Source of the DNA: Synechococcus sp. KORDI-52
GTDB taxonomy: Bacteria; Cyanobacteriota; Cyanobacteriia; PCC-6307; Cyanobiaceae
DNA length: 64,000 bases
Direction: 5' to 3'
NCBI RefSeq assembly: GCF_000737595.1
Contig: NZ_CP006271.1
Coordinates: 2,294,001 to 2,358,000 of the forward strand
A program made the position numbers and the translations under genes. Positions 1-64,000 of the stretch are shown here, piece by piece; the stretch's first letter is position 1; each line of letters begins with the position of its first letter. Under the pieces are notes generated by a model. The model was given only the letters and a program-made list of their open reading frames with translations, was not told where the DNA came from and ran no database searches.

Positions 1-762
1 TGCAACCAGAAGATAGTGACGAAAACACATCCTCCAATAATGAACAGAAGGTCTGTTCACACCCTTTGCATCTTTCTTAGACCACTGCTCCATCCATCTC
101 CATACTTTTTCCCATTCTTTGACAGGTATTGGTGGGTTTGCAGACAGGTCGTCAAGTTCCAGGACCTTAGTCTTGATGCGGGGTTTCCGGGTTACATACC
201 CTTTAGGAATCAAATAGTTATTATACCATTCATTGATTAATCCAATCTCACTATTAACGGTTCCGTCTGTTGGTGGTTTTCTTTGACCTGCATTTGGACC
301 ACTATAGAACTTCCAACCCTCAGTCATTCTCCAAAACCGATACTCATCAAAAGTGTCTGGTTGAAGGTCAGTAATTTTTTTAACACCTTTGGTTGCAAAG
401 TAGTTTTTCAAACCATTTTGAAAAAGAGAACGTTTACTTCTCCAGGTCACTTCTTTAATCTCACCAGTGACAACACGTTGAAAACTTTTTTCAATCCAAT
501 CACCCATCAACCACTGAACAGTCTTCGCAGTAATACTTCCCCCGTCCTGTTCAATATTTCTGAGTTTGAGATACTCCTCTAGACCTCTCTCCTCAGCAAG
601 AGACTTGTCTTCAGTCTTGAGTGAACGTTTTATGTAAGTTCTTTTTTGTGAACCTGTGGACGGAACGTAATACCTGAAATACCAACTATTGGGTCGGTGA
701 GCAAATCTCACCAACTCAAACTTCCCGTTCATCATCGGGACCTTCTCAACGACAGCACCCAT
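1..762 (-). CDS. Phage-type site-specific integrase (tyrosine recombinase), C-terminus beyond window edge
   Basis: Reading the minus strand from an ATG at 762 gives 254 uninterrupted codons to base 1, so the gene continues outside the window. The N-terminus (FAHRPNSWYFRYYVPSTGSQ, then KRTYIKRSLKTED and a run of Lys/Glu-rich helices) looks like the arm-binding and SAM-like core-binding part of cyanophage and genomic-island integrases. The catalytic R-H-R-Y domain would lie beyond the edge and is not seen. An AGAGGGG stretch about 8 bases before the ATG is a plausible ribosome binding site. It probably marks the end of a prophage or integrated island. It could also be a degenerate remnant, because only part is visible. 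Confidence 0.7.
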   Translation of the reverse strand, partial: MGAVVEKVPMMNGKFELVRFAHRPNSWYFRYYVPSTGSQKRTYIKRSLKTEDKSLAEERGLEEYLKLRNIEQDGGSITAKTVQWLMGDWIEKSFQRVVTGEIKEVTWRSKRSLFQNGLKNYFATKGVKKITDLQPDTFDEYRFWRMTEGWKFYSGPNAGQRKPPTDGTVNSEIGLINEWYNNYLIPKGYVTRKPRIKTKVLELDDLSANPPIPVKEWEKVWRWMEQWSKKDAKGVNRPSVHYWRMCFRHYLLVA

Positions 763-799
763 CAGGTCCCCTCTCTGCAAGAGACGGACCAGGTCCCTG

Positions 800-889
800 T
801 TGTGTCAACGCAGTGGAAGTGGAGTCCCAAGTCCTCGGTCCCTTGACCTACGAGAACATCAACCTATCGTTGACACACTGTTGACACAA
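800..889. repeat. Cluster of 10-bp inverted and direct repeats upstream of the integrase
   Basis: TTGTGTCAAC at 800-809 is the exact inverse of GTTGACACAA at 880-889. A third near-copy, GTTGACACAC, sits at 869-878, so the two right-hand copies are spaced 11 bp apart, about one helical turn. The group begins less than 40 bp behind the integrase start. I infer arm-type integrase binding sites or an operator controlling the integrase. No att core could be identified. Confidence 0.45.
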
Positions 890-1005
890 CCCTTCTGACA
901 GGGGCAAAAGCACTGCAAATACAGGACCTGAGTCACTACTCAACTTCTGTCCTGGAAATGCACTGGGCCGGAGCGTCCTGAGCTTCGATTCTGCCCAGTA
1001 ACCGG

Positions 1006-1431
1006 TCACCCCTCCAAGGCCAAGCACCGGCGCAGATGGGCAATGGCGTGATGCCGATGCGGATTGTCACCACTCGGACCAATCATTCCGAGCCAGAAAC
1101 TGCCATCGCCTTGAAAGACCAAGACGGGCTTCGCTCCTCCCTTGCCATGGGAATCCAGCAGGGACATGCAGAGTTTTTCAGCCACCTCCTGGCCCTTGGG
1201 ACGCTGACGCAGACGACGCAACAGCGGATCCACCTGCGAGAAGGAGACAAAACAGGCGCGATCGGAGTCGGTGATCAGGATCAGACCATCAAGCCACTGG
1301 ACTTCATGAAGCAACTCTTCGATCCGGGGCAGAAGCTTCGGCAGCGGAAACGCCAAACCCGATCCTCCCCTTAACGATCTCTTCAACTTTTCTACGCCAG
1401 TATCGGCACGTGTCGCAAGTGAAACAGGCAA
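1006..1431 (-). CDS. Conserved hypothetical protein
   Basis: An open frame of 141 codons lies directly downstream of menG on the same strand, with a 4-base gap if the TTG at 1431 is the start. No ATG is present near the 5' end in this frame, so the true start is uncertain and could be inside. The protein is soluble-looking, has no signal peptide, and ends in a His/Arg-rich segment (NPHRHHAIAHLRR). I do not recognise a family. Its position as the last gene of the hisF-menG group suggests co-transcription only. The frame is GC-rich like its neighbours, which supports it being real. Confidence 0.5.
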   Translation of the reverse strand: MPVSLATRADTGVEKLKRSLRGGSGLAFPLPKLLPRIEELLHEVQWLDGLILITDSDRACFVSFSQVDPLLRRLRQRPKGQEVAEKLCMSLLDSHGKGGAKPVLVFQGDGSFWLGMIGPSGDNPHRHHAIAHLRRCLALEG

Positions 1432-1435
1432 AGAT

Positions 1436-2137
1436 TCATGCCCTGAGGGTCAGAACCCCCATCTGCCCTGCCACGACAGGGCGATGGAACGCTTGAGCAA
1501 ATCCCGCCTCCCGTGCCAGGCGTTCTTGCTCGAATCCAGCAGGGAAGCGCTTGAGGCTTTTTTCAAGGTAGGCGTACTCCTCTCGCAAACCCACTGAGGC
1601 AGCGGCAGGCACCACCAGCCGTCGCAGGTAGAAGCGCTGAAAGGCAGCAGCAGGAGCGCTCTGCGGCAGACGGTTGAAATCCAGCACCCCTGCCCGCCCG
1701 CCTGGCCTCAACAACCGGCGCAATTCCTTCAGACCCTGAAGAGGGTCCGCCAGATTGCGCAGCCCGTAGGCCATCACCGCTCCATCGGCACAGGCATTGG
1801 GCAATCCGGTCATCAGGGCATCTCCTTGCTGGAACGTCACCGGCAACCAGGGCTGCTGCCGTTGGCGCTGGCGGGCCCGCTCCAGAGGAGCAGCAGCGGC
1901 ATCCAGACCGGTGACTGCACCACCAGGACGAACACAGCGCCCCAGCTCCAAGGCCAGATCCCCTGTTCCGCAACACAGATCCAGCCACTGTTCACCGGCC
2001 AACGGCTGTAGGGCACGCACCAGCTGACGCTTCCAGTGGCGATGCAACCCAAAACTGAGCACGTCGTTGAGGCGGTCATAACGGGGAGCGACAGCGTCGA
2101 ACAGCTGTTCCACCGCCTCTGGATCACCAGGCTTCAT
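1436..2137 (-). CDS. menG: UbiE/MenG-type quinone methyltransferase
   Basis: This 233-aa class I SAM-dependent methyltransferase has the UbiE-type opening [20 protein letters not shown] followed by the SAM-binding motif [15 protein letters not shown] near residue 55. In cyanobacteria this family performs the last step of phylloquinone synthesis, methylating demethylphylloquinone, the precursor of the photosystem I quinone. Length is normal for the family. Its ATG overlaps the stop of hisF by 4 bases (ATGA), so the two are probably translationally coupled although functionally unrelated. A ubiquinone role is excluded by the organism type, since cyanobacteria use plastoquinone and phylloquinone. 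Confidence 0.9.
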
Positions 2138-2904
2138 GGACGCATCGTCAGACCACGGGACAGCAGATCCTGCTTGATCTCTTCCACGGTGAGAACCCCG
2201 TCATGCAAAAGGGAGGCCAGCAAAGCAGCGGAGGCATGGCCACCCCGGGGGCCCTCTTCCAGAGCTGCGGCGATGTGATCCATGCATCCGGCCCCCCCAG
2301 AGGCGATCACGGGGATGGGAACAGTATCGGCAACTGCCCGGGTCAGGGCGAGGTCGTATCCAGCCTGGGTGCCATCGCCGTCCATCGACGTGAGCAGGAT
2401 TTCGCCGGCCCCGAGGTTCGCCACCCGCTTGGCCCATTCGACAACATCCAGGCCGGTGTTCTCTCGCCCCCCCTTCACATACACATCCCAGCTGCCTGCA
2501 TCGCGGCGACGGGCATCAATCGCCACGACGATGCACTGACATCCGAATTGTTGCGCCCCCTCCCGGACAAGTTCCGGCCGGCGCACAGCCGAAGAATTAA
2601 GGCTCACCTTGTCGGCGCCGGCCCGCAACAACTCGGTGATCCCCTCAACGGTGCTGATACCACCACCCACGGTGAAGGGAATCGTGACCGATTCAGCGGT
2701 GCGACGCACCATCTCGATCAGGGTGCCGCGCCCCTCATGGCTGGCCGCAATGTCGAGGAAAACCAGTTCATCCGCCCCGGCACTGCTGTAACGACAGGCG
2801 AGTTCCACCGGATCTCCGGCATCGCGCAGGCCAACGAAATTGACACCTTTCACTACCCGACCACGGGCAACATCCAGGCAGGGGATCAGACGCAGAGCAA
2901 CCAT
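2134..2904 (-). CDS. hisF: Imidazole glycerol phosphate synthase, cyclase subunit HisF
   Basis: This 256-aa (beta/alpha)8 barrel enzyme uses ammonia delivered by HisH to close the imidazole ring, giving IGP and AICAR in histidine synthesis. It has the expected [19 protein letters not shown] start with the catalytic Asp in CLDV. A second catalytic Asp is in [15 protein letters not shown], and phosphate-binding glycines lie in VGGGIS and ASGGAG. Length and ends match the family. hisH is not in this window, as is usual for dispersed cyanobacterial his genes. It is divergent from petP with a 56-base shared upstream region. Confidence 0.97.
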
Positions 2905-2960
2905 CGAATCGGCGCAAAAGCGACTGTTAAGGTTGCGCCACTCTCCAAGCCTCGCAGGCC

Positions 2961-3176
2961 ATGTCCCAGGCTGATGCCATTTCGATCGGCTCCAAGGTCC
3001 GTGTGACCCGCGTGCGTGATCGCATCCCCCAGGCGATGGTGGACCTTTTGAAGAAGGACGCCAACGGCACGGTGAAGGATTTCCGCACCGTCGACGGCAA
3101 GGGAATCGGCGTGGTTGTTGAGCTCAGCGATGGCTCCACAAGCTGGTTCTTCGAAGACGAAATCGCTGCCTCCTGA
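2961..3176 (+). CDS. petP: PetP, cytochrome b6f-associated regulatory protein (DUF2862)
   Basis: The 71-aa product has the SH3-like PetP fold signature: [16 protein letters not shown] early and [20 protein letters not shown] at the end. PetP is a small cyanobacterial and red algal subunit loosely bound to the cytoplasmic side of the cytochrome b6f complex, where it affects linear electron flow. The ATG at 2961 follows the divergent hisF start. The gene lies 11 bases before the GTG of chlG and is probably co-transcribed with it, linking photosynthetic electron transport with chlorophyll synthesis. Confidence 0.85.
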
Positions 3177-3187
3177 GGACTGTCTCC

Positions 3188-4141
3188 GTGAGCGACGCGC
3201 GTCAGCTGCTTGGGATGAAAGGTGCCTCAGGCACCACCAACACCTGGAAGTTGCGGCTGCAGTTGATGAAGCCGGTCACCTGGATCCCCTTGATCTGGGG
3301 GGTGGTCTGCGGTGCTGCGGCCAGTGGCTGTTACCAGTGGCGCCTGGACCATCTGCTCGCCGCCTTCGCCTGCATGTTGATGAGCGGCCCGTTGCTGGCG
3401 GGCTTCACCCAAACCATCAACGACTATTACGACCGCGAGATCGATGCGATTAACGAGCCCTATCGGCCAATCCCCTCAGGGGCGATCACACTGGGCCAGG
3501 TGAAGCTGCAGATCTGGGTGTTGCTGCTGGCGGGTTTGAGCGTCTCCTATGGACTGGACCGCTGGGCGGGCCACACCACCCCTGTGGTTTTTCTGCTCGC
3601 CTTGGGGGGCTCCTTTGTGAGCTACATCTACTCAGCGCCTCCACTGAAGCTCAAGCAAAACGGTTGGTTGGGCAACTATGCCCTCGGTGCCAGCTACATC
3701 GCCCTTCCCTGGTGGGCAGGTCAGGCATTGTTCGGTCACCTCACCTGGGGCACCGCGCTCCTCACCCTCGCCTACAGCCTGGCCGGACTCGGCATTGCTG
3801 TTGTCAATGACTTCAAGAGCGTTGAAGGTGATCGTGAGCTCGGGCTTCAATCCTTGCCTGTGGTCTTCGGGATCCAACGGGCCAGCTGGATCAGCGCGGG
3901 AATGATTGATGTCTTTCAGCTGGCGATGGTTGCCGTCTTGATCGGGATCGGCCAGCATTTCGCAGCGGTTCTGCTGGTTCTCTTGATCGTTCCCCAGATC
4001 ACCTTCCAGGACATCTGGTTGCTGAGAGACCCTGTGGCTTTCGACGTCAAATATCAGGCCAGCGCTCAGCCATTCCTCGTTCTTGGCATGCTGGTCACCG
4101 CCTTGGCCATTGGCCACAGCTCCCTGATTCAGGTGATGTGA
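3188..4141 (+). CDS. chlG: Chlorophyll synthase ChlG
   Basis: A 317-aa UbiA-superfamily prenyltransferase that esterifies chlorophyllide with phytyl or geranylgeranyl diphosphate in the thylakoid membrane. The first Asp-rich motif is in NDYYDREIDAINEPYRPIP near residue 85, and the second is VNDFKSVEGDRELGLQSLP near residue 210. About eight hydrophobic helices are visible. The start is a GTG at 3188 placed shortly after petP. The last codons overlap the next gene by 4 bases (GTGA), so petP, chlG and the penicillin-binding protein gene form one likely transcription unit. Confidence 0.97.
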   Translation: MSDARQLLGMKGASGTTNTWKLRLQLMKPVTWIPLIWGVVCGAAASGCYQWRLDHLLAAFACMLMSGPLLAGFTQTINDYYDREIDAINEPYRPIPSGAITLGQVKLQIWVLLLAGLSVSYGLDRWAGHTTPVVFLLALGGSFVSYIYSAPPLKLKQNGWLGNYALGASYIALPWWAGQALFGHLTWGTALLTLAYSLAGLGIAVVNDFKSVEGDRELGLQSLPVVFGIQRASWISAGMIDVFQLAMVAVLIGIGQHFAAVLLVLLIVPQITFQDIWLLRDPVAFDVKYQASAQPFLVLGMLVTALAIGHSSLIQVM

Positions 4142-6204
4142 ACCGTTCACGCGTGAGCTGGGCTCTGATCGCTGGCACGGCCGCCGCAGTGGGCGTGGGA
4201 GCAGCTCTTGGCATGCGTGCTCTCACGGAGCTGGTGGATTCCACACTGCCTGATGCACGAGGAATTGCCAGCTTCAACCGCCCTGGAACGATCACGCTGC
4301 TCTCCACCAAGGGGAAGGTGATTCAGAAGCTGGGGCCAGCGACCCGGGAGAAAGTCAAGCCCGGTGCAATGCCGCCAACGGTTGCCGAGGCCTTCATCGC
4401 TGCCGAAGATCGGCGCTTCTATCAGCACGACGGCGTGGACGGCTGGGGCATTGCCCGGGCCATCGTGACCAATGTCCGCCAGGGTGCTGTACGAGAAGGA
4501 GCCAGCACGATCACTCAGCAGCTGGCTCGAACGGTGTTCCTGAGCCAGGACCGCACCATCACACGCAAACTCAAGGAAGCGGCTCTGGCGATGAAGCTGG
4601 AACGTCAGCTGAGCAAGCAGCAGATCCTCGAGCAATACCTCAACTATGTCTACCTGGGGTCAGGGGCCTATGGCGTGGCCGATGCAGCCTGGATTTATTT
4701 CTCGAAAACCCCGGATCAGCTCACGGTTCCTGAAGCGGCGATGATTGCTGGGCTGCCTCCGGCTCCATCGATTTACTCACCCCTGGTGAACCCTGATCTG
4801 GCTCGGGAACAACGTTCGATCGTTCTCGACCGCATGGCCCAAGCGGGGTTCATCTCGGCGAGTGAGGCGGAGAGGGGCCGCAACAGTCCCCTTGGACTCA
4901 GACCTTCCACACCCAAGTATTTCAACAGTGCAGCGCCCTACTTCACCACATGGATCGCCCAGGAGCTGCCCAAGCTTCTAACGCCCGAACAACTTGAGGT
5001 CGGTGGTATCAAAATTCGCACCAGCCTGAATCTCGACTGGCAAAAAAAAGCTCAGAACGTAGTTCGAACTAATGCACCGTTCGACACCGAAGGGGCGATG
5101 GTCTCGATCGATCCCGGAAACGGACTCGTGAGGGTGATGGTTGGAGGCAAGGATTTCTCGAGAAGTCAGTTCAACCGCACCATCCTGGCGCTGCGCTCTC
5201 CGGGCTCCACCTTCAAGCTGTTTCCCTATGCCGCGGCCATTGATCGGGGCATGAAACCCGAAACAAAGGTCTTCGATGCTAAGCGGTGCTGGAAAGGTTA
5301 CTGCCCCAAAAACTTCGGTAATAAGTACTACGGGAACATCTCCCTCGCCGATGCCCTTAAAAACTCACTGAACACGGTGGCTGTTCAACTGCAAGACATT
5401 GTTGGGTTTGATGCTGTGATTGAAGTGGCCAACAACTTCAACATCGGCACTGAGCGACCTCTCGGCAAGTACTACCCGATGGCGATTGGGGCCTACGAGC
5501 AAACCATCCTCGACATGACAGCGGCCTATGCAGGCATGGCCAATCGCGGCGTGTTCTTCAAGCCGAGCCCCTTCGAAGAAATCCGTGGCCCCAACAATGA
5601 GGTGATCTGGAGTCGGCGCTTGGATGGAGACCGTGGTCGGCGGGCTGTTGATAGTGATGTTGCAGACAGCATGAACTGGATGCTGCAGCGGGTCGTCACC
5701 GGGGGCACAGGCGTCGCCGCCAGGCTGGATGATCGGCAGGTGGCCGGAAAGACCGGAACCTCAGAAAACACGCGAGATCTCTGGTTCATTGGCTCAATTC
5801 CCCAGCTCACCACTGGCGTCTGGTTTGGATACGACGACGACCGACCCACCAAAAGCAACAGCGGCGAGGCCGCGTGGGCATGGAAGCAATTCATGCTCCA
5901 GATCAAAAATGACATCCCCGTCCGTGCCTTCCCGGGCAAACCGAAGCTGAGACGAAAAATGCGTCTGGCTGTCGATCCGAAAACGATCAGCAAGCCCCCG
6001 AAGCGGAAACCAAAGCCTCAACCCAAACAGCAACCGAAGGCCATCACCGAGCCCCAAGAGACGCAACCCACTGTTGAGACGGGACTTGAAGTTGAACTGC
6101 CCACGCCGGTGGCACCTCCTCTCCGGCGCACGCCCTATCTGTGGAGAGAACGCTCGCAAGACGACAACGTTGATGCCCAAGGACGCCGCTGGACACGGGA
6201 TTGA
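4138..6204 (+). CDS. Class A penicillin-binding protein (bifunctional peptidoglycan synthase)
   Basis: The 688-aa protein has one N-terminal membrane anchor, a GT51 glycosyltransferase domain and a penicillin-binding transpeptidase domain. The GT51 domain shows EDRRFYQHDGVDGWGI with the catalytic Glu, and STITQQLAR. The transpeptidase has the acyl-enzyme Ser357 in SPGSTFK, an SLN motif, and KTGTSEN near residue 538. The final 80 or so residues are rich in Pro and Lys and look disordered. It polymerises and cross-links peptidoglycan outside the cytoplasmic membrane. The GTG start overlaps the chlG stop. It resembles PBP1A/1C-type enzymes; the exact subclass cannot be set by eye. Confidence 0.93.
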   Translation: MNRSRVSWALIAGTAAAVGVGAALGMRALTELVDSTLPDARGIASFNRPGTITLLSTKGKVIQKLGPATREKVKPGAMPPTVAEAFIAAEDRRFYQHDGVDGWGIARAIVTNVRQGAVREGASTITQQLARTVFLSQDRTITRKLKEAALAMKLERQLSKQQILEQYLNYVYLGSGAYGVADAAWIYFSKTPDQLTVPEAAMIAGLPPAPSIYSPLVNPDLAREQRSIVLDRMAQAGFISASEAERGRNSPLGLRPSTPKYFNSAAPYFTTWIAQELPKLLTPEQLEVGGIKIRTSLNLDWQKKAQNVVRTNAPFDTEGAMVSIDPGNGLVRVMVGGKDFSRSQFNRTILALRSPGSTFKLFPYAAAIDRGMKPETKVFDAKRCWKGYCPKNFGNKYYGNISLADALKNSLNTVAVQLQDIVGFDAVIEVANNFNIGTERPLGKYYPMAIGAYEQTILDMTAAYAGMANRGVFFKPSPFEEIRGPNNEVIWSRRLDGDRGRRAVDSDVADSMNWMLQRVVTGGTGVAARLDDRQVAGKTGTSENTRDLWFIGSIPQLTTGVWFGYDDDRPTKSNSGEAAWAWKQFMLQIKNDIPVRAFPGKPKLRRKMRLAVDPKTISKPPKRKPKPQPKQQPKAITEPQETQPTVETGLEVELPTPVAPPLRRTPYLWRERSQDDNVDAQGRRWTRD

Positions 6205-6213
6205 TCCAAGGTC

Positions 6214-7551
6214 CTAGCCCCTCCGAAACACAGCGGAATAGAACCCATCCCCCCCGCCGGCCTGATCGGGCCAGCGCTGGCTCTCCTCCTGCAGGTGCAG
6301 CATGGGATGACGCTTCAGCACAGATTGCACCTGGGCCTGATTTTCATCGGGATGAATGGTGCAAGTGGCGTACACCAACGATCCGGCGGGTGCCAAAAGC
6401 GGCACAAGCCCATCGAGCAGGGCTTGTTGTTGAGGCAAAAGCCCACGGATGGATTGAGGCGTCACCCGCCAACGGGCATCGGGGTGACGGGAAAGGGTTC
6501 CAAGGCCCGAGCAAGGGGCATCGATCAGAATCCGCTGGAAGGATTCACGCCATTGGGGACGCAGCTCCAACAGGTTGGCGGCATCCGCAGCAAGGGCGTT
6601 GATCGACGCAAGACCCAGCCGGGCTGCATTCGCCGCGACGCGTTTGAGCCGTCCGGGTGAACGGTCCACGGCCCAGATCTCGGCCTGATCCCCCACCAGT
6701 TCTGCCAAATGGGTGGCCTTGCCCCCCGGCGCAGCGCAGGCATCCAGGATCCGATCACCGGGCTGGGGATCGAGCAGAGGCGCAATCCACTGGGCTGAAC
6801 AATCCTGCACACACCACTGCCCCTCGGTATACCCGGGCCACTGGCGCAGATCACCGCTGTGACCCGCAATGCGCAGACCATCGGGACAACCAACAAGGGG
6901 CGAACTGCTGATGCCTGCCACGGCCAGAAGCCGTTGCACCTCCTCCCGGCTGGAGCACAACCGATTCACCCGCAAATCCAGATCAGGCACACGGTTACAG
7001 GCGCTCGCCACCGCCGCTGCCCCCTCCACCCCACGCCACTTGATCAACAACTGGGTGAACCAATCCGGCAGCGAATGGGCTTGGGCCAGCTGAGCCGCCG
7101 CATCATGCGGCAGCTGCAGGGTTTCGCCGGCCTCCCGTGCCCGCAGAGCCGCCCGCAGAACTCCATTCACCACGGGGGCCAACCGTGCCAACCCCTTGCT
7201 GGCTTTCGCCAGCTCCACTGCGGTGTTCACAGCTGCTGAATCTGGGATCCGCTCCATCAGCAGCAATTGATAGAGACCCACATGCAACAACCAGCGCAGC
7301 TTGGGCGGCTGCTTCAACGCAGGTACCCTGCCCAACCGATCCAGCCAGGCATCGAGAGTGCGCCGTTGACGGATGGCGCCATAGGCCAGCTCAGTCACCA
7401 GCCCTCGATCCGAGGGCTTGAGGTCCTGCGCCCGCAGCACCCGCTCCAGCGCCACATCGGCGTAGGCCCCAGCCGCAACCGCCTGCAACACATCCCAGGC
7501 GAGACGGCGAGGAAGCAATCCAATCGGAGCCGAACCAGACAAGTGCACCAC
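6214..7551 (-). CDS. rsmB: 16S rRNA (cytosine-967-C5)-methyltransferase RsmB (Sun family)
   Basis: The 445-aa protein has an N-terminal NusB-like RNA-binding domain (LAWDVLQAVAAGAYADVAL, ending near residue 150) and a C-terminal Rossmann methyltransferase. The SAM site is LDACAAPGGKATHLAEL near residue 270. The two catalytic cysteines lie in DAPCSGLGTLSRHPD and in YATCTIHPDENQ. It methylates cytosine 967 of 16S rRNA. It is convergent with the penicillin-binding protein gene (9-base gap) and starts with GTG 3 bases after the stop of the alkyltransferase-like gene. Confidence 0.95.
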   Translation of the reverse strand: MVHLSGSAPIGLLPRRLAWDVLQAVAAGAYADVALERVLRAQDLKPSDRGLVTELAYGAIRQRRTLDAWLDRLGRVPALKQPPKLRWLLHVGLYQLLLMERIPDSAAVNTAVELAKASKGLARLAPVVNGVLRAALRAREAGETLQLPHDAAAQLAQAHSLPDWFTQLLIKWRGVEGAAAVASACNRVPDLDLRVNRLCSSREEVQRLLAVAGISSSPLVGCPDGLRIAGHSGDLRQWPGYTEGQWCVQDCSAQWIAPLLDPQPGDRILDACAAPGGKATHLAELVGDQAEIWAVDRSPGRLKRVAANAARLGLASINALAADAANLLELRPQWRESFQRILIDAPCSGLGTLSRHPDARWRVTPQSIRGLLPQQQALLDGLVPLLAPAGSLVYATCTIHPDENQAQVQSVLKRHPMLHLQEESQRWPDQAGGGDGFYSAVFRRG

Positions 7552-7554
7552 GGA

Positions 7555-7851
7555 TCAATCTCCAGCATGGACGTCGGGGTGCCAAAGGAACTGACGCAGC
7601 GGCAAGCGTCCCTCCCCATCCACCGGAACACCCTCGGCCATCAGCAGCTCGCGCTGGATCCAGTCGCTTCCCTCACGGCTGAGGCTCATCGAAATCCGCC
7701 CCCGAGCATTCACCACGCGGTGCCAGGGAACGGTGGACGGAAGCTTGAGTCGACGCAGCGCCCAGCCCACCTGACGCGCGCAACCGAAGGCACCGATCAA
7801 CTCGGCGATCTGGCCGTAGGTGGCCAGGCGACCATGGGGGATGCGCGACAC
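7555..7851 (-). CDS. Alkyltransferase-like (Atl/YbaZ) DNA repair protein
   Basis: The product matches the DNA-binding half of O6-methylguanine methyltransferases: helix-turn-helix region GRLATYGQIAELIGAFGCAR, arginine finger region, and VPWHRVVNARGRIS. The reactive Cys of the PCHR motif is replaced by Trp (PWHR), which defines alkyltransferase-like proteins that flag O6-alkylguanine for nucleotide excision repair without dealkylating it. The first standard start in frame is the GTG at 7851. However, the expected N-terminal residues FDQRVWSEV are encoded just upstream, in frame, with ACG at 7876-7878 where an ATG would be expected, so the true start is probably non-canonical. Confidence 0.85.
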   Translation of the reverse strand: MSRIPHGRLATYGQIAELIGAFGCARQVGWALRRLKLPSTVPWHRVVNARGRISMSLSREGSDWIQRELLMAEGVPVDGEGRLPLRQFLWHPDVHAGD

Positions 7852-8017
7852 CTCGCTCCAGACACGCTGATCAAACGTGCCGCCGGAGACGTACGGTTCA
7901 ACGGAGGGATCCTTGGGCGGGATCTGGATGGCGACAGAAGCGTCAACTTCTTGATTGTCTTGCCAGGCACCAATGCATGGAGGGGCCTCACTTGTTGTTT
8001 AATCCGGTTCATGGCCC

Positions 8018-8707
8018 ATGCCCCTGCTGCCGCGACGGTTTGAGCGGCTGAAATCCGTGTTGAACCGCCGCATGTCGGATCTCACGGTGCTGCTCGAACA
8101 CGTGGAGAAGCCCCACAACCTTTCGGCCATCCTGCGCAGCTGTGATGCCGTCGGAGCGCTGGAGGCCCACGCGGTGAGTTTCGACGGGCGTCCGCGAACC
8201 TTCAACAGCACCGCCCAGGGCAGCCAGAAATGGGTGCCTCTGCACGACCATCCCGATACCGAAACGGCCATCCAATGCCTCAGAAAGAAAGGATTCCGGC
8301 TCTATGGAACCCATCTCGGCGTGGAGGCCAGGGATTACCGGGAGTACGACTTCACCGGACCAACCGCCTTCGTGCTCGGGGCGGAGAAATGGGGACTGAG
8401 CGATCAGGCCCGGGACCTGATGGATGAAGCACTGTTCATCCCCATGCGTGGCATGGTCCAATCCCTGAACGTGTCGGTCGCCACGGCGACCCTGCTGTTT
8501 GAAGCGCTGCGCCAACGCCAAGTGGCCGGTTTGGCACCAACCCAGGGAGAAGGCCTGAAGCCGGAGCAGTATCAGCAGTTGCTCTTTGAATGGTCTTACC
8601 CCGAGGTTGCTCGCTGGTGCCGGGACCAGCACAGGCCTTACCCCGGCTTGAGCGAGGAGGGAGAGCTAATGGAGGAGCTGCCGCGGAATGTGAAGCTGCG
8701 CTGCTGA
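8018..8707 (+). CDS. trmH: tRNA (guanosine-18-2'-O)-methyltransferase TrmH
   Basis: A 229-aa SpoU/SPOUT-class 2'-O-ribose methyltransferase. Motif 1 is HVEKPHNLSAILRSCDAVGA. The knot region has FVLGAEKWGLSD (motif 2) and IPMRGMVQSLNVSVATA (motif 3), which form the SAM-binding trefoil knot. The C-terminal extension of about 60 residues is typical of TrmH, which modifies G18 in the D-loop of many tRNAs. The start ATG at 8018 gives MPLLPRRFERLKSVLNRR, like other cyanobacterial copies. The upstream region is shared with the divergent alkyltransferase-like gene. Confidence 0.93.
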   Translation: MPLLPRRFERLKSVLNRRMSDLTVLLEHVEKPHNLSAILRSCDAVGALEAHAVSFDGRPRTFNSTAQGSQKWVPLHDHPDTETAIQCLRKKGFRLYGTHLGVEARDYREYDFTGPTAFVLGAEKWGLSDQARDLMDEALFIPMRGMVQSLNVSVATATLLFEALRQRQVAGLAPTQGEGLKPEQYQQLLFEWSYPEVARWCRDQHRPYPGLSEEGELMEELPRNVKLRC

Positions 8708-8770
8708 TCGGACCAAAGACTTGTATCTGCGCGAACCCTGGGCCATAAAGGAAGCAGCGGATTGTCAGCA

Positions 8771-8944
8771 ATGGACAACAAACAGCTGCACCAGTACGCG
8801 GTCACGTACCACTGCGGAAACGAGTGGGGCGAAGAAATGCTCCAGTCCGACGATCTGAGCCATGCCGTGGAAGCGGCCCACGCCATTTTCCCCAGTTCCT
8901 GCCGGATTTCGATTCGAGAGGTCAAGGCCTCAAAACAAGCCTGA
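8771..8944 (+). CDS. Small conserved cyanobacterial protein
   Basis: A 57-aa soluble protein beginning MDNKQLHQYAVTYHCGNEWG. The ATG at 8771 is preferred over the in-frame TTG at 8762. The composition is balanced, codon use matches the neighbourhood, and the gene is 63 bases downstream of trmH on the same strand. I recognise the type as a short protein common in marine picocyanobacteria, but no function is known to me. No membrane segment and no conserved metal motif is visible beyond two isolated Cys residues. Confidence 0.6.
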   Translation: MDNKQLHQYAVTYHCGNEWGEEMLQSDDLSHAVEAAHAIFPSSCRISIREVKASKQA

Positions 8945-8946
8945 GA

Positions 8947-9165
8947 TCAGCGGGGTCGCCGGGGCACGCCAGGAAGTTGAACCGCAGCGATCAAAACTGC
9001 CATCTCCAACACAAGATTGCGGCTCACCAGCACCACCACCAACACCAAGGTAGCGGCAAGGATCCGCTGGAGAAAAGCGATCACATCATCCGGGCTGTTG
9101 AAGCTCTTCGTCCAGAGCAGGACAGCCATGCCCATCAAAATCAGGCTGATCCACCAGGCCATCAC
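8947..9165 (-). CDS. Small membrane protein of unknown function
   Basis: This 72-aa product has two hydrophobic helices (WWISLILMGMAVLLW and ILAATLVLVVVLVSR) separated by a short polar loop, and a basic C-terminus ending PRRPR. It starts 16 bases after the stop of the OppC-like permease on the same strand and is probably co-transcribed. It ends 2 bases from the end of the convergent 57-aa gene. I know no function. A role as an accessory to the permease is possible but is only inferred from position. Confidence 0.5.
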   Translation of the reverse strand: MMAWWISLILMGMAVLLWTKSFNSPDDVIAFLQRILAATLVLVVVLVSRNLVLEMAVLIAAVQLPGVPRRPR

Positions 9166-9181
9166 ACCCGCGCCGATGGAG

Positions 9182-10033
9182 TCAGTCTGACGCTGGACGG
9201 GCTTCGCCGCCGCTCACCCAGGCCTCGATGCCTTCTCCAAGGAAAGACAGGCCCAGCACCAGAACAAACATCGCCAGTCCAGGGAAGAGTGCCGTCCACC
9301 ACACACCGGTGGGCACCGCAGCCAGCGCGAGATTGAGGTCTCCTCCCCATTCGGGCACGGTCTCAGGCAGACCCAGGCCAAGAAAACCCAGCCCCCCCAG
9401 CACCAGCACCGCATCGGCGGCATTGAGGGTGAGCAGCACCGGCACGGAGGTGATCACGTTGCGGAACAGGTAGCGGCGCAGGATCCAAAGGGGCCCGGCA
9501 CCGAGGCTCTGGGCGGCTTCCACGAAGAGTTCGCTCTTCACCTGGGCGGTTTGGTTGCGAACCACACGGAAATACTGCGGGACGTAAACCACACACAATG
9601 CGGCAGCGGCATTGGGGATGCCCTTGCCGAGCAGAAACGCCAACACCACTGACAGCAAAAGCACAGGCAAGGTGTAGAGCGTGTCCATCAGCAAAACCAT
9701 CAAGCGGTCGAGAGCACCGCCGAAATATCCGCTCACCATGCCCAGGGGCACTCCCACCAACAGGGCCAGACCAACCGCCAGGGCCACCACCTGAAGCGCA
9801 ACACCACTGCCGGCCATGGTGCGGACACACACATCCCGACCCAAGCGATCGGTACCGCACCAATGGGTCCAGCTGGGGGAGGAATAGATCGGGTTCTCAA
9901 GGCCAGCATTGGCGTCTGGAAGGATGCCTGCAGTCACCAACCAGGGCGTGATCAACGCCACCAGCAGATAGATCCCCACTATCACGAGCCCCCAAGAGGC
10001 CATGCGGGTGGAGAGGCTTCGGGGCATCAGCAA
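9182..10033 (-). CDS. ABC transporter permease, OppC/DppC type
   Basis: The 283-aa inner-membrane permease belongs to the peptide/nickel/opine uptake family. It has an N-terminal helix, the GTDRLGRDVCVRTM segment typical of OppC/DppC, five further helices, and an EAA-loop region (EAAQSLGAGPLWILRRYLF) that would contact the ATPase. It imports oligopeptides, nickel or a similar solute together with a B-type permease, ATPases and a binding protein. None of these partners is adjacent: upstream is a divergent sensor kinase and downstream a small membrane protein. It must therefore work with components encoded elsewhere. Substrate cannot be predicted. Confidence 0.85.
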   Translation of the reverse strand: MLMPRSLSTRMASWGLVIVGIYLLVALITPWLVTAGILPDANAGLENPIYSSPSWTHWCGTDRLGRDVCVRTMAGSGVALQVVALAVGLALLVGVPLGMVSGYFGGALDRLMVLLMDTLYTLPVLLLSVVLAFLLGKGIPNAAAALCVVYVPQYFRVVRNQTAQVKSELFVEAAQSLGAGPLWILRRYLFRNVITSVPVLLTLNAADAVLVLGGLGFLGLGLPETVPEWGGDLNLALAAVPTGVWWTALFPGLAMFVLVLGLSFLGEGIEAWVSGGEARPASD

Positions 10034-10085
10034 CGACCTCAGCGAGAGATCTGGGCATTCTCAGCCCAAGTGGTGAGAATGGAGC

Positions 10086-11483
10086 ATGGGTTCTCCTTAC
10101 CGCTGGCGACATCATTTGCTGGGCAGCCTGCAGGGGCAGCTTCAACTGGCGACCTATTTGGTGGTGTTTTTCGGCTTCACGGGAGCCTCTTCTGTGGGCC
10201 TGTATCTGGGTCAGCGCAACATGTTTGCCAATCAACGCCTATTGGCCCGGGCGAGCATCGAAGACTGTGAACACGCCATCCAAGAGCTGGCTGATGATCC
10301 TGTTGGCCTTGAGAAAGAACTCCTCTTCCACTCAGGTACGCAAACGCAGGTCTGGATTGAACAACCCGATGGCGATCTCTTTTTTTCAAAGGTTCATGGA
10401 TCAGGCCTGAAAAGTTCGATGGAACTGGCCATGGCCATGAACCCACAACGCCATGTCGGACGACAGGCCTCGATCGAAGTCAATGATGAGCTATACATCA
10501 CAGAGCTGATCAAAGAACTACCGGGCGGTTCGCGGCTCTGGATGATGATTGAAGTGGGGGACAATTTGAAAGCTCTGAGCAATTACTTAGCACTGATGAT
10601 TCTCATCTGGGGGGGTTGCCTGTCCTTGACGTTGCTGACTGTCAGCTGGGTGGTGCGAAGACTTGTTCACTCCCTCGATCAACTGAACCTTGCAACAGCA
10701 CAACTCACTGCTGACAACCTCTCAAACACAACGCTGCCAGTGGACCCTGCCCCCACGGAAGTTGGTGAACTGAGAGACAACTTCAATGCACTGCTGGAGC
10801 GCTTGGCTCAATCCTGGAGCCAACAAAAACAATTCGTCAGCGCCGTAAGCCATGAATTACGAACCCCGCTCACAATCGTGCAAGGCTACCTACAACGAAC
10901 AATTAAACGCAGCAAAAATCTGACTGCAGATGAAATCAAAGGTTTACAGACGGCCAGCGATGAAACCATCCGGATGAGACACATTCTTGACGATCTGTTG
11001 GATCTTTCCAGAAGTGATTCAGGGAAACTCTCCATTGAAAACGAGCAGGTCTGCCTGGTGGAGAAGCTTGAGCAAGTGGAATCACTTGCACGCAACACCA
11101 TTCCCCGCACATTTCAGCTGGAGCTCCCTCACAACAAAGAACTGATCGCGCAAGCCGACCCGGAGAGGCTTCAACAGGTGCTGCTCGACCTCATCGAGAA
11201 TGCTCATAAGTACTCACCGGAAGACAGACCGATCAAGTTGGTGCTGCGGGAGGACGCTGAAGGGCCAGCCATCGATGTCATTGATCAAGGCATCGGAATT
11301 CCTGCCGAGGAACTCGAACTGGTGTTTCAACGCTTCCAACGCGCGAGCAATGCCCCCCACAAAACAGGAACAGGACTCGGACTGTCTCTGGTTCGGGTGT
11401 TTGTGGAGGGAATGGGCGGCACAATTGAAGTCAAGAGCTGCCTCGGAGTAGGCAGTTGCTTCACGGTGCATCTGAACCCATGA
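10086..11483 (+). CDS. Membrane sensor histidine kinase
   Basis: The 465-aa protein has a transmembrane helix near residues 20-40, a periplasmic sensor region of about 130 residues, a second helix near 165-190, a HAMP linker, a HisKA dimerisation domain with H-box SAVSHELRTPLTIVQGYL (His256), and an HATPase domain with N-box LIENAHKYSP, DQGIGIP and GTGLGLSLV. All catalytic motifs are intact. Its stop overlaps the start of the next small membrane protein (ATGA). No response regulator is directly linked; the nearest is at 13786, beyond the broken pilin operon. The signal is unknown. Confidence 0.92.
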   Translation: MGSPYRWRHHLLGSLQGQLQLATYLVVFFGFTGASSVGLYLGQRNMFANQRLLARASIEDCEHAIQELADDPVGLEKELLFHSGTQTQVWIEQPDGDLFFSKVHGSGLKSSMELAMAMNPQRHVGRQASIEVNDELYITELIKELPGGSRLWMMIEVGDNLKALSNYLALMILIWGGCLSLTLLTVSWVVRRLVHSLDQLNLATAQLTADNLSNTTLPVDPAPTEVGELRDNFNALLERLAQSWSQQKQFVSAVSHELRTPLTIVQGYLQRTIKRSKNLTADEIKGLQTASDETIRMRHILDDLLDLSRSDSGKLSIENEQVCLVEKLEQVESLARNTIPRTFQLELPHNKELIAQADPERLQQVLLDLIENAHKYSPEDRPIKLVLREDAEGPAIDVIDQGIGIPAEELELVFQRFQRASNAPHKTGTGLGLSLVRVFVEGMGGTIEVKSCLGVGSCFTVHLNP

Positions 11484-11824
11484 TTACGTTTCTGGTGTTT
11501 TGCTCACTGTTGATCCCAGTGAACCTATGGGCGGCCATCACGCCCCACATGCACAGTGATCTTTCGATGCGGATCTTGCATGGCCTGTGCACCCTTGTCT
11601 TGATCCCCTTGCTGTGGACGCTGTGGGATCAAAGGAGATGGCTGAAACCTGTTCCCTCACTGATGCTGGCCCTCTTTGCGGTGGTGATGGTTGTGGTGAA
11701 CAGCTGGATCACGGCCATGGGCATGGGTGTGGAATTTGGTTGGCTCGATCATCTTTTTCTGGCCCTTTCAGAAATCGCTCTCGCTGTTTTCTTTCTGACA
11801 GCTCCGCAGGAGACAACCGCTTAA
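11480..11824 (+). CDS. Small multi-helix membrane protein, unknown function
   Basis: The ATG at 11480 overlaps the kinase TGA by 4 bases, so translation is probably coupled. The 114-aa product has about four hydrophobic stretches: MITFLVFCSLLIPVNLWAA, ILHGLCTLVLIPLLWTLW, LMLALFAVVMVVVNSWI and LFLALSEIALAVFFLTA. No family is recognised. Coupling to the kinase suggests it belongs with that sensor, perhaps as an accessory membrane partner, but this is inference. It ends 8 bases from the end of the convergent broken pilin operon. Confidence 0.6.
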   Translation: MITFLVFCSLLIPVNLWAAITPHMHSDLSMRILHGLCTLVLIPLLWTLWDQRRWLKPVPSLMLALFAVVMVVVNSWITAMGMGVEFGWLDHLFLALSEIALAVFFLTAPQETTA

Positions 11825-11832
11825 TGCCACGT

Positions 11833-12408
11833 TCAGCCCACAGCCGAGGTGCTGACGGTGGGTCCATCGAGTCTGGTGCTCTGTACCAGCGTCAACTGCA
11901 GGAGGGGCAGTTCCGATGGTTGGGTGAGCTGAAAATAGCCCACGTCATCCAAAACGACACGATTCTGATACTGGCTGCCAACCCGAATTCGTCCGTTTAA
12001 ATCAAAGGCTGGACCACAGCGCATTAAGACTGTGCCTCGCCAGATCGGCGATGGTGCAGGGCCCAGGCTGTAGAGCAGAGGCGCAGATCCATTTTTTGGT
12101 TGGATCAGTAGTTTCGGTTGGCGACCAGCAAGCGAACAGGGCCATTGGGCAGAAGGATCAGGGTCGATTTACCAGGACGAGGCGTGCTCCAGATCGCCTT
12201 TCACCAGATCGAGCGAACGCCGCTGCCACTGCTTCAATGTCGTCCGTTTCGCCAGAGTGATGCCGTGACGGGTTTCTGAATACAACAACATAAGGGCCAC
12301 TCCACAGATCAGACACCCCAACACAACCGCAAGCATCAACTCCACAAGGGTGAAACCGTGATCGCAGTGAGACCTACGCCTACACATCATTGGGGTGGCA
12401 CAGCGCAC
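11833..12408 (-). pseudogene. PilW-like minor pilin interrupted by an in-frame stop
   Basis: The frame opens with a clear prepilin signal, HGFTLVELMLAVVLGCLI, and runs 79 codons to a TAA at 12169-12171. The same frame then continues without another stop for 112 codons, ending at 11833. The continuation reads like the rest of a PilW protein (SPIWRGTVLMRCGPAFDLNG, YQNRVVLDDVGYF). A single change, for example CAA to TAA, would explain the break. It is the last gene of a four-gene minor-pilin operon that overlaps head to tail. Either it is a recent pseudogene or the stop is read through. Confidence 0.75.
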
Positions 12409-12923
12409 TGTTCAAAACACCACCTGGATCTCCCCGATAAACACCAGTCCTGCTGATCCCAAGTGGTAGACCAATCACGAGACACAACGCCTGGGGATCG
12501 CTGGGGTGAGACAACATCACCAAACCACCATCAAGCACCAAACCTGCTGCTGAAACGAACGGCATCCGGCAGGTTGGATCGCAACTGCAGCTCTTCAACG
12601 CCAAGCTCGTGCAGGGTTGTTGTCGCCAGCCGGCACGGCGGAAGCTGCCCCTGCAGCGGAGCCTGCCAACCCGACAGACCGAGCCGTAAGGCACAGGGCT
12701 GACGATCACGTCGAGCGGCAATCCGACCCCGGTCCAACCCCACCTGCACGCGACGCAGGCTGGTTTCCAGCATCAAACGCTGCTTCAGCGCCATGGTGCT
12801 GGGCATCGACAAGCTCGCCAGGCCCCCCAGCAAAGCAACAGCCACGAGACACTCCAGCAGGGTGAATCCACCACCCCGATCGACATCAACGAAATCAGCT
12901 GGCATCGGCACCCTCGCGAGCAC
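12380..12923 (-). pseudogene. GspH/FimT-like pseudopilin with a frameshift
   Basis: The frame from 12923 begins with the prepilin motif GGGFTLLECLVAVALLGGLA and runs to a stop at 12531. The expected GspH C-terminus (GLVLDGGLVMLSHPSDPQA, LVIGLPLGISRTGVYRGD) is present immediately afterwards but in another frame, ending at 12380. The two parts join near 12553-12556 if one base is restored within the TTTC run, giving AVRF followed by SAAGLVLDGG. So one base appears to have been lost. Its 3' end overlaps the start of the broken PilW-like gene by 29 bases, as is usual for intact copies of such operons. Confidence 0.75.
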
Positions 12924-13311
12924 AGTGGCCCAATCCAGCTGGAGTGAACAACTGGCTTCGCATCAACAGCTGGGAAGCCGAATGATCCGCAGCCCTCACA
13001 GCGAACCAGAGGCCATCCAAAGCAGGTTCAAATGTCCAAGACAGCGAAAGTTGAGGGTCGGCGGGCAAATCGGTGACAACATTGACAACCGCTTCACGGT
13101 TCCAACGACAGAGGGGATCCACAAGCGACGACGTCGCGAGACGGCGACAGGTGATCAACAGCCGTTGCTCTACCAAGAGATGCTTGTGCTCGAAATCATC
13201 CGCAGTGGCGACAGCGTGGCTGACGCGCGACCAGCCCTGAAGGGACACCTGACTGGACACGCCAAGAATCACAGCGGAAACAACAACCTCCGAAAGCGTC
13301 ATGGCATCCAA
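12895..13311 (-). CDS. GspI/PilV-like minor pilin
   Basis: The 138-aa product starts MDAMTLSEVVVSAVILGVSS, a pilin-type N-terminal helix with the conserved Glu but without the Gly-Phe cleavage pair, so leader processing may be unusual or absent. The remainder is a small globular domain with two Cys. It lies between the PilX-like gene upstream (13-base overlap) and the frameshifted GspH-like gene downstream (29-base overlap). The frame itself is intact. In intact clusters such proteins join the minor pilin tip complex of type IV pili or type II-like systems. With two downstream partners broken it may be without function here. Confidence 0.65.
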   Translation of the reverse strand: MDAMTLSEVVVSAVILGVSSQVSLQGWSRVSHAVATADDFEHKHLLVEQRLLITCRRLATSSLVDPLCRWNREAVVNVVTDLPADPQLSLSWTFEPALDGLWFAVRAADHSASQLLMRSQLFTPAGLGHCAREGADAS

Positions 13312-13709
13312 CCCAGTTCCAGACGACTTTGACGTCCATCACTCCACAACAGCTGCAAGGTCCCCCCATGGCCTCCATGAGGTTGCCAATGCAACAGTTG
13401 CCATTGGCGGTCCTGAACAAGACCAGATTGAAGCGCTGAGCGAGATGCAGCAGGACACACAACTGAAGCCTTCCACTCCGACGAGGGATACAACAACAGG
13501 CAGGCGTTAGGACCAACCGCCTGCTGCTGAAACAGCATCACGACCGAGCGCTCTGCATCGCGCAGCTGCGCAGTCATCAGCGCTTGACGACTGCGCTGTT
13601 GTCCCTGAGAGGCGAGCATCTGCAACGACAGGCTGCTGAGCAGCAGCACTGCAGAGGTGGCGAGCACAAGCGGCAAGGCAAAACCACGCTGCTGTGGATC
13701 AGGTCGCAT
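13299..13709 (-). CDS. PilX-like minor pilin, first gene of the decayed pilin operon
   Basis: The 136-aa protein has a basic N-terminus followed by RGFALPLVLATSAVLLLSSL, a PilX/GspK-like prepilin helix with a Gly-Phe cleavage site and no Glu at position 5. The rest is a short globular part with two Cys. It is far smaller than the two plus-strand PilX-like proteins (466 and 568 aa) and belongs to a different sub-type. It heads an operon of four overlapping genes whose last two are broken. It is divergent from the response regulator gene with a 76-base gap that must hold both promoters. Confidence 0.65.
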   Translation of the reverse strand: MRPDPQQRGFALPLVLATSAVLLLSSLSLQMLASQGQQRSRQALMTAQLRDAERSVVMLFQQQAVGPNACLLLYPSSEWKASVVCPAASRSALQSGLVQDRQWQLLHWQPHGGHGGTLQLLWSDGRQSRLELGWMP

Positions 13710-13785
13710 ACCAGTTCAACGAACACGTCATGAAGCATTCCCCGCCTGGAAACCGCACTAAAATGACTCTGACGCAAATCATCCT

Positions 13786-14499
13786 GTGGGAAGAGAAGGC
13801 AGACGTCTATTGATCGTTGATGACGATCCTGAGCTTTTGCGTATCCTCGTGGAAACGATGGAAAACGAAGGCTATAGCTGCGTCGGTTGCGACAACGGAC
13901 AAGATGCCCTGATGCATGTCCGGAAACAAACGTTTGATTTACTTGTACTCGACTGGACAATGCCGGATTTCACAGGCCTGGAAATCTGTAGACGTCTCAG
14001 AAAGACAAGCGACATCACGCCAATTTTGATGCTCACCGCAAGGGACGGCATTGATGAAAGAGTGGAAGCACTCGACAGTGGCGTCGACGACTATCTGACC
14101 AAACCATTCAACATCAAGGAACTGAAAGCGAGGGTAAGATCTGCACTGAGAAGAGTGGACTATGATCAGGAAACACAAGAGGAAACAAGCAGGCTCCAGC
14201 TGGGAAACCTTGAGATCAACCTGCTTGAACGAAGTGTAAAACGATTAGAAAAAAGCATCAAACTATCAAACAGGGAATTCGATCTTTTACATTTCCTTGT
14301 AAAAAATAAGGATCAAGTCCAAAGTAGAGAATCAATCCTCAGAAACGTCTGGGGAGACCCATTCGACGGGGACCCCAACACGCTCGATGTCTACATGGGG
14401 TATCTCAGAAAAAAGCTAGACATCCATGGCGAACCACAACTCCTTCTCACGGTTCGCGGAGTGGGCTTTATGGCGACTCAAGGGGCATCGAAGTCCTAA
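13786..14499 (+). CDS. OmpR-family response regulator
   Basis: The 237-aa DNA-binding regulator has a receiver domain with acidic pocket DDD near residue 12, phospho-acceptor Asp56 in LLVLDWTMPDF, and the switch Lys in TKPF. A C-terminal winged helix of OmpR/PhoB type follows (NREFDLLHFLVKNKDQVQSR, then YLRKKLDIHGEPQLLLTVRG). The likely start is GTG at 13786. It lies between the decayed pilin operon and a sensor kinase encoded on the opposite strand, with which it overlaps tail to tail by 32 bases. The two probably form a cognate pair, and neighbouring pilin genes are candidate targets, by position only. Confidence 0.93.
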   Translation: MGREGRRLLIVDDDPELLRILVETMENEGYSCVGCDNGQDALMHVRKQTFDLLVLDWTMPDFTGLEICRRLRKTSDITPILMLTARDGIDERVEALDSGVDDYLTKPFNIKELKARVRSALRRVDYDQETQEETSRLQLGNLEINLLERSVKRLEKSIKLSNREFDLLHFLVKNKDQVQSRESILRNVWGDPFDGDPNTLDVYMGYLRKKLDIHGEPQLLLTVRGVGFMATQGASKS

Positions 14500-15751
14500 A
14501 TTTCAGCTGAACATCACCGCCTCCGGCTTGAACATTGTCTATCACCAACATCCCGTTCATCAACATCATTAAGTCGTTAACAATTGCCAGACCCATCCCA
14601 CTGCCTCGCGTTCCAATCGACGTCGTACCACGGACGAAACGCTGCAACACATTGTCACGCTCCTTCTCAGGGATACCCTTGCCTTGATCAATCACATGGA
14701 AGACGACATACTCGTGATGAATTGACAGGGCCATATCAACGAACCCACTCGAATATCGCAACGCGTTCTCCACCAGTGCGGCCAAACACTGGTGCAATCG
14801 TTGCTCATCTGCATGGATCATCGGAACAACAGTTTGCGTTGGAGCAGCCAGGCGAATCCGATGGGGCGAAAGACCTTGCAATCGCTCAAATGCATGAATC
14901 TGAAACAGTTCAGGATCGATCAGCTCTATAGACAATGCGAGCCGCCCTGCATCAACACGAGCAAAATCAAGCATCACATTGAGAAGGTCTGCCAAACGAT
15001 GTGATTCCGCAAGGATTAAATCGATTGATGATTGCGTGCTGCATGGAGCCTCCTCCAAAAGTCTCTCGGCACTGCTTGTAAGAACGGTGATGGGAGTGCG
15101 GAGCTCATGGGCAACTCCGTCCACGAACTGACGCTCCCGCTGCCAAGACGAAGACAAGCGGGATTGAAGATCATTGAATGCATGAACAATGTGTTGAAAT
15201 TCAGATGGATGAAGCTTAAGATCAATCAAACGAGAGCCAAGAGAATCAGCTTCAACACAGTCCATTTCACGCGATAAGTCATTCAACGGGATGACCAAGC
15301 CACGCCAAATCACAAGGCGCAACAAGAGCGCAGCGACCAAAACAGAAGCTGACGCCGTAAAAATCATCATGTTGAGAACAGCTTGATGAGACTTGTTGAA
15401 ATCCGAAGCGTTTTCAGTAACCCTTAAAAAAGAATTTGAACCATCAGATGGGAGGGGCGAAACACTGGTAATCCAAACAGCGCCTTTTGGGCCGGTGTAC
15501 ATCGAAGGCGCCGAAGTTTCAGCATCTCTTAACAATTCCGCCCGGAAGCCCAAGGGGGAGACAATTGGCAGGGTTAACGATTGACGAATCAAACCACGCC
15601 TCACGCTGGAGACAAGATGCTGGTGGTGTTGGAGGCTTTCAGCCTCAAGAGCCGTTTTGCTCACCGCAAAAAGGATGGCGTAGCCGCCAAAAAAGACCAA
15701 CAGACAGGTGGACTGAATCCAGATTTTCAGAGAAGGCAGACGAAGGGCCAA
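14468..15751 (-). CDS. Membrane sensor histidine kinase
   Basis: This 427-aa kinase has an N-terminal helix (STCLLVFFGGYAILFAV), a periplasmic sensor of about 100 residues, a second helix near 130-150, a HAMP-like linker, an H-box VDGVAHELRTPITVL with His215, N-box LVENALRYSSG, DQGKGIPEKE, and a glycine-rich GTRGSGMGLAIVN. All motifs are intact. The start is a TTG at 15751. Its 3' end overlaps that of the OmpR-type regulator, an unusual convergent arrangement for a two-component pair. Its 5' end faces the first pilin gene across a 155-base spacer. Ligand unknown. Confidence 0.9.
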   Translation of the reverse strand: MALRLPSLKIWIQSTCLLVFFGGYAILFAVSKTALEAESLQHHQHLVSSVRRGLIRQSLTLPIVSPLGFRAELLRDAETSAPSMYTGPKGAVWITSVSPLPSDGSNSFLRVTENASDFNKSHQAVLNMMIFTASASVLVAALLLRLVIWRGLVIPLNDLSREMDCVEADSLGSRLIDLKLHPSEFQHIVHAFNDLQSRLSSSWQRERQFVDGVAHELRTPITVLTSSAERLLEEAPCSTQSSIDLILAESHRLADLLNVMLDFARVDAGRLALSIELIDPELFQIHAFERLQGLSPHRIRLAAPTQTVVPMIHADEQRLHQCLAALVENALRYSSGFVDMALSIHHEYVVFHVIDQGKGIPEKERDNVLQRFVRGTTSIGTRGSGMGLAIVNDLMMLMNGMLVIDNVQAGGGDVQLKFRTSMPLESP

Positions 15752-15906
15752 CGCAGATCGTCCCCTAAACGAGCTCTTAGGGTTTATAGGGCAATCTCAA
15801 GAAACTTTCATTCCAGTTTTATGGTCAAGCCAACAAGCAGACGATAGGTTTACATGGCATCAATAGATGTACTCTGCAAAGCATCTGTTTCAACCCCATT
15901 TGAATC

Positions 15907-16317
15907 ATGACTCAGGTCAGGACCAACCTGCAAAAAAGCCTCCTTCAAAGGCTCACCAAACTCAAAGCCAGAAATAGTAAAAGTCTGATTCAGAAGGGAT
16001 TTACGCTCATCGAACTTCTGATAGTTGTGATCATTCTGGGTGTCTTAGCAGCAGTTGTCTTCCCGAGCCTCTTAGATGCTGCAGACCAAGCCAAAATCAA
16101 TGCTGCAGAAGCTGCTGTTAAGGGTGCAGGAACCGGCTGTGCTGCCTCACTGATTACCGGCGACACCTTCACGACACCAACGAACGTCACTGGTACCTGC
16201 AGTAGTACAGCGACTTTCACATCAGATACGGCAGCTTTCGATGTTGACACAGCCGCTGTTGCAACAGTGAGCGGAACTTCGGTGACGATAACTACGAATG
16301 CTGCCATCAGTAACTAA
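15907..16317 (+). CDS. Type IV pilin (major-pilin-like), cassette 1
   Basis: The 136-aa prepilin has a long 31-residue basic leader, then KGFTLIELLIVVIILGVLAA, a perfect class III signal cut after Gly with Glu at mature position 5. The mature domain is only about 105 residues, Thr/Ala/Val-rich, with a Cys pair (GCAAS and GTCSS) as in small cyanobacterial PilA proteins. It would be exported, processed by PilD and assembled into a fibre. It is followed by a hairpin and 260 bases before the cassette of larger pilin-like genes, so it is probably also transcribed alone. Assembly ATPases are not in this window. Confidence 0.88.
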   Translation: MTQVRTNLQKSLLQRLTKLKARNSKSLIQKGFTLIELLIVVIILGVLAAVVFPSLLDAADQAKINAAEAAVKGAGTGCAASLITGDTFTTPTNVTGTCSSTATFTSDTAAFDVDTAAVATVSGTSVTITTNAAISN

Positions 16318-16347
16318 AGGTTTTATAAAAACCTGCTCGGAACCTAA

Positions 16348-16368
16348 GCCCTGCCATTCGAGCGGGGC
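16348..16368 (+). terminator. Hairpin after the pilin gene
   Basis: GCCCTGC at 16348-16354 pairs with GCGGGGC at 16362-16368 (one G-T pair), with a 7-base loop, 31 bases after the pilin stop. The following sequence CTTCTACT is only moderately T-rich, so it may be a weak terminator or an mRNA-stabilising 3' hairpin, which would favour high pilin expression over the downstream genes. Confidence 0.5.
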
Positions 16369-16382
16369 CTTCTACTGCCGGG

Positions 16383-16406
16383 AAAATTTGAATTAATGCA
16401 AATTTT
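16383..16406. repeat. 8-bp perfect inverted repeat
   Basis: AAAATTTG at 16383-16390 is the exact inverse of CAAATTTT at 16399-16406, with an 8-base spacer. It lies between the pilin hairpin and the PilX-like gene in AT-rich DNA. It could be a regulator binding site for the downstream cassette. Chance occurrence in AT-rich sequence cannot be excluded. Confidence 0.3.
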
Positions 16407-16579
16407 GATACACAAATCACCAAACGCTGATAATGCCGCTGATTTGAGCAATTAATTAAGACTAAATGTAGAAACACATTCAGAAAGGATATTAACCGAG
16501 CGCGAGGCAAGAGGACTAGCTAAATTGGGACATGTTTTAAAGAGTACGACCCAAGAGCCAATGGATTTCAACTGAATTC

Positions 16580-17980
16580 ATGCCATTTCTTCCTCCCCGC
16601 TACGAAGAAGGTGCCATAAGCACAGGATTGGCTCTAACGACAGCTACCGTTACTGGGGTGGCATTGCTGGCAACATTAACAGGTGCTCAGTATGGAAATA
16701 GAACAATAGTGAGGCAAAATTTATCGAACGGAGCACGTGCAGCCGCAGAGGCAGGCGCATCATCAATTCTTGCGGAGATGAATTCCATGTATCCCTACCT
16801 CCTTGTCGTTGAGGATGGTGACTGGGGGAATCCCCCCATCAATTCGAGCTTATGTGATGGCAACTCCACAACTGGAATACCAACAAAGAACGGCAATGTG
16901 AGCAGCTCAGGAAGCTTTGAACTTATCGATTATAATTTCATTGGAAATCCAATTTTTGGGGGAACCGCTATAATTCGGGTAAAGGGTTCAGCAACGAATA
17001 ATAATAGTTTCATTACAGCAACTACAATTGTGGAACAGAAGGTACAAATTGTTCCTAAAAATTGTAAGTCTTCATTGAATAGCCCAAATGTTGATGGCTT
17101 CCCGGGCTTATGGGCACAATACATGACAATGGGCAACAATGATGTATACGGGTCAAGCGGAAATATACTTTGCTCACAATGTACAAATAATATACCCAGT
17201 GATTGCTCAGTTGATAATGATACATCAATCAGAGATTATTCGGAAAACGACAAACGATGTGTAATAGGTGGAAGCAACAATATGGTCGTCGGCGGAGAGA
17301 TTTACCTTGGTTCTGCAGATTTCCCACTGGTGCCCAGAGTTCCAGATAATCTTAAAGGGGTGAATGCTGCCAACATTAACAGTAATACGACAATAGTATC
17401 AGGCAGCACAAAGAGCAGCGAGCTCCTCAACGGCTCTTGCGTTGTAACAAATGGAACGACCCAATGCAAAGTCAATGAGGTAAATCTCACCGGCAACAGA
17501 CAATTAATAATCGACACCTCGAATGGAGGTCCTGTGCAAATTTTTGTGGTTGGCGACGGAGTAAGTCTTAAAGGTAGAAGCAAGATTGAGCACATACCGC
17601 TTACAGAGAGCGCTGCAAAAGTTGGATTATTTGGCAATCCGATAGATACCAACGACAACAATGATCAGACAGTAGCGTTGAAAGGGAAAACCAAAATAAA
17701 CAATATCTGGACTTATTTCCCAGATGGAAAAATAGGAATTAGTGGTGGAGGAAATGTTTCTTACAGCTGCGCAAGCGGTGATTGTTCAGGTGGAAATTTC
17801 CATGGTGCAGTATGGGCTAAAGAATGGGGATTGTCAGACAGTAATGTTGCAAGGATTACTATCCCAATTAACATGGGCGAAGAACTTGAAGAATATTATC
17901 CTGAATTTAGAGTAGGCAATAAGACCTTTGTGGCGGCAGGAACGACAGGATTTAGAACTTTAAATATGAATAGCTTTTAA
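16580..17980 (+). CDS. Large PilX-like pilus tip protein, cassette 1
   Basis: The 466-aa protein has an N-terminal pilin-like helix (YEEGAISTGLALTTATVTG, residues 9-27) and an alanine-rich amphipathic stretch (NGARAAAEAGASSILAEM) as in PilX/GspK proteins. A large Asn/Ser/Gly-rich beta domain with about ten Cys follows. The C-terminal part has NLTGNRQLIIDTS and GAVWAKEWG, which correspond to NLTKTRLLIETS and GLIWADG in the 568-aa protein at 22770, so the two are paralogues. It is probably exported and placed at the pilus tip. Base composition is AT-rich. No enzymatic motif is seen. Confidence 0.72.
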   Translation: MPFLPPRYEEGAISTGLALTTATVTGVALLATLTGAQYGNRTIVRQNLSNGARAAAEAGASSILAEMNSMYPYLLVVEDGDWGNPPINSSLCDGNSTTGIPTKNGNVSSSGSFELIDYNFIGNPIFGGTAIIRVKGSATNNNSFITATTIVEQKVQIVPKNCKSSLNSPNVDGFPGLWAQYMTMGNNDVYGSSGNILCSQCTNNIPSDCSVDNDTSIRDYSENDKRCVIGGSNNMVVGGEIYLGSADFPLVPRVPDNLKGVNAANINSNTTIVSGSTKSSELLNGSCVVTNGTTQCKVNEVNLTGNRQLIIDTSNGGPVQIFVVGDGVSLKGRSKIEHIPLTESAAKVGLFGNPIDTNDNNDQTVALKGKTKINNIWTYFPDGKIGISGGGNVSYSCASGDCSGGNFHGAVWAKEWGLSDSNVARITIPINMGEELEEYYPEFRVGNKTFVAAGTTGFRTLNMNSF

Positions 17981-18019
17981 CATTCTGCATCTTACGAAGC
18001 AACAGAAACCACCCCAACC

Positions 18020-18607
18020 ATGTTCCTGAGACCAAACCAAAACAAAATTTTTATAAGAAAACATCTCTCTGTAGAAAAATTGGCAACTCTCTCCAATCGA
18101 TTGTCAACGTTTAGGAGTGACAGCGGACTTTTTACTGTTGACACTATGGTCGGAGCTGTTCTAGTTGGTATTAGTGGAGCATTAACGTTGAGCTTAATCA
18201 ACAATGCAAATGATGGAATGTTCAATATGAATCTTCATTCCAAGGCCGGGCTTGCAAAAGCTGCAAGGATGGAAGAGATACGTGAAGAAGCATTTAAACT
18301 CCACTGCACTAGTGGCTGCTCAGACGGAAGCATAGATACAAATCTAGATTATGATAAATCCGAGATAGAAGACCATTGCAGCAATCAGACCCTCGGCTTA
18401 GCATTACTGGAGAGATTGCAAAATAAAAATCCAGACCTAGCATCAGATTTTGATTTACAAAATTATGATCCTACGTCCCCCTCATTACCAATATTTTCAA
18501 ATATCACAGCAAATGGCAATTCATTAATTGTGACCCTAAGCAGCGACGCAGCAAAAACGCCAATGACAAGTACTATCGTGCCTAATGCACTGGGGTGGTG
18601 CAAATGA
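18020..18607 (+). CDS. PilV-like minor pilin, cassette 1
   Basis: The 195-aa protein has a long basic leader and a pilin-type segment SGLFTVDTMVGAVLVGISG, cleavable after Gly, with Asp in place of Glu at mature position 5. The following RMEEIREEAFKLHC, the NYDPTSPSLP region, and the end STIVPNALGWC recur in the protein at 21141 (RIEKIREVSFFHLC, DYDRTAQSAL, STIIIPHSYIWC), so these are paralogues. It overlaps the next gene by 4 bases. The expected role is a minor pilin in the priming/tip complex. The AT-rich codon use is like the rest of cassette 1. Confidence 0.7.
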   Translation: MFLRPNQNKIFIRKHLSVEKLATLSNRLSTFRSDSGLFTVDTMVGAVLVGISGALTLSLINNANDGMFNMNLHSKAGLAKAARMEEIREEAFKLHCTSGCSDGSIDTNLDYDKSEIEDHCSNQTLGLALLERLQNKNPDLASDFDLQNYDPTSPSLPIFSNITANGNSLIVTLSSDAAKTPMTSTIVPNALGWCK

Positions 18608-19110
18608 GAGAAGTTTCTTGCGATCAGATAGGGTTGACCCTAATTGAAGCTCTCATAGGAATTACAATAATTGGAGGAATGGTTACATTAGTAATGCCTA
18701 GCTTTCTTTTCTACGTTGTTAACAATGAACTGAACAGTTCCACTAAATTAACTGTTGGCTGGCTAGAAGAACTTAGGAAAGAGGCACAGCAGAAAAGTGT
18801 AATTTGTAGAGCCTCATGGAATTTTACGGAAGCAACCATTCAAGGCTCATGCGGAGATGATGATCAGACTAAATTACTAGACATTAATTTCACAACTTCT
18901 AGAGAAATAGCCATTAACAATCACAGTGGTCCCACGACATGGATCTTTACACCACAAGGAACTAGCACAACCTCAGGACAGGTTGTATTTACATCAAATG
19001 ACTCGCCTGAAGAAACAGGCCGTTGCATTAAGCTCACAGCTCCGCTTGCCGTTATAGGAGCTGGCAAACGATCTTCCTCAGGAATATGCGATTTTACAAA
19101 AATCTTCTAA
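18604..19110 (+). CDS. FimT/GspH-like minor pilin, cassette 1
   Basis: The ATG at 18604 overlaps the preceding TGA (ATGA) and is preferred to the GTGs at 18595 and 18598. The product of 168 aa has [20 protein letters not shown], a prepilin helix with Glu, and a GspH-like beta domain. The segment [18 protein letters not shown] then [15 protein letters not shown] parallels TPPGTSTMSDNLVFLIRS then RCVQISGTGTVTRG in the cassette 2 copy at 25062. The family forms the minor-pilin complex that starts pilus assembly and, in some bacteria, binds DNA. It overlaps the downstream PilW-like gene by 25 bases. Confidence 0.8.
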
Positions 19111-20462
19111 GCAGAAAACTAACTGAATTAGGTTTCTCACTTGTTGATGTGCTTGTTTCAAGCACGATTGGTGCAATAGTTTTAGCAGCTGTACTTTCAC
19201 TGTTGCTGAGTAATTCGGAAACAAGTGAAAATTTAGCAAATTCCCAAAGGTCAAGGAGGCGTTGGAATCGGGCTGCTCATTTTATAAATTCGGAAATCGC
19301 GCAAAGCAGGTTTGTCACGACGGATTCATCAGATATAAACCTAAATCAATGTAGTACACCAATTATTCCTGGTAATTTCAAATTCGCGCTTGTTACTACA
19401 TCAAGCAATGATCCCTCTATATATTACACCCAAGACAATGAATCAGGATCAAAAGATTGGGTTGGCGAGAGCAGCTTGTGGAGATGTGGGCCTAGTATTG
19501 ACGAAAACGGTTATTACAAACAAGGTGAACCTTTAAGTCAAGAATTATTGACTGACGGTATGAAGGAGAGCCAATCCTGTTCCTTAACAATTAACAGCCC
19601 TGTCAACGCGAAAGCAAATTCAATTGAGTACAATTTGTGTCTCATGGGAGCTGGAGATAACGAGTATTCTCAAACAATTACAGCTTACTCTCGTATAAAC
19701 ACAGTCAATACTGCTCCAACTACTAACAGTGTATGTTTTCCAAACCAGCAAGTCGAGGGTTTGATTTCTGTTGAGGGTTCTGAAGATTCAGAAACGCTGA
19801 GCGCTGCAGGATCTAGCGCGAGCCTCATATGTGGATTTGGTGGTGGAGACACAATCATAGGTTCGGACTTCAACGACATCATCGAGGCAGGGAATAACCA
19901 GGACGATGATGATTCCGATGCTGATGCAGACTCTGATTCCGATTCCGATTCCGACTCTGATTCCGATTCCGATTCCGATTCCGATTCCGACTCTGATTCC
20001 GATTCCGATTCCGATTCCGATTCCGATTCCGATTCCGATTCCGATTCCGATTCTGATTCAAACTCTGATTCAAACTCTGATTCAAACTCCGATTCCGATT
20101 CCGGAGCTCAGCTCAATGGTGGTGGAGGGAATGACTACCTGCTAGGAGGAAATAACGATGACGAAATAAATGGAGATGCTGATGATGATATTTTAATTAG
20201 CAATGGAGGTAACGACGAAATGAATGGTGGGCCTGGGAATGACCAGTATGTAGTTGACACAGGCACTATCAATATTACTGACGAGAGTGGACTAGACATA
20301 GTGTATATAAAGCTCAATAAAGAAGATGTCAGCAACTTGCAAAGTTGTACAAAGACTAGTTGCACTCTGACCTATAATTTAAATGGTTCCGCGAGCTCTT
20401 TTTCTGGAGCAGGAATTGATTCAATTATATTTTTGGATAGTCGCTACGATTTAGATGATTGA
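19086..20462 (+). CDS. PilW-like minor pilin fused to RTX calcium-binding repeats with a Ser-Asp stalk
   Basis: The 458-aa protein begins with a prepilin segment [20 protein letters not shown] and a PilW-like region to about residue 220. Residues 251-268 hold RTX-type sequence ([17 protein letters not shown]). An acidic stretch and 29 consecutive Asp-Ser or Asn-Ser dipeptides (residues 282-339) follow. RTX-type nonapeptides resume at about 345-380 ([33 protein letters not shown]). RTX repeats fold on binding Ca2+ outside the cell, and Ser-Asp repeats act as stalks in staphylococcal adhesins. The combination suggests a Ca2+-dependent adhesive pilus tip. I know of no described pilin with this architecture. 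Confidence 0.85.
19929..20102 (+). repeat. Hexanucleotide tandem repeat (29 units) coding Ser-Asp repeats
   Basis: The 174-base tract consists of 29 six-base units of the type GAYTCY or RAYTCH (GATTCC, GACTCT, GATTCA, AACTCT), coding Asp-Ser or Asn-Ser. The central part is almost pure GATTCC. Such a tract can lengthen or shorten by slipped pairing in steps of six, always keeping frame, so it would vary stalk length and not switch the gene off. Confidence 0.95.
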
Positions 20463-21140
20463 CCTACGCTAATTCTATACGCATCAACAAATTGTACTAT
20501 TTGCAATGAATCAACCCAACACTAGCAAAGCGAATTTAAAAAATTTTGGTCTTAATTTTTTCAAGACACTTTTCCAATAAAAACGTTCAATATCTTGAAA
20601 ACCAGCAAGTCGACAAAGATAGCAAAATGAAGACAGAAAATTGAGCAAATTAAATTTATAAGGACAAATATTTCTTGAGGCTTCCTAAATCAGGTTTCAA
20701 TATATCGAGCAATTGAAAAAAGAGAATTTTTTTAGCGTGAAAGAGTAAAGTCTATTAACAAAAAGCAAAGACTAACTAAATTTGAATTATGTTAGTTCTG
20801 CATAAAAACTCAGAGAAGGTTGACTACTAAGAAGGCAATAATTATACATGATAAAAGATCTCCAGGCCACTAAGGTCAATGAATAGAGGCAAGCAAGCAG
20901 AAAATTTCAACATAATTAATAACAACCAAAGTCAATATCTGCGACCTCGACTATAAGGGGAATTAAAATTACAATGCAATTACTTTGAATTCTAAATACC
21001 CCCCCCTCAGAGAAGAAAAGGTTCACAAAAATATTGAATAATCATCTTATTATCATATACTGCATTAGCGACTCTCACTAAATACTAATAAAGGTCGATT
21101 CGCGCACCAATAGGCTAGCAGTATCTAAGATAAAAAGTTA
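20463..21140. other. AT-rich spacer without recognised gene
   Basis: This stretch of 678 bases is strongly AT-rich on both strands, with frequent stops in all frames. I see no tRNA, no convincing short gene, no insertion-sequence end and no clear terminator hairpin after the PilW-RTX gene. A C-run (CCCCCCCTC) lies at about 21000. It may be decayed pilin DNA or a regulatory region for the lone PilV-like gene that follows. Confidence 0.6.
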
Positions 21141-21674
21141 ATGGAGATGTCCAGAACTAAAAGCAACAGCATAAATGGCTTTACGAGCATAGACTTACTG
21201 TTGGGTTCCTCTTTATTATCAACTGCATTTGCATTAATATCACAATTCTCGAACCCCACAATAAATACAGCCGTAAACGCAACTCAAAATTCAAAAATTA
21301 ATCAAGCAATCGCTTCAAGAATAGAAAAAATACGTGAAGTTTCATTCTTTCATCTTTGTGAAAAAAACAAGTATATAGACAAAAGAGATGAATGCCGTTC
21401 AGATCATATCTACCAACAAAAATATGACTTGACATCCCTAAAAAAATACTGCAAAACCAATACTCTTGGAAGTTCTCTTTTGCACGAACTTGAAAGCCAC
21501 CCAAGCAAGCTGACAGAAAACTTCAACATAACTGATTACGATAGAACAGCTCAATCGGCTCTTATCTCTACAGATATCGTGGCTTCAGGAAATCAAATAA
21601 AATTGTCATTTAATAGTGGCTCGGATGTAAATGTTTCAACAATTATTATACCTCACTCTTATATTTGGTGCTAA
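21141..21674 (+). CDS. Solitary PilV-like minor pilin
   Basis: This 177-aa protein has the prepilin segment NGFTSIDLLLGSSLLSTAF with Asp at mature position 5. It is a paralogue of the 195-aa protein at 18020, sharing the IEKIREVSFFHLC motif, the central LEYLE-like Cys-containing region and the C-terminal STIIIPHSYIWC. It stands alone between two AT-rich spacers, with no PilX-, FimT- or PilW-like partner, and looks like a surviving part of a third cassette or a duplicated spare. The frame is intact. The ATG at 21141 is followed by another at 21147. Confidence 0.65.
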   Translation: MEMSRTKSNSINGFTSIDLLLGSSLLSTAFALISQFSNPTINTAVNATQNSKINQAIASRIEKIREVSFFHLCEKNKYIDKRDECRSDHIYQQKYDLTSLKKYCKTNTLGSSLLHELESHPSKLTENFNITDYDRTAQSALISTDIVASGNQIKLSFNSGSDVNVSTIIIPHSYIWC

Positions 21675-22202
21675 AAACCATAAAATAGATTTTAAGAATC
21701 GTCATTTTGGAGAAGAGACTGGCCTATTTAATAAAGCGATTCGACTATGCTGAAACCAGAATTACTTTATTGTTTGAACATCTCAGCTTTTCAAAAATAT
21801 AGATGACGACTAATCAAGAGATTTATTTATTATTTTTGCTCAACTACCTTACAAATTCCTCTCTTTAAGCTAGGCCGGATTAAGTGAGGCATCTCCAGGG
21901 AATGTTATAAGATTCAAGCTCTATCAAAAGCTGTTTAATTCCTTCACTCTTAACACTGCCTCGTCAAATCTAGTTGATCGGACTATTCTTTAACAATGAT
22001 CTATCAACAATAACCGATAAAATAAATCAAAGCAATTCCAAGGCAAGCTGGTTTCATTAAGAAAAAGCACTCATTTTAATGCATTAATTGCCATACAAGA
22101 GCTCATTCTACCTTGAATCTGGGCCTGTGGTAATCCCTTATTTCTCTATCCAATAGATTTAATATCACGAACATAGAGATTATTAATTTAAAAAATAAAA
22201 AA
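21675..22202. other. AT-rich spacer without recognised gene
   Basis: These 528 AT-rich bases between the solitary PilV-like gene and the cassette 2 pilin have stops in all frames and no RNA gene or repeat that I can recognise. The region must contain the promoter of the cassette 2 pilin, but no convincing -10/-35 pair stood out. Confidence 0.55.
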
Positions 22203-22769
22203 GTGCGGGAAGCATTGAAAAAATTCACAGACAAGACTAATCAGATCCTCATAGTAAGCCGCATGGGAAGGTCTATTATTTCAATGTCAAAGAGGTTGTG
22301 GAAGCGCATGTACTCGCAAGACGAGCAAGGATTTACTCTCATAGAAGCATTATTATCAGTTGTGATATTAGGCACACTCACTGCCATCGCCATCCCAAAT
22401 TTCCAGAGCAGTATTAATCGAACACAACAAAATGAAGCAGCTTCAACAATTTCACAAATTCAGACAACCATTGCAGCTTATGCCGACGAATTCGGGGTTC
22501 TACCCAACAGCTGGGCTGATCTCAATGACACGAGTGCCGTCATGACAGACAATGGTCCAGCCACAAATAACAATTTTCAAGCAATTACTCTGGCTGGCGG
22601 TTATTACGATGTTTCTGTTAGCAATGCTTCTAACCTTTACACCATCACTGCAACACGTGATGATAAACCAACACTCAATATCATTGCTTGTATTAACTTA
22701 ACAAATGGCGCCAGTGCCATCAACAAGGGCAGCTCCACCTCTGCTGCCTCATCACCCAACTGCGGATAA
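22203..22769 (+). CDS. Type IV pilin-like protein, cassette 2
   Basis: The prepilin segment QGFTLIEALLSVVILGTLTA (Gly cleavage, Glu at mature position 5) is followed by PNFQSSINRTQQNEAASTIS, typical of cyanobacterial PilA-like pilins, and a Cys-containing Ser/Ala-rich end. The frame is open from a GTG at 22203 (188 aa), but ATGs at 22263 and 22284 would give leaders of more usual length, and I consider 22284 at least as likely. It ends immediately before the ATG of the PilX-like gene, so the two are one transcript. It replaces, at this position, the shorter pilin of cassette 1. Confidence 0.82.
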   Translation: MREALKKFTDKTNQILIVSRMGRSIISMSKRLWKRMYSQDEQGFTLIEALLSVVILGTLTAIAIPNFQSSINRTQQNEAASTISQIQTTIAAYADEFGVLPNSWADLNDTSAVMTDNGPATNNNFQAITLAGGYYDVSVSNASNLYTITATRDDKPTLNIIACINLTNGASAINKGSSTSAASSPNCG

Positions 22770-24476
22770 ATGAAATTGAGAAGTTCTGCTTGCACAAAGA
22801 ATTTATCTCGCAAAAGTCCTAAACAGGATGAAGGACTTTCATTGTTGGTGTCTTTAATGATGGGAATGGTATTAGTCGCTGGAGCTACTGGACTGCTGCA
22901 TCGTCAACTGATGGCGCGAAAGCTTGGAGCTGCTGAAAGTTACCAGCAAATGGCCGAAACGGCTGCACTGAATGGATTCAATAGAATCCTCAGCGAACTC
23001 AACAACGATGACAATACCAATTACAAAGGATACCTCTTCACTCTCGATCACCACGGCGGAGATATTGACAGTTCAGGAAGCGAAAAATGGGGATGGAATG
23101 CGTCAAACCAGGTAAATTTTCCTTTAAGAGAAATTTGCACGAGTCGCAGCCCATTGCCTGAAGCCGTTCCGGCAAGCTCAAGCAACGGAGAACCTCCCTA
23201 CATCGCTCTGACGCAGAGTGCATCAAGCCAAAGGGATGACGGGAAAGCCAACATTCAACTGCAATACCGCTTACGCGGGTACACCACAACTGCAACTGCC
23301 AACAACAACGGAGCAGGAGAAGGTCGCTTTCAGGTTGAGGGACTTGTGGTACGCAATGGGGATGAAGCGAACAAGGGCTACCTCGCCAGAACCCTCCTGC
23401 TTCGTTCGCTCTATGTGAGCTCAATCGTTGCCGGAGAAGGAGATTGGGCCGTCCTGGCAGGGCAGACACTCTCCCTGGGAGACACCGAAATTCTCACAAG
23501 TAACGGATCTGCAGGGGACGGCAAGGTTTTACTGAACGTCAACTCTACAGATCGCTATCTCAACGCAAACGGATGCCTTGCCACCAATCTGCTCGAAGAT
23601 GTGGGTGGTAGCGCCACAAACACAAACCTCGATAGCAGAATCGTACCTATCCTTGATAAGGGATTGCCGACAACCACATTGTGGAACCTCGGCCTGACCC
23701 AGGACAAAGCAAGTGGCTCCGACAAAGTCCGAATTTGGAGCTTTGATGACACAGATGCTTTAACGAACTGCTCGTCCATCGTCTGCAGTCGGGAGGTGGA
23801 TTCAGCCGACGCCGATCAACGGGATGACCTGGTCAACAATGCCGATTCTGTGATCCGACTAAGTGAGGCAGAACTCTGCCAGGGAACAGGAGCCGACTGC
23901 CACGTTTTTGTGGAACATATCAATCTCACCAAAACACGATTGTTGATCGAAACCAGTGCAAATCGCCCTGTCGTTCTGCATTTGGAATACCCCGGTACCT
24001 CCACCGTGGACCCCTCTGAACCCGGGATCACGGGGAGCATAAACCTTGAGAGCGGTGCACAGCTCTGTGGGGTAAACGCCGGCGAAGACACTTGCAATGG
24101 ACAAGCGCAGCAGCTGATTATCGTGTCGGGGGCACCCAAACCAAGCAGTGTGCGCAGCTGCGCAGTTTCACCGGACGATGATCAGTATGTGCTTGCCTTT
24201 GACGGCAACAGCCTTCCTGCTGCCAGCGTGCATCTGCTTCCCGGCATTGTGAAAACAGGGAACAGCAACACCAGCCTGACTGGACTGATCTGGGCCGACG
24301 GCATCTGCACCGATGCTGGCCCGTTTGATCTGATCACAAGCAGTAGCGGCAGCAGCACTGTTGTTCGTGAACTGAACGAGCAGTGGAAATGGGATGACCA
24401 GAACTTTCCAGGCTATGGACAAATGGTGACGCGTGGCATCCGCGGCACAGGCCTTGATACTTTCAGGCGCTGGTAA
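22770..24476 (+). CDS. Large PilX-like pilus tip protein, cassette 2
   Basis: The 568-aa protein has the pilin-like helix DEGLSLLVSLMMGMVLVAG near residues 25-43, a PilX-type linker (AAESYQQMAETAALNGFNRI) and a long beta-rich exported domain with many Cys residues, probably disulphide-bonded. NLTKTRLLIETSANRPVVLH and LTGLIWADGICTD correspond to the cassette 1 protein at 16580. Unlike that gene, its base composition is close to the chromosome average. A tip or shaft-cap role is inferred from gene order (PilX, PilV, FimT, PilW), as in type IV pilus minor pilin operons. Confidence 0.72.
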   Translation: MKLRSSACTKNLSRKSPKQDEGLSLLVSLMMGMVLVAGATGLLHRQLMARKLGAAESYQQMAETAALNGFNRILSELNNDDNTNYKGYLFTLDHHGGDIDSSGSEKWGWNASNQVNFPLREICTSRSPLPEAVPASSSNGEPPYIALTQSASSQRDDGKANIQLQYRLRGYTTTATANNNGAGEGRFQVEGLVVRNGDEANKGYLARTLLLRSLYVSSIVAGEGDWAVLAGQTLSLGDTEILTSNGSAGDGKVLLNVNSTDRYLNANGCLATNLLEDVGGSATNTNLDSRIVPILDKGLPTTTLWNLGLTQDKASGSDKVRIWSFDDTDALTNCSSIVCSREVDSADADQRDDLVNNADSVIRLSEAELCQGTGADCHVFVEHINLTKTRLLIETSANRPVVLHLEYPGTSTVDPSEPGITGSINLESGAQLCGVNAGEDTCNGQAQQLIIVSGAPKPSSVRSCAVSPDDDQYVLAFDGNSLPAASVHLLPGIVKTGNSNTSLTGLIWADGICTDAGPFDLITSSSGSSTVVRELNEQWKWDDQNFPGYGQMVTRGIRGTGLDTFRRW

Positions 24477-24567
24477 TTCAACCCTCAGGCGGTATTAATG
24501 TGCAAGCAATAGCAATCAACTATAAAAGGAGATAGTAAAAGCCGCGTTAATCGAGTGATGCCATAGC

Positions 24568-25065
24568 GTGCGAAACTCTTCTTGCTATCGACTTCTGAAG
24601 CGATCAATCAAACCAATCAATGGTTTTACTTTGATCGAAGTGATTATTGCTGGATTGCTTCTTGCTACGGCGATGGCGGCGGTGAGTCGGATGTCTGTAG
24701 CAGCCTTAAGCAGTAGTGCAAAATTGTCTGATCGTGCTCGGATTGAAGCAGCCATTAATGACAATATCCAGGCGATGCAAAAAGAAGATTCCTACTACAC
24801 AGATCAATGGATTATCGACGACGGAGGACAAGCTGCTCTGGATAATGCATGCAGCAATCCCCCTGCAGCACTCAGCAGTCACCTCCAAAAGGTTGTGCCG
24901 GAACTGCGCATCACAACGATTCAACGCAGCTTTGATAGCATCTCAATCCCTGGAATTCTCCGCATTGTCTATCGCTTTGAAGGTCCCGAACAACAGGTCA
25001 AAACAGAACAACGAATCATTGAAATGACCCCAAACTTTGCAGCAACCTGTTACAGGACGCGATGA
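24568..25065 (+). CDS. PilV-like minor pilin, cassette 2
   Basis: The 165-aa protein begins at a GTG (24568) with a basic leader, then NGFTLIEVIIAGLLLATAMA, a canonical prepilin helix with Glu at mature position 5. Its position between the PilX-like and FimT-like genes is the same as that of the cassette 1 PilV-like gene, although sequence likeness is low beyond the helix. Its last codon overlaps the next ATG (ATGA). A GGAG near 24529 is too far upstream to serve this GTG, so the start is the least certain point. Confidence 0.72.
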   Translation: MRNSSCYRLLKRSIKPINGFTLIEVIIAGLLLATAMAAVSRMSVAALSSSAKLSDRARIEAAINDNIQAMQKEDSYYTDQWIIDDGGQAALDNACSNPPAALSSHLQKVVPELRITTIQRSFDSISIPGILRIVYRFEGPEQQVKTEQRIIEMTPNFAATCYRTR

Positions 25066-25709
25066 AACCAAAATCAGCAGGATTTTCATTTGTTGAACTC
25101 CTTGTGGCGATGGTGATCATGACCATCGCACTATCCGCATCGATTCCGTCCTACCAGCGCAACATGCGCCAGGGTGAAGTCGATCGCTACACCCAGCAGT
25201 TGGAATCTGGATTTTTTGGTCTACGCGCCAAACTTGGCCAGCAGAAGACCAGTTGCACCTTGAACTTTGGGCAAAATGGCCTGAACAACTTCGTCGCCCC
25301 CGCCAATTTGGTGGAAATGAAGGATCATCCGGAACGGATGGAATGTTGCAACAGCGATATTGAGGCCGCTGGCCGTTCCAGCGGCTGTGCTTACGGCCCT
25401 GAGATTGGAGCTTTACTGGCAGTAGGAACCAGCGGGGCGGACAAGGACAACATCATCCGCAACCGATCACTGCGCTTGCTCGATCGCGAGGGAACAACAG
25501 AGTCAAAGGCTGTGGAAATGAGCGTGAATCTGGCGAATTACGAACTCACGCCTCCTGGAACCAGCACCATGTCAGACAACCTTGTTTTTTTAATTCGATC
25601 CACCAACACAGAGGAGCAACGCTTGCGTACGCGCTGCGTTCAGATTTCAGGAACCGGCACCGTGACCAGAGGCAGTTGGGATGCATCAACCTCAAGCTGT
25701 ATGGAGTAA
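25062..25709 (+). CDS. FimT/GspH-like minor pilin, cassette 2
   Basis: The 215-aa protein starts MKPKSAGFSFVELLVAMVIM, a short leader and prepilin helix with Glu at mature position 5. A beta domain with several Cys follows, and a C-terminal part (ELTPPGTSTMSDNLVFLIRS, RCVQISGTGTV) that parallels the cassette 1 FimT-like protein. This motif is the GspH/FimT signature where the last strand reads out a conserved RC. The ATG overlaps the preceding stop by 4 bases. It probably forms the priming complex with the PilV-, PilX- and PilW-like proteins of the same cassette. Confidence 0.82.
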   Translation: MKPKSAGFSFVELLVAMVIMTIALSASIPSYQRNMRQGEVDRYTQQLESGFFGLRAKLGQQKTSCTLNFGQNGLNNFVAPANLVEMKDHPERMECCNSDIEAAGRSSGCAYGPEIGALLAVGTSGADKDNIIRNRSLRLLDREGTTESKAVEMSVNLANYELTPPGTSTMSDNLVFLIRSTNTEEQRLRTRCVQISGTGTVTRGSWDASTSSCME

Positions 25710-25805
25710 AACACTCTCACACACTCCTCAGAACATCATCACGCCGAACCCAGATCATCAGCACAACAATCGAAGACAATAAAAATATGAAGCAATGAAG
25801 GCGTC

Positions 25806-27401
25806 ATGCAGCCAAAACCGGTTATTAGCAGAATTCAACCGAAGTCGAAGCGCAACGGTTATGCAAGCATGAGTGAAATGGTCGTTGCAGCGACAGTCGG
25901 AACCGTATTAACAATGGCCTCCGGAGTGGCCTTGCATTCCACGGGCACATTGATCAATCAAACCGAAGACAAAGCAACGCTGCGTCAGAATTCCACCAAC
26001 GGGATGCGTCTGATGCGCTCAGAAATTGAGAGAAGCATGCACCTTGTGCTCAACAAATCAGAGGCATTCAGCGACGATCAAGCGCATATCAACCTGAGTG
26101 ACAGCCGTTACACGACCTTGGTGAGCGAGTGCAAGGCTCTTGCCGGCAATCGTCCCTTCAAGCCCGTCTTCGGCGTGAAGATGATTGAATTGAATGAACC
26201 TGTTCTCTACGGCATGAGCCTCGGATCAGGGGGATTCACGATCGAGCGTTGCGGGGCACCCCTGGACCCAGATGGAAAATACAATGAGACAGCCAGCGTT
26301 TTTCTTTCCCGCGTTCTCGAAGACGTTGGTGCGATTCCCTGCCGTAAGGAAAGCGAACTCCAAGAAGGTGAAAGTCTGGCCACTGTGTGTGAAGAAGATG
26401 GCCCCACCAAGGCTGACATTCTGAACAGCACAGATTTCACCTTTACCGCCGGCAAAACCCCAAGCCGTTCGGAACGCCAACCCGCGCTACGCGTAGAAAC
26501 CGACACCAATTACAAGTTGGTGAAGTTCATTGACCCGACCGAAGCAGAAGACACCATTAGCGAAAGCTTTATCAACAAGCTTGGGGTGGGTGATCGACAG
26601 GTGACCTATCAACCCCTGTATTTCACTGCCTTCGCACGCGCCGATAAGCGCGTGGAGAACTTTGGAGACGAGGGCCAGGGGGGACCGCTGACCGGCGCCT
26701 TCTTCCAGAACATCACAAGCAGCAATGTGCGCTTTGTGATCGACGGATCAGGATCCATGAGTGCCTGCGTGATGTGGGGTGATGGCTATGGCTCTTGGCG
26801 CACCTTCTATGACCCCAACCGAGGACGCTACCGGGACACACGACGGATTTGCGCCCTGACGCGCATGGAAGCCTTGATCAGTGAGATGACAATGATTCTT
26901 GAGCAGCTGCCAAACAACACCAAGATCGGACTCACCTCATTCAGTTCCAGTGGCTACAGGAACAACAAGGAGTGGAGTGAATCGACGAATGGACTGGTTC
27001 GCTTGGGGGACTCAGGCAAACGCGACTCAGCCATTCAGTTTGTCAACACCTTGGACAATGAACGGGTGACCCGATGGGGGGGAACTGATCCCTGGAATGC
27101 CATTCAAAAAGCCTTCGACGACACCGAAACAGACACGCTTTACCTGATGTCCGATGGTCAGCCCAACCGGGATCGCAATGGCGGGAGTTGGTCGAGCATG
27201 GATTATCAACCCACTGCAAACCACTATGCGGAAGGAAACATCAACCGCAAACACAACGGTGAAGACCGTGCGCTGATTGTGAATTCAACCTCCCTGGGCC
27301 TGGAGTCACCCTGGCTGGAACAACTTTCTGTGCTCACCCAAGGTTATTACAACCAAGTCGACAAGGATTCATTAACAGAGAGCCAAGAAAACATCAGTTG
27401 A
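25806..27401 (+). CDS. PilW-like minor pilin fused to a von Willebrand factor A domain
   Basis: The 531-aa protein has the prepilin segment NGYASMSEMVVAATVGTVLT, a PilW-like region to about residue 290, and then a VWA domain. The metal-ion-dependent adhesion site is complete: D313-G-S315-G-S317 in FVIDGSGSM, Thr427 in WGGTDPW and Asp450 in LMSDGQPN. VWA domains bind protein or glycan ligands through a bridging Mg2+ or Ca2+. In many type IV pili such a domain sits on the separate tip protein PilY1; here it is part of the PilW-like pilin. It ends cassette 2 and is the counterpart of the RTX-bearing protein of cassette 1. Confidence 0.88.
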   Translation: MQPKPVISRIQPKSKRNGYASMSEMVVAATVGTVLTMASGVALHSTGTLINQTEDKATLRQNSTNGMRLMRSEIERSMHLVLNKSEAFSDDQAHINLSDSRYTTLVSECKALAGNRPFKPVFGVKMIELNEPVLYGMSLGSGGFTIERCGAPLDPDGKYNETASVFLSRVLEDVGAIPCRKESELQEGESLATVCEEDGPTKADILNSTDFTFTAGKTPSRSERQPALRVETDTNYKLVKFIDPTEAEDTISESFINKLGVGDRQVTYQPLYFTAFARADKRVENFGDEGQGGPLTGAFFQNITSSNVRFVIDGSGSMSACVMWGDGYGSWRTFYDPNRGRYRDTRRICALTRMEALISEMTMILEQLPNNTKIGLTSFSSSGYRNNKEWSESTNGLVRLGDSGKRDSAIQFVNTLDNERVTRWGGTDPWNAIQKAFDDTETDTLYLMSDGQPNRDRNGGSWSSMDYQPTANHYAEGNINRKHNGEDRALIVNSTSLGLESPWLEQLSVLTQGYYNQVDKDSLTESQENIS

Positions 27402-27422
27402 TCCGTCCAATGGAGATGAGAA

Positions 27423-27437
27423 GGAAGCTCAGCTTCC
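27423..27437. terminator. Short inverted repeat between convergent genes
   Basis: GGAAGCT and AGCTTCC form a perfect inverted repeat with a one-base centre, 21 bases after the stop of the PilW-VWA gene and overlapping the lepA stop codon. On the minus strand it is followed by a mildly T-rich run (TTCTCATCT). It may end both transcripts, but the fold would be a short stem of five pairs. Confidence 0.35.
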
Positions 27438-29249
27438 CCCTCCGTCGTTGAGCTTGAGCACAGCCATGAAGGCCTCTTGCGGCACATCCACCTTGCCCAT
27501 GGCCTTCATCCGCTTTTTGCCTTTGGCCTGCTTCTTCAACAGTTTCTTCTTTCGGGAGATATCACCGCCATAGCACTTGGCGAGCACGTCCTTACGGATG
27601 GCACTGATGCTGGTGGAGGCAATGATCCGGCTTCCGATTGAGGCCTGAATCGGGATCTTGAACTGCTGGCGGGGAATTAGTTCCTTGAGTTTCTCCACCA
27701 GCGCCTTGCCCACGTTGTAGGCCTTGTCCTGATGGACGATTGTGGTGAGAGCGTCGGCGCGCTCACCGTTGATCAGCACATCCAGGCGCACCAATTGGTT
27801 CTTGCGGTAGCCGATCAGGCTGTATTCCATCGAGGCATAGCCCTGGGTGCGGGTCTTCATCTGATCGAAGAAGTCGGTCACCACCTCGGCGAGAGGTAAT
27901 TCATAGATCAACGTCACCCGATCGGTGGTGATGTATTTCATGTCGATGTAGTCACCGCGCCGTTCCTGGCACAAGCCCATCAGAGCACCGTTGTAATCAT
28001 TCGGCGTATAGATCTCCATGCGCACATAGGGCTCTTCGATCGACTCACGCTTCTGCGGATCCGGAAGCGTGGCGGGGTTGTCCACCATCACCTCTGAGCC
28101 ATCGATCATGTTCACCTTGTAGATCACCGATGGGGCGGTGACGATCAGATCAAGGTCGTACTCGCGCTCCAGGCGCTCCTGCACGATCTCCATGTGCAGC
28201 AAGCCGAGGAAGCCGCAGCGGAAGCCGAAGCCCATGGCACTGCTGGTTTCCGGCTCGTACTTCAGCGCCGCATCGGAGAGCTGCAGCTTGTCGAGAGCAT
28301 CCCTCAGATCCGGATACTGATCAGCCTCGGTGGGGAACAGGCCGCAGAACACCATCGGCTTGGCCTCGGTGTAACCCGGCAACGGCTCATCCGCCGGTGC
28401 GTTCACCAGGGTGATCGTGTCGCCGACACGGGCATCGGCCACGGCCTTGATCGACGCCGCCAAGTAGCCCACTTCACCGGCGTGGAGCTCATTCACTTTC
28501 CTCTGATCCGGCGCCATGATCCCGATCTCATCGAGCTCATAGGTCTTCTTGCTGGCCATCAACAGCACCTTGTCTTTGCAGTTGATGCGGCCGCTCATCA
28601 CCCGGAAGTAGACGATCACACCCCGGTAGGGGTCGTAATAGGAATCGAAGATCAACGCCTTGGTGGGCTCCTCCACCGCATCCTTCGGTGGAGGCACCCG
28701 ATCCACAACGGCCTGCAGAATCTCGGGCACACCCATGCCGGTCTTGGCCGAGCAGGGAATGGCGTTGTCGCAATCGAGGCCGATGATCGCCTCCACTTCC
28801 TCCTTGATCCGATCCGGATCTGCACCGGGAAGATCGATCTTGTTCAGCACCGGGATGATCTCGAGATCGTTGTCCAGCGCCAGATACACATTGGCCAGGG
28901 TTTGGGCTTCCACACCCTGGCTGGCATCCACCACCAGCAACGCCCCTTCACAGGCCTGCAGGCTGCGGCTCACTTCATAGGAGAAGTCAACGTGGCCAGG
29001 GGTGTCGATCAGGTTGAGGACGTATTCCTGTCCATCAGCCGCCGTGTAATTCATCCGGGCGGCCTGGAGCTTGATCGTGATCCCCCGCTCTCGCTCGAGA
29101 TCCATGTTGTCCAGGAACTGGTCCTGCATGTCCCGGTTGGCCACGGTGCCCGTGTCCTGCAGCAAGCGGTCGGCCAGGGTCGATTTGCCGTGGTCGATGT
29201 GGGCAATGATGCAGAAATTGCGGATCCGTGAGACGGGAGCGTCGGTCAT
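27429..29249 (-). CDS. lepA: Elongation factor 4 (LepA)
   Basis: The product is 606 aa from the ATG at 29249. An in-frame GTG at 29315 would add 22 unrelated residues and is less likely. The GTPase motifs are present: G1 [10 protein letters not shown]3 [16 protein letters not shown]4 [10 protein letters not shown]. The EF-G-like domains and the LepA-specific C-terminal domain follow ([20 protein letters not shown], then a Lys-rich [16 protein letters not shown]). LepA is a ribosome-associated translational GTPase that affects initiation and back-translocation under stress. Length is normal. It is convergent with the pilin cassette and divergent from the SMR transporter gene. Confidence 0.98.
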
Positions 29250-29314
29250 GCAGCGGCGGAATCCCGTCTCGGGTCCAGAAAGCGTCGTTGCCACGATCCT
29301 AAGGAGCGGCACCA

Positions 29315-29641
29315 ATGGTCATGAGCAATTCCTGGACCCTGCTGCTGCTGGCGATCAGCGCGGAGGTGATCGGCACCTCCTTCCTGCGCTTGTCAGAGGG
29401 CATGACCCGACCGCTGCCCACGCTGCTGGTGTTCAGCGCTTACGCCCTGGCGATGGCCTTGCTCTCCAAGGTGGTGTTGAGCATTCCCCTGGGAATCACC
29501 TATGCCCTGTGGAGCGGCATCGGCACCGTGGTGATCGTGCTGGTGGGGCGTTTCGCCTACAGCCAGATGTTGCAGCCCGCCCAGTTGGTCGGCATCGGCC
29601 TGATCACCGCCGGGGTGGTGTTGGTGAATCTGGGGGAATGA
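29315..29641 (+). CDS. Small multidrug resistance (SMR/EmrE-family) transporter
   Basis: The 108-aa protein has four transmembrane helices of the SMR family. The essential membrane-embedded Glu is in [20 protein letters not shown], and the later motif [20 protein letters not shown] is family-typical (YALW...G). It works as a dual-topology dimer that exchanges protons for cationic drugs, quaternary amines or, in Gdx types, guanidinium. The subtype is unclear. The start ATG at 29315 leaves a 65-base divergent region with lepA. The stop is 3 bases from the end of the convergent mqo gene. Confidence 0.93.
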
Positions 29642-29644
29642 CGC

Positions 29645-31183
29645 TCAGGCGGTGAGCCCCAGCAGGGCATCGCTGCGTTCCCGCATCCGGTTCAACACCT
29701 CCGGGTCCTGCTGCGGGTCGTCATGGATGCTGGGCAACAGCGCTTGCAGCCGTTGCTGCCAGGCGTCGCTGTCGAGCCGTTGCTTGAAACAGCGCTGCAG
29801 CACCTCCAACATGATCGTCACCGCTGTGCTCGCTCCCGGGGAGGCCCCCAGCAGCGCCGCCAGGGAGCCATCACCGGAGGCCACAACCTCAGTGCCCAGC
29901 TGCAGCCGTCCGCCCTGCTTGCTGCGTTTGATGATCTGCACCCGCTGGCCGGCCACCGACAGGGTCCAGTCTTCAGCGCGAGCGGTGGGCATGAACTGCT
30001 GCAGCGCCTCATGCCGCTCGGCAGGGCTTTGGCGCAGCTGATTGATCAGGTACTGCACCAGTTCGAGATTGGTGGCGCCCACCTGCAGCATCGGCACCAG
30101 ATTGGTGGCACGAACGGAAGAGGGGAGATCCAGCAGGGAGCCCTGCTTCAAGAATTTGCTACTGAAGCCCGCAAACGGGCCGAACAGCAGCGAGCGCTTG
30201 CCATCGATCCAGCGGGTGTCGAGGTGGGGGACCGACATCGGTGGGGCCCCCACGGCTGCCTTGCCGTAGACCTTGGCCCGCTGACGATCGGCCAGCTGGG
30301 CATCACCGCAAACGAGCCAGAGGCCACTCACCGGGAAGCCCGCGAAATCAGCCGCCTCTGGAATCCCGGAGCGTTGCAGCAGCGGCAGGGCACCACCCCC
30401 AGCACCAAGGAAAATAAAGGGGGCCCGCACTTCTTTTTTGCCGGAGGGCCCCTTGAGCACCACACGCCAGTCGGCCTCGGTCATGTCGCTGCGGCGCAGC
30501 CGTTTGAGGTCCTGCACCTGAGAGCCATAGACAACAGTGAGCGTTCCGCTCTGCTGCAACGGCATCAGGTAGGCCCGGGTGAGGGTGCCGAAGTCCACAT
30601 CGGTGCCTCGATCAATCCGGGTGGCCGCCACCGGCTGCTTGAGATCACGGCCCGCCATCACCAGGGGCATCCATTCGGTGAGCTCGCTCTGGTCTTCGCT
30701 CCAACGCATCCGCGCAAAGGCCGACAGGTCCTTCAGTTGGCTGTAACGCTGACGCAGAAAGGCGATGTTCTCCGGCGTCCACACGGCACTGATGTGGGCC
30801 GCCTGGTGGAGGAAGCTGCTGGTGTCGAGGTCACCCCGTTCCTGGAGCGAGCTCCAGAACTCTAGGCTTCGTTCAAACGAGGCATTGATGGCCACAGCTT
30901 TGGCCGTCGCGACGGTGCCATCCGCCTGCATCGGGGTGTAGTTCAGCTCACAGTTGGCTGCATGGCCGGTGCCGGCATTGTTCACAGCCGCGCTGCTCTC
31001 CAGGGCAGGCGCTTCGAGGCGCTCCACCAACAGCAATCGCAGCTGCGGATCGAGTTCATGCAGCAGCGCCGCCAGGGTGGCGCTCATGATTCCGGCACCC
31101 ACCAGCACGGCGTCGTAACGGGCCTCTGGGTTGAACGAACCGTCGTGCTGCACCGGAGCTGGAGGGTTAACCGCTCTCGTCAC
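29645..31183 (-). CDS. mqo: Malate:quinone oxidoreductase
   Basis: The 512-aa FAD enzyme has the dinucleotide-binding motif YDAVLVGAGIMSATLAALLHEL near residue 25. It also has the Mqo signatures SSAAVNNAGTGHAANCELNY and KRSLLFGPFAGFSSKFLKQG, and ends with an SPGASTAVTIMLEVL helix that closes the FAD site. It oxidises malate to oxaloacetate on the cytoplasmic face of the membrane and passes electrons to plastoquinone. Size and motifs fit the family. The gene is divergent from the Nfu gene with a 50-base gap. Confidence 0.95.
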   Translation of the reverse strand: MTRAVNPPAPVQHDGSFNPEARYDAVLVGAGIMSATLAALLHELDPQLRLLLVERLEAPALESSAAVNNAGTGHAANCELNYTPMQADGTVATAKAVAINASFERSLEFWSSLQERGDLDTSSFLHQAAHISAVWTPENIAFLRQRYSQLKDLSAFARMRWSEDQSELTEWMPLVMAGRDLKQPVAATRIDRGTDVDFGTLTRAYLMPLQQSGTLTVVYGSQVQDLKRLRRSDMTEADWRVVLKGPSGKKEVRAPFIFLGAGGGALPLLQRSGIPEAADFAGFPVSGLWLVCGDAQLADRQRAKVYGKAAVGAPPMSVPHLDTRWIDGKRSLLFGPFAGFSSKFLKQGSLLDLPSSVRATNLVPMLQVGATNLELVQYLINQLRQSPAERHEALQQFMPTARAEDWTLSVAGQRVQIIKRSKQGGRLQLGTEVVASGDGSLAALLGASPGASTAVTIMLEVLQRCFKQRLDSDAWQQRLQALLPSIHDDPQQDPEVLNRMRERSDALLGLTA

Positions 31184-31233
31184 CCTATGGGGCCACTCCG
31201 TAACCTTGAGACCTCGATGTCTGGTTCATTCCG

Positions 31234-31479
31234 ATGAGCACTGAAACCATGGCCCTCACGCTGGAGAACGTGGAGAAGGTGCTGGATGAACTGCGTCCCT
31301 TCCTGATGGCCGACGGAGGCAACGTTGAGGTAGTGGAGCTGGACGGCCCGATCGTGAAAGTGCGCCTGCAGGGAGCCTGCGGCAGCTGCCCCAGCAGCAC
31401 GATGACCTTGAAGATGGGCATCGAACGCAAGATGCGCGAATCGATCCCCGAAGTGAGCGAAGTGGTGCAGGTGCTCTGA
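31234..31479 (+). CDS. Nfu-type iron-sulphur scaffold protein
   Basis: The 81-aa protein is the isolated NifU C-terminal domain: [20 protein letters not shown], then [20 protein letters not shown] with the CxxC motif in [18 protein letters not shown] that holds a labile 4Fe-4S cluster. In cyanobacteria this protein is the main scaffold delivering clusters to photosystem I and other apoproteins, and is essential. The ATG at 31234 is one of several possible starts nearby, with a shorter product from the ATG at 31249. Its stop overlaps the CTG start of the following gene. Confidence 0.95.
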
Positions 31480-31766
31480 AGCGCCTCTTCGTCTACGGAT
31501 CACTGAAAAGCAATGGCAGCGCCCATCACCTGCTGAAGGGCGCCAAACGTGAGGGCGATGGGGTCGTTGATGGGTTCATCGCGATCGAACACCGGGGCTA
31601 CCCGATGCTGCGACGGGGCGTTGGTGCCGTCTCAGGTGAGGTGTATCAAGTGCCCGACTCTTGCTGGCCCGATTTGGATGTTTGGGAGGAGGTGCCTGAT
31701 CTGTACCAACGCTCAAGTGTGCCCCTGAGGGATGGCCGCAGGGTATGGCTCTATGAAGCGGCTTAG
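31476..31766 (+). CDS. Gamma-glutamylcyclotransferase-like (AIG2/GGCT) protein with apparent CTG start
   Basis: The frame is open for 96 codons and codes [18 protein letters not shown] at the N-terminus, the family YGSL substrate-binding motif, and [19 protein letters not shown] with the expected catalytic Glu. No ATG, GTG or TTG exists in frame between the preceding in-frame stop and the conserved start. The only sensible initiation codon is CTG at 31476, which overlaps the Nfu TGA (CTGA) exactly as ATGA overlaps do elsewhere in the window. Likely role: glutathione or gamma-glutamyl-amine turnover. It overlaps the convergent DUF4079 gene by 4 bases. Confidence 0.8.
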
Positions 31767-32449
31767 GGACAGCGCTTCAGAACAAAGTCGCAGGCATACA
31801 CCGCTGGTTTTTGCCAGCTCAATGGAATTTCAAGCAGATCCCGCGTGCCGGTGATGCCCTGCATCACAAACAGCAGCGCCGCCAGCACCGACGCCGTGAC
31901 GTGCAAACGACGCAGGCGAAGGTCCCGCAGGATCTCCGGCCGAGCCGCCAGGGAAAACAGCATCAGACCTGTGACGGCAACACCTGCCCAGTAGTGGGAC
32001 TGCCAAAACGCCGGCGACAAGGGGTTATCCGACAGCCGCCAAACCTCCGGCTGAGCTCCGAGGGTGAGCACACCGACCCAGGTGATCAAGCTGAAGCTGA
32101 GGCGCAGGGGGGCCGCCTTGCTTCGCCAAAGTGCAATCAGGCTCGCCACAGTGCCCAGAAGCACGATAAACAGCTGGGTGGCACGCGCCGTACCGCCGGC
32201 GAAATCAGCCAGGGGCTCCTTGCTGACGATGACCACCGTCAAGGCGATCAGCACCAGGAGCACCACGCCAGCAGCCAACCAACGACCCAGATCGCTGTGG
32301 TCGCGGCCCACGACGGGTGGGTGCTTCACCTTCGCAACACGACGTTGACGCGTCTGCCAAGCCAGACGCACCACCATCCCGATGAGGGGATAAATCACAA
32401 CAACCGCCAGGGCAGGATGAAGAATCCAGAACCAATCGGTAGTGGTCAT
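31763..32449 (-). CDS. DUF4079 membrane protein
   Basis: The product is 228 aa from the ATG at 32449. An upstream in-frame start at 32479 would add 10 residues and breaks the likeness to its paralogue. It has six hydrophobic helices. It opens with DWFWILHPALAVVVIYPLIG, has NPLSPAFWQSHYWAGVAVTG in the middle, and RLRRLHVTASVLAALLFVMQGITGTRDLLEI near the end, with His residues at helix ends that could bind haem. The 40414-41034 gene encodes a clear paralogue. The function of this cyanobacterial family is unknown to me. Confidence 0.8.
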   Translation of the reverse strand: MTTTDWFWILHPALAVVVIYPLIGMVVRLAWQTRQRRVAKVKHPPVVGRDHSDLGRWLAAGVVLLVLIALTVVIVSKEPLADFAGGTARATQLFIVLLGTVASLIALWRSKAAPLRLSFSLITWVGVLTLGAQPEVWRLSDNPLSPAFWQSHYWAGVAVTGLMLFSLAARPEILRDLRLRRLHVTASVLAALLFVMQGITGTRDLLEIPLSWQKPAVYACDFVLKRCP

Positions 32450-32635
32450 CGGCCAGCATCCATGCCTTATCAAGATCAAGCATGGCCAAAGGTCTTGATG
32501 CCACTACAAGCTGCGGTGCAAATTTAATTAATCGAACAAATCAAAATTCAAAAAGCGCAACTTTTCGCACCGCACATTTACAGAAAATAAAAAATGCATG
32601 TCTTAGACCAAAGGCATGCCTAGTGATCTGAGCCC

Positions 32636-33358
32636 ATGCAGGCAGCCCCCAAGCCGATTAACGAAGCAGCCAGGCTGAGATCACTCAGTGAGTATCGAAT
32701 CCTGGGAACCAAGCCTGAGAAGGCGTTTGACAACATCACCCGGATGGCCTCAGAGATCTGTCAGTCACCGATTGCACTGATCTCTCTGGTGGATGAAAAA
32801 CGTCAGTGGTTCAAATCAAAGGTGGGGCTTGAAGCCAGTGAAACCGACCGGGATGTCTCCTTCTGCGCCCATACGATTCTCGATTCCAAGCCTCTTGTTG
32901 TGGAGGACGCACTCTTCCACGAAAAGTTCAGAGACAACCCCCTCGTTCAGGAAGAACCCCACATCCGTCTTTACGCGGGCTTCCCCCTCAAAACCGACAT
33001 CAACCATCGCATCGGAACACTTTGCGTGATTGATCGCATTCCCAAATCACTAACCAATTCGCAATACAAGGTGATGGAGGGCCTGGCCGAGCAGGCCACC
33101 ACACTTTTAGAGCTCAGACGCCGCTCACTGGCTCTGATGGATGAGTTCTGCCAGATGCACAACCATCAAGGCTTGATCACCACGTGCAGCTACTGCAAAT
33201 CCATTCGTGACCGGGAAGGTTTCTGGCAGCCGATTGAACAGTTCCTGATGCAGCACAGCACGCTGAACTTCAGCCATGGCATCTGCCCCGACTGCATGAA
33301 TGAACACTTTCCCGAGATCCAAAGAAGTGAAGCTGAACCTTCGAACAATCGCGGCTGA
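32636..33358 (+). CDS. GAF-domain sensor protein with C-terminal Cys motif
   Basis: The 240-aa cytoplasmic protein has a GAF domain (residues about 15-165) of the type that starts RLRSLSEYRILGTKPEKAFD and ends GTLCVIDRIPKSLTNSQYKV. A short coiled region follows, then a C-terminal segment with TCSYCKSIRDREGFWQPIEQ and FSHGICPDCMNEHFPE. The paired CxxC motifs (CSYC, CPDC) plus His suggest a zinc or iron-sulphur site. The same tail is found at the end of many bacterial GAF/PAS proteins. There is no kinase or output domain, so it may act as a binding partner. Ligand unknown; no bilin-binding Cys-His pair is evident in the GAF core. Confidence 0.8.
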   Translation: MQAAPKPINEAARLRSLSEYRILGTKPEKAFDNITRMASEICQSPIALISLVDEKRQWFKSKVGLEASETDRDVSFCAHTILDSKPLVVEDALFHEKFRDNPLVQEEPHIRLYAGFPLKTDINHRIGTLCVIDRIPKSLTNSQYKVMEGLAEQATTLLELRRRSLALMDEFCQMHNHQGLITTCSYCKSIRDREGFWQPIEQFLMQHSTLNFSHGICPDCMNEHFPEIQRSEAEPSNNRG

Positions 33359-33709
33359 ATTCATGGACGCACAGCAATCAAGACAAGCACCAGTGATCGA
33401 CACCTCAAATCACACAACAGCCAGGTCAAAGGCCCTTTCGTCATGCCCATGGCAGATGTCCTCTGTCACACGCCCGAATTCAAGCCTTCACGGCTTCACC
33501 TCAACGGAAAACACCAAAGTGATCTCCATGTCCCAAGACAGTTGATCGCCAAAGGAAGAAGGTGTCCCTCAAGCGCAGACGAAACGTTCCAAACGAACCC
33601 GGTGGTCTTAGCAACTGAGTTGAAATACGGATCCATCGCATTCAGTAGCAAACAAAACCCTCTCCAGCTCGAGCTGCACGACAAGCTTGAATGATCTTGG
33701 AAGGTTGTT

Positions 33710-33874
33710 GTGAACGCTGGTCCTGCTTGCCCAATCCGATTCACCACCCCGGACAACCACAACGAATCACTCGCCGATCAATGCCTGACGGCAGCAGAGA
33801 TTGAATGGCGACGCTGGTCGGGATGGCAGATGGAACGAACTGCAGAAAAACGATTCAGAAAAAAATGGGCGTAG
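33710..33874 (+). CDS. Possible small protein (54 aa)
   Basis: A GTG at 33710 is preceded by GGAAGG at a suitable distance and opens 54 codons. The second half is Trp- and Arg/Lys-rich (EIEWRRWSGWQMERTAEKRF) and could form an amphipathic basic helix. No family is recognised. The region has no better alternative gene. It may be a short picocyanobacterial protein or a chance frame. Confidence 0.35.
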   Translation: MNAGPACPIRFTTPDNHNESLADQCLTAAEIEWRRWSGWQMERTAEKRFRKKWA

Positions 33875-33941
33875 GCGTTTCCGCACTGGCCAGGGATTTG
33901 AGATCGGACCCTCAACGACCTCAGTGTTGCCGTTGGGCGCT

Positions 33942-34199
33942 ATGGCATGGTTCTTGTGCTTGTCCATCGATGTGCTCTCCCGTTCTCCATTTCTGAATCG
34001 CCGTCGTCCTCAGGCCAGTCAGGTCGGTGACGTGGCCCTGTGCCGAGCTACGGCTCATCCTGGCCAGCAGAGCGTTCTCATCGGGCACAGCGTCAGCTCA
34101 GGCGCCTTCGAAGGGATAGCCGTCACGGGGGAAGGCCACGCCGGCATCCAACGTTTCGATCCAGCTCTCAAGCGATCACGCTGCAGGCTCACCATCTAG
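33942..34199 (+). CDS. Possible hypothetical protein (85 aa)
   Basis: An ATG at 33942 opens 85 codons beginning MAWFLCLSIDVLSRSPFLNR, with a short hydrophobic start and a region VGDVALCRATAHPGQQSVLI that could be a small beta barrel. There is no strong ribosome binding site. The frame is also open upstream to 33801. I do not recognise it, and the evidence for expression is weak. Confidence 0.3.
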   Translation: MAWFLCLSIDVLSRSPFLNRRRPQASQVGDVALCRATAHPGQQSVLIGHSVSSGAFEGIAVTGEGHAGIQRFDPALKRSRCRLTI

Positions 34200-34271
34200 T
34201 GCCTGGCGATGGCCTGATGATCCTGCCAACCTTGTGATTCCCATCCTTTGGCTCACGCCAGTGCCGTGACC

Positions 34272-35438
34272 ATGCGCGACCTCTGCCCTGCCCTGCAGAA
34301 CAAGACGTACTTCAACTACGGCGGCCAGGGGCCTCTGCCAAGCCCGTCCCTGGAGGCCATCACGGCGAGCTGGAAGCACATTCAGGACTTGGGGCCGTTC
34401 ACAGCGGATGTTTGGCCCTACATCGCCACCGAGGTCAACAGCACCCGACGCCTTCTGGCCCAGTGCTGCGGTGTTCCGCCCCATCGTCTTGCCCTCACGG
34501 AAAACGTCACCAGCGGCTGCGTCTTACCCCTTTGGGGACTGCCCTTTGCCGAAGGCGACCGGCTGCTGATCGGCGACTGCGAACACCCCGGAGTCGTGAG
34601 CGCCTGCGTTGAACTGGCACGCCGCCGGAACCTCGCCATCGATGTGCTGCCGGTGAAGCATCTGCGTGGTGATCAAGCCCATTGCGATGCCGCCGTGATC
34701 GAGACGATCGAAGAAACCCTCAGCCCACGGACCCGCCTGGTGGTGCTGAGCCATCTGCTCTGGAATACAGGTCAGGTGATGCCCATTGCCGCCGTCGCCC
34801 ATCAGCTCAAGCAGCACCCCCACCATCCCTTCCTGTTGGTGGATGCCGCCCAAAGCTTCGGACAGATCCTCGTCGACAAAGCGGCCGCAGCAGCGGACAT
34901 CTACGCCTTCACCGGGCACAAGTGGGCCTGCGGGCCCGAAGGACTGGGGGGCGTGGCCCTGTCCGAACGTGTGGTATCCGAAGCCGCTCCGACCGTGATC
35001 GGCTGGCGCAGCCTGCGCGATGAAAGCAAGGCCGATCTGAACGGCAGCGATCTGTTTCACCACGACAGCCGCCGCTTTGAAGTGGCCACCAGCTGCGTGC
35101 CCCTGATGGCTGGCCTGCGCAGCTCCCTGCAACTGCTGGAACAAGAAGGATCACCCCAAGAACGCTGGGACCGGATTCGAAAGCTCAGCAGCAAGCTCTG
35201 GCAGGCACTTCACGGGCTGGAGCGCGTCACACCCCTGCTGGACGTTGCGCCCGCCAGCGGACTGGTGAGCTTTCAGATCAACGGCGATTTTCCCCCCGCA
35301 GAGCATGTGAAGCAGTTGGGTGCCAAGGGGCTGTGGATTCGCGATCTGGCGGATCCCAGCTGCCTGAGGGCCTGCACCCACATCAGCACCACGGCAGACG
35401 ACATCGACGCCCTGATGGCCGCGATCAGCACCCTTTGA
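34272..35438 (+). CDS. Class V PLP-dependent aminotransferase / cysteine lyase-like protein
   Basis: The protein is 388 aa from the ATG at 34272. A TTG at 34248 would add 8 residues. The fold-type I PLP motifs are visible: TENVTSGC (phosphate binding), VDAAQSFGQI with the ring-stacking Asp, and the Schiff-base Lys in FTGHKWACGPEGLGG. The family includes SufS-type cysteine desulphurases, isopenicillin N epimerase-like proteins and the cyanobacterial L-cysteine/cystine C-S lyase; the opening KTYFNYGGQGPLP fits the lyase group best. It may release sulphide or persulphide for Fe-S cluster building. The exact reaction cannot be settled from sequence. Confidence 0.85.
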   Translation: MRDLCPALQNKTYFNYGGQGPLPSPSLEAITASWKHIQDLGPFTADVWPYIATEVNSTRRLLAQCCGVPPHRLALTENVTSGCVLPLWGLPFAEGDRLLIGDCEHPGVVSACVELARRRNLAIDVLPVKHLRGDQAHCDAAVIETIEETLSPRTRLVVLSHLLWNTGQVMPIAAVAHQLKQHPHHPFLLVDAAQSFGQILVDKAAAAADIYAFTGHKWACGPEGLGGVALSERVVSEAAPTVIGWRSLRDESKADLNGSDLFHHDSRRFEVATSCVPLMAGLRSSLQLLEQEGSPQERWDRIRKLSSKLWQALHGLERVTPLLDVAPASGLVSFQINGDFPPAEHVKQLGAKGLWIRDLADPSCLRACTHISTTADDIDALMAAISTL

Positions 35439-35472
35439 TCGGCTCAGATCGTCCGCATCAGGGCAACTTGCC

Positions 35473-36978
35473 TCAAAACAACCTCTGCCGCAGGGCGCAT
35501 TCCGCTTGCTCGCGATCGTCGAAGTGCACCTTTTCGGTACCGAGGATCTGGTAATCCTCGTGCCCCTTGCCGGCCACCAGCACCAGATCATTCGCCTCAG
35601 CTCCTGCAATGGCTGAGGCAATCGCCTTGGCCCGATCACCCTCCACCAGAAAATCGCTGTCGGCCAGGATCCCAGCTACCACGTCATCGAGGATCTGCTG
35701 TGGGTCCTCGGTGCGGGGGTTGTCGGAGGTCACCACGACGCGGTCAGCCAGGCGAGACGCAATCGCCGCCATCTGCGGACGCTTGCCCCGATCCCGGTCA
35801 CCGCCGCACCCGAAAACACAGATCAACCGCCCCGTGCAGAACGGGCGCGCCGCTGAAAGAGCGTTGTCCAAGCCATCGGGAGTGTGAGCGTAATCCACCA
35901 GCACCGGCGGCAGATCCGCTTCATCCACCCCGTGCAGAATCACCCGCTCCATCCGGCCGGGCACGCCACCGAAATGGCTGATGGCCTCCAGCAACACCGG
36001 CAAGGGCAACTGCTGCTGAAGCAACACCCCCACCGCCTGCAGCACATTCATCAGGTTGAAGCGACCCAACAAGGGCGAACGGAAACGGCCCTCACCCAGG
36101 GGGCTGATCAAACGCCCCTCCACCCCTGCGGCCGTCATCTGCAGGTCGCTCATGTGCAGTTCGGCCGATGGATCCTCCAGCGAACTGCGCCAACAGGCGG
36201 CGCCCAGACGCTCAGCCAACCGCGCCCCCCAGGGGTCATCGCTGTTGATCACGGATCTCACGCCGTCGGCAAGCAGCAGAGGATCCGCAAACAGTGCTGC
36301 CTTGGCCTCGAAGTACTCCTCCATCGAGGCGTGGTAGTCGAGGTGGTCCTGGGTGAGGTTGGTGAACACAGCACCAGCGAAGCGGCAGCCCGCCACCCGC
36401 TGCTGCGCCAAAGCATGGGAGCTCACTTCCATGGCTGCCAGGCCACAGCCGGCAGAGGCAGCCTCGGCGAGTTGCCCCTGCAAAAGGTCGGCAAAGGCCG
36501 TGGTGTGGGTGGCCGTGATGCTGTGGCCTGGCCAGCGGTTGACCAAGGTGCCGAACAGGCCAACGGTCTGATCTGCTGAGGCGGCCAGATGCTCGATCAA
36601 ATGGGTGGTGGTGGTTTTGCCATTGGTGCCCGTCACACCGATCAGGGCCATGCGCCTGCATGGGTGATCCCAGAAGGCCGCTGAGATCTCACCAATCCGA
36701 CGCGCCACCGGCTCTTGGATCACCACAACGGGTTCATCCACACCGGGCGGGTGAACTGAAGCAGCTCCAGGCCCAATGACAGCAGCGGCGGCACCGGCCT
36801 CCAGGGCCTTTGCCCAGAAGGTTCCGCCATCCACCCGTTCCCCTGGAAGACCGAGGAAGAGGGTTCCGGGGCCGACGCGACGGGAATCGGTGGTGATTGC
36901 CTCCACCCCAGGGTTCGCCAACCCTTGCGGCACCGCGATGCCTGCATCGCTCAACAGGGCATGCAACGCCTGCGTCAT
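35473..36978 (-). CDS. murE: UDP-N-acetylmuramoyl-tripeptide synthetase MurE
   Basis: The 501-aa Mur ligase has the ATP-binding motif [20 protein letters not shown] near residue 115. The carbamylated-Lys region and YAEYC-like metal site lie in the middle, and the C-terminal domain has the MurE motif [20 protein letters not shown]. The DNPR sequence recognises meso-diaminopimelate, so it should add mDAP to UDP-MurNAc-L-Ala-D-Glu. [15 protein letters not shown] closes the protein. It is in the cytoplasm, and is convergent with the aminotransferase gene with a 34-base gap. Length is normal. Confidence 0.97.
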
Positions 36979-37014
36979 CCCAGCTCCCCGATCCTTGGTG
37001 GAGTTTTAAGCCGT

Positions 37015-37290
37015 TCAGAGGGCCGTGGACAGACAGCGTTGCAACCAATTCAACAGTCCCTCACCCGTGAGCCGCGGCGAAACGCGGGGCAGCTCAGAAC
37101 CATCGAGCGCGAGCACAGGCACCTCGAGGTCGTAGCGCGCCTTAAGCCCCTGGGGGATGCCGGTCGCATCGATATCAATCACCTTCAGCTTGATCGAGAG
37201 CCGGGCGAGATCGATAGCCCGCAAGCGGGATTCCATGCCCTCACAGAGGCAGCAGCCGGTGCGGCTGTACAGGGTGAGCTCCTTCATCAA
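37015..37290 (-). CDS. Glutaredoxin-like protein (thioredoxin fold, DUF836 type)
   Basis: The 91-aa protein starts [20 protein letters not shown], with a CxxC-type redox site (CCLC) after the first strand. [20 protein letters not shown] and the cis-Pro in VPVLALDG follow, as in small glutaredoxin/thioredoxin-like proteins. The substrate is unknown. Its ATG overlaps the stop of yidD by 4 bases, so the two are co-transcribed. A glutathione-binding glutaredoxin is less likely because the second motif (TVP) is replaced by EVPVL. Confidence 0.8.
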
Positions 37291-37541
37291 TCGGGCACCG
37301 GATCACAGCCGCAGGGGGTGAAGGGATGGCAGCGCAGCAGCCGCTTCATGGTGAGCCAGCCCCCCTTCCAAGGACCATGCTTCTCAATGGCCTCCAGGCC
37401 ATAGGCACTGCAGGTGGGAGTGAAGCGGCAGCGGGGCCCGATCATCGGGGAGATGAACCGCCGGTAAAAGCCGATCAGGGCGAGAAGCAGCGATTCAACA
37501 GTCTGCGAAACCAGAAGTCCTATCGCAGCCATGCTGGTCAA
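37287..37541 (-). CDS. yidD: Membrane protein insertion efficiency factor YidD
   Basis: The 84-aa protein has the full YidD signature: [40 protein letters not shown] and [17 protein letters not shown], with the conserved Cys residues. YidD assists the YidC insertase in placing proteins in the membrane and lies on its cytoplasmic face via an amphipathic N-terminus. It is normally next to rnpA/yidC, which are not here. It is divergent from the ion channel gene with only 26 bases between the two start codons. Confidence 0.96.
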
Positions 37542-37567
37542 CCAGGAAACTCAACTCGAATAATTTA

Positions 37568-38746
37568 GTGACATCGCGGAACGCCATTTTGGCTCGGAAA
37601 CGTTGCATTCGGCTCCTGCTCGTTCTCCTGTCGATCGGGGTCGCCGTATGGCTCAATCTGCCCCTGGCTCAAGCCAATGAACGGCTGCCAGGCCAGGCCA
37701 ACCGCATTGGCGACTTATGGAAGCTCAACGCAGCACGCCATCCATGCGCCACTGCGGAAACCCTTCCCGCCAATGCTTACATCCCGCCGCAACAGAGGGA
37801 GGCGCCGACGCCAATCCCGGTAGGAATCAGTATTCACATCAATGAGATTCCTGAAATTTCAGACACCTACAATCGATTTCAGCTGGATGGATTGCTCACC
37901 TCGACGTGGTGCGACAGCCGATCCATCAGCGATATCCCGGTGGGCGAGGACGCACTGGTGTTGTTCAACAACGCCGCCGAAGATTGGTTGAGCGAACATT
38001 GGTCCCCCCAACTTGAGTTCACCAACCGAGTGAGCGAAGCTTTTTATCAGACACAGACAATCACCATAAGAAAGAATGGGTCCATTGAGCGAATGACACG
38101 CTTTGAAGAACAACTTGGATCCGAGTTCAAACTTGAGAAGTTCCCCTTCGACCAACAATTACTTAGAATATATGTTCAATCATTCACCTGGGACCAAAGC
38201 GTCGTTCGACTCGTGAATCTTGGAGACGTCGTGAGCCTGAGCCGAAATTCAAGGCTCCCTGAGTGGGAAATCAAAAATCTTCGATACGTCATACGAAATC
38301 ACGACGACCCTGAGAAAGGCAGCAAGGAATACTCAAGGCTATCCTCAAACATCACAATCAAACGACGCTCGGGATACTACATCTACAAAATCTTTATGCC
38401 ATTGGGCATCCTCACATTCACGAGCATCTTTTTCCTGGCGATACCAATCAACGCCTTCGCAGACAGAATGGCGTTCATATCCGGGCTTTTGTTCACAACC
38501 CTGGCTTATCAGATCATCATCGCAAGCGCTGTCCCCAGAGTTCCATACCTCACCCTTGGCGACACTTACACAATTTTCCTGTTCACATTCATGATCGCCG
38601 AGGTTTTTATCGCCTATCACATCTCACAAAATTTACAAAAGCAAGGCAACGAAGGCGTTCCGACCATCGAAAGAGCGATGGAAATTTTTCTACCGCTGAT
38701 CTTCATCTTATTTCAGACCCTGTTCATCTGGCTTGCAATCAACTGA
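37568..38746 (+). CDS. Pentameric ligand-gated ion channel homologue (GLIC/ELIC type)
   Basis: The 392-aa protein has a signal peptide (LLLVLLSIGVAVWLNLPLAQA) and an extracellular beta-sandwich to about residue 265. The prokaryotic Cys-loop equivalent has the conserved FPFDQQLLRIYVQSF (F192 to D195), and a strand reads LPEWEIKNLRYVI. Four helices follow: M1 about 270-292, M2 about 296-318 (FADRMAFISGLLFTTLAYQI), M3 about 325-350 and M4 about 369-391. This is the Cys-loop receptor fold known in bacteria from Gloeobacter GLIC. It would form a five-subunit ion channel, probably in the cytoplasmic membrane. Ligand and ion selectivity are not predictable. GTG start. Confidence 0.9.
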   Translation: MTSRNAILARKRCIRLLLVLLSIGVAVWLNLPLAQANERLPGQANRIGDLWKLNAARHPCATAETLPANAYIPPQQREAPTPIPVGISIHINEIPEISDTYNRFQLDGLLTSTWCDSRSISDIPVGEDALVLFNNAAEDWLSEHWSPQLEFTNRVSEAFYQTQTITIRKNGSIERMTRFEEQLGSEFKLEKFPFDQQLLRIYVQSFTWDQSVVRLVNLGDVVSLSRNSRLPEWEIKNLRYVIRNHDDPEKGSKEYSRLSSNITIKRRSGYYIYKIFMPLGILTFTSIFFLAIPINAFADRMAFISGLLFTTLAYQIIIASAVPRVPYLTLGDTYTIFLFTFMIAEVFIAYHISQNLQKQGNEGVPTIERAMEIFLPLIFILFQTLFIWLAIN

Positions 38747-38786
38747 CTGGAACATGAATCAAATCCCTGCGAAATACCACCAAGAA

Positions 38787-39647
38787 CTAATGGCGCAAAT
38801 CCTTGAAACGCCGCGCCAACAAACCAAATTCATCGGGACGCTTCTCGAGATTCTCATCCTCATAGCCTTTATCAACGGACTGTAAAAGCTTGAACAACGG
38901 TCTAAAAACCACGCTGGAAAAAATACGATTCACAGCCAGAACCACTGCCGCCGAGAGGCCTCCAACCGCTGCAACCAAAAGCAGCGCAAACCGGCCAGGA
39001 GCGGGGAGACCAGCATCTTCAGGCAAAGTGACAATCTGAGCGCCAACCACATCGCCCACCTGCCAACCAAAACCGCCAGTTTCTCCATAGACCCGGATCT
39101 GGCTGCGCGGAGCACGGTCGGGAGTGGAGTGGCAGGTAAGACAACTCTCCTTGGTCAAGCGAATCGGTTTCGCAACGAAATACTGGTGATGATCACTCTT
39201 GGAGTCCAAAGAACCACTTAATTCTTTGAGGGACGGATTGGCCATGAAACGACGAATCAACTGAGCCTCCTGTTCATCCGCCAAATCAGCGGGGCTTGTG
39301 GGGTTCAGAGAGGCCTCGCGGTATTGAAAATCCTCGTAAGCATGATTAAGCCTCAAATATTCAAAAACTTTCGTCGCTGAGTAGCTTGGTACTGCTGATG
39401 GCAGGAACGCCTCATCCGAGACTGCATTAATCGGGGCGATGATCGGATTGATCTTGCGTGACGTGTACTCGCGTACAGACAGCATTACGTCCATGAATTG
39501 GATGGCTTGCGACCTGACGTATTGACGGGCGACGACTGAATAGCCTGAGAGCACCAAAATCACGGCCAAGATCAACGCAACGAGCTGGACGCCGACAAAC
39601 CGCAAGAGAAAGTCTGTCGCGACGGATCGGGCGGGCGAGCTGGCCAA
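38787..39647 (-). CDS. DUF3365 (Tll0287-like) haem c-binding sensor protein
   Basis: The 286-aa protein has an N-terminal anchor helix (LVALILAVILVLSGYSVVA) and a periplasmic PAS-like domain of about 150 residues with a c-type haem site CxxCH (ESCLTCHSTPDRAP). A second helix (FALLLVAAVGGLSAAVVLAV) and a HAMP-like segment ending LARRFKDLRH follow. In longer relatives this module is followed by kinase, phosphatase or cyclase domains; here the protein stops after HAMP, so it is either a stand-alone redox or gas sensor or a truncated receptor. It is convergent with the ion channel gene, 40 bases apart. Confidence 0.82.
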   Translation of the reverse strand: MASSPARSVATDFLLRFVGVQLVALILAVILVLSGYSVVARQYVRSQAIQFMDVMLSVREYTSRKINPIIAPINAVSDEAFLPSAVPSYSATKVFEYLRLNHAYEDFQYREASLNPTSPADLADEQEAQLIRRFMANPSLKELSGSLDSKSDHHQYFVAKPIRLTKESCLTCHSTPDRAPRSQIRVYGETGGFGWQVGDVVGAQIVTLPEDAGLPAPGRFALLLVAAVGGLSAAVVLAVNRIFSSVVFRPLFKLLQSVDKGYEDENLEKRPDEFGLLARRFKDLRH

Positions 39648-39743
39648 AACGGGACCAGGTGCAGTTCTGGTGAGGATAACGAGGCTTTAGGGTGGTCAGT
39701 TCGTGCATTCGCGCGAAACACCTAACGACAATCCTTCCCACCT

Positions 39744-40352
39744 ATGTCCCGTTACCGCGGCCCTCGCCTGAGGATCACGCGGCGCTTGGGAGACCTCCCC
39801 GGTCTCACCCGGAAGGCCGCCAAACGGTCCTATCCCCCCGGTCAGCACGGCCAAGCCCGTCGCAAGCGCTCTGAATACGCGATCCGTCTCGAAGAGAAGC
39901 AGAAGCTTCGCTTCAACTACGGCGTTTCCGAGCGTCAGCTCGTGCGCTACGTGAAGAAAGCGCGCGCCCAGGAAGGTTCCACCGGAACCAACCTGCTCAA
40001 GCTGCTCGAGAACCGTCTCGACAATGTGTGTTTCCGCCTCGGCTTCGGACCCACCGTGCCCGGCGCCCGTCAGCTGGTGAACCACGGTCACGTCACCGTG
40101 AACGGTCGTGTCACCGACATCGCTAGCTACCAGTGCAAGCCTGGCGACGTCATCGCCATCCGCGAGCGCAAGTGCAGCAAGAAGCTGGCTGAAGCCAACC
40201 TCGAGTTCCCCGGTCTGGCCAACGTGCCGACCCACCTCGAGCTGGACAAGTCCAAGCTGAGCGCCAAGGTCACCGGCCGCTGCGAACGCGAGTGGGTTGC
40301 CCTGGAAATCAACGAACTGCTGGTGGTGGAGTACTACTCCAGAAAGGTCTGA
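39744..40352 (+). CDS. rpsD: 30S ribosomal protein S4
   Basis: The 202-aa protein starts [20 protein letters not shown] and has the Lys/Arg-rich [20 protein letters not shown] region. The S4 RNA-binding domain follows at about residues 90-155 ([34 protein letters not shown]). S4 is a primary 16S rRNA binder that nucleates assembly of the small subunit. It stands apart from the main ribosomal operon, as in other cyanobacteria, and ends at a strong terminator. Divergent from the haem sensor gene with a 96-base gap. Confidence 0.98.
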
Positions 40353-40383
40353 TCCCGATCCGCAGCTCACAAACCCACAATGC

Positions 40384-40415
40384 GCAACCCTGGGTCCAGG
40401 GTTGCGTTTTTTTTT
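40384..40415 (+). terminator. Rho-independent terminator of rpsD
   Basis: GCAACCCTG pairs with CAGGGTTGC around a GGTC centre (40384-40405), followed by nine T residues at 40407-40415. This is a textbook intrinsic terminator 31 bases after the rpsD stop. Its T-run merges with the first possible start (TTG) of the next gene. Confidence 0.93.
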
Positions 40416-41034
40416 GGCTGATCCCCAGGCACTGCAGGCGCTCACCCGCCACGACTGGCTCGGACTGATCCACCCCGTGCTGATGATCCTGTTCGTCTAC
40501 CCGGTGGTGGGCGCCACGATCCGCCTGGGAATCCTGGCGCGGGAAAAGCGATTGGAGATCAACCCGATCGCCGATACCGTGCCGGTGGAGCACGCGCAGC
40601 ATGGAGCCTGGGTGACGGCCGGAGTGCTGCTGGCGGTGCTGATCAGCCTCAGCCACAGCCTCTGGAGCGTCCATCCCCTGAGTCTGCTGCTCAGCGGAAG
40701 CGCCGTGCTGTTCAGCTTTGGACGCCTGCTCACCAGCCGGATGGTCTGGCGACGCCTGCTCTGGGCTGTCGCCAGTGCGAGCGGCCTGCTTCTGCTTGGC
40801 CTGCAGCCCGCTGTGGAGCGGTTCAGCGATGTTCCGTGGAACCCCCTGTTCTGGCAGTCCCATTTCTGGATGGGCCTGTTGCTCACCTCCCTGTTGCTGA
40901 GCTCCACAGCGCTGCAGCCCATGATTGGTCATTCCCTGAGGGCACGACGCCTTCACATCAGCAGCAATCTGCTGGTGGCCTTGCTGCTGGCCATGCAGGC
41001 GATTTCTGGAACAAGAAATCTGCTGCTGAATTAA
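40414..41034 (+). CDS. DUF4079 membrane protein, paralogue of the gene at 31763
   Basis: The product is about 206 aa from the TTG at 40414, the first start after the rpsD terminator. The ATG at 40483 is an alternative. The DUF4079 signatures are [40 protein letters not shown] and [20 protein letters not shown], followed by [11 protein letters not shown], closely matching the other copy in the window. About six helices and conserved His residues at the membrane border are seen. Function unknown. Because the terminator's T-run is immediately upstream, it needs its own promoter within or before that hairpin, or relies on read-through. It overlaps the convergent maf gene by 4 bases. Confidence 0.8.
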
Positions 41035-41690
41035 GTCAAACCGGCCTCGTCTCCTTCAGAAAGCTCCGCAGCGGTAAGCGCTTGACGCAACCAGGGAAGA
41101 CTGAGGCCGATCACGTTGGAATAACAACCATCCAATCCATCGATGCAGAGACCGCCGCGCCCCTCCAGGGCAAACCCACCGGCACATTGCAGCGGTTCTC
41201 CACTGGCCACATAGGCCTCGATCTCGGCCTGATGGAGCGGCGCAAAGCGCACAACCGTCTCCACACAAGCCAACAGATCACTCTGGCCTCGCCGAATCAG
41301 GCAATGACCCGTCAGCAGAGATCCACGGCCACCAGCCATCCGCTGCCAACGCTGAATCGCTTCTTCAGGGCCCGAAGGCTTGCCGAACACCTGCCCCTCA
41401 AAACTGAGCACGGAATCACACCCCAGCACGGCCGTGATCTCGGCATCGCGTGCAGGGTCAAGCTCCAGGGCAACAGCCGTGGCCTTGGCCTGAGCGAGCA
41501 AAGTCACCAGCTCTGCTGGATCGGGGTGGTGGATCTGTGCCTCATCCACACCACTGACGCGCACCCGATGAGGTACTCCCGCCTGCTCCAGCAAGCGGCG
41601 ACGCGCCGGCGAGGCAGAGGCAAGCAACAGCACGGGAACACAGCACAGAACAACACTCCGTAGGCTGCCAGGGACGGGAGGCTTCGCCAT
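41031..41690 (-). CDS. maf: Maf-family nucleotide pyrophosphatase
   Basis: The protein is 219 aa. It shows [20 protein letters not shown] (SxSPRR-type motif), [17 protein letters not shown], the Asp of [19 protein letters not shown], and [20 protein letters not shown] near the C-terminus, all standard for Maf/YhdE enzymes. These hydrolyse non-canonical or modified nucleoside triphosphates such as dTTP, UTP or m7GTP. The true start may be the in-frame Val/Leu region shortly after 41690, because typical members begin near VLLLASAS. Convergent with the DUF4079 gene. Confidence 0.93.
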
Positions 41691-41745
41691 CGCTCACCCC
41701 ACCGACCTGCTGGATCGACGCAGCCGAGACCGGGCTTGCCGAGCC

Positions 41746-42069
41746 ATGGGATGCCTACCCTTCTCAGAGGCGCTCTACCGGGATCTGCAGCAGCACGGAC
41801 TGGATGCCGAAGACCTCTGGAGCGAGCCCGACCGCTACGCACGCAGAACACGCTGGTTCCGCAACAGCGAAGCTCTCGAGGACGATCTCCGTTGGTTGAT
41901 CAACGTGGGCGTGCTGCGCCGTGAGGTGGACGGGCAGGGACTGACCAGCCGGTTCAGGCTCACGCCCCTGGGTCGTCAGCTTCTCGATGACGATCCTGCA
42001 CTGCTGCAGCGTTCGATCCCGCTGCTGAGTCGGCTGCGCCACAGCCTTCGTCGGCACTGGCCGTTGTGA
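41746..42069 (+). CDS. Conserved hypothetical protein, winged-helix-like
   Basis: The 107-aa protein begins [20 protein letters not shown] and is rich in Arg and Leu. The segment [20 protein letters not shown] followed by [20 protein letters not shown] looks like a winged-helix fold with a C-terminal helix, as found in a cyanobacterial hypothetical family. No DNA target or partner is known. It overlaps cobQ by 4 bases (GTGA), so it is the first gene of a tight operon with cobQ, the ferredoxin and the ClC channel. Confidence 0.65.
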
Positions 42070-43562
42070 GCCAGACCACGCCGCGCCCCCTGATGGTGCT
42101 GGGCACCTCCAGCGGTGCCGGCAAATCGCTGATGACGGCGGCACTGTGCCGGGTGCTCCAACGCCGGGGAGAACAGGCTCTGCCCTTCAAGGGCCAGAAC
42201 ATGAGCAACAACGCCTGGGTGGATGCCGATGGCGGTGAAATGGCCTACTCCCAGGCCATGCAGGCCTGGGCAGCGGGTCTTGAGCCCTGCTGCGCGATGA
42301 ATCCCGTGCTACTGAAACCCCGGGGAGACAGCACAAGTGAGGTGATTCATGGGGGCCAGAGCGTGGGAATCGCCCGCGCCGAGCACTACTACCGCGACTG
42401 GTTCCGCCCGGGATGGCAGGCGATCCGAACCGGACTGATGGAGCTTCAGCAGCAATGGCCTCAAGGCCGGCTGGTGCTGGAGGGAGCGGGCAGCCCTGTG
42501 GAAGTGAATCTGCAACACCGCGACCTCACCAACCTGCGCCTGGCCCAGTACCTGCGGGCCAACTGCCTGCTGGTGGCCGACATTGAGCGCGGCGGCGTCT
42601 TCGCCCAGATCGTTGGCACGCTCTCTCTCCTGCGACCAGTGGAACGCCCGCTGATCAAAGGCATCCTGATCAACCGCTTCCGCGGCCGCCGGGAGCTGTT
42701 CGATGCGGGGCGAGGCTGGTTGGAGGCCAACACCGGGGTACCGGTGCTGGGGGTGATGCCCTGGCTGAACGAGCTGTTTCCTCCTGAAGATTCCCTCGAC
42801 CTGCTGGAGCGCAAACCCACCCGGGGAGCCGCCGATCTGGAGATCGGGGTGCTGCGGTTGCCGTCCCTGAGCAACTTTTCCGATCTCGATCCGCTCGAGG
42901 CCGAATCCAGCCTGAGGTTGCGCTGGATTCACCCGGGGGAACCCCTCGGGGAGCCGAACGCCGTGATCCTCCCAGGGAGCAAGCAGACGCTGCGCGATCT
43001 GGAAGCGTTGAACGCCAGTGGACTGGCCGAGCAACTCAGGACCTACGCCCAAGCTGGCGGATCCGTCCTGGGCATCTGCGGCGGGATGCAGATGCTGGGT
43101 CAAACCTTGAGCGATCCGGAGGGACTGGAGGGCACGGATCAGAGGGGGCCCCAGAACGGCTTGGGACTTCTGCCCCTGAAGACCACCTTCAGCGGCACAA
43201 AACGGCTGAGCCAGCGCAGCATCCATGGCCTTTGGCCCGTGGAAACGCCGCTGAGCGGATTTGAACTGCACTACGGAACCACCACGCCGGATCCCGGTCT
43301 TCAACCGCTGAGCAGCGACCCTGGTTTGGGGTGGTGGTCTCCGGGCCCGAAGGGTTCAAGCGTGGTGGGCACCTACCTGCACGGGCTGCTCGACAACGGC
43401 CCTTGGAGACGGGCTTGGCTCAACAGACTTCGCAGCCAGCGCGGACTGCAGCCGTTGGTCAACGATCCCAACAACCACAGCGCCCATCGAGATCTGCTGC
43501 TCGATCGCCTGGCCGATGCCTTCGAGCAACATGTGAACCTTGACCCATTGCTCCAGCCATGA
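42066..43562 (+). CDS. cobQ: Cobyric acid synthase CobQ
   Basis: The 498-aa amidotransferase amidates adenosylcobyrinic a,c-diamide at four positions in cobalamin (here probably pseudocobalamin) synthesis. The P-loop-like [20 protein letters not shown] is at the N-terminus, the CobQ motif [12 protein letters not shown] follows, and the triad glutaminase domain has the nucleophile Cys in [12 protein letters not shown] near residue 340 and His in [14 protein letters not shown] start overlapping the previous stop. Its own stop overlaps the ferredoxin ATG by 4 bases. Confidence 0.97.
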
Positions 43563-43798
43563 CGTCGATTCCCGTGCACTGGCCCGATGGCCGCACTACC
43601 CATGAACCGATCGGTCAGGACTGGTTGGTGGCCGCCCGTGGAGCGGGCGTCAGCATTCCCACCGGTTGCCTGGGGGGCAGCTGCGGGGCCTGCGAGATCG
43701 ACGTGAACGGCACGGTGGTGCGTGCCTGCATCAGCACCATTCCCGCTTCAAAATCAGCGAAACTCTCCGTTGACTTCGCCACCGACCCGCATTGGTGA
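43559..43798 (+). CDS. 2Fe-2S ferredoxin-like protein
   Basis: The 79-aa protein has the beta-grasp ferredoxin pattern with Cys ligands in [18 protein letters not shown] (CX4CX2C) and a fourth Cys in VVRACIST. The spacing to the fourth Cys is shorter than in photosynthetic PetF, so it is a specialised small ferredoxin and not the main photosystem I acceptor. Overlaps with cobQ upstream and the ClC gene downstream (GTGA) place it in the same operon. It could provide electrons for a cobalamin step, but that is inference. Confidence 0.88.
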
Positions 43799-45018
43799 CT
43801 CCCTTGCGCCTCAGCCTGATGGCCCTGTTCACCGGAGCCTTGAGCGGCGCCGGTGTCGCTGTTGTGTTCGGCTGGATCGGCCGCTTGAGCCAACTGCTCT
43901 GGGGTGATCCAGTTCTTGAAGGGTTGGACCGCGGCCTCCCCTTGGGCTGGTCGCTGCTGGTGTGCGGCAGCTGCGGGTTGATCCTGTCGCTGCTGCATCG
44001 CCCCGGCCCCGCCACGTTGCTGCCGGAGTTGCGCGACACCCTGAGAGATCTGCGTGAGCCGACCCAAGCTCCGAAACGCGATGAAGTTCGTGGACTCCTT
44101 GGAGCGTCGCTGGCCCTGATCGGTGGAGGTTGCATCGGGCCGGAGGCCCTGATGAGCCGCATGGCCGCACTGATCAGCCAGCGGATCTGGCGTGGACGGG
44201 ACCAGAGGCTGCAGGAGGCAACGGTGGCCGGAAGCTTCGGCTTGTTCGGAGCCCCACTGCTGGGGGGGGCTGTCATCGGCGATGCACCCCAACAGACGCG
44301 CAGGCAAACGTTTCTCGACCGCTGGCTGCCCGGCAGCCTCGGAGGCCTGGCCGGTTTTGCCGCCTTCCATGGCATCGGTGCTGCCAGCGGCGGATCACTG
44401 GAACGGCTTCCCTACATCTGGCCCAGCACCCTGGGGGAAGACCTCGGAACCCTGAGTGCAGGCGTGTTGGGGGGAGTGATTGGCTGCGGTCTGGGCTGGC
44501 TGCTGCTGCGCTGGCAAGGATGGCTGGAGCATCGCCAACTGCTGGCCCACTGGCCTTGGTGGCCGCTGCTGACCGGCCTGCTGCTGGGAGTCTGCATGCA
44601 CTGGCTGCCCTTGGTTCCTTTCGCCGGTGAAGACCAGATGCGGCCTTTGTTGGAAGGGCAGAACGCAAGTGCGGCCTGGTTCCTGCTCCTCTCCGCGCTG
44701 GTGAAACTGCTGATGCTGGGCCTCTGCCTGGAAACCGGCTGGCGCGGGGGGGTGTTCTTTCCCCTCTTCCTGGTCGCCTGCGCAATCGGAACGGGACTGC
44801 ATCTCATGCTTCCGGAGCTGGGCAGCCTTGGCAGCTGGTGCGGTGCCCTTACCGGTGCGTTGTATCGCTACGTGCTTCCCACACCCTTGGCGGTTCTGGT
44901 ACTCGGACTTGCCCTCCTCCAGGGTCATGGCGCTGCAGGATTGTTAGTGGGACTAGCGATGGCGCACCTGATCAAGTCCCATGCTGAGCTGGGTGGTGGC
45001 CCTCCACTTCGCCCTTGA
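43795..45018 (+). CDS. ClC-type chloride channel/transporter
   Basis: The 407-aa membrane protein starts at the GTG overlapping the ferredoxin stop. It has about ten hydrophobic helices. The segment [19 protein letters not shown] corresponds to the ClC GxxxGPE selectivity region (GREGP in canonical members), and [20 protein letters not shown] to the second filter region (GGIFAPxL-like). The canonical Ser of GSGIP is not obvious, so this is a divergent ClC of the kind common in marine picocyanobacteria. It probably moves Cl- or another anion. Its 3' end overlaps that of cbbX by 47 bases on the other strand. Confidence 0.85.
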
Positions 45019-45877
45019 ACACTCGGCTGGCCCGGATGTCTGCTGCCTCAATCGTGGTGAGATCCAGCTTGGTCAGCGGCTCCCCCATCCGCGAAAACAA
45101 GCGGTTGGCTTGGCGCAGACGGGCCCGGTCCAAGGCATTACGAACCGAACGCGCGTTGGCGAAGAAAGGAAGCTGACGCCGGCGGGAGACGTAGTCGGAG
45201 AACGCCGTCTGGGCCTCGGCACTGAACTGGTAGTGCTGGGCCTCGAGGAGCAGGCCTGCAATCGCCATCAGCTCGTCGTCGCTGTAGTCGGGGAAATCGA
45301 GATGGTGAGCCACCCTTGAGGACAGGCCTGGATTGGAGCTGTAGAAGGTCTCCATCCGATTTCTGTAGCCCGCAAAGATCACCACAACGTCGCTGCGTCG
45401 GCTCTCCATCTCCTGCAGGAGAATCTCAATCGCTTCGGCGCCGTAATCGCGTTCGTTGTCTGGCTTGTAGAGGTAATAGGCCTCATCAATGAACAGCACG
45501 CCCCCCTGGGCGCGCTTGAGCATCTCCTTGGTTTTGGGGGCGGTGTGGCCCACGTACTGACCCACGAGGTCGTCGCGGGTGGCCGTCACCACATGGCCTT
45601 TGCGGAGGTAACCCAGGCGATGCAAGATTTGCGACATCCGCTGCGCCACAGTGGTCTTGCCGGTGCCGGGATGGCCGGTGAACGACATGTGCAAACTGGG
45701 CGCGGTGCTGGGCAACTCCAGTTGCTGCCGCGCCTGATCCACCAGCAGCAGGGCAGCAATCTCTCGGATCCGCGTCTTCACCGGCGCCAGGCCAATCAGT
45801 TCACGGTCCAGTTGGTCCAACACCTCAGCCACACCGGAATCGGTGTAAGCCGTAGCCAGATCAACCGAGGAGGGCAT
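44972..45877 (-). CDS. cbbX: CbbX, AAA+ Rubisco activase
   Basis: The product is 301 aa from the ATG at 45877. A GTG at 45910 would add 11 residues. Walker A is [16 protein letters not shown], Walker B is [14 protein letters not shown], then sensor 1 in [15 protein letters not shown] and the Arg finger region [16 protein letters not shown]. It forms RuBP-regulated hexamers that thread the C-terminus of the red- and green-type form I large subunit to release inhibitory sugar phosphates; in alpha-cyanobacteria it serves carboxysomal form IA Rubisco. It overlaps acRAF by 17 bases and is the last gene of the carboxysome block. Confidence 0.95.
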
Positions 45878-46112
45878 CAATTTGGGCTGCAAAGGCGCGA
45901 TCGGATTCACTCAGCTGGGCCTCAGGGCGGTCATCCTCCGGCCGGATCGTGATGTTCACGTAGGTGCGCCCGAAGCTGATGTCGGGAAAGCGCTGGGTCG
46001 CCTCGCTGTGCTCGCCGAGCTTGTCGAGAAAATCCCTGGTGGCGTCGTAGCGATCAAACTCGAAACGACACTCGAGGCATACGGGTCGTTTCCGCTCCTG
46101 CCACTGATTCAT
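45861..46112 (-). CDS. acRAF-type Rubisco assembly factor (pterin dehydratase-like)
   Basis: The 83-aa protein has a pterin-4a-carbinolamine dehydratase-like fold: [20 protein letters not shown], then [20 protein letters not shown]. The active-site His pair of true dehydratases is not seen at the usual place (the [10 protein letters not shown] strand replaces the HHP-type motif). Such proteins are encoded in alpha-carboxysome loci and act as chaperones (acRAF) for assembly of form IA Rubisco. Its place between chpX and cbbX supports this role. Confidence 0.85.
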
Positions 46113-46146
46113 CAGAGCCCCCGTTCAGCCTGAACCTGCTGAAAAC

Positions 46147-47286
46147 CTAGAGGAGCGCCACCCGCTGGCAGCCCATCAACCGCCCGGCCCAAGCGTCGGC
46201 GTAGGCCCGATTGGCGGCCTGCTCCTCAGGATCATGGGTGTCAAGCGGATGGGGCATCGTGCCGGCAATGGCAGCATTGGTGACGCAGAACATCGACTTC
46301 TGGAAGCTGACGCAGATCTGCACGTGAACATCCGTCTGGCCACGACCGTTGTCGTCGTACCAGAGGCTCAGTTCCTCGGGCAGGTGGCGGTACATGTCCT
46401 GCATGCAGAGGCTGGGGGGAATCCCAGCACCCATGCTGGGAATCGGATCGGCGTAAAGGGCGCCGTATTTGAAATCACTTATGTCCGGTGAGATCTGCCG
46501 GGCCTGGGCGTTGTACGACACCGTTCCCAGGAAGGGCATGCCGCGGAAGAAAACAGCTTCCACATAGGGCACCGCCACATCCACCAGGAACGTGAGACCC
46601 GCCTCAGGGGGGAGCACCCAGATCTCTTGACCACAGATCGACACCTTGTACTCAATCGGGCTTCCGGCCGCCGCCACCAAGCCGTCACGGATGTGATGCA
46701 CCACATCGTTGACGCAGGTGACTTCCTTGATCGCGTAGCGACGGGCCAGGTCGACAAAGATGTCGCTCATCACCCGCCAAAACAGACCAAGGCAATAGAT
46801 GGTGGTGAGCGAACGGATGGCCTCGGGGGCGAAATCAGGATAGAGGCGGTTGTTCAGGGCCAGAAGAGGGTCGCGCGCCGACTTGCACTTGATGATCCGC
46901 TGGCAGGCCTCTGCGAATTCAGGCGTGTCGAGGTAAGCATCCAGGCCGCCGGTGCCATGCCAGAACATCGCCTTCTGGCAGTACTCGGCGTACTCGAAGT
47001 TGATGCGATCCCCAATCAGATGGGTCCAGAGGCGCTTGACGCTGAACCCCTCGTGAAAAAAGCGGAACACCGGGAAGGGATTCAGCATCTGCTGCTCGCC
47101 CTGGTCCACGAGATTCTTGCTGTAGGCATCAAGAACCAGGCCGTAGCTCTCGAGCACATTCACCACCTGCAGCAGATGGTCGGGGGTGTCCTTGAGCAGC
47201 GGCGTGTCGCTGAGCAAACGACGGATCAACTCCTCCTGATCAGGAAGCACCGGGGGTTGAACGGGGGATGCGGTTGTAGGGGTCAT
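46147..47286 (-). CDS. chpX: CO2 hydration protein ChpX (CupB type)
   Basis: The 379-aa protein matches the cyanobacterial Chp/Cup family: NPFPVFRFFHEGFSVKRLWT, HLIGDRINFEYAEYCQKAMF, KSARDPLLALNNRLYPDFAP and YRHLPEELSLWYDDNGRGQT. It binds the NDH-1 complex containing NdhD4/NdhF4 and converts CO2 to bicarbonate at an unusual Zn site, using proton pumping energy. Its ATG overlaps the ndhD4 stop by 4 bases. Together the three genes encode the specific part of the constitutive CO2-uptake complex that feeds the carboxysomes encoded alongside. Confidence 0.95.
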   Translation of the reverse strand: MTPTTASPVQPPVLPDQEELIRRLLSDTPLLKDTPDHLLQVVNVLESYGLVLDAYSKNLVDQGEQQMLNPFPVFRFFHEGFSVKRLWTHLIGDRINFEYAEYCQKAMFWHGTGGLDAYLDTPEFAEACQRIIKCKSARDPLLALNNRLYPDFAPEAIRSLTTIYCLGLFWRVMSDIFVDLARRYAIKEVTCVNDVVHHIRDGLVAAAGSPIEYKVSICGQEIWVLPPEAGLTFLVDVAVPYVEAVFFRGMPFLGTVSYNAQARQISPDISDFKYGALYADPIPSMGAGIPPSLCMQDMYRHLPEELSLWYDDNGRGQTDVHVQICVSFQKSMFCVTNAAIAGTMPHPLDTHDPEEQAANRAYADAWAGRLMGCQRVALL

Positions 47287-48773
47287 GACAGATCTCCAGT
47301 GATCAGGCTGAGGCCCGTTGTGGCCGCCTCACTGAGGTTCGAGAGCAGCTCTGGAGCAAGGCCAAGCACAAGCACACCGAGGCTGAGGGCGATGGCCGGG
47401 GCCTGCTCCCGCAGCGCAACGCTATTGAGGATACGGGGATTCACCACCTCGCCGGGAGCGATCGCCAGACGACCGAAGAAGGCTCGATTCACCAACAGCA
47501 GGAAATAGACCGCCGTCAGACCCGATCCCACCATGGATAGCAGCGTGGCCAGGGGGAAGGGCTGAAGGCTGCCGCGGAAAATCAGGAATTCGGAAATGAA
47601 GCCTGCCATGCCGGGAATTCCGGCACTGGCCATCACCCCGATGATCATCAGAGATCCGGAGAGCGGCAGGCCGCGCTGGGGATTGAGCAGGCCACGCAAC
47701 ACATTGAGGTCGCGGGTGCCGGTCTGGGCGTAAACGACACCCACCACCAGGAACAGCACCCCGGAGATCAGGCCATGACTCACCATCTGGAACAGGGCTC
47801 CCATCAACCCCAGCGGCGTGGCAGCGGCGGCGGCCAGCAGCACGTAGCCCATGTGGCCCACCGAGCTGTAGGCCACCATGCGCTTCATGTCGGTCTGGGC
47901 GATCGCGGCCAGCGATCCGTAGAGCACTGAGATAGCAGCCCAGCCGGCTAGCCAGGGAGCAGCCACCTGCCAGGCGTCGGGGAACAAGCCAAGACAGAAG
48001 CGGAGCAGGCCGTAGGTGCCCAGCTTGAGCAGCACACCTGCCAGAAGAACCGACACCGGTGTGGAGGCCTCGGTGTGGGCATCAGGCAGCCAGGTGTGGA
48101 AGGGGAAGAGGGGGATCTTGATGCCGAAGCCGATCAACAGAGCACCCATGAGCAGCAGCTGGGCGGTCATGCCGAGTTCACCGGCCAGGATCGGCCGCAG
48201 GCTGAAATCCATGGTTCCGGTGACCAGGGCAAGGCCAAGGAAGGCACCCAGGATCAGCACGCCTGAGACGGCGGTGACGATCAGAAACTTGGTGGCGGCA
48301 TAGGCCCGTTTGGCACCGCCCCACACAGCGATCAGCATCCAGAGGGGGATGAGTTCCAGTTCATAGAACAGGAAGAAGAGCAGCAGGTTCTGGGCCAGGA
48401 AGGCACCATTCACCGCTCCGGAAATCACCAGCAACAGGGCGAAGTAGACCCGGGGTCGGTTCTCGATCGTGCGCGAGGCGATGGCTGCCACCAGGCAGAG
48501 CACCCCGTTCATGAGCACCAGAGGCAACGACAGGCCATCCAGCGCCAAGGCGTAATCCAGGCCGATGGCATGCACCCAGCGGGCCTGTTCCACCAACTGC
48601 AAACCAGCATCGGCGGCATCGAAGGGCAGCAGCAGGGCGAAGCTCGCCAGACACTGCACCACCAGCAGCACGATGGACACATCGCGCAGGCGTGCACTCG
48701 ACGGGGATCCCGGCCAGAGGATCAGCGCCAGAGCCCCAAGGAAGGGAATCAGTAGCAGGAGGGAAAGAAGCAT
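47283..48773 (-). CDS. ndhD4: NAD(P)H dehydrogenase subunit 4, NdhD4 type
   Basis: The 496-aa antiporter-like subunit has about 14 transmembrane helices. It has the conserved Glu in LLFFLFYELELIPLWMLIA, a Lys-containing broken helix region (KRAYAATKFLIVTAVSGVLI), IKIPLFPFHTWLPDAHTEAS and TDMKRMVAYSSVGHMGYVLL. It belongs to the NDH-1 form used for CO2 uptake, not respiration, as shown by linkage with ndhF4 and chpX. It begins 10 bases after the ndhF4 stop. The NdhD3/NdhD4 distinction rests on genomic context with the constitutive CupB-type partner. Confidence 0.94.
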   Translation of the reverse strand: MLLSLLLLIPFLGALALILWPGSPSSARLRDVSIVLLVVQCLASFALLLPFDAADAGLQLVEQARWVHAIGLDYALALDGLSLPLVLMNGVLCLVAAIASRTIENRPRVYFALLLVISGAVNGAFLAQNLLLFFLFYELELIPLWMLIAVWGGAKRAYAATKFLIVTAVSGVLILGAFLGLALVTGTMDFSLRPILAGELGMTAQLLLMGALLIGFGIKIPLFPFHTWLPDAHTEASTPVSVLLAGVLLKLGTYGLLRFCLGLFPDAWQVAAPWLAGWAAISVLYGSLAAIAQTDMKRMVAYSSVGHMGYVLLAAAAATPLGLMGALFQMVSHGLISGVLFLVVGVVYAQTGTRDLNVLRGLLNPQRGLPLSGSLMIIGVMASAGIPGMAGFISEFLIFRGSLQPFPLATLLSMVGSGLTAVYFLLLVNRAFFGRLAIAPGEVVNPRILNSVALREQAPAIALSLGVLVLGLAPELLSNLSEAATTGLSLITGDLS

Positions 48774-48783
48774 CTCGGGGCGA

Positions 48784-50628
48784 TCAGGTGAGGAACCAGC
48801 TCACCGCGGTGAGGAAAAGAACGATGGCCAGAAGCACCGTCAGCACATACGACTGGCTCTGGCCGCTGACGCTGAGCTTGAGGCTGTCGGCACTGGCCAG
48901 GGAGAAGCGAGCCACCCCATTGAGAAGACCATCCACCACATTGCGGTCGAACCAGGAGGCCAGGCGAGAGAAGCCAGCCACAACGTTGACGATGGTGAGG
49001 CGATAGAAGCTCTCGGTGTAGAAGTCGTAGGCCAGGAGGTCCTGCCACCAGCGCAGCACAGGATTCAGCGAGCGGGACCAGGCCTTGCTCAAGGGAAGAA
49101 CGGCGCCGGCGAGGAGGCCCAGCAGGCCGCTGCCCACCACAAGAGCGGCTGCCCAGAGGGGGAAGGCCAGCAAACCATCGAGGGATTCAAGCCGCACCAG
49201 CAGCAGCGGCGTGATCAGCACAATCACGGTGAGAGCCACCATCGGGAACGCCATTTGCCAGTTCACCTCCGCCGCCCGGCGGGACTTGATCAGGGAATCC
49301 CCCATGAACACATGGCGGAATACCCGCACCTGACCCATGGCGGTGAGGGCATTGGTGAGCAGGAACACCGCCATGAACGGCACGGAGCGCACACTAAGCA
49401 GCTCAATCGACTGGGCCAACGCCAGGAAGCCACCCAGGGGCAGGAAGCCCACCAGACCGGCACCACCCACAAGAAACGCCGTGGTGGTGGCCGGCATGCG
49501 GCTGCCCAATCCCCCCAGCTCGGTGATGTCCTGACAGTTGGTGGAGGCAATCACGCCGCCAATGCTCATCGACAGCAGCGCCTTGGACACGGCATGGGTG
49601 AACAGCAGCAACAAGGCCAGAACGGGGATCTGCAGCGCAATGGCGATGAAGACCAGCCCCATGTGGGCGGTCGTGGAATACGACAGGGTGCGTTTGATGT
49701 CCACCTGAGCCAGGGCCACCAACGAGCCACCGATCGCACTGATGCTGCCGATCACGAGCATCACGCCAATGGCGATGGGCGAGAGCTGAAGGATGGGCAT
49801 CACCTTCAGCAGAACAATGGCGCCGCAGGTCACCACCACCGAGTTGCGCAGAATCGAAGCCGGGTTCGGGCCCTCCATGGCTTCATCCAGCCAGAGGTGC
49901 ATGGGGAACTGGGCGCATTTGCCGGTTGGGCCGGCGACCAGGCCCAAACCCAACAGCGTTGCAGCCAGCGGAGAGAGGGTGTCTTGAGCTGCCCAGGCAT
50001 AGAGGTCGTTGAAGCCCATCACGCCGGAGTAGCTGCAGAGCGCCACCACACCCATCAGCAGCAGCACATCACCAACGCGCTTGGTGAGGAAGGCATCCCG
50101 AGCTGCGGTGACCACCAGGGGTTGGGCATACCAGAAACCCACTAACAAATAGGTGGAGAGCGTCAGCATTTCCAGCAGGAAATAGCTCTGGAACAGGGAG
50201 TCGCTGAGCACGACGCCACTCATCGCCCCCTCGAAGAAGCCGAGCAGTGCAAAGAAGCGGGCCAAGGCCCATTCCTTGTCCATGTAGCCCAGTGAATACA
50301 CCTGCGACAGCAGGCTGAGGCCCGTGATCAGTTCCAGGGCCACCAGGTTGGTGAGTGACAGGCTGAAGCTGATGTTCAGCTCCAGATCAGCCACGCTGAG
50401 CCAGGGAAAGGCCAGATCCACCGGCCCTGACTGGTAAACCTCCTGCAGGATCAGGCTGCCGTGGGCGAAGGCCAGCAGGGTGAGAAGGATGTTGAGGTAG
50501 GCGGCCGGACGATGGGCATCGCGGCGGAACCAGCCACAGGCCCAAGGAAGGGAGACAAGCATCCCGATGAACCCATAGAGCGGGATCAACCAGGCGGTCT
50601 GGATGGGAAGCGAAAGCTCCGGGGTCAA
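48784..50628 (-). CDS. ndhF4: NAD(P)H dehydrogenase subunit 5, NdhF4 type
   Basis: The 614-aa subunit has about 16 helices. Motifs are LLEMLTLSTYLLVGFWYAQP, GPTGKCAQFPMHLWLDEAME (the proton-channel Lys/His region), VDIKRTLSYSTTAHMGLVFI, and the C-terminal lateral helix region. It heads the ndhF4-ndhD4-chpX group, which lies 111 bases downstream of csoS1E on the same strand. Such close joining of NDH-1 CO2-uptake genes to the carboxysome operon is characteristic of marine alpha-cyanobacteria. Confidence 0.94.
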   Translation of the reverse strand: MTPELSLPIQTAWLIPLYGFIGMLVSLPWACGWFRRDAHRPAAYLNILLTLLAFAHGSLILQEVYQSGPVDLAFPWLSVADLELNISFSLSLTNLVALELITGLSLLSQVYSLGYMDKEWALARFFALLGFFEGAMSGVVLSDSLFQSYFLLEMLTLSTYLLVGFWYAQPLVVTAARDAFLTKRVGDVLLLMGVVALCSYSGVMGFNDLYAWAAQDTLSPLAATLLGLGLVAGPTGKCAQFPMHLWLDEAMEGPNPASILRNSVVVTCGAIVLLKVMPILQLSPIAIGVMLVIGSISAIGGSLVALAQVDIKRTLSYSTTAHMGLVFIAIALQIPVLALLLLFTHAVSKALLSMSIGGVIASTNCQDITELGGLGSRMPATTTAFLVGGAGLVGFLPLGGFLALAQSIELLSVRSVPFMAVFLLTNALTAMGQVRVFRHVFMGDSLIKSRRAAEVNWQMAFPMVALTVIVLITPLLLVRLESLDGLLAFPLWAAALVVGSGLLGLLAGAVLPLSKAWSRSLNPVLRWWQDLLAYDFYTESFYRLTIVNVVAGFSRLASWFDRNVVDGLLNGVARFSLASADSLKLSVSGQSQSYVLTVLLAIVLFLTAVSWFLT

Positions 50629-50739
50629 AACGGCGAGCGGGATGGTGATCGAGCTGGTCGCTGGTTGGCCGGCGAATCTAGAAGCCGGTCACTAGCAAAA
50701 GGGCTCTTTGTGAACGGCTGTGAGGAGGCTTTTATGCAG

Positions 50740-51276
50740 TCAGCTGCGGCGGGCTGCACCACTGCCGGCCAACACCGGCTCCACCTCTTTATGGGGACGG
50801 GCGATGATGTGGGCGGCAACAAGGCCGTCACCCACACGCTCACAGGCATCGGCACCGGCACGAACCGCAGCGTTCACAGCTCCGGTTTCGCCACGCACCA
50901 TCACCGTGACGTAGCCACCACCCACATACTCACGGCAGATCAGGCTCACCTCAGCAGCCTTGGTCATGGCATCGGCTGCCTCAATGGCAGGAACCATGCC
51001 GCGGGTTTCGATCATGCCCAGCGCCACGCCGGCAACGATGGGAGAAGGGGTGGCAGCGGGTTTGGCCACGGCTGAACCACCACCGGAACCTGTGCTGGAG
51101 GCGCTGCTGCGACGCGTTGTGGTGGAGGCACGTCGGGTTGTTGCTGCTGGAGCTGCCTTAGCGGGGGTCGAGGACGAAGCAGACGTGCTGGCCACGGGTT
51201 TCACATCCACCGTCTTGTTCGCCGCAGCGGTGCTGCGGGTGGTGCGACGACGGGGGGTGGGGGAAGGAGTGGCCAT
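50740..51276 (-). CDS. csoS1E: BMC-domain shell protein with N-terminal extension (CsoS1E)
   Basis: The 178-aa protein has a disordered N-terminal part of about 80 residues made almost only of Ala, Ser, Thr, Pro, Arg and Lys (PRRRTTRSTAAANKTVDVKP and similar). One BMC domain follows (GVALGMIETRGMVPAIEAAD, YVTVMVRGETGAVNAAVRAG, ISARPHKE-like end AAHIIARPHKEVEPVL). The BMC part is nearly the same as CsoS1 in this window. It should enter hexameric shell facets, with the basic extension free to contact cargo or nucleic acid. It follows csoS4B in the operon. Confidence 0.9.
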   Translation of the reverse strand: MATPSPTPRRRTTRSTAAANKTVDVKPVASTSASSSTPAKAAPAATTRRASTTTRRSSASSTGSGGGSAVAKPAATPSPIVAGVALGMIETRGMVPAIEAADAMTKAAEVSLICREYVGGGYVTVMVRGETGAVNAAVRAGADACERVGDGLVAAHIIARPHKEVEPVLAGSGAARRS

Positions 51277-51329
51277 GGATTGGAAGGTGTGGAAACGGAA
51301 CGGAAACGGCGGAGGGAAATGGGTGGTCC

Positions 51330-51581
51330 CTATCCGTCCGGATTCCAGAAATCGATGATTCCACCGATGGTGAGATCGGTGAGAACGGTGTTGTCAGGGC
51401 AGGCATGCCGTGCCGCCGAACCGCTGGCGGTGAACACCCAGTTGCCCTCTCGGGCACCCACGGGGTCAACCGCCACCAGCTTCTTGCCCTTGTTGTTCTT
51501 GAGAATGCGCAGGTGCATGTGATCCAGACCGGCAACCCGGTAGGAGCAAACCAGCGTTCCCATCACCTGCATGATTTCCAT
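51330..51581 (-). CDS. csoS4B: Carboxysome vertex protein CsoS4B
   Basis: The 83-aa protein is a pentameric BMC-P (EutN/CcmL-type) shell protein: MEIMQVMGTLVCSYRVAGLD, KKLVAVDPVGAREGNWVFTA, TDLTIGGIIDFW. Pentamers close the twelve vertices of the icosahedral carboxysome. Its start shares one base with the stop of csoS4A, so the two vertex genes are translationally coupled. Length is as expected. Confidence 0.95.
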   Translation of the reverse strand: MEIMQVMGTLVCSYRVAGLDHMHLRILKNNKGKKLVAVDPVGAREGNWVFTASGSAARHACPDNTVLTDLTIGGIIDFWNPDG

Positions 51582-51892
51582 TAGCTGGGGTTGCCTCCCG
51601 CGGGTTTGCTGGGGCTTGGGGATGGGGAGGGAGCGGAGGTCTTCGGAGGGTCGGGTTCCCAGTGGTCAATGATCCCCACGATCGTGAGGTCACTGGGATA
51701 CGACTTGCTGCCGGCGGCTTCACGGGCGGCCGAGCTGCTGACGCAGATCACCCAGTCGCCAGGCTTCGCACCCACCGCATCGACGGCCACCTTCTTGGTG
51801 CTGCCATCCAGCACGACCTGAAGGTGCTTGTGCTCAAAATCGGGGATCCGGTTGGTGGAAACGAGCGGCTTGACGACCTTGACGATGAGCAT
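51581..51892 (-). CDS. csoS4A: Carboxysome vertex protein CsoS4A
   Basis: The 103-aa BMC-P protein starts MLIVKVVKPLVSTNRIPDFE and has KKVAVDAVGAKPGDWVICVS and SDLTIVGIIDHWEPDP, then a 17-residue Pro/Ser tail (SAPSPSPSPSKPAGG) not seen in csoS4B. It forms vertex pentamers. It lies 2 bases after the csoSCA stop and overlaps csoS4B. The low-complexity tail is probably flexible and on the shell surface. Confidence 0.95.
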   Translation of the reverse strand: MLIVKVVKPLVSTNRIPDFEHKHLQVVLDGSTKKVAVDAVGAKPGDWVICVSSSAAREAAGSKSYPSDLTIVGIIDHWEPDPPKTSAPSPSPSPSKPAGGNPS

Positions 51893-51894
51893 GA

Positions 51895-53643
51895 TCAGTG
51901 AGCCTCCGGAAGTTGCGGGTCAAGCGTGGAACCGACGACCTCGGCCGGAGCCGTCTGGTTGCGGTCGCGAATGGTGAGACAAGTGTGGAGCAGGCCCTCA
52001 TCAACAAGGGCTGCGTAGCGATCGGCGATGGCACGGTTCACCCGTTGGCAATCAGCGATGGCCCGTTCCCGAGCACCGGGCACACGGCCGGAATAATCGA
52101 AACGCACAACAACCGGGATCGGCAGATCCCGGGACACATTCAGACCCTTGAAGATCTTCACGCCCACATCGAGATCAGGTGCGCCCTCTTCAACGGTGTC
52201 GAGGTGGGCGAAATACGTGAGGTTGCGCAGATGCACCTCCTTGAAACCGATGCCAACGCCAATGAAACGCTCTGCGTGCCCGGCATCCGGATAAGTACCC
52301 CCGTGCAGATCCTGCACGTAATCGATCTGGGAGAAGTTATTGGCGAGCAAGCGCGTGAGGAAGGACACCATCCCGGCATCCATGGGACCAGGAGCAGAGC
52401 TCTCAAGAGCTTCAGCAATCTGTGCCATCGCTTGATCAGCACTCATCGATGCCGTGGCGGCATGCAGTTCCCTGGCGCAAAGCCAACGATCGAGCACCAT
52501 CTCACTGTCGCGGCTTGGGGGGTGAACCCGGATCGCATCGGTGTCGGTGTCGAGACCGATCAGCAGAAGATCAACGGAGGCACCGCAGCAGAAGCTGTTT
52601 TCCACGGCCTCACGGAAGTCGAGCAGACGTTGATGACCCGCGGCAGCCGCCAGTTCGTCATTGCTGCCATGGGCAGCGCAGCCCTGATGGGAGGGATCGA
52701 GGGAACTGAAGTGGTAGGTCACCACCTTCAAGTACCGGGTCGGTTCCGTGGATGGATTGGGTGAACCTTCGCGGTAGCGACGATGCTCGGTTTTGACCCA
52801 GCGGTTCACCGTGTTCTCAACGTCGAACATGGCGCCGGCGTGGGAGCGGCGACGCACAGCGCTGAAGGGAATGCGCAAGCCGTAGGCCACGGTGTGGGCC
52901 AACCGACCATCGGCGCATGGCGTCAGATCGAGCAGATGGATGCCGCAGTCGAGCAAGAACTGTTCGAACTCCCGGGAGGCAGCACTGCCCGTGCCGGCAT
53001 CGAGGGGGTCGTCCTGGAAGAAACGGTCACTGAACAAGCGGTGGCTTTCGAACACACACCAGGCGAACAGGGCGCGCATGTCGAGGGGTCGAACCCAGGC
53101 CCGCTGCAGGATGTGATCCGGCAGATCAAAGCCGAGCTCGGCCCGGCACAACCGCTGGGCCTGGGGAATGAAATCGGTTTCGTGCTGGAGCGCTGAAACC
53201 TGCTGAAGCAGGGGAACAATCCGATCAAAGCGGCCTTTGATCTCCTGCTCGTAGGCCTGAAGACGGGCATTCGCCGCTGCATCCGTCAACGGATGGCGTC
53301 GGTGGGTGATCGGCAGAGAGCTGCGGCTCAGGTTGAAAGGAACCGCCCGGGTGGCTGCCTTTTCACGACGGACCCAGCCCGGCTGAGACGGAGAGGGACG
53401 CTGGACGTCCTTGCTGGAGCGAAGCCGGCCGCCGGCCACCTGGCCGCCAGCCAGTTGAGCAGCTTTGCCCGCAGTGGTGAGGGCACGACGGCGATCCAGA
53501 GCGGCCTTACGGGTGGAGGGCTCCACTTCAGGGGTGGTCTGAACGGAATCAGAGGTTGCTGACAGCTGTTGAAGCTGACGACGCGTGGGTGCCGAGGGGG
53601 CCTGAGGTCGCCCGCCACGGAGAGGCTTGGAGCGAACCATCAA
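51895..53643 (-). CDS. csoSCA: Carboxysomal carbonic anhydrase CsoSCA
   Basis: The 582-aa protein has a basic disordered N-terminus of about 110 residues, which in the family binds Rubisco, followed by the three-domain CsoSCA body. The catalytic domain has DLTPCADGRLAHTVAYGLRI, with zinc Cys and the Asp-Arg dyad, and SLDPSHQGCAAHGSND with zinc His and Cys. It is a beta-class-derived enzyme that turns bicarbonate into CO2 inside the shell. It lies 4 bases after the csoS2 stop. A repeat of the form STRKAALDRRRALTTAGKAA resembles the N-repeats of CsoS2 and may be a shared binding motif. Confidence 0.96.
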   Translation of the reverse strand: MMVRSKPLRGGRPQAPSAPTRRQLQQLSATSDSVQTTPEVEPSTRKAALDRRRALTTAGKAAQLAGGQVAGGRLRSSKDVQRPSPSQPGWVRREKAATRAVPFNLSRSSLPITHRRHPLTDAAANARLQAYEQEIKGRFDRIVPLLQQVSALQHETDFIPQAQRLCRAELGFDLPDHILQRAWVRPLDMRALFAWCVFESHRLFSDRFFQDDPLDAGTGSAASREFEQFLLDCGIHLLDLTPCADGRLAHTVAYGLRIPFSAVRRRSHAGAMFDVENTVNRWVKTEHRRYREGSPNPSTEPTRYLKVVTYHFSSLDPSHQGCAAHGSNDELAAAAGHQRLLDFREAVENSFCCGASVDLLLIGLDTDTDAIRVHPPSRDSEMVLDRWLCARELHAATASMSADQAMAQIAEALESSAPGPMDAGMVSFLTRLLANNFSQIDYVQDLHGGTYPDAGHAERFIGVGIGFKEVHLRNLTYFAHLDTVEEGAPDLDVGVKIFKGLNVSRDLPIPVVVRFDYSGRVPGARERAIADCQRVNRAIADRYAALVDEGLLHTCLTIRDRNQTAPAEVVGSTLDPQLPEAH

Positions 53644-53647
53644 TGAA

Positions 53648-56008
53648 TCAGCCCCGTGCGCCGCCGGAGACGGTGATCAGGGAACCCTTTTCGGTGTTGC
53701 CGCTGGAGCCGGTCACGCGGCTCACAGGCCATTCGGCCTCCTCGTTGCGCTTGCGCTCGAAGGGAGACATGGCACTCATCGGGCCGGGACGGCTGGGGTT
53801 ACGACGACGGGCCGAAGCACCCTCAGTACCGGTCACATGCTCACCACGATCCCAGTCGTCACCAGTGATCTTGGTGGAGGAACCCTCGCCGGTGACCCGA
53901 GATGCAGGCTTCTCAGAAGGCTCACTGACCACAGCCACGGTGGGCTGGAACTGGCGCTGCTGACGGTTCTGGAACTCGCGGTTGTCGAAGCGGAATTGCT
54001 CGGTACCGGTCACCTTGCCGCCAGCCATATCAAAAGGGCCGGTGATGCGATTCCCCTGCTCATAAGACGTCCCGGTCACACCGGCGTTGACTTCACGCTG
54101 CTGCTGGGCAGCACGGGCGGGAGACACCACGCTGAAGCGGGTCCAGGCGGCACCATCGGGAGCTTGGCCGTGGGTGTCGGTGCCGGCGGGGGCATCAGCG
54201 CCGCAGGCAGCGGCCAGCTGATCAGCACCCACGTAAGGCGTGCCGGTGACTGCTTCGCAGGCACCACGCTTGTCGCCGGTCATCACACCACCCACTCCGG
54301 GTTGGATGCCCGTCATGGCAGCGGAAGGGGTGCCCACACGCACAGGTGTGCGCTCACGGATGGCCTGAACCGCAGGAGTTCCACAGTGCTGCCCGGCCTG
54401 CTCAAGACCTGCATAGGGGGTGCCTGTGACGGCCTGGCAGCTGCCGGGCTCATCGCCAGTCACGTTCTCCGAGCGGCCCGTGCGGGTGCCGCTCACCACC
54501 TGATTGCGGTTGGTGATGCTGAAGCCAACCTTGGCCGCTTCCGGCTCAGGCTTGCCGCCGCAGAAGGCATTCACCTGCTCGGCGCTGATGTATTGATCAC
54601 CGGTCACGCGGTGGCAGGATCCGAACTCATCACCGGTGACGCTGGCGGAGCGACCCACCATGGTGCCGGTCACGCCCGTGCCCGAGAGGGTTCCGGAAAG
54701 GCCCACCTTGGCAGCGGGACGACCGTCGGGCAGGGGATCGGAACCGAGGTACTGATCGCCGGTGAGGCTGCGGTTGGCACCGGCTTCATCACCGGTGACG
54801 CTGGCGGAACGACCCACCATCACGCCGCTTACAGGACGGCCCTGTTCGGTGAGGCTGTGGCCCACCTTGCGCGGGGAGGTCACGCCACCGCCGCAGTAGG
54901 CGGCAGCCTGGTTTGCGGAGATGTACTCGGTGCCGGTCACGCTCTTGCAGGTGCCAGGCTCATCGCCAGTGACCTTTTCGGAACGGCCGACTTCATTACC
55001 GGTGACACGGTTGCCGTGGCTCGTGGCGGTGACGCGCACCTTGGCCGGAGTGGTGGCAGCTGGAGCGGTCTGACAGAAGGTCTGGAAGACTTCGGCGCCC
55101 AAGTACTCGGTACCGGTGATCGAACGGCAGGTACTGGCTTCGTTACCGGTGGTTTTCACCGAGCGGTTGGCCTGGGTGCCGGTCACGGTCTGGCCGCCGG
55201 TGGTGGTGCTTTCACCCACCTTCCAGTGGGCATCAGCAGCAGCGGCTTGCTTGGCGCCGTGACGGTTGGGACCGGTGGGGCGGGTCACACCAGCGCTCTG
55301 TTTGTTGCGGGCGCCGGCCTTGGTGCGCAGCTCGCGCACCTGTTGGGCCAACTCACGGCTGGTGAGGTCAGGGTTGGCCTGACGGGCAACAGCAGCTGCA
55401 CTGGTGGGTTGCTTGCCAGCGGTTTTGCCGTGCTTGGCCATGGCTTCACGACGGGCCAGGACCAGCGCACGGCTGGGGTTCTCAATCGCACGACGTTTGG
55501 GAGTGGCCGAACGGCGCTCCGTGCGGGCAGACAACTTGGGAGACGGTGCAGTCAGGGAAGCCTTTTCAGTGGCACGCTTGCCACCGCAGCCACAGCTCTT
55601 TGTGGTTTCAGCGGGTGAAGCTGCAGGAGCAGCGGCCTTGGTCTGGCGGGCCACATCAGCGCGGTTGCGATCGCGGCTGGTGTCGGCGGTCTTTCCGCGG
55701 CGGGACAGGGCATCGCGACGGGCGAGCACCAATTCGCGGCTGGGATCGCGTTGCGGCTTGACCTGAGAGCTGCGCTTTGCGGGAGCAGCTGTAAAGGATG
55801 TGGTCCGCTGCGGAGCTACGGCAGCGGAGGTGGCAGGTGCCGGGGCAGGCTCAGCAGCTACGGCCGCGTTGGTGCGGGTGGGACGAGCATCCGCAACGGT
55901 GCGAACACGGTTGGCGCCATCACCAGCCGCTACCGAGGACTTCTTACCGGAAGTGGTCAGCGCCTTGCGGCGTTCAAGTGCGAGTTCGCGACTGGAGAGT
56001 CTTGCCAT
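53648..56008 (-). CDS. csoS2: Carboxysome scaffold protein CsoS2
   Basis: The 786-aa, largely disordered scaffold links Rubisco to the shell. The N-region (residues 1 to about 250) holds helical Rubisco-binding repeats such as SRELALERRKALTTSGK, SRELVLARRDALSRRGK and SRALVLARREAMAKHGK. The middle region (about 260-560) has repeats with VTG...VTGDE.G.C..VTG spacing and conserved Cys, and the C-region (about 560-786) binds shell proteins. Repeats are well preserved. It is preceded by a terminator-like hairpin after cbbS, so its dose may be lower than that of Rubisco. No internal slippery frameshift site was identified by eye. Confidence 0.96.
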   Translation of the reverse strand: MARLSSRELALERRKALTTSGKKSSVAAGDGANRVRTVADARPTRTNAAVAAEPAPAPATSAAVAPQRTTSFTAAPAKRSSQVKPQRDPSRELVLARRDALSRRGKTADTSRDRNRADVARQTKAAAPAASPAETTKSCGCGGKRATEKASLTAPSPKLSARTERRSATPKRRAIENPSRALVLARREAMAKHGKTAGKQPTSAAAVARQANPDLTSRELAQQVRELRTKAGARNKQSAGVTRPTGPNRHGAKQAAAADAHWKVGESTTTGGQTVTGTQANRSVKTTGNEASTCRSITGTEYLGAEVFQTFCQTAPAATTPAKVRVTATSHGNRVTGNEVGRSEKVTGDEPGTCKSVTGTEYISANQAAAYCGGGVTSPRKVGHSLTEQGRPVSGVMVGRSASVTGDEAGANRSLTGDQYLGSDPLPDGRPAAKVGLSGTLSGTGVTGTMVGRSASVTGDEFGSCHRVTGDQYISAEQVNAFCGGKPEPEAAKVGFSITNRNQVVSGTRTGRSENVTGDEPGSCQAVTGTPYAGLEQAGQHCGTPAVQAIRERTPVRVGTPSAAMTGIQPGVGGVMTGDKRGACEAVTGTPYVGADQLAAACGADAPAGTDTHGQAPDGAAWTRFSVVSPARAAQQQREVNAGVTGTSYEQGNRITGPFDMAGGKVTGTEQFRFDNREFQNRQQRQFQPTVAVVSEPSEKPASRVTGEGSSTKITGDDWDRGEHVTGTEGASARRRNPSRPGPMSAMSPFERKRNEEAEWPVSRVTGSSGNTEKGSLITVSGGARG

Positions 56009-56066
56009 GTCCGCCCGAGGATGTCGTCGTGAAGTGGAAGGGCACTTGCCCCTCCGGAAAAAGCTG

Positions 56067-56089
56067 GAGCCCTGATCAGGTCAGGGCTC
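56067..56089 (-). terminator. Strong hairpin with T-run between cbbS and csoS2
   Basis: GAGCCCTGA at 56067-56075 and TCAGGGCTC at 56081-56089 form a perfect 9-bp stem with a 5-base loop. On the minus strand it begins 20 bases after the cbbS stop and is followed by CAGCTTTTTCC, like an intrinsic terminator. It lies inside the operon, so partial termination or 3'-end protection of the Rubisco mRNA is likely. Confidence 0.75.
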
Positions 56090-56109
56090 GGAACCATGGG
56101 TTCGAAGGA

Positions 56110-56451
56110 TCAGCGTCCTTCGAAGACCACGAAGCAAGCACCCTGGCTCTGGGTGTAGGCGTCGTAACCGACGATGCGCACGTGGTGGTCGGGGTATGCG
56201 CGATGGCAAGCCTCGAGCTCACTGACAACGACGTTCAGATCCTTCTCACCGAAGAAGGGGAGCTTCCAATACGACCAATAGGTGGCCATGGAGTTGCTGG
56301 GATGGACGTGCTCGACGAGCGGGCTCCAACCCTGGGCAATGATGTAGGCGATCTGGTCGTAGATCTCGTCCTGGGTCATCGGCGGGAGGAAGCCGAAGGT
56401 CTCCAGGGTGGCGACTGTTTGATAGTCACCCACGGTGCTCTGGAAAGGCAT
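56110..56451 (-). CDS. cbbS: Rubisco small subunit, form IA
   Basis: The 113-aa protein shows DYQTVATLETFGFLPPMTQD, the GWSPLVEHVHPSNSMATYWS region and KLPFFGEKDLNVVVSELEAC, as in carboxysomal form IA small subunits. Eight copies join eight CbbL in the L8S8 enzyme. It follows cbbL by 59 bases, which hold a hairpin. The N-terminus is short, without a transit extension or fused activase-type domains. Confidence 0.97.
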   Translation of the reverse strand: MPFQSTVGDYQTVATLETFGFLPPMTQDEIYDQIAYIIAQGWSPLVEHVHPSNSMATYWSYWKLPFFGEKDLNVVVSELEACHRAYPDHHVRIVGYDAYTQSQGACFVVFEGR

Positions 56452-56479
56452 GGGGATCCTGGGTGTAAGAAAAAGGGGT

Positions 56480-56500
56480 GGCCGGTTGCATCAACCGGCC
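56480..56500 (-). terminator. Hairpin with T-run between cbbL and cbbS
   Basis: GGCCGGTT at 56480-56487 pairs perfectly with AACCGGCC at 56493-56500 around a 5-base loop. On the minus strand it starts 10 bases after the cbbL stop and is followed by ACCCCTTTTTCTT. It resembles an intrinsic terminator, but as cbbS must be made in equal amount it may mainly protect or define mRNA ends. Confidence 0.7.
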
Positions 56501-56510
56501 GTTGAGACGA

Positions 56511-57926
56511 TCAGTTCTGGACGTCGAGCTTGTCGACGGTGTCGAACTCGAACTTGATCTCCTTCCAGGTCTCGAGGGCGATGGCCAGCTCGGGGCTGTG
56601 CTTCGCGGCTTCCGTGAGGATGTCGCGGCTCTCTTTCTCGAGATGACGGCCGGCGTTGCGTGCCTTGACGCAGGCCTCGAGGGCCACACGGTTGGCAGCA
56701 GCACCTGCAGCGGAGCCCCAGGGGTGACCGTGGGTACCACCACCGAACTGAAGAACGGAGTCGTCGCCGAAGATGGTGACCAGGGCGGGCATGTGCCACA
56801 CGTGGATACCGCCGGAAGCGACGGCGAACACGCCAGGCATGGAACCCCAGTCCTGATCGAAGAAGTTGCCGCGGCTGCGGTCTTCGGGAACGAAGGATTC
56901 GCGCAGCTGGTCGATGTAGCCGAGGGTGGTCTGACGATCACCTTCCAGCTTGCCGACCACGGTGCCGGTGTGGAGCTGGTCACCACCGGACAGACGCAGA
57001 CACTTGGCGAGAACGCGGAAGTGGATGCCGTGCTTGGGGTGACGGTCGATCACCGCGTGCATGGCGCGGTGGATGTGCAGCAACATGCCGTTCTTGCGGC
57101 ACCACTTCGACAAACCGGTGTTGGCCGTGAAGCCACCGGTGATGAAGTCGTGCATGATGATCGGCATGCCGAGTTCCTTGGCGAACTCAGCGCGCTCGTA
57201 CATCTCCTCGGGAGTGTTGGCGGTCACATTGAGGTAGTGACCCTTGCGCTCGCCGGTCTCCTGCTCGGACAGCTTGATGGCTTCCGCAACGAATTCGAAG
57301 CGGTTCTGCCAACGCTGGAAGGGCTGGGAGTTGATGTTCTCGTCGTCCTTGGTGAAGTCCAGACCGCCACGCAGGCACTCATAGACAACACGGCCGTAGT
57401 TCTTACCACTCAGGCCGAGCTTCGGCTTGATGGTGCAACCCAGCAGAGGACGGCCGTACTTGTTCATCCGGTCGCGCTCAACCTGGATGCCGTTCGGCGG
57501 GCCGTAGCAGCTCTTGATGAACGCCATCGGGAAGCGGATGTCTTCCAGACGGAGATGGCGCAGAGCCTTGAAACCGAACACGTTGCCGACCAAGGAGGTC
57601 AGAACGTTGGTGATGGAACCCTCTTCGAACAGGTCGAGTGGGTAGGCGATGAACGCATAGAACGACTCCTTGTCACCAGGGACGTCTTCGATGCGGTAGC
57701 AGCGGCCCTTGTAGAAGTCGAGATCGGTGAGGAGCTCGGACCACACGGTGGACCAGGTGCCGGTGGAGGATTCAGCAGCCACAGCAGCGGCAACTTCTTC
57801 CTTGGGCACACCTTCTTGGCCGGTGCACTTGAAGCAGGCCAGCAGGTCGGTGTCGAGGGGGACGTAATCAGGAGTCCAGTAGGTATCCCTGTACTCCTTG
57901 ACCCCAGCGTCGTACTTCTTGCTCAT
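56511..57926 (-). CDS. cbbL: Rubisco large subunit, form IA
   Basis: The 471-aa large subunit has the carbamylated-Lys motif [17 protein letters not shown] near residue 190, the [20 protein letters not shown] catalytic Lys before it, the [19 protein letters not shown] loop 6 region and [20 protein letters not shown]. These fit form IA of alpha-carboxysomes. It fixes CO2 onto RuBP inside the carboxysome. It lies 71 bases after csoS1. A GCCTC/GAGGC mini-hairpin is present in that gap. Confidence 0.98.
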
Positions 57927-57997
57927 GGGAAAACTCCGTTAGGTCGGTGAAGAGGTTGAGACGTTCGCGTGCCTCATCAGAGGCTCAGCGGAAGATC

Positions 57998-58309
57998 TCA
58001 GTCCTTCTGACCAAGGAAGTTGCCGTTGCCCAGAGCAGGCTCCACTTCGCGGTGGGGGCGGGCAATGATGTGAGCAGCAACCAGGCCGTCACCGACGCGC
58101 TCGCAAGCGTCAGCGCCTGCGCGCACAGCAGCATTGACAGCACCAGTTTCGCCGCGAACCAGAACGGTGACGTAGCCGCCGCCGACGAACTCACGACCGA
58201 TCAGGCGCACTTCGGCAGCCTTGGTCATGGCATCAGCTGCCTCGATGGCGGGGACCAGACCGCGGGTCTCGATCATGCCGAGGGCGATGCCCATGGTTTC
58301 GTTAGCCAT
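57998..58309 (-). CDS. csoS1: Major carboxysome shell protein CsoS1
   Basis: The 103-aa BMC-H protein starts MANETMGIALGMIETRGLVP and has EYVGGGYVTVLVRGET-like central strands, the pore-loop region after GADACERVGDGLVAAHIIAR, and ends with RPHREVEPALGNGNFLGQKD. Hexamers tile the facets of the shell, with small pores for bicarbonate and RuBP. It is the first gene of the operon and should be the most expressed. The 270 bases upstream contain the candidate operator listed below. Confidence 0.97.
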   Translation of the reverse strand: MANETMGIALGMIETRGLVPAIEAADAMTKAAEVRLIGREFVGGGYVTVLVRGETGAVNAAVRAGADACERVGDGLVAAHIIARPHREVEPALGNGNFLGQKD

Positions 58310-58397
58310 TGCCTACCGGAAGAAGGGGTGGAATGTTCGCTCGGGACATTGCTTTGTCGGAACCCTTCCCGTCAAGAGATTTGGACGACTTTCTCGA

Positions 58398-58413
58398 TCA
58401 CTGTCCATAGTGA
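58398..58413. promoter_or_regulatory. Palindrome upstream of the carboxysome operon
   Basis: TCACT-N6-AGTGA forms a 5-bp dyad about 90-105 bases upstream of the csoS1 ATG. LysR-type regulators of carbon fixation genes (CbbR/NdhR) bind dyads of this general kind, so it is a candidate operator. A TTGACG box (minus strand, near 58368) lies between it and csoS1 and may be part of the promoter. Both are weak by themselves. Confidence 0.35.
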
Positions 58414-58663
58414 ACTAAATAAGCCGGGCTTATCACCCTGGATCTCACTGTTCCGGTCTGCTGTGGTGGTTCGTGTGATCACATCCCCACATGGCGTTGC
58501 CGACCAGGGGAAAGCTCCATAGGTTCACACTGCGTCACCCCCCCAAAGCCTTGCTGCGGGGTGGAATGTTCAACCCAAACGGGTGTCGCTGGGTCGAATC
58601 CAGAGATTGTTAGCTCCTATTCCCATCAAGCCCGCACAATGGAGTCCGTTTTATTGGTCCTCC

Positions 58664-59245
58664 TTGGCGCTTCAGCTCACCATTGCCACGGGCAACCCGA
58701 TCAAGGTTGCTGAAATCGAGGCCATGCTGGGACCGCTTCCTCTGGTTGTGCAGCGTCAACCCGGTGATCTGGATGTTGAAGAAACGGGAAGTTCCTACCG
58801 TGAAAACGCTGAGCTGAAAGCCAGCGCTGCAGCCCAACGCACCGGCAGTTGGGCCTTGGCTGACGATTCAGGGCTTGAGGTGGATGCTCTTCAAGGGGCA
58901 CCGGGTCTGTATTCCGCCCGCTACGCCGAGGGAAACGACGCCAAGGTGCAGCGGATCCTCAGCGAGCTGGTGGGATCGCCTTATCGGAGTGCCTGTTTTC
59001 GCAGCACGATGGTGTTGTGTGATCCCTCCGGCAGCTGTCGTGCCTCGGCGGAGGGCATTTGCTGGGGCGAACTCCTGAGTGCCCCGGCCTACGCCGGCGG
59101 CGGATTCGAATCCCTGCTTTGGGTGCGGGAAGCCCGTTGCACCTACGGCGAACTGAATGCGGCTCAACTCAGCCGCCTGGGCAGCCGCGGAAAGGCGGCA
59201 CGAGCTTTGGCACCACAGTTGCGTGAGCTGCTCAACCTGAGCTGA
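58664..59245 (+). CDS. rdgB: Non-canonical purine NTP pyrophosphatase RdgB/HAM1
   Basis: The product is 193 aa from the TTG at 58664, giving LTIATGNPIKVAEIEAMLGP, the usual family start (SGN..K motif). The frame is open upstream to a GTG at 58583, but that adds 27 residues without likeness. Other motifs are SYRENAELKASAAAQRTGSW and ADDSGLEVDALQGAPGLYSA. It removes dITP, XTP and similar nucleotides. It is transcribed away from the carboxysome operon and is convergent with csoS1D (9-base gap). Confidence 0.93.
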   Translation: MALQLTIATGNPIKVAEIEAMLGPLPLVVQRQPGDLDVEETGSSYRENAELKASAAAQRTGSWALADDSGLEVDALQGAPGLYSARYAEGNDAKVQRILSELVGSPYRSACFRSTMVLCDPSGSCRASAEGICWGELLSAPAYAGGGFESLLWVREARCTYGELNAAQLSRLGSRGKAARALAPQLRELLNLS

Positions 59246-59254
59246 TCTGAGCGC

Positions 59255-60040
59255 TCAGCGCAGCCTTGCGTTGTTGTTGATGTGGTCGATGGCGCGCATC
59301 GCCGCCGCGGCCGCTTCCTCCACATCACCTTCCCGTCCCGCCAGGGTGAGACGTCCGAAAGCACCCACCGCCTTCACGTCCACCAACGTGATGTTGGAGG
59401 CTTTTTCTGCTTCGTTGGCAGCGATCAACACGTATCCGGCCGGCTCCGTCTCCAGGATGAACATGCTCATCCCGGCTTCGATCATCGAGCCGCGTCGGTT
59501 CTGCCGGTTGATCAGCACGGCATGGTCGGGCGTGATCGCCCGGATCACTTCCGTCCAGCTCACATCGGCTGGAGAACGCTGATCAATGGTGCTCCCGATC
59601 GCTTCCAGCACCACATCTCCGGAATGGAGCACCGTGCTCTGATCACGGTGGTAAAGGGCCATCGAACCGAACGCCCGCTCCACCACCATCTGGCCGAGAC
59701 GAACGTTGCTGGCCTTAAGTGCGATGTCCGTCACCCGGTGCACCGCCATGCCCGGTGACACCTCCATCCAGAGGCAGGCATCTCCGGGGATCGGCAGAAA
59801 TCCCTGACTCACCGAACCCATGTAAGCCGCAAGTTGCGGCTGCAGCGAGTCGATGAAGACGTGGGTGCGCAGTTCGATCGATTGAACGTGGCTGTTCTGC
59901 CGCAACAGCCGGGGCGACTCCGAATCTGTGGTCACAACACAGCTCGCCCCCCCCTGCTGGGGGGTCACCTCAGTGCCGGTGACGAGAGCACTACCGCCGC
60001 GTCGCCGCTCCCGAGCATCGAAGCTGGCAAAACGGGTCAT
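59255..60040 (-). CDS. csoS1D: Tandem-BMC carboxysome shell protein CsoS1D
   Basis: The 261-aa protein has a basic N-terminal extension of about 50 residues, then two fused BMC domains ([20 protein letters not shown]... and [20 protein letters not shown]...[20 protein letters not shown]). It assembles as trimers that stack in pairs, with a large gated central pore for metabolites. The gene is separated from the main cso operon by rdgB on the other strand, the usual layout in marine Synechococcus and Prochlorococcus, and is probably under its own promoter. Confidence 0.95.
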
Positions 60041-60159
60041 GGCGGGGAGTGTACCGGACGAGTTCAGATGAGATTGGCCAATAAAGAGTTAGAGCCTGCG
60101 GTCTTGCGCCTTGAAAAACAGCCGATACCGTCCGAAGACCCCCCTCTAGAGATCTTGCA

Positions 60160-60537
60160 ATGACTGAGCAGTCTTCTTTGAAGCCAGTGGATCTCAACGC
60201 TGATCAAGCCCTTGGGATGGTGAGCTTCGGCCTGATGCAACGGCTTGCGCAGGATGGCCAGGTGGATCTGCCCTGGCTTGAGGCATCAGGAAATGCAGAC
60301 AGTGAGCGTCTGCGCCAGCTGCGTCAACGGCTGGAACTGACGTCGTTGGCCATCGAAACCGGTGCTCCCCTCACCACCGCGGAGGTGAGCATGCTGTTGG
60401 GGGCCCGCCCTGGAACGGAACGGGTGGAGCGCGGTGGCCTCGTCGCCCGCCGGGTCAGCCGCAACGTTTGGCGCTTGAGCAAAGCGGAGGAGAGCGATCG
60501 CTCTGATCGCTACGACGGATTCCGCCGCCGCCTTTGA
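60160..60537 (+). CDS. Conserved hypothetical protein upstream of chlN
   Basis: The 125-aa protein begins MTEQSSLKPVDLNADQALGM and is mostly helical, with a central region LRQLRQRLELTSLAIETGAP and a basic end (RNVWRLSKAEESDRSDRYDG). The part ETGAPLTTAEVSMLLGARPG resembles a helix-turn-helix, so a DNA-binding role is possible. No function is known to me. It lies between csoS1D (divergent) and chlN (113 bases downstream). Confidence 0.65.
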   Translation: MTEQSSLKPVDLNADQALGMVSFGLMQRLAQDGQVDLPWLEASGNADSERLRQLRQRLELTSLAIETGAPLTTAEVSMLLGARPGTERVERGGLVARRVSRNVWRLSKAEESDRSDRYDGFRRRL

Positions 60538-60631
60538 GCGCAAGCCGGGCCTGCCTCACCGGAGCGATCCCAAAGAGTTTGAGCGACCTTTCAACTCCTC
60601 AGCGGATTTATTCGCAGCTTGGAGAGGTTGA

Positions 60632-61927
<1,296 letters not shown>

Positions 61928-61931
61928 TCCC

Positions 61932-63506
61932 ATGCAACTCACGCTCTGGACCTACGAAGGGCCACCCCATGTGGGGGCCATGCGCATTGCCGCTTCCATG
62001 CGCGGCGTTCATTACGTGCTCCATGCCCCCCAGGGGGACACCTATGCCGATCTGCTGTTCACGATGATTGAACGGCGCGGACAGCGTCCACCGGTCACTT
62101 ACACCACCTTTCAGGCCCGGGATCTCGGCGGGGACACCGCCGAACTGGTGAAACGGCATGTGCGTGAAGCGGTGGATCGCTTCCAGCCCGATGCCCTGCT
62201 GGTGGGGGAAAGCTGCACCGCGGAGTTGATTCAGGATCAGCCCGGTGCCCTGGCCCAGGGCATGGGGCTCACCATGCCGGTGGTGAATCTGGAGCTGCCG
62301 GCCTACAGCAAAAAGGAGAACTGGGGGGCCGCGGAAACCTTCTACCAACTGGTGCGCAACCTGCTGAAGGAGCAGGCACCAGCCAACAGCCCGCACGACC
62401 CCAAGGCATGGCAACACCAGGGCCGCCGGCCCCGGATGAATCTGTTGGGCCCATCCCTGCTGGGCTTCCGCTGCCGGGACGATGTGTTGGAGGTGCAGAA
62501 ACTGCTCACCCTGCACGGCATCGATGTGGGCGTGGTGGCACCGCTGGGGGCAGGCGTGGAGGATCTGCAGCGGATCCCCGATGCCGATCTCAACGTCTGC
62601 CTCTATCCGGAGGTGGCGGAATCCAGCTGCAGCTGGCTGGAGCGCAATTTCGGCATGCCCTTCAGCCGAACGGTGCCGATTGGCGTGGGCGCCACCCATG
62701 ACTTCCTCGTCGAAGTGCACGAGATGCTGGGGATGGAGCCCCCCGCTCACGACGAGGGCTACCGGCGCTCACGCCTGCCCTGGTATTCGGAATCCGTCGA
62801 CTCCACGTACCTCACGGGCAAGCGGGTATTCATCTTTGGCGACGGCAGTCACGCCCTCGCCGCGGCCCGGATCTGCAGCGAGGAACTGGGTTTCATGGTG
62901 GTGGGGCTGGGCACCTACAGCCGGGAGATGGCCCGGCCCGTTCGGGCCGCCGCCAAAGCCATGGGCCTGGAGGCCCTGATCAGTGACGACTACCTGGCGG
63001 TGGAAGCGGCCATGGCCGAAGCGGCACCGGAGCTGGTGCTGGGAACCCAGATGGAGCGCCACAGCGCCAAGCGGCTGGGGATTCCCTGCGCGGTGATCAG
63101 CACACCCATGCACGTGCAGGATGTGCCCGCCCGGATGAGTCCCCAGATGGGCTGGGAAGGGGCGAACGTGATCTTTGACGACTGGGTGCACCCGCTGATG
63201 ATGGGGTTGGAGGAACACCTGATCGGCATGTTCCGCCACGACTTCGAATTCGTGGATGGCCACCAGAGCCACCTGGGCCATGCCGGTGGTGCCGGCGCCG
63301 CCGACAGTTCCGGCTTGAGTGATATCCCAGGGGAGGGAGATGGTGCTCTGCATTGGACAGCCGATGGGGAAGCCGAGCTGAAGAAGATTCCCTTCTTTGT
63401 GCGAGGCAAGGTGCGACGCAACACCGAGACCTACGCCCGCGATATGGGCTGCCGGGAGATCAGCAGCGAAACGCTGTATGACGCCAAAGCCCACTTCAAG
63501 GCATGA
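61932..63506 (+). CDS. chlB: Light-independent protochlorophyllide reductase subunit B
   Basis: The 524-aa protein starts [20 protein letters not shown] and has [20 protein letters not shown], then the NifK-like domain ([40 protein letters not shown]). The ChlB-specific C-terminal region ends with [20 protein letters not shown] and contributes to substrate binding. The Asp ligand of the cluster unique to ChlB is expected in the N-terminal part. It is followed by 150 bases before chlL, so chlL may have its own promoter. Confidence 0.97.
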
Positions 63507-63593
63507 GCATTTGGACTCATTTATTTTTATTTAATTGAAAGAAATTCTGCTCTTACAGCTCAGTCACAAACCAGATCTTTCATTTCTTGGTGA

Positions 63594-64000
<407 letters not shown>

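Follow-up and report, generated by a model that had tools for sequence, protein, structure and literature searches.

Two prokaryotic pentameric ligand-gated ion channels (pLGICs), ELIC from Erwinia/Dickeya and the proton-gated GLIC from Gloeobacter, are standard models of nerve receptors, and the native role of bacterial pLGICs is, to our knowledge, largely unknown. A pLGIC in Synechococcus has been in print since 2004: the entry 'Syn, Synechococcus sp.' stands in an alignment figure legend in the accessible part of Tasneem et al. 2004/5 (PMC549065), and Jaiteh et al. 2016 (PMC4795631), in the available sections, treat a sequence from Synechococcus. The association of pLGICs with Cache sensors is likewise known; the cases in the same part of Tasneem et al. 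are fusions (MCP-N + Cache) or a predicted Rhodopseudomonas operon in which a pLGIC accompanies a stand-alone Cache protein. The PF11845 domain (sCache_heme; DUF3365/Tll0287) is a heme-c Cache according to the accessible text of PMC12889525, which takes stand-alone heme-Cache proteins as redox proteins, describes such behavior with Cys/His ligation for the P. putida protein, and reports tight NO binding for a TM-TM-HAMP heme-Cache protein of P. azotoformans. No paper linking a pLGIC with a heme-Cache protein was found in the open-access literature, and as far as that search shows, the pairing described here is new.

We analyzed a window of 64,000 nucleotides from Synechococcus sp. KORDI-52 (contig NZ_CP006271.1, positions 2,294,001 to 2,358,000). 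A pLGIC gene and a convergent heme-Cache gene occupy a variable site between yidD and a gene that we take, from its sequence, to be rpsD. Positions in the window are as follows.

37287-37541, minus strand: yidD, left flank of the variable site (PF01809, 1.3e-31)
37568-38746, plus strand: pLGIC gene (PF02931 above cut-off, ELIC and GLIC by phmmer, predicted fold)
37589-37675, plus strand: putative signal peptide to residue 36, ending LAQA (sequence and hydropathy 11-36; inferred cleavage site)
37676-37807, plus strand: N-terminal extension ahead of the ligand-binding domain, carrying Cys60 (ELIC alignment, fold match)
37910-37912, plus strand: Cys115 in a WCDxR motif (invariant in 8/8 clade members)
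38141-38155, plus strand: Pro-loop FPFDQ, residues 192-196, the cysteine-free β6-β7 'Cys-loop' equivalent (sequence)
38300-38323, plus strand: loop C, short and acidic, H-D-D-P-x-x-G (alignment columns)
38369-38440, plus strand: predicted helix M1 with the Pro278 kink (model; P278 invariant in alignment A1)
38456-38533, plus strand: pre-M2 and M2 (ELIC alignment, prime numbering from PDB titles, alignment columns, translation)
38555-38644, plus strand: predicted helix M3 (model)
38657-38740, plus strand: predicted helix M4 (model)
38747-38786: convergent intergenic gap, 40 bp between both stop codons (ORF coordinates)
38787-39647, minus strand: partner of 286 residues, TM, heme-c Cache (sCache_heme, PF11845), TM and HAMP-like stub (PF11845)
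39129-39143, minus strand: CLTCH heme-c attachment motif (sequence)
39744-40352, plus strand: rpsD, right flank of the variable site (92-99% identical in other genomes)

The listed TTG start of a DUF4079 membrane protein frame (40297-41034, plus strand) overlaps the 3' end of rpsD, and its true start probably lies downstream.

The channel frame (37568-38746, plus strand) runs for 392 codons without interruption. The four closest homologues have their start codons at the position of TTG 37589, which is therefore probably the true start in place of GTG 37568 and yields a product of 385 amino acids. The protein matches PF02931 (Neur_chan_LBD) at 1.4e-14 (54.5 bits, cut-off 26), and phmmer matches it to ELIC constructs in the PDB at 2.8e-25 and to GLIC at ∼2e-20; a clade-profile search finds ELIC at 2.9e-37. 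Against the NCBIfam ligand-gated ion channel subfamily NF033918 it scores 105.4 bits, far under the 500-bit cut-off. The phmmer alignments cover query residues 80-382 (ELIC) and 74-389 (GLIC), which answers the concern of an earlier note on this DNA that M1-M4 and the loop positions might fail to align with these channels. F192, P193, D195, W233, R266, P278 and P323 are invariant in 8/8 clade members, and all seven superfamily-wide positions given in Table 1 of the available part of PMC4795631 are present ([F/Y]PxD, β9 Trp, pre-M1 Arg, M1 Pro and M2-M3 Pro).

An AlphaFold2 single-chain model built from 27 sequences has a pLDDT of 87.1 and a pTM of 0.78; 8 close sequences gave a pLDDT of 49. 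Membrane helices are predicted at residues 268-291, 297-321, 330-359 and 364-391, and hydropathy also gives four. With Foldseek the model matches the honeybee GABA-A receptor RDL at 1.7e-27 and ELIC at 5.1e-26, so that ELIC chains nearly equal animal receptors in E-value. VIA-align superimposes it on 7pbz_A, of the animal GABA-A/glycine receptor group, with Z 29.0 (r.m.s.d. is 1.7 Å over 311 residues), and the best 50 rows (Z 28.0-29.0) are all animal receptors and tied. A likeness to animal GABA-A and glycine receptors thus lies in the predicted fold and in a WxP before strand 4; the channel's WxDxR presumably matches the animal receptor motif as well. The WxP is part of the hWxP motif that the available part of Tasneem et al. 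(PMC549065) gives for eukaryote-like forms. In contrast to the animal receptors, with which it shares 17-23% identity, the channel lacks both the Cys-loop cysteines and the long M3-M4 loop.

Profile matches, the ELIC and GLIC alignments, the residues of Jaiteh Table 1, the predicted fold and hydropathy thus agree with the earlier assignment to the pLGICs, and its claim of a full receptor layout also holds, with signal peptide, FPFDQ at residues 192-196 and four C-terminal membrane helices all present. We regard it as virtually certain that 37568-38746 encodes a complete Pro-loop pLGIC. We found a single pLGIC copy in the genome.

A hydrophobic stretch (residues 11-36) ends in AQA and is followed by an extension that comprises residues 37-80 by the ELIC alignment (44 residues) or 37-63 by the fold match (27 residues), the VIA-align match beginning at model residue 28, which is residue 64. 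The model places a helix at residues 50-57 and has a block pLDDT of ∼91 from residue 57 onward. DeCLIC, in the part of its description available, is another pLGIC whose ligand domain is preceded by an added part; the window channel differs in having only ∼27-44 extra residues with one conserved Cys and no separate globular domain. That residue, Cys60 (codon 37745-37747), is kept in 7/7 clade members reaching that far, and together with Cys115 it makes up the full set of cysteines in the mature channel; one relative from genus g45 has an additional Cys in M4. We propose that Cys60 and Cys115 may form a disulfide. Cysteines are absent around the β6-β7 loop, neither C60 nor C115 lying near it, and F192, P193, F194 and D195 of the Pro-loop are invariant in A1. 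In loop C, D246, P248 and G251 are invariant in the same alignment, and positions 245 (His or Tyr) and 247 (Asp or Glu) vary.

Prime numbering of M2 follows the ELIC alignment, fixed by the PDB titles L238C (7′) and F247S (16′). The channel has Asp at -1′, Arg at 0′, Ala at 2′, Gly at 6′, Phe at 9′, Ala at 13′, and Ile at 16′ and 17′. D299-R300 (-1′/0′) is found in 8/8 clade members, and M2 7′-15′ is invariant in 8/8, the pore being conserved more strictly than the ligand domain. The accessible part of Tasneem et al. (PMC549065) assigns Glu-[Arg/Lys] to cation channels and Ala-[Arg/Lys] to anion channels. The channel carries the acidic -1′ residue of cation-selective pLGICs as Asp, where the animal motif has Glu, and since its D-R ahead of M2 resembles the cation motif, it is probably cation-permeable. 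Phe at 9′ is a minority form, found in 13% in the available part of PMC4795631.

ELIC is the best sequence match in the PDB (∼22% identical) and shares with the channel the acidic -1′ residue, Arg 0′, the FPFD loop and the contact residue F133, which corresponds to F206 in 8/8 clade members. ELIC F188, whose aromatic ring we take to have a role in the ligand site, corresponds to Y/F255. The channel differs from ELIC in Phe for Leu at 9′, in Gln, Ala or Ser for E131 across its clade, in a shorter acidic loop C, in the extra N-terminal segment and in the conserved Cys pair. GLIC, also a cyanobacterial pLGIC and aligned over its full length, scores lower than ELIC, and we assume that its pre-M2 and pore residues differ from those of the channel. 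With E131 replaced and loop C short and acidic, the channel probably has other ligands than ELIC, and Ca2+ or some cationic small molecule would suit the acids. That some periplasmic small molecule gates the channel appears likely.

The partner matches PF11845 at 1.5e-38 (132.9 bits, cut-off 24.1) and has the CXXCH of sCache_heme proteins. Hydropathy gives membrane stretches at residues 8-44 and 217-248; HAMP is weak in Pfam (0.12), and a HAMP-like C terminus is seen by alignment. The protein ends after this HAMP-like part and carries no output domain. In the partners of KORDI-52 and of the genomes G251 and G183, CxxCH holds the only cysteines; those of G106 and G131 each carry a third one within the C-terminal HAMP part. 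The 11 heme-Cache paralogues compared show just two cysteines in the aligned stretches. Axial heme ligation of the Tll0287 type, by Cys and His, thus looks excluded. The partner differs from the sCache_heme cases in the accessible text of PMC12889525 in this lack of an extra Cys and in being paired with an ion channel. Its TM-Cache-TM-HAMP layout, with the weak HAMP match noted above, is the same as that of the NO-binding P. azotoformans protein described there. Given coupling to the channel, the chances that the heme input would be NO rather than redox potential look evenly balanced.

As HAMP domains normally relay signals inward and the partner retains TM2 and HAMP-like residues, the coupling could run in reverse: the ligand domain of the pLGIC would serve as co-receptor for the heme-Cache protein, whose signal would pass via HAMP to an unlinked kinase or cyclase, and ion flux would be incidental. 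We consider this very improbable; variation is lower in the pore than in the ligand domain (M2 7′-15′, above), which argues that conduction is selected.

The two genes come and go together. The pair lies between yidD and rpsD in 5/5 genomes whose channel has 68% identity or more, namely KORDI-52 (G000), G251, G183, G106 and G131. Neither gene is present at this site in 18/18 other genomes of the same genus that are at least 95% complete, nor in 20/20 other genomes of a second genus that are at least 90% complete; at all 38 empty sites the matches to yidD and rpsD are separated by 89-166 bp. Channel and partner are thus never separated among 43 sites examined. In a 400-genome family sample, the heme-Cache subclade at 63% identity or above, or 65% or above in one of the searches, is found in the same five genomes only. 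Paralogues 41-46% identical are found elsewhere in the absence of this channel. Such a second heme-Cache gene, 42% identical and at another place, is present in two of the five pair genomes (G251:C2:1982895-1983728 and G183:C11:3357-4178); the other three do not have one, and the partner is the sole PF11845 gene found in G000, G106 and G131. The co-occurrence of the pair in every close relative examined suggests that channel and sensor work together.

The same data can be read differently. All five pairs occupy one site and are therefore not five independent events, and the genes are convergent, so they do not form one operon of the type given by Tasneem et al. in the part available (PMC549065). 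Compared with those cases, the window has a heme-c Cache partner with TM2 and a HAMP-like end, in convergent orientation and at an on/off site. A single-site history makes the linkage count uninformative, and the channel may be a stand-alone ELIC/GLIC-like receptor that responds to amines, protons or a Ca2+ change in the periplasm, with the heme-Cache gene a passenger on a small yidD-rpsD island. ELIC being its nearest relative in sequence, with F133 and F188 matched and E131 changed, also fits this reading; that the genes have diverged together and were never found apart, and that the partner by itself lacks an output domain, does not. We give it a little less than an even chance.

Both genes are under purifying selection, with dN/dS between G106 and G131 of 0.08 for the channel and 0.14 for the partner; between KORDI-52 and G251 the channel value is 0.05 with saturated dS. 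In both genes, only the G106/G131 comparison escapes saturation or near-saturation at synonymous sites, so the divergence of both is old. KORDI-52 and G251 group together in the trees of channels (82/99, later 95/98) and partners (83/97). A recent transfer between the genera is unsupported, as a single clade of the second genus is not rejected by the AU test (p 0.31 and 0.22) and the KORDI-52/G251 synonymous sites are as saturated as those of murE; the higher identity of the channel (81%, murE 67%) is by itself no evidence of transfer. Either an old transfer or an old presence followed by repeated losses may lie behind this pattern. We rejected phage or plasmid cargo, since there is no match in viral contigs, in phages or, by DNA, in plasmids; the lone plasmid protein hit is a Legionella adelaidensis hypothetical protein, 24.6% identical.

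Patchy presence of this kind might signal a decaying or non-functional acquired gene, and a relative 44% identical to the channel, in the 82%-complete draft G271 (C28; loci L007/L033), contains one in-frame TAA, which may be decay or a sequencing error. The channel itself is intact in 5/5 close genomes, retains all key residues and has the low dN/dS values given above, and decay is hardly credible for it.

Relatives are sporadic, as the earlier note had stated for bacteria: the channel occurs in 1/34 genomes of its own genus and 4/31 of the second. At E ≤1e-3 the family sample yields 25/400 genomes: 9 with members of the clade, 15 with distant sequences (∼21-27% identical), and G104, a spurious case consisting of an N-terminal stretch that the clade profile does not recover and that was left out. 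In a phylum sample, 20/386 genomes are found by the clade profile and 15/386 by PF02931. The next relatives, 37-46% identical, come from genera g45 and g9 (4 genomes, of which one has a completeness of at least 90%). A PF11845 gene is found in 0/4 of these genomes, no heme-Cache profile match occurs in the three neighborhoods fetched (L031-L033), and the neighbors are ordinary in both loci scanned. In general, therefore, the channel can do without the heme protein, a further point for the stand-alone reading.

Our inspection of distant pLGICs covered 17 places in 15 genomes of cyanobacteria. At three of them (G692, G434 and G431) the same-strand neighbor encodes a TM-dCache_3-TM protein of 380-434 residues that ends in a HAMP-like part and lacks an output domain, and the two genes overlap by a few bases or lie ∼22 bp apart (first-start ORF calls). 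Of these genomes, G692 consists of one contig, and the drafts G434 and G431 have contamination of 9 and 7%. In 13/17 places no Cache gene is among the immediate neighbors (ORFs of at least 90 residues), which, like the convergent orientation and the confinement to one site, counts against coupling. The four channels beside dCache_3 or a Cache remnant form one clade (100/100), distinct from that of the window (100/100), and a sister relation of the two has an AU p of 0.435. One dCache_3 partner has no BLASTP similarity to the window's partner, their profile match lying mainly in the TM2-HAMP part, so the two belong to different Cache families. A second pLGIC clade with a Cache partner of its own speaks against a passenger role for the heme-Cache gene.

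Several of these loci have further features. The remnant, in L154 (G692:C1:433000-448000, 6638-7556), is what is left of a Cache-HAMP gene, still bearing HAMP; it adjoins a DDE_3 transposase and lies upstream of a second-copy pLGIC. The same locus encodes (2935-5274) a 780-residue protein with a periplasmic-binding-protein domain (PF13458, 3.7e-35) and a weak pLGIC profile match (1e-5), and the genome has several other pLGIC genes. In L169 (G574:C57:102000-117000, 5367-7537 and 7544-11668), two tandem weak pLGIC genes lie directly beside CheB with a receiver, a CheA-like kinase and CheW, possibly a chemosensory cluster with channels as receptors. L167 (G522:C92:1000-16000, 6512-8594 and 8779-9240) has two tandem overlapping pLGIC-like genes followed by CheW; the pLGIC-like genes have profile matches only and no Pfam match, and their tandem arrangement suggests a heteromeric channel.

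For the window we slightly favor a functional coupling of the channel to the heme-Cache protein. The channel would be a homopentameric, Pro-loop ligand-gated channel in the plasma membrane with its ligand-binding domain facing the periplasm, where a small molecule bound at subunit interfaces would open the pore. The heme-Cache protein, in physical or functional contact with the channel and with NO or redox as heme signal, would set or modulate the response, and ion flux (Na+ or Ca2+, inward in seawater) would be the output signal. That the two act as one sensory unit with this output is, in our estimate, an even call. A chemotaxis role for prokaryotic pLGICs is proposed in the accessible part of Tasneem et al. 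(PMC549065). CheW is found in 0/5 pair genomes and is present in the control Synechococcus elongatus; a classical chemotaxis receptor was therefore rejected, this output being unlikely in the pair strains. Going further, a gas- or redox-tuned pentameric channel might be the effector of a covalent-heme Cache-HAMP protein that lacks a kinase or cyclase, and would turn periplasmic NO or redox state into ion flux in a planktonic phototroph with no chemotaxis coupling proteins; more generally, output-less Cache-HAMP proteins might be auxiliary subunits of bacterial pLGICs. We offer this extension as speculative and rather unlikely.

The earlier note considered the channel gene by itself; more can be learned from its pairing with the heme-Cache gene and from the on/off locus. 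A two-gene unit at such a site, with clean genomes 'with' and 'without' it, makes the native role of a bacterial pLGIC testable. Should the heme-Cache protein prove to regulate the channel, a bacterial receptor channel would have an auxiliary subunit, and ion flux would be linked to a heme signal. This would, if true, give a use to Cache-HAMP proteins that seemingly have no output.
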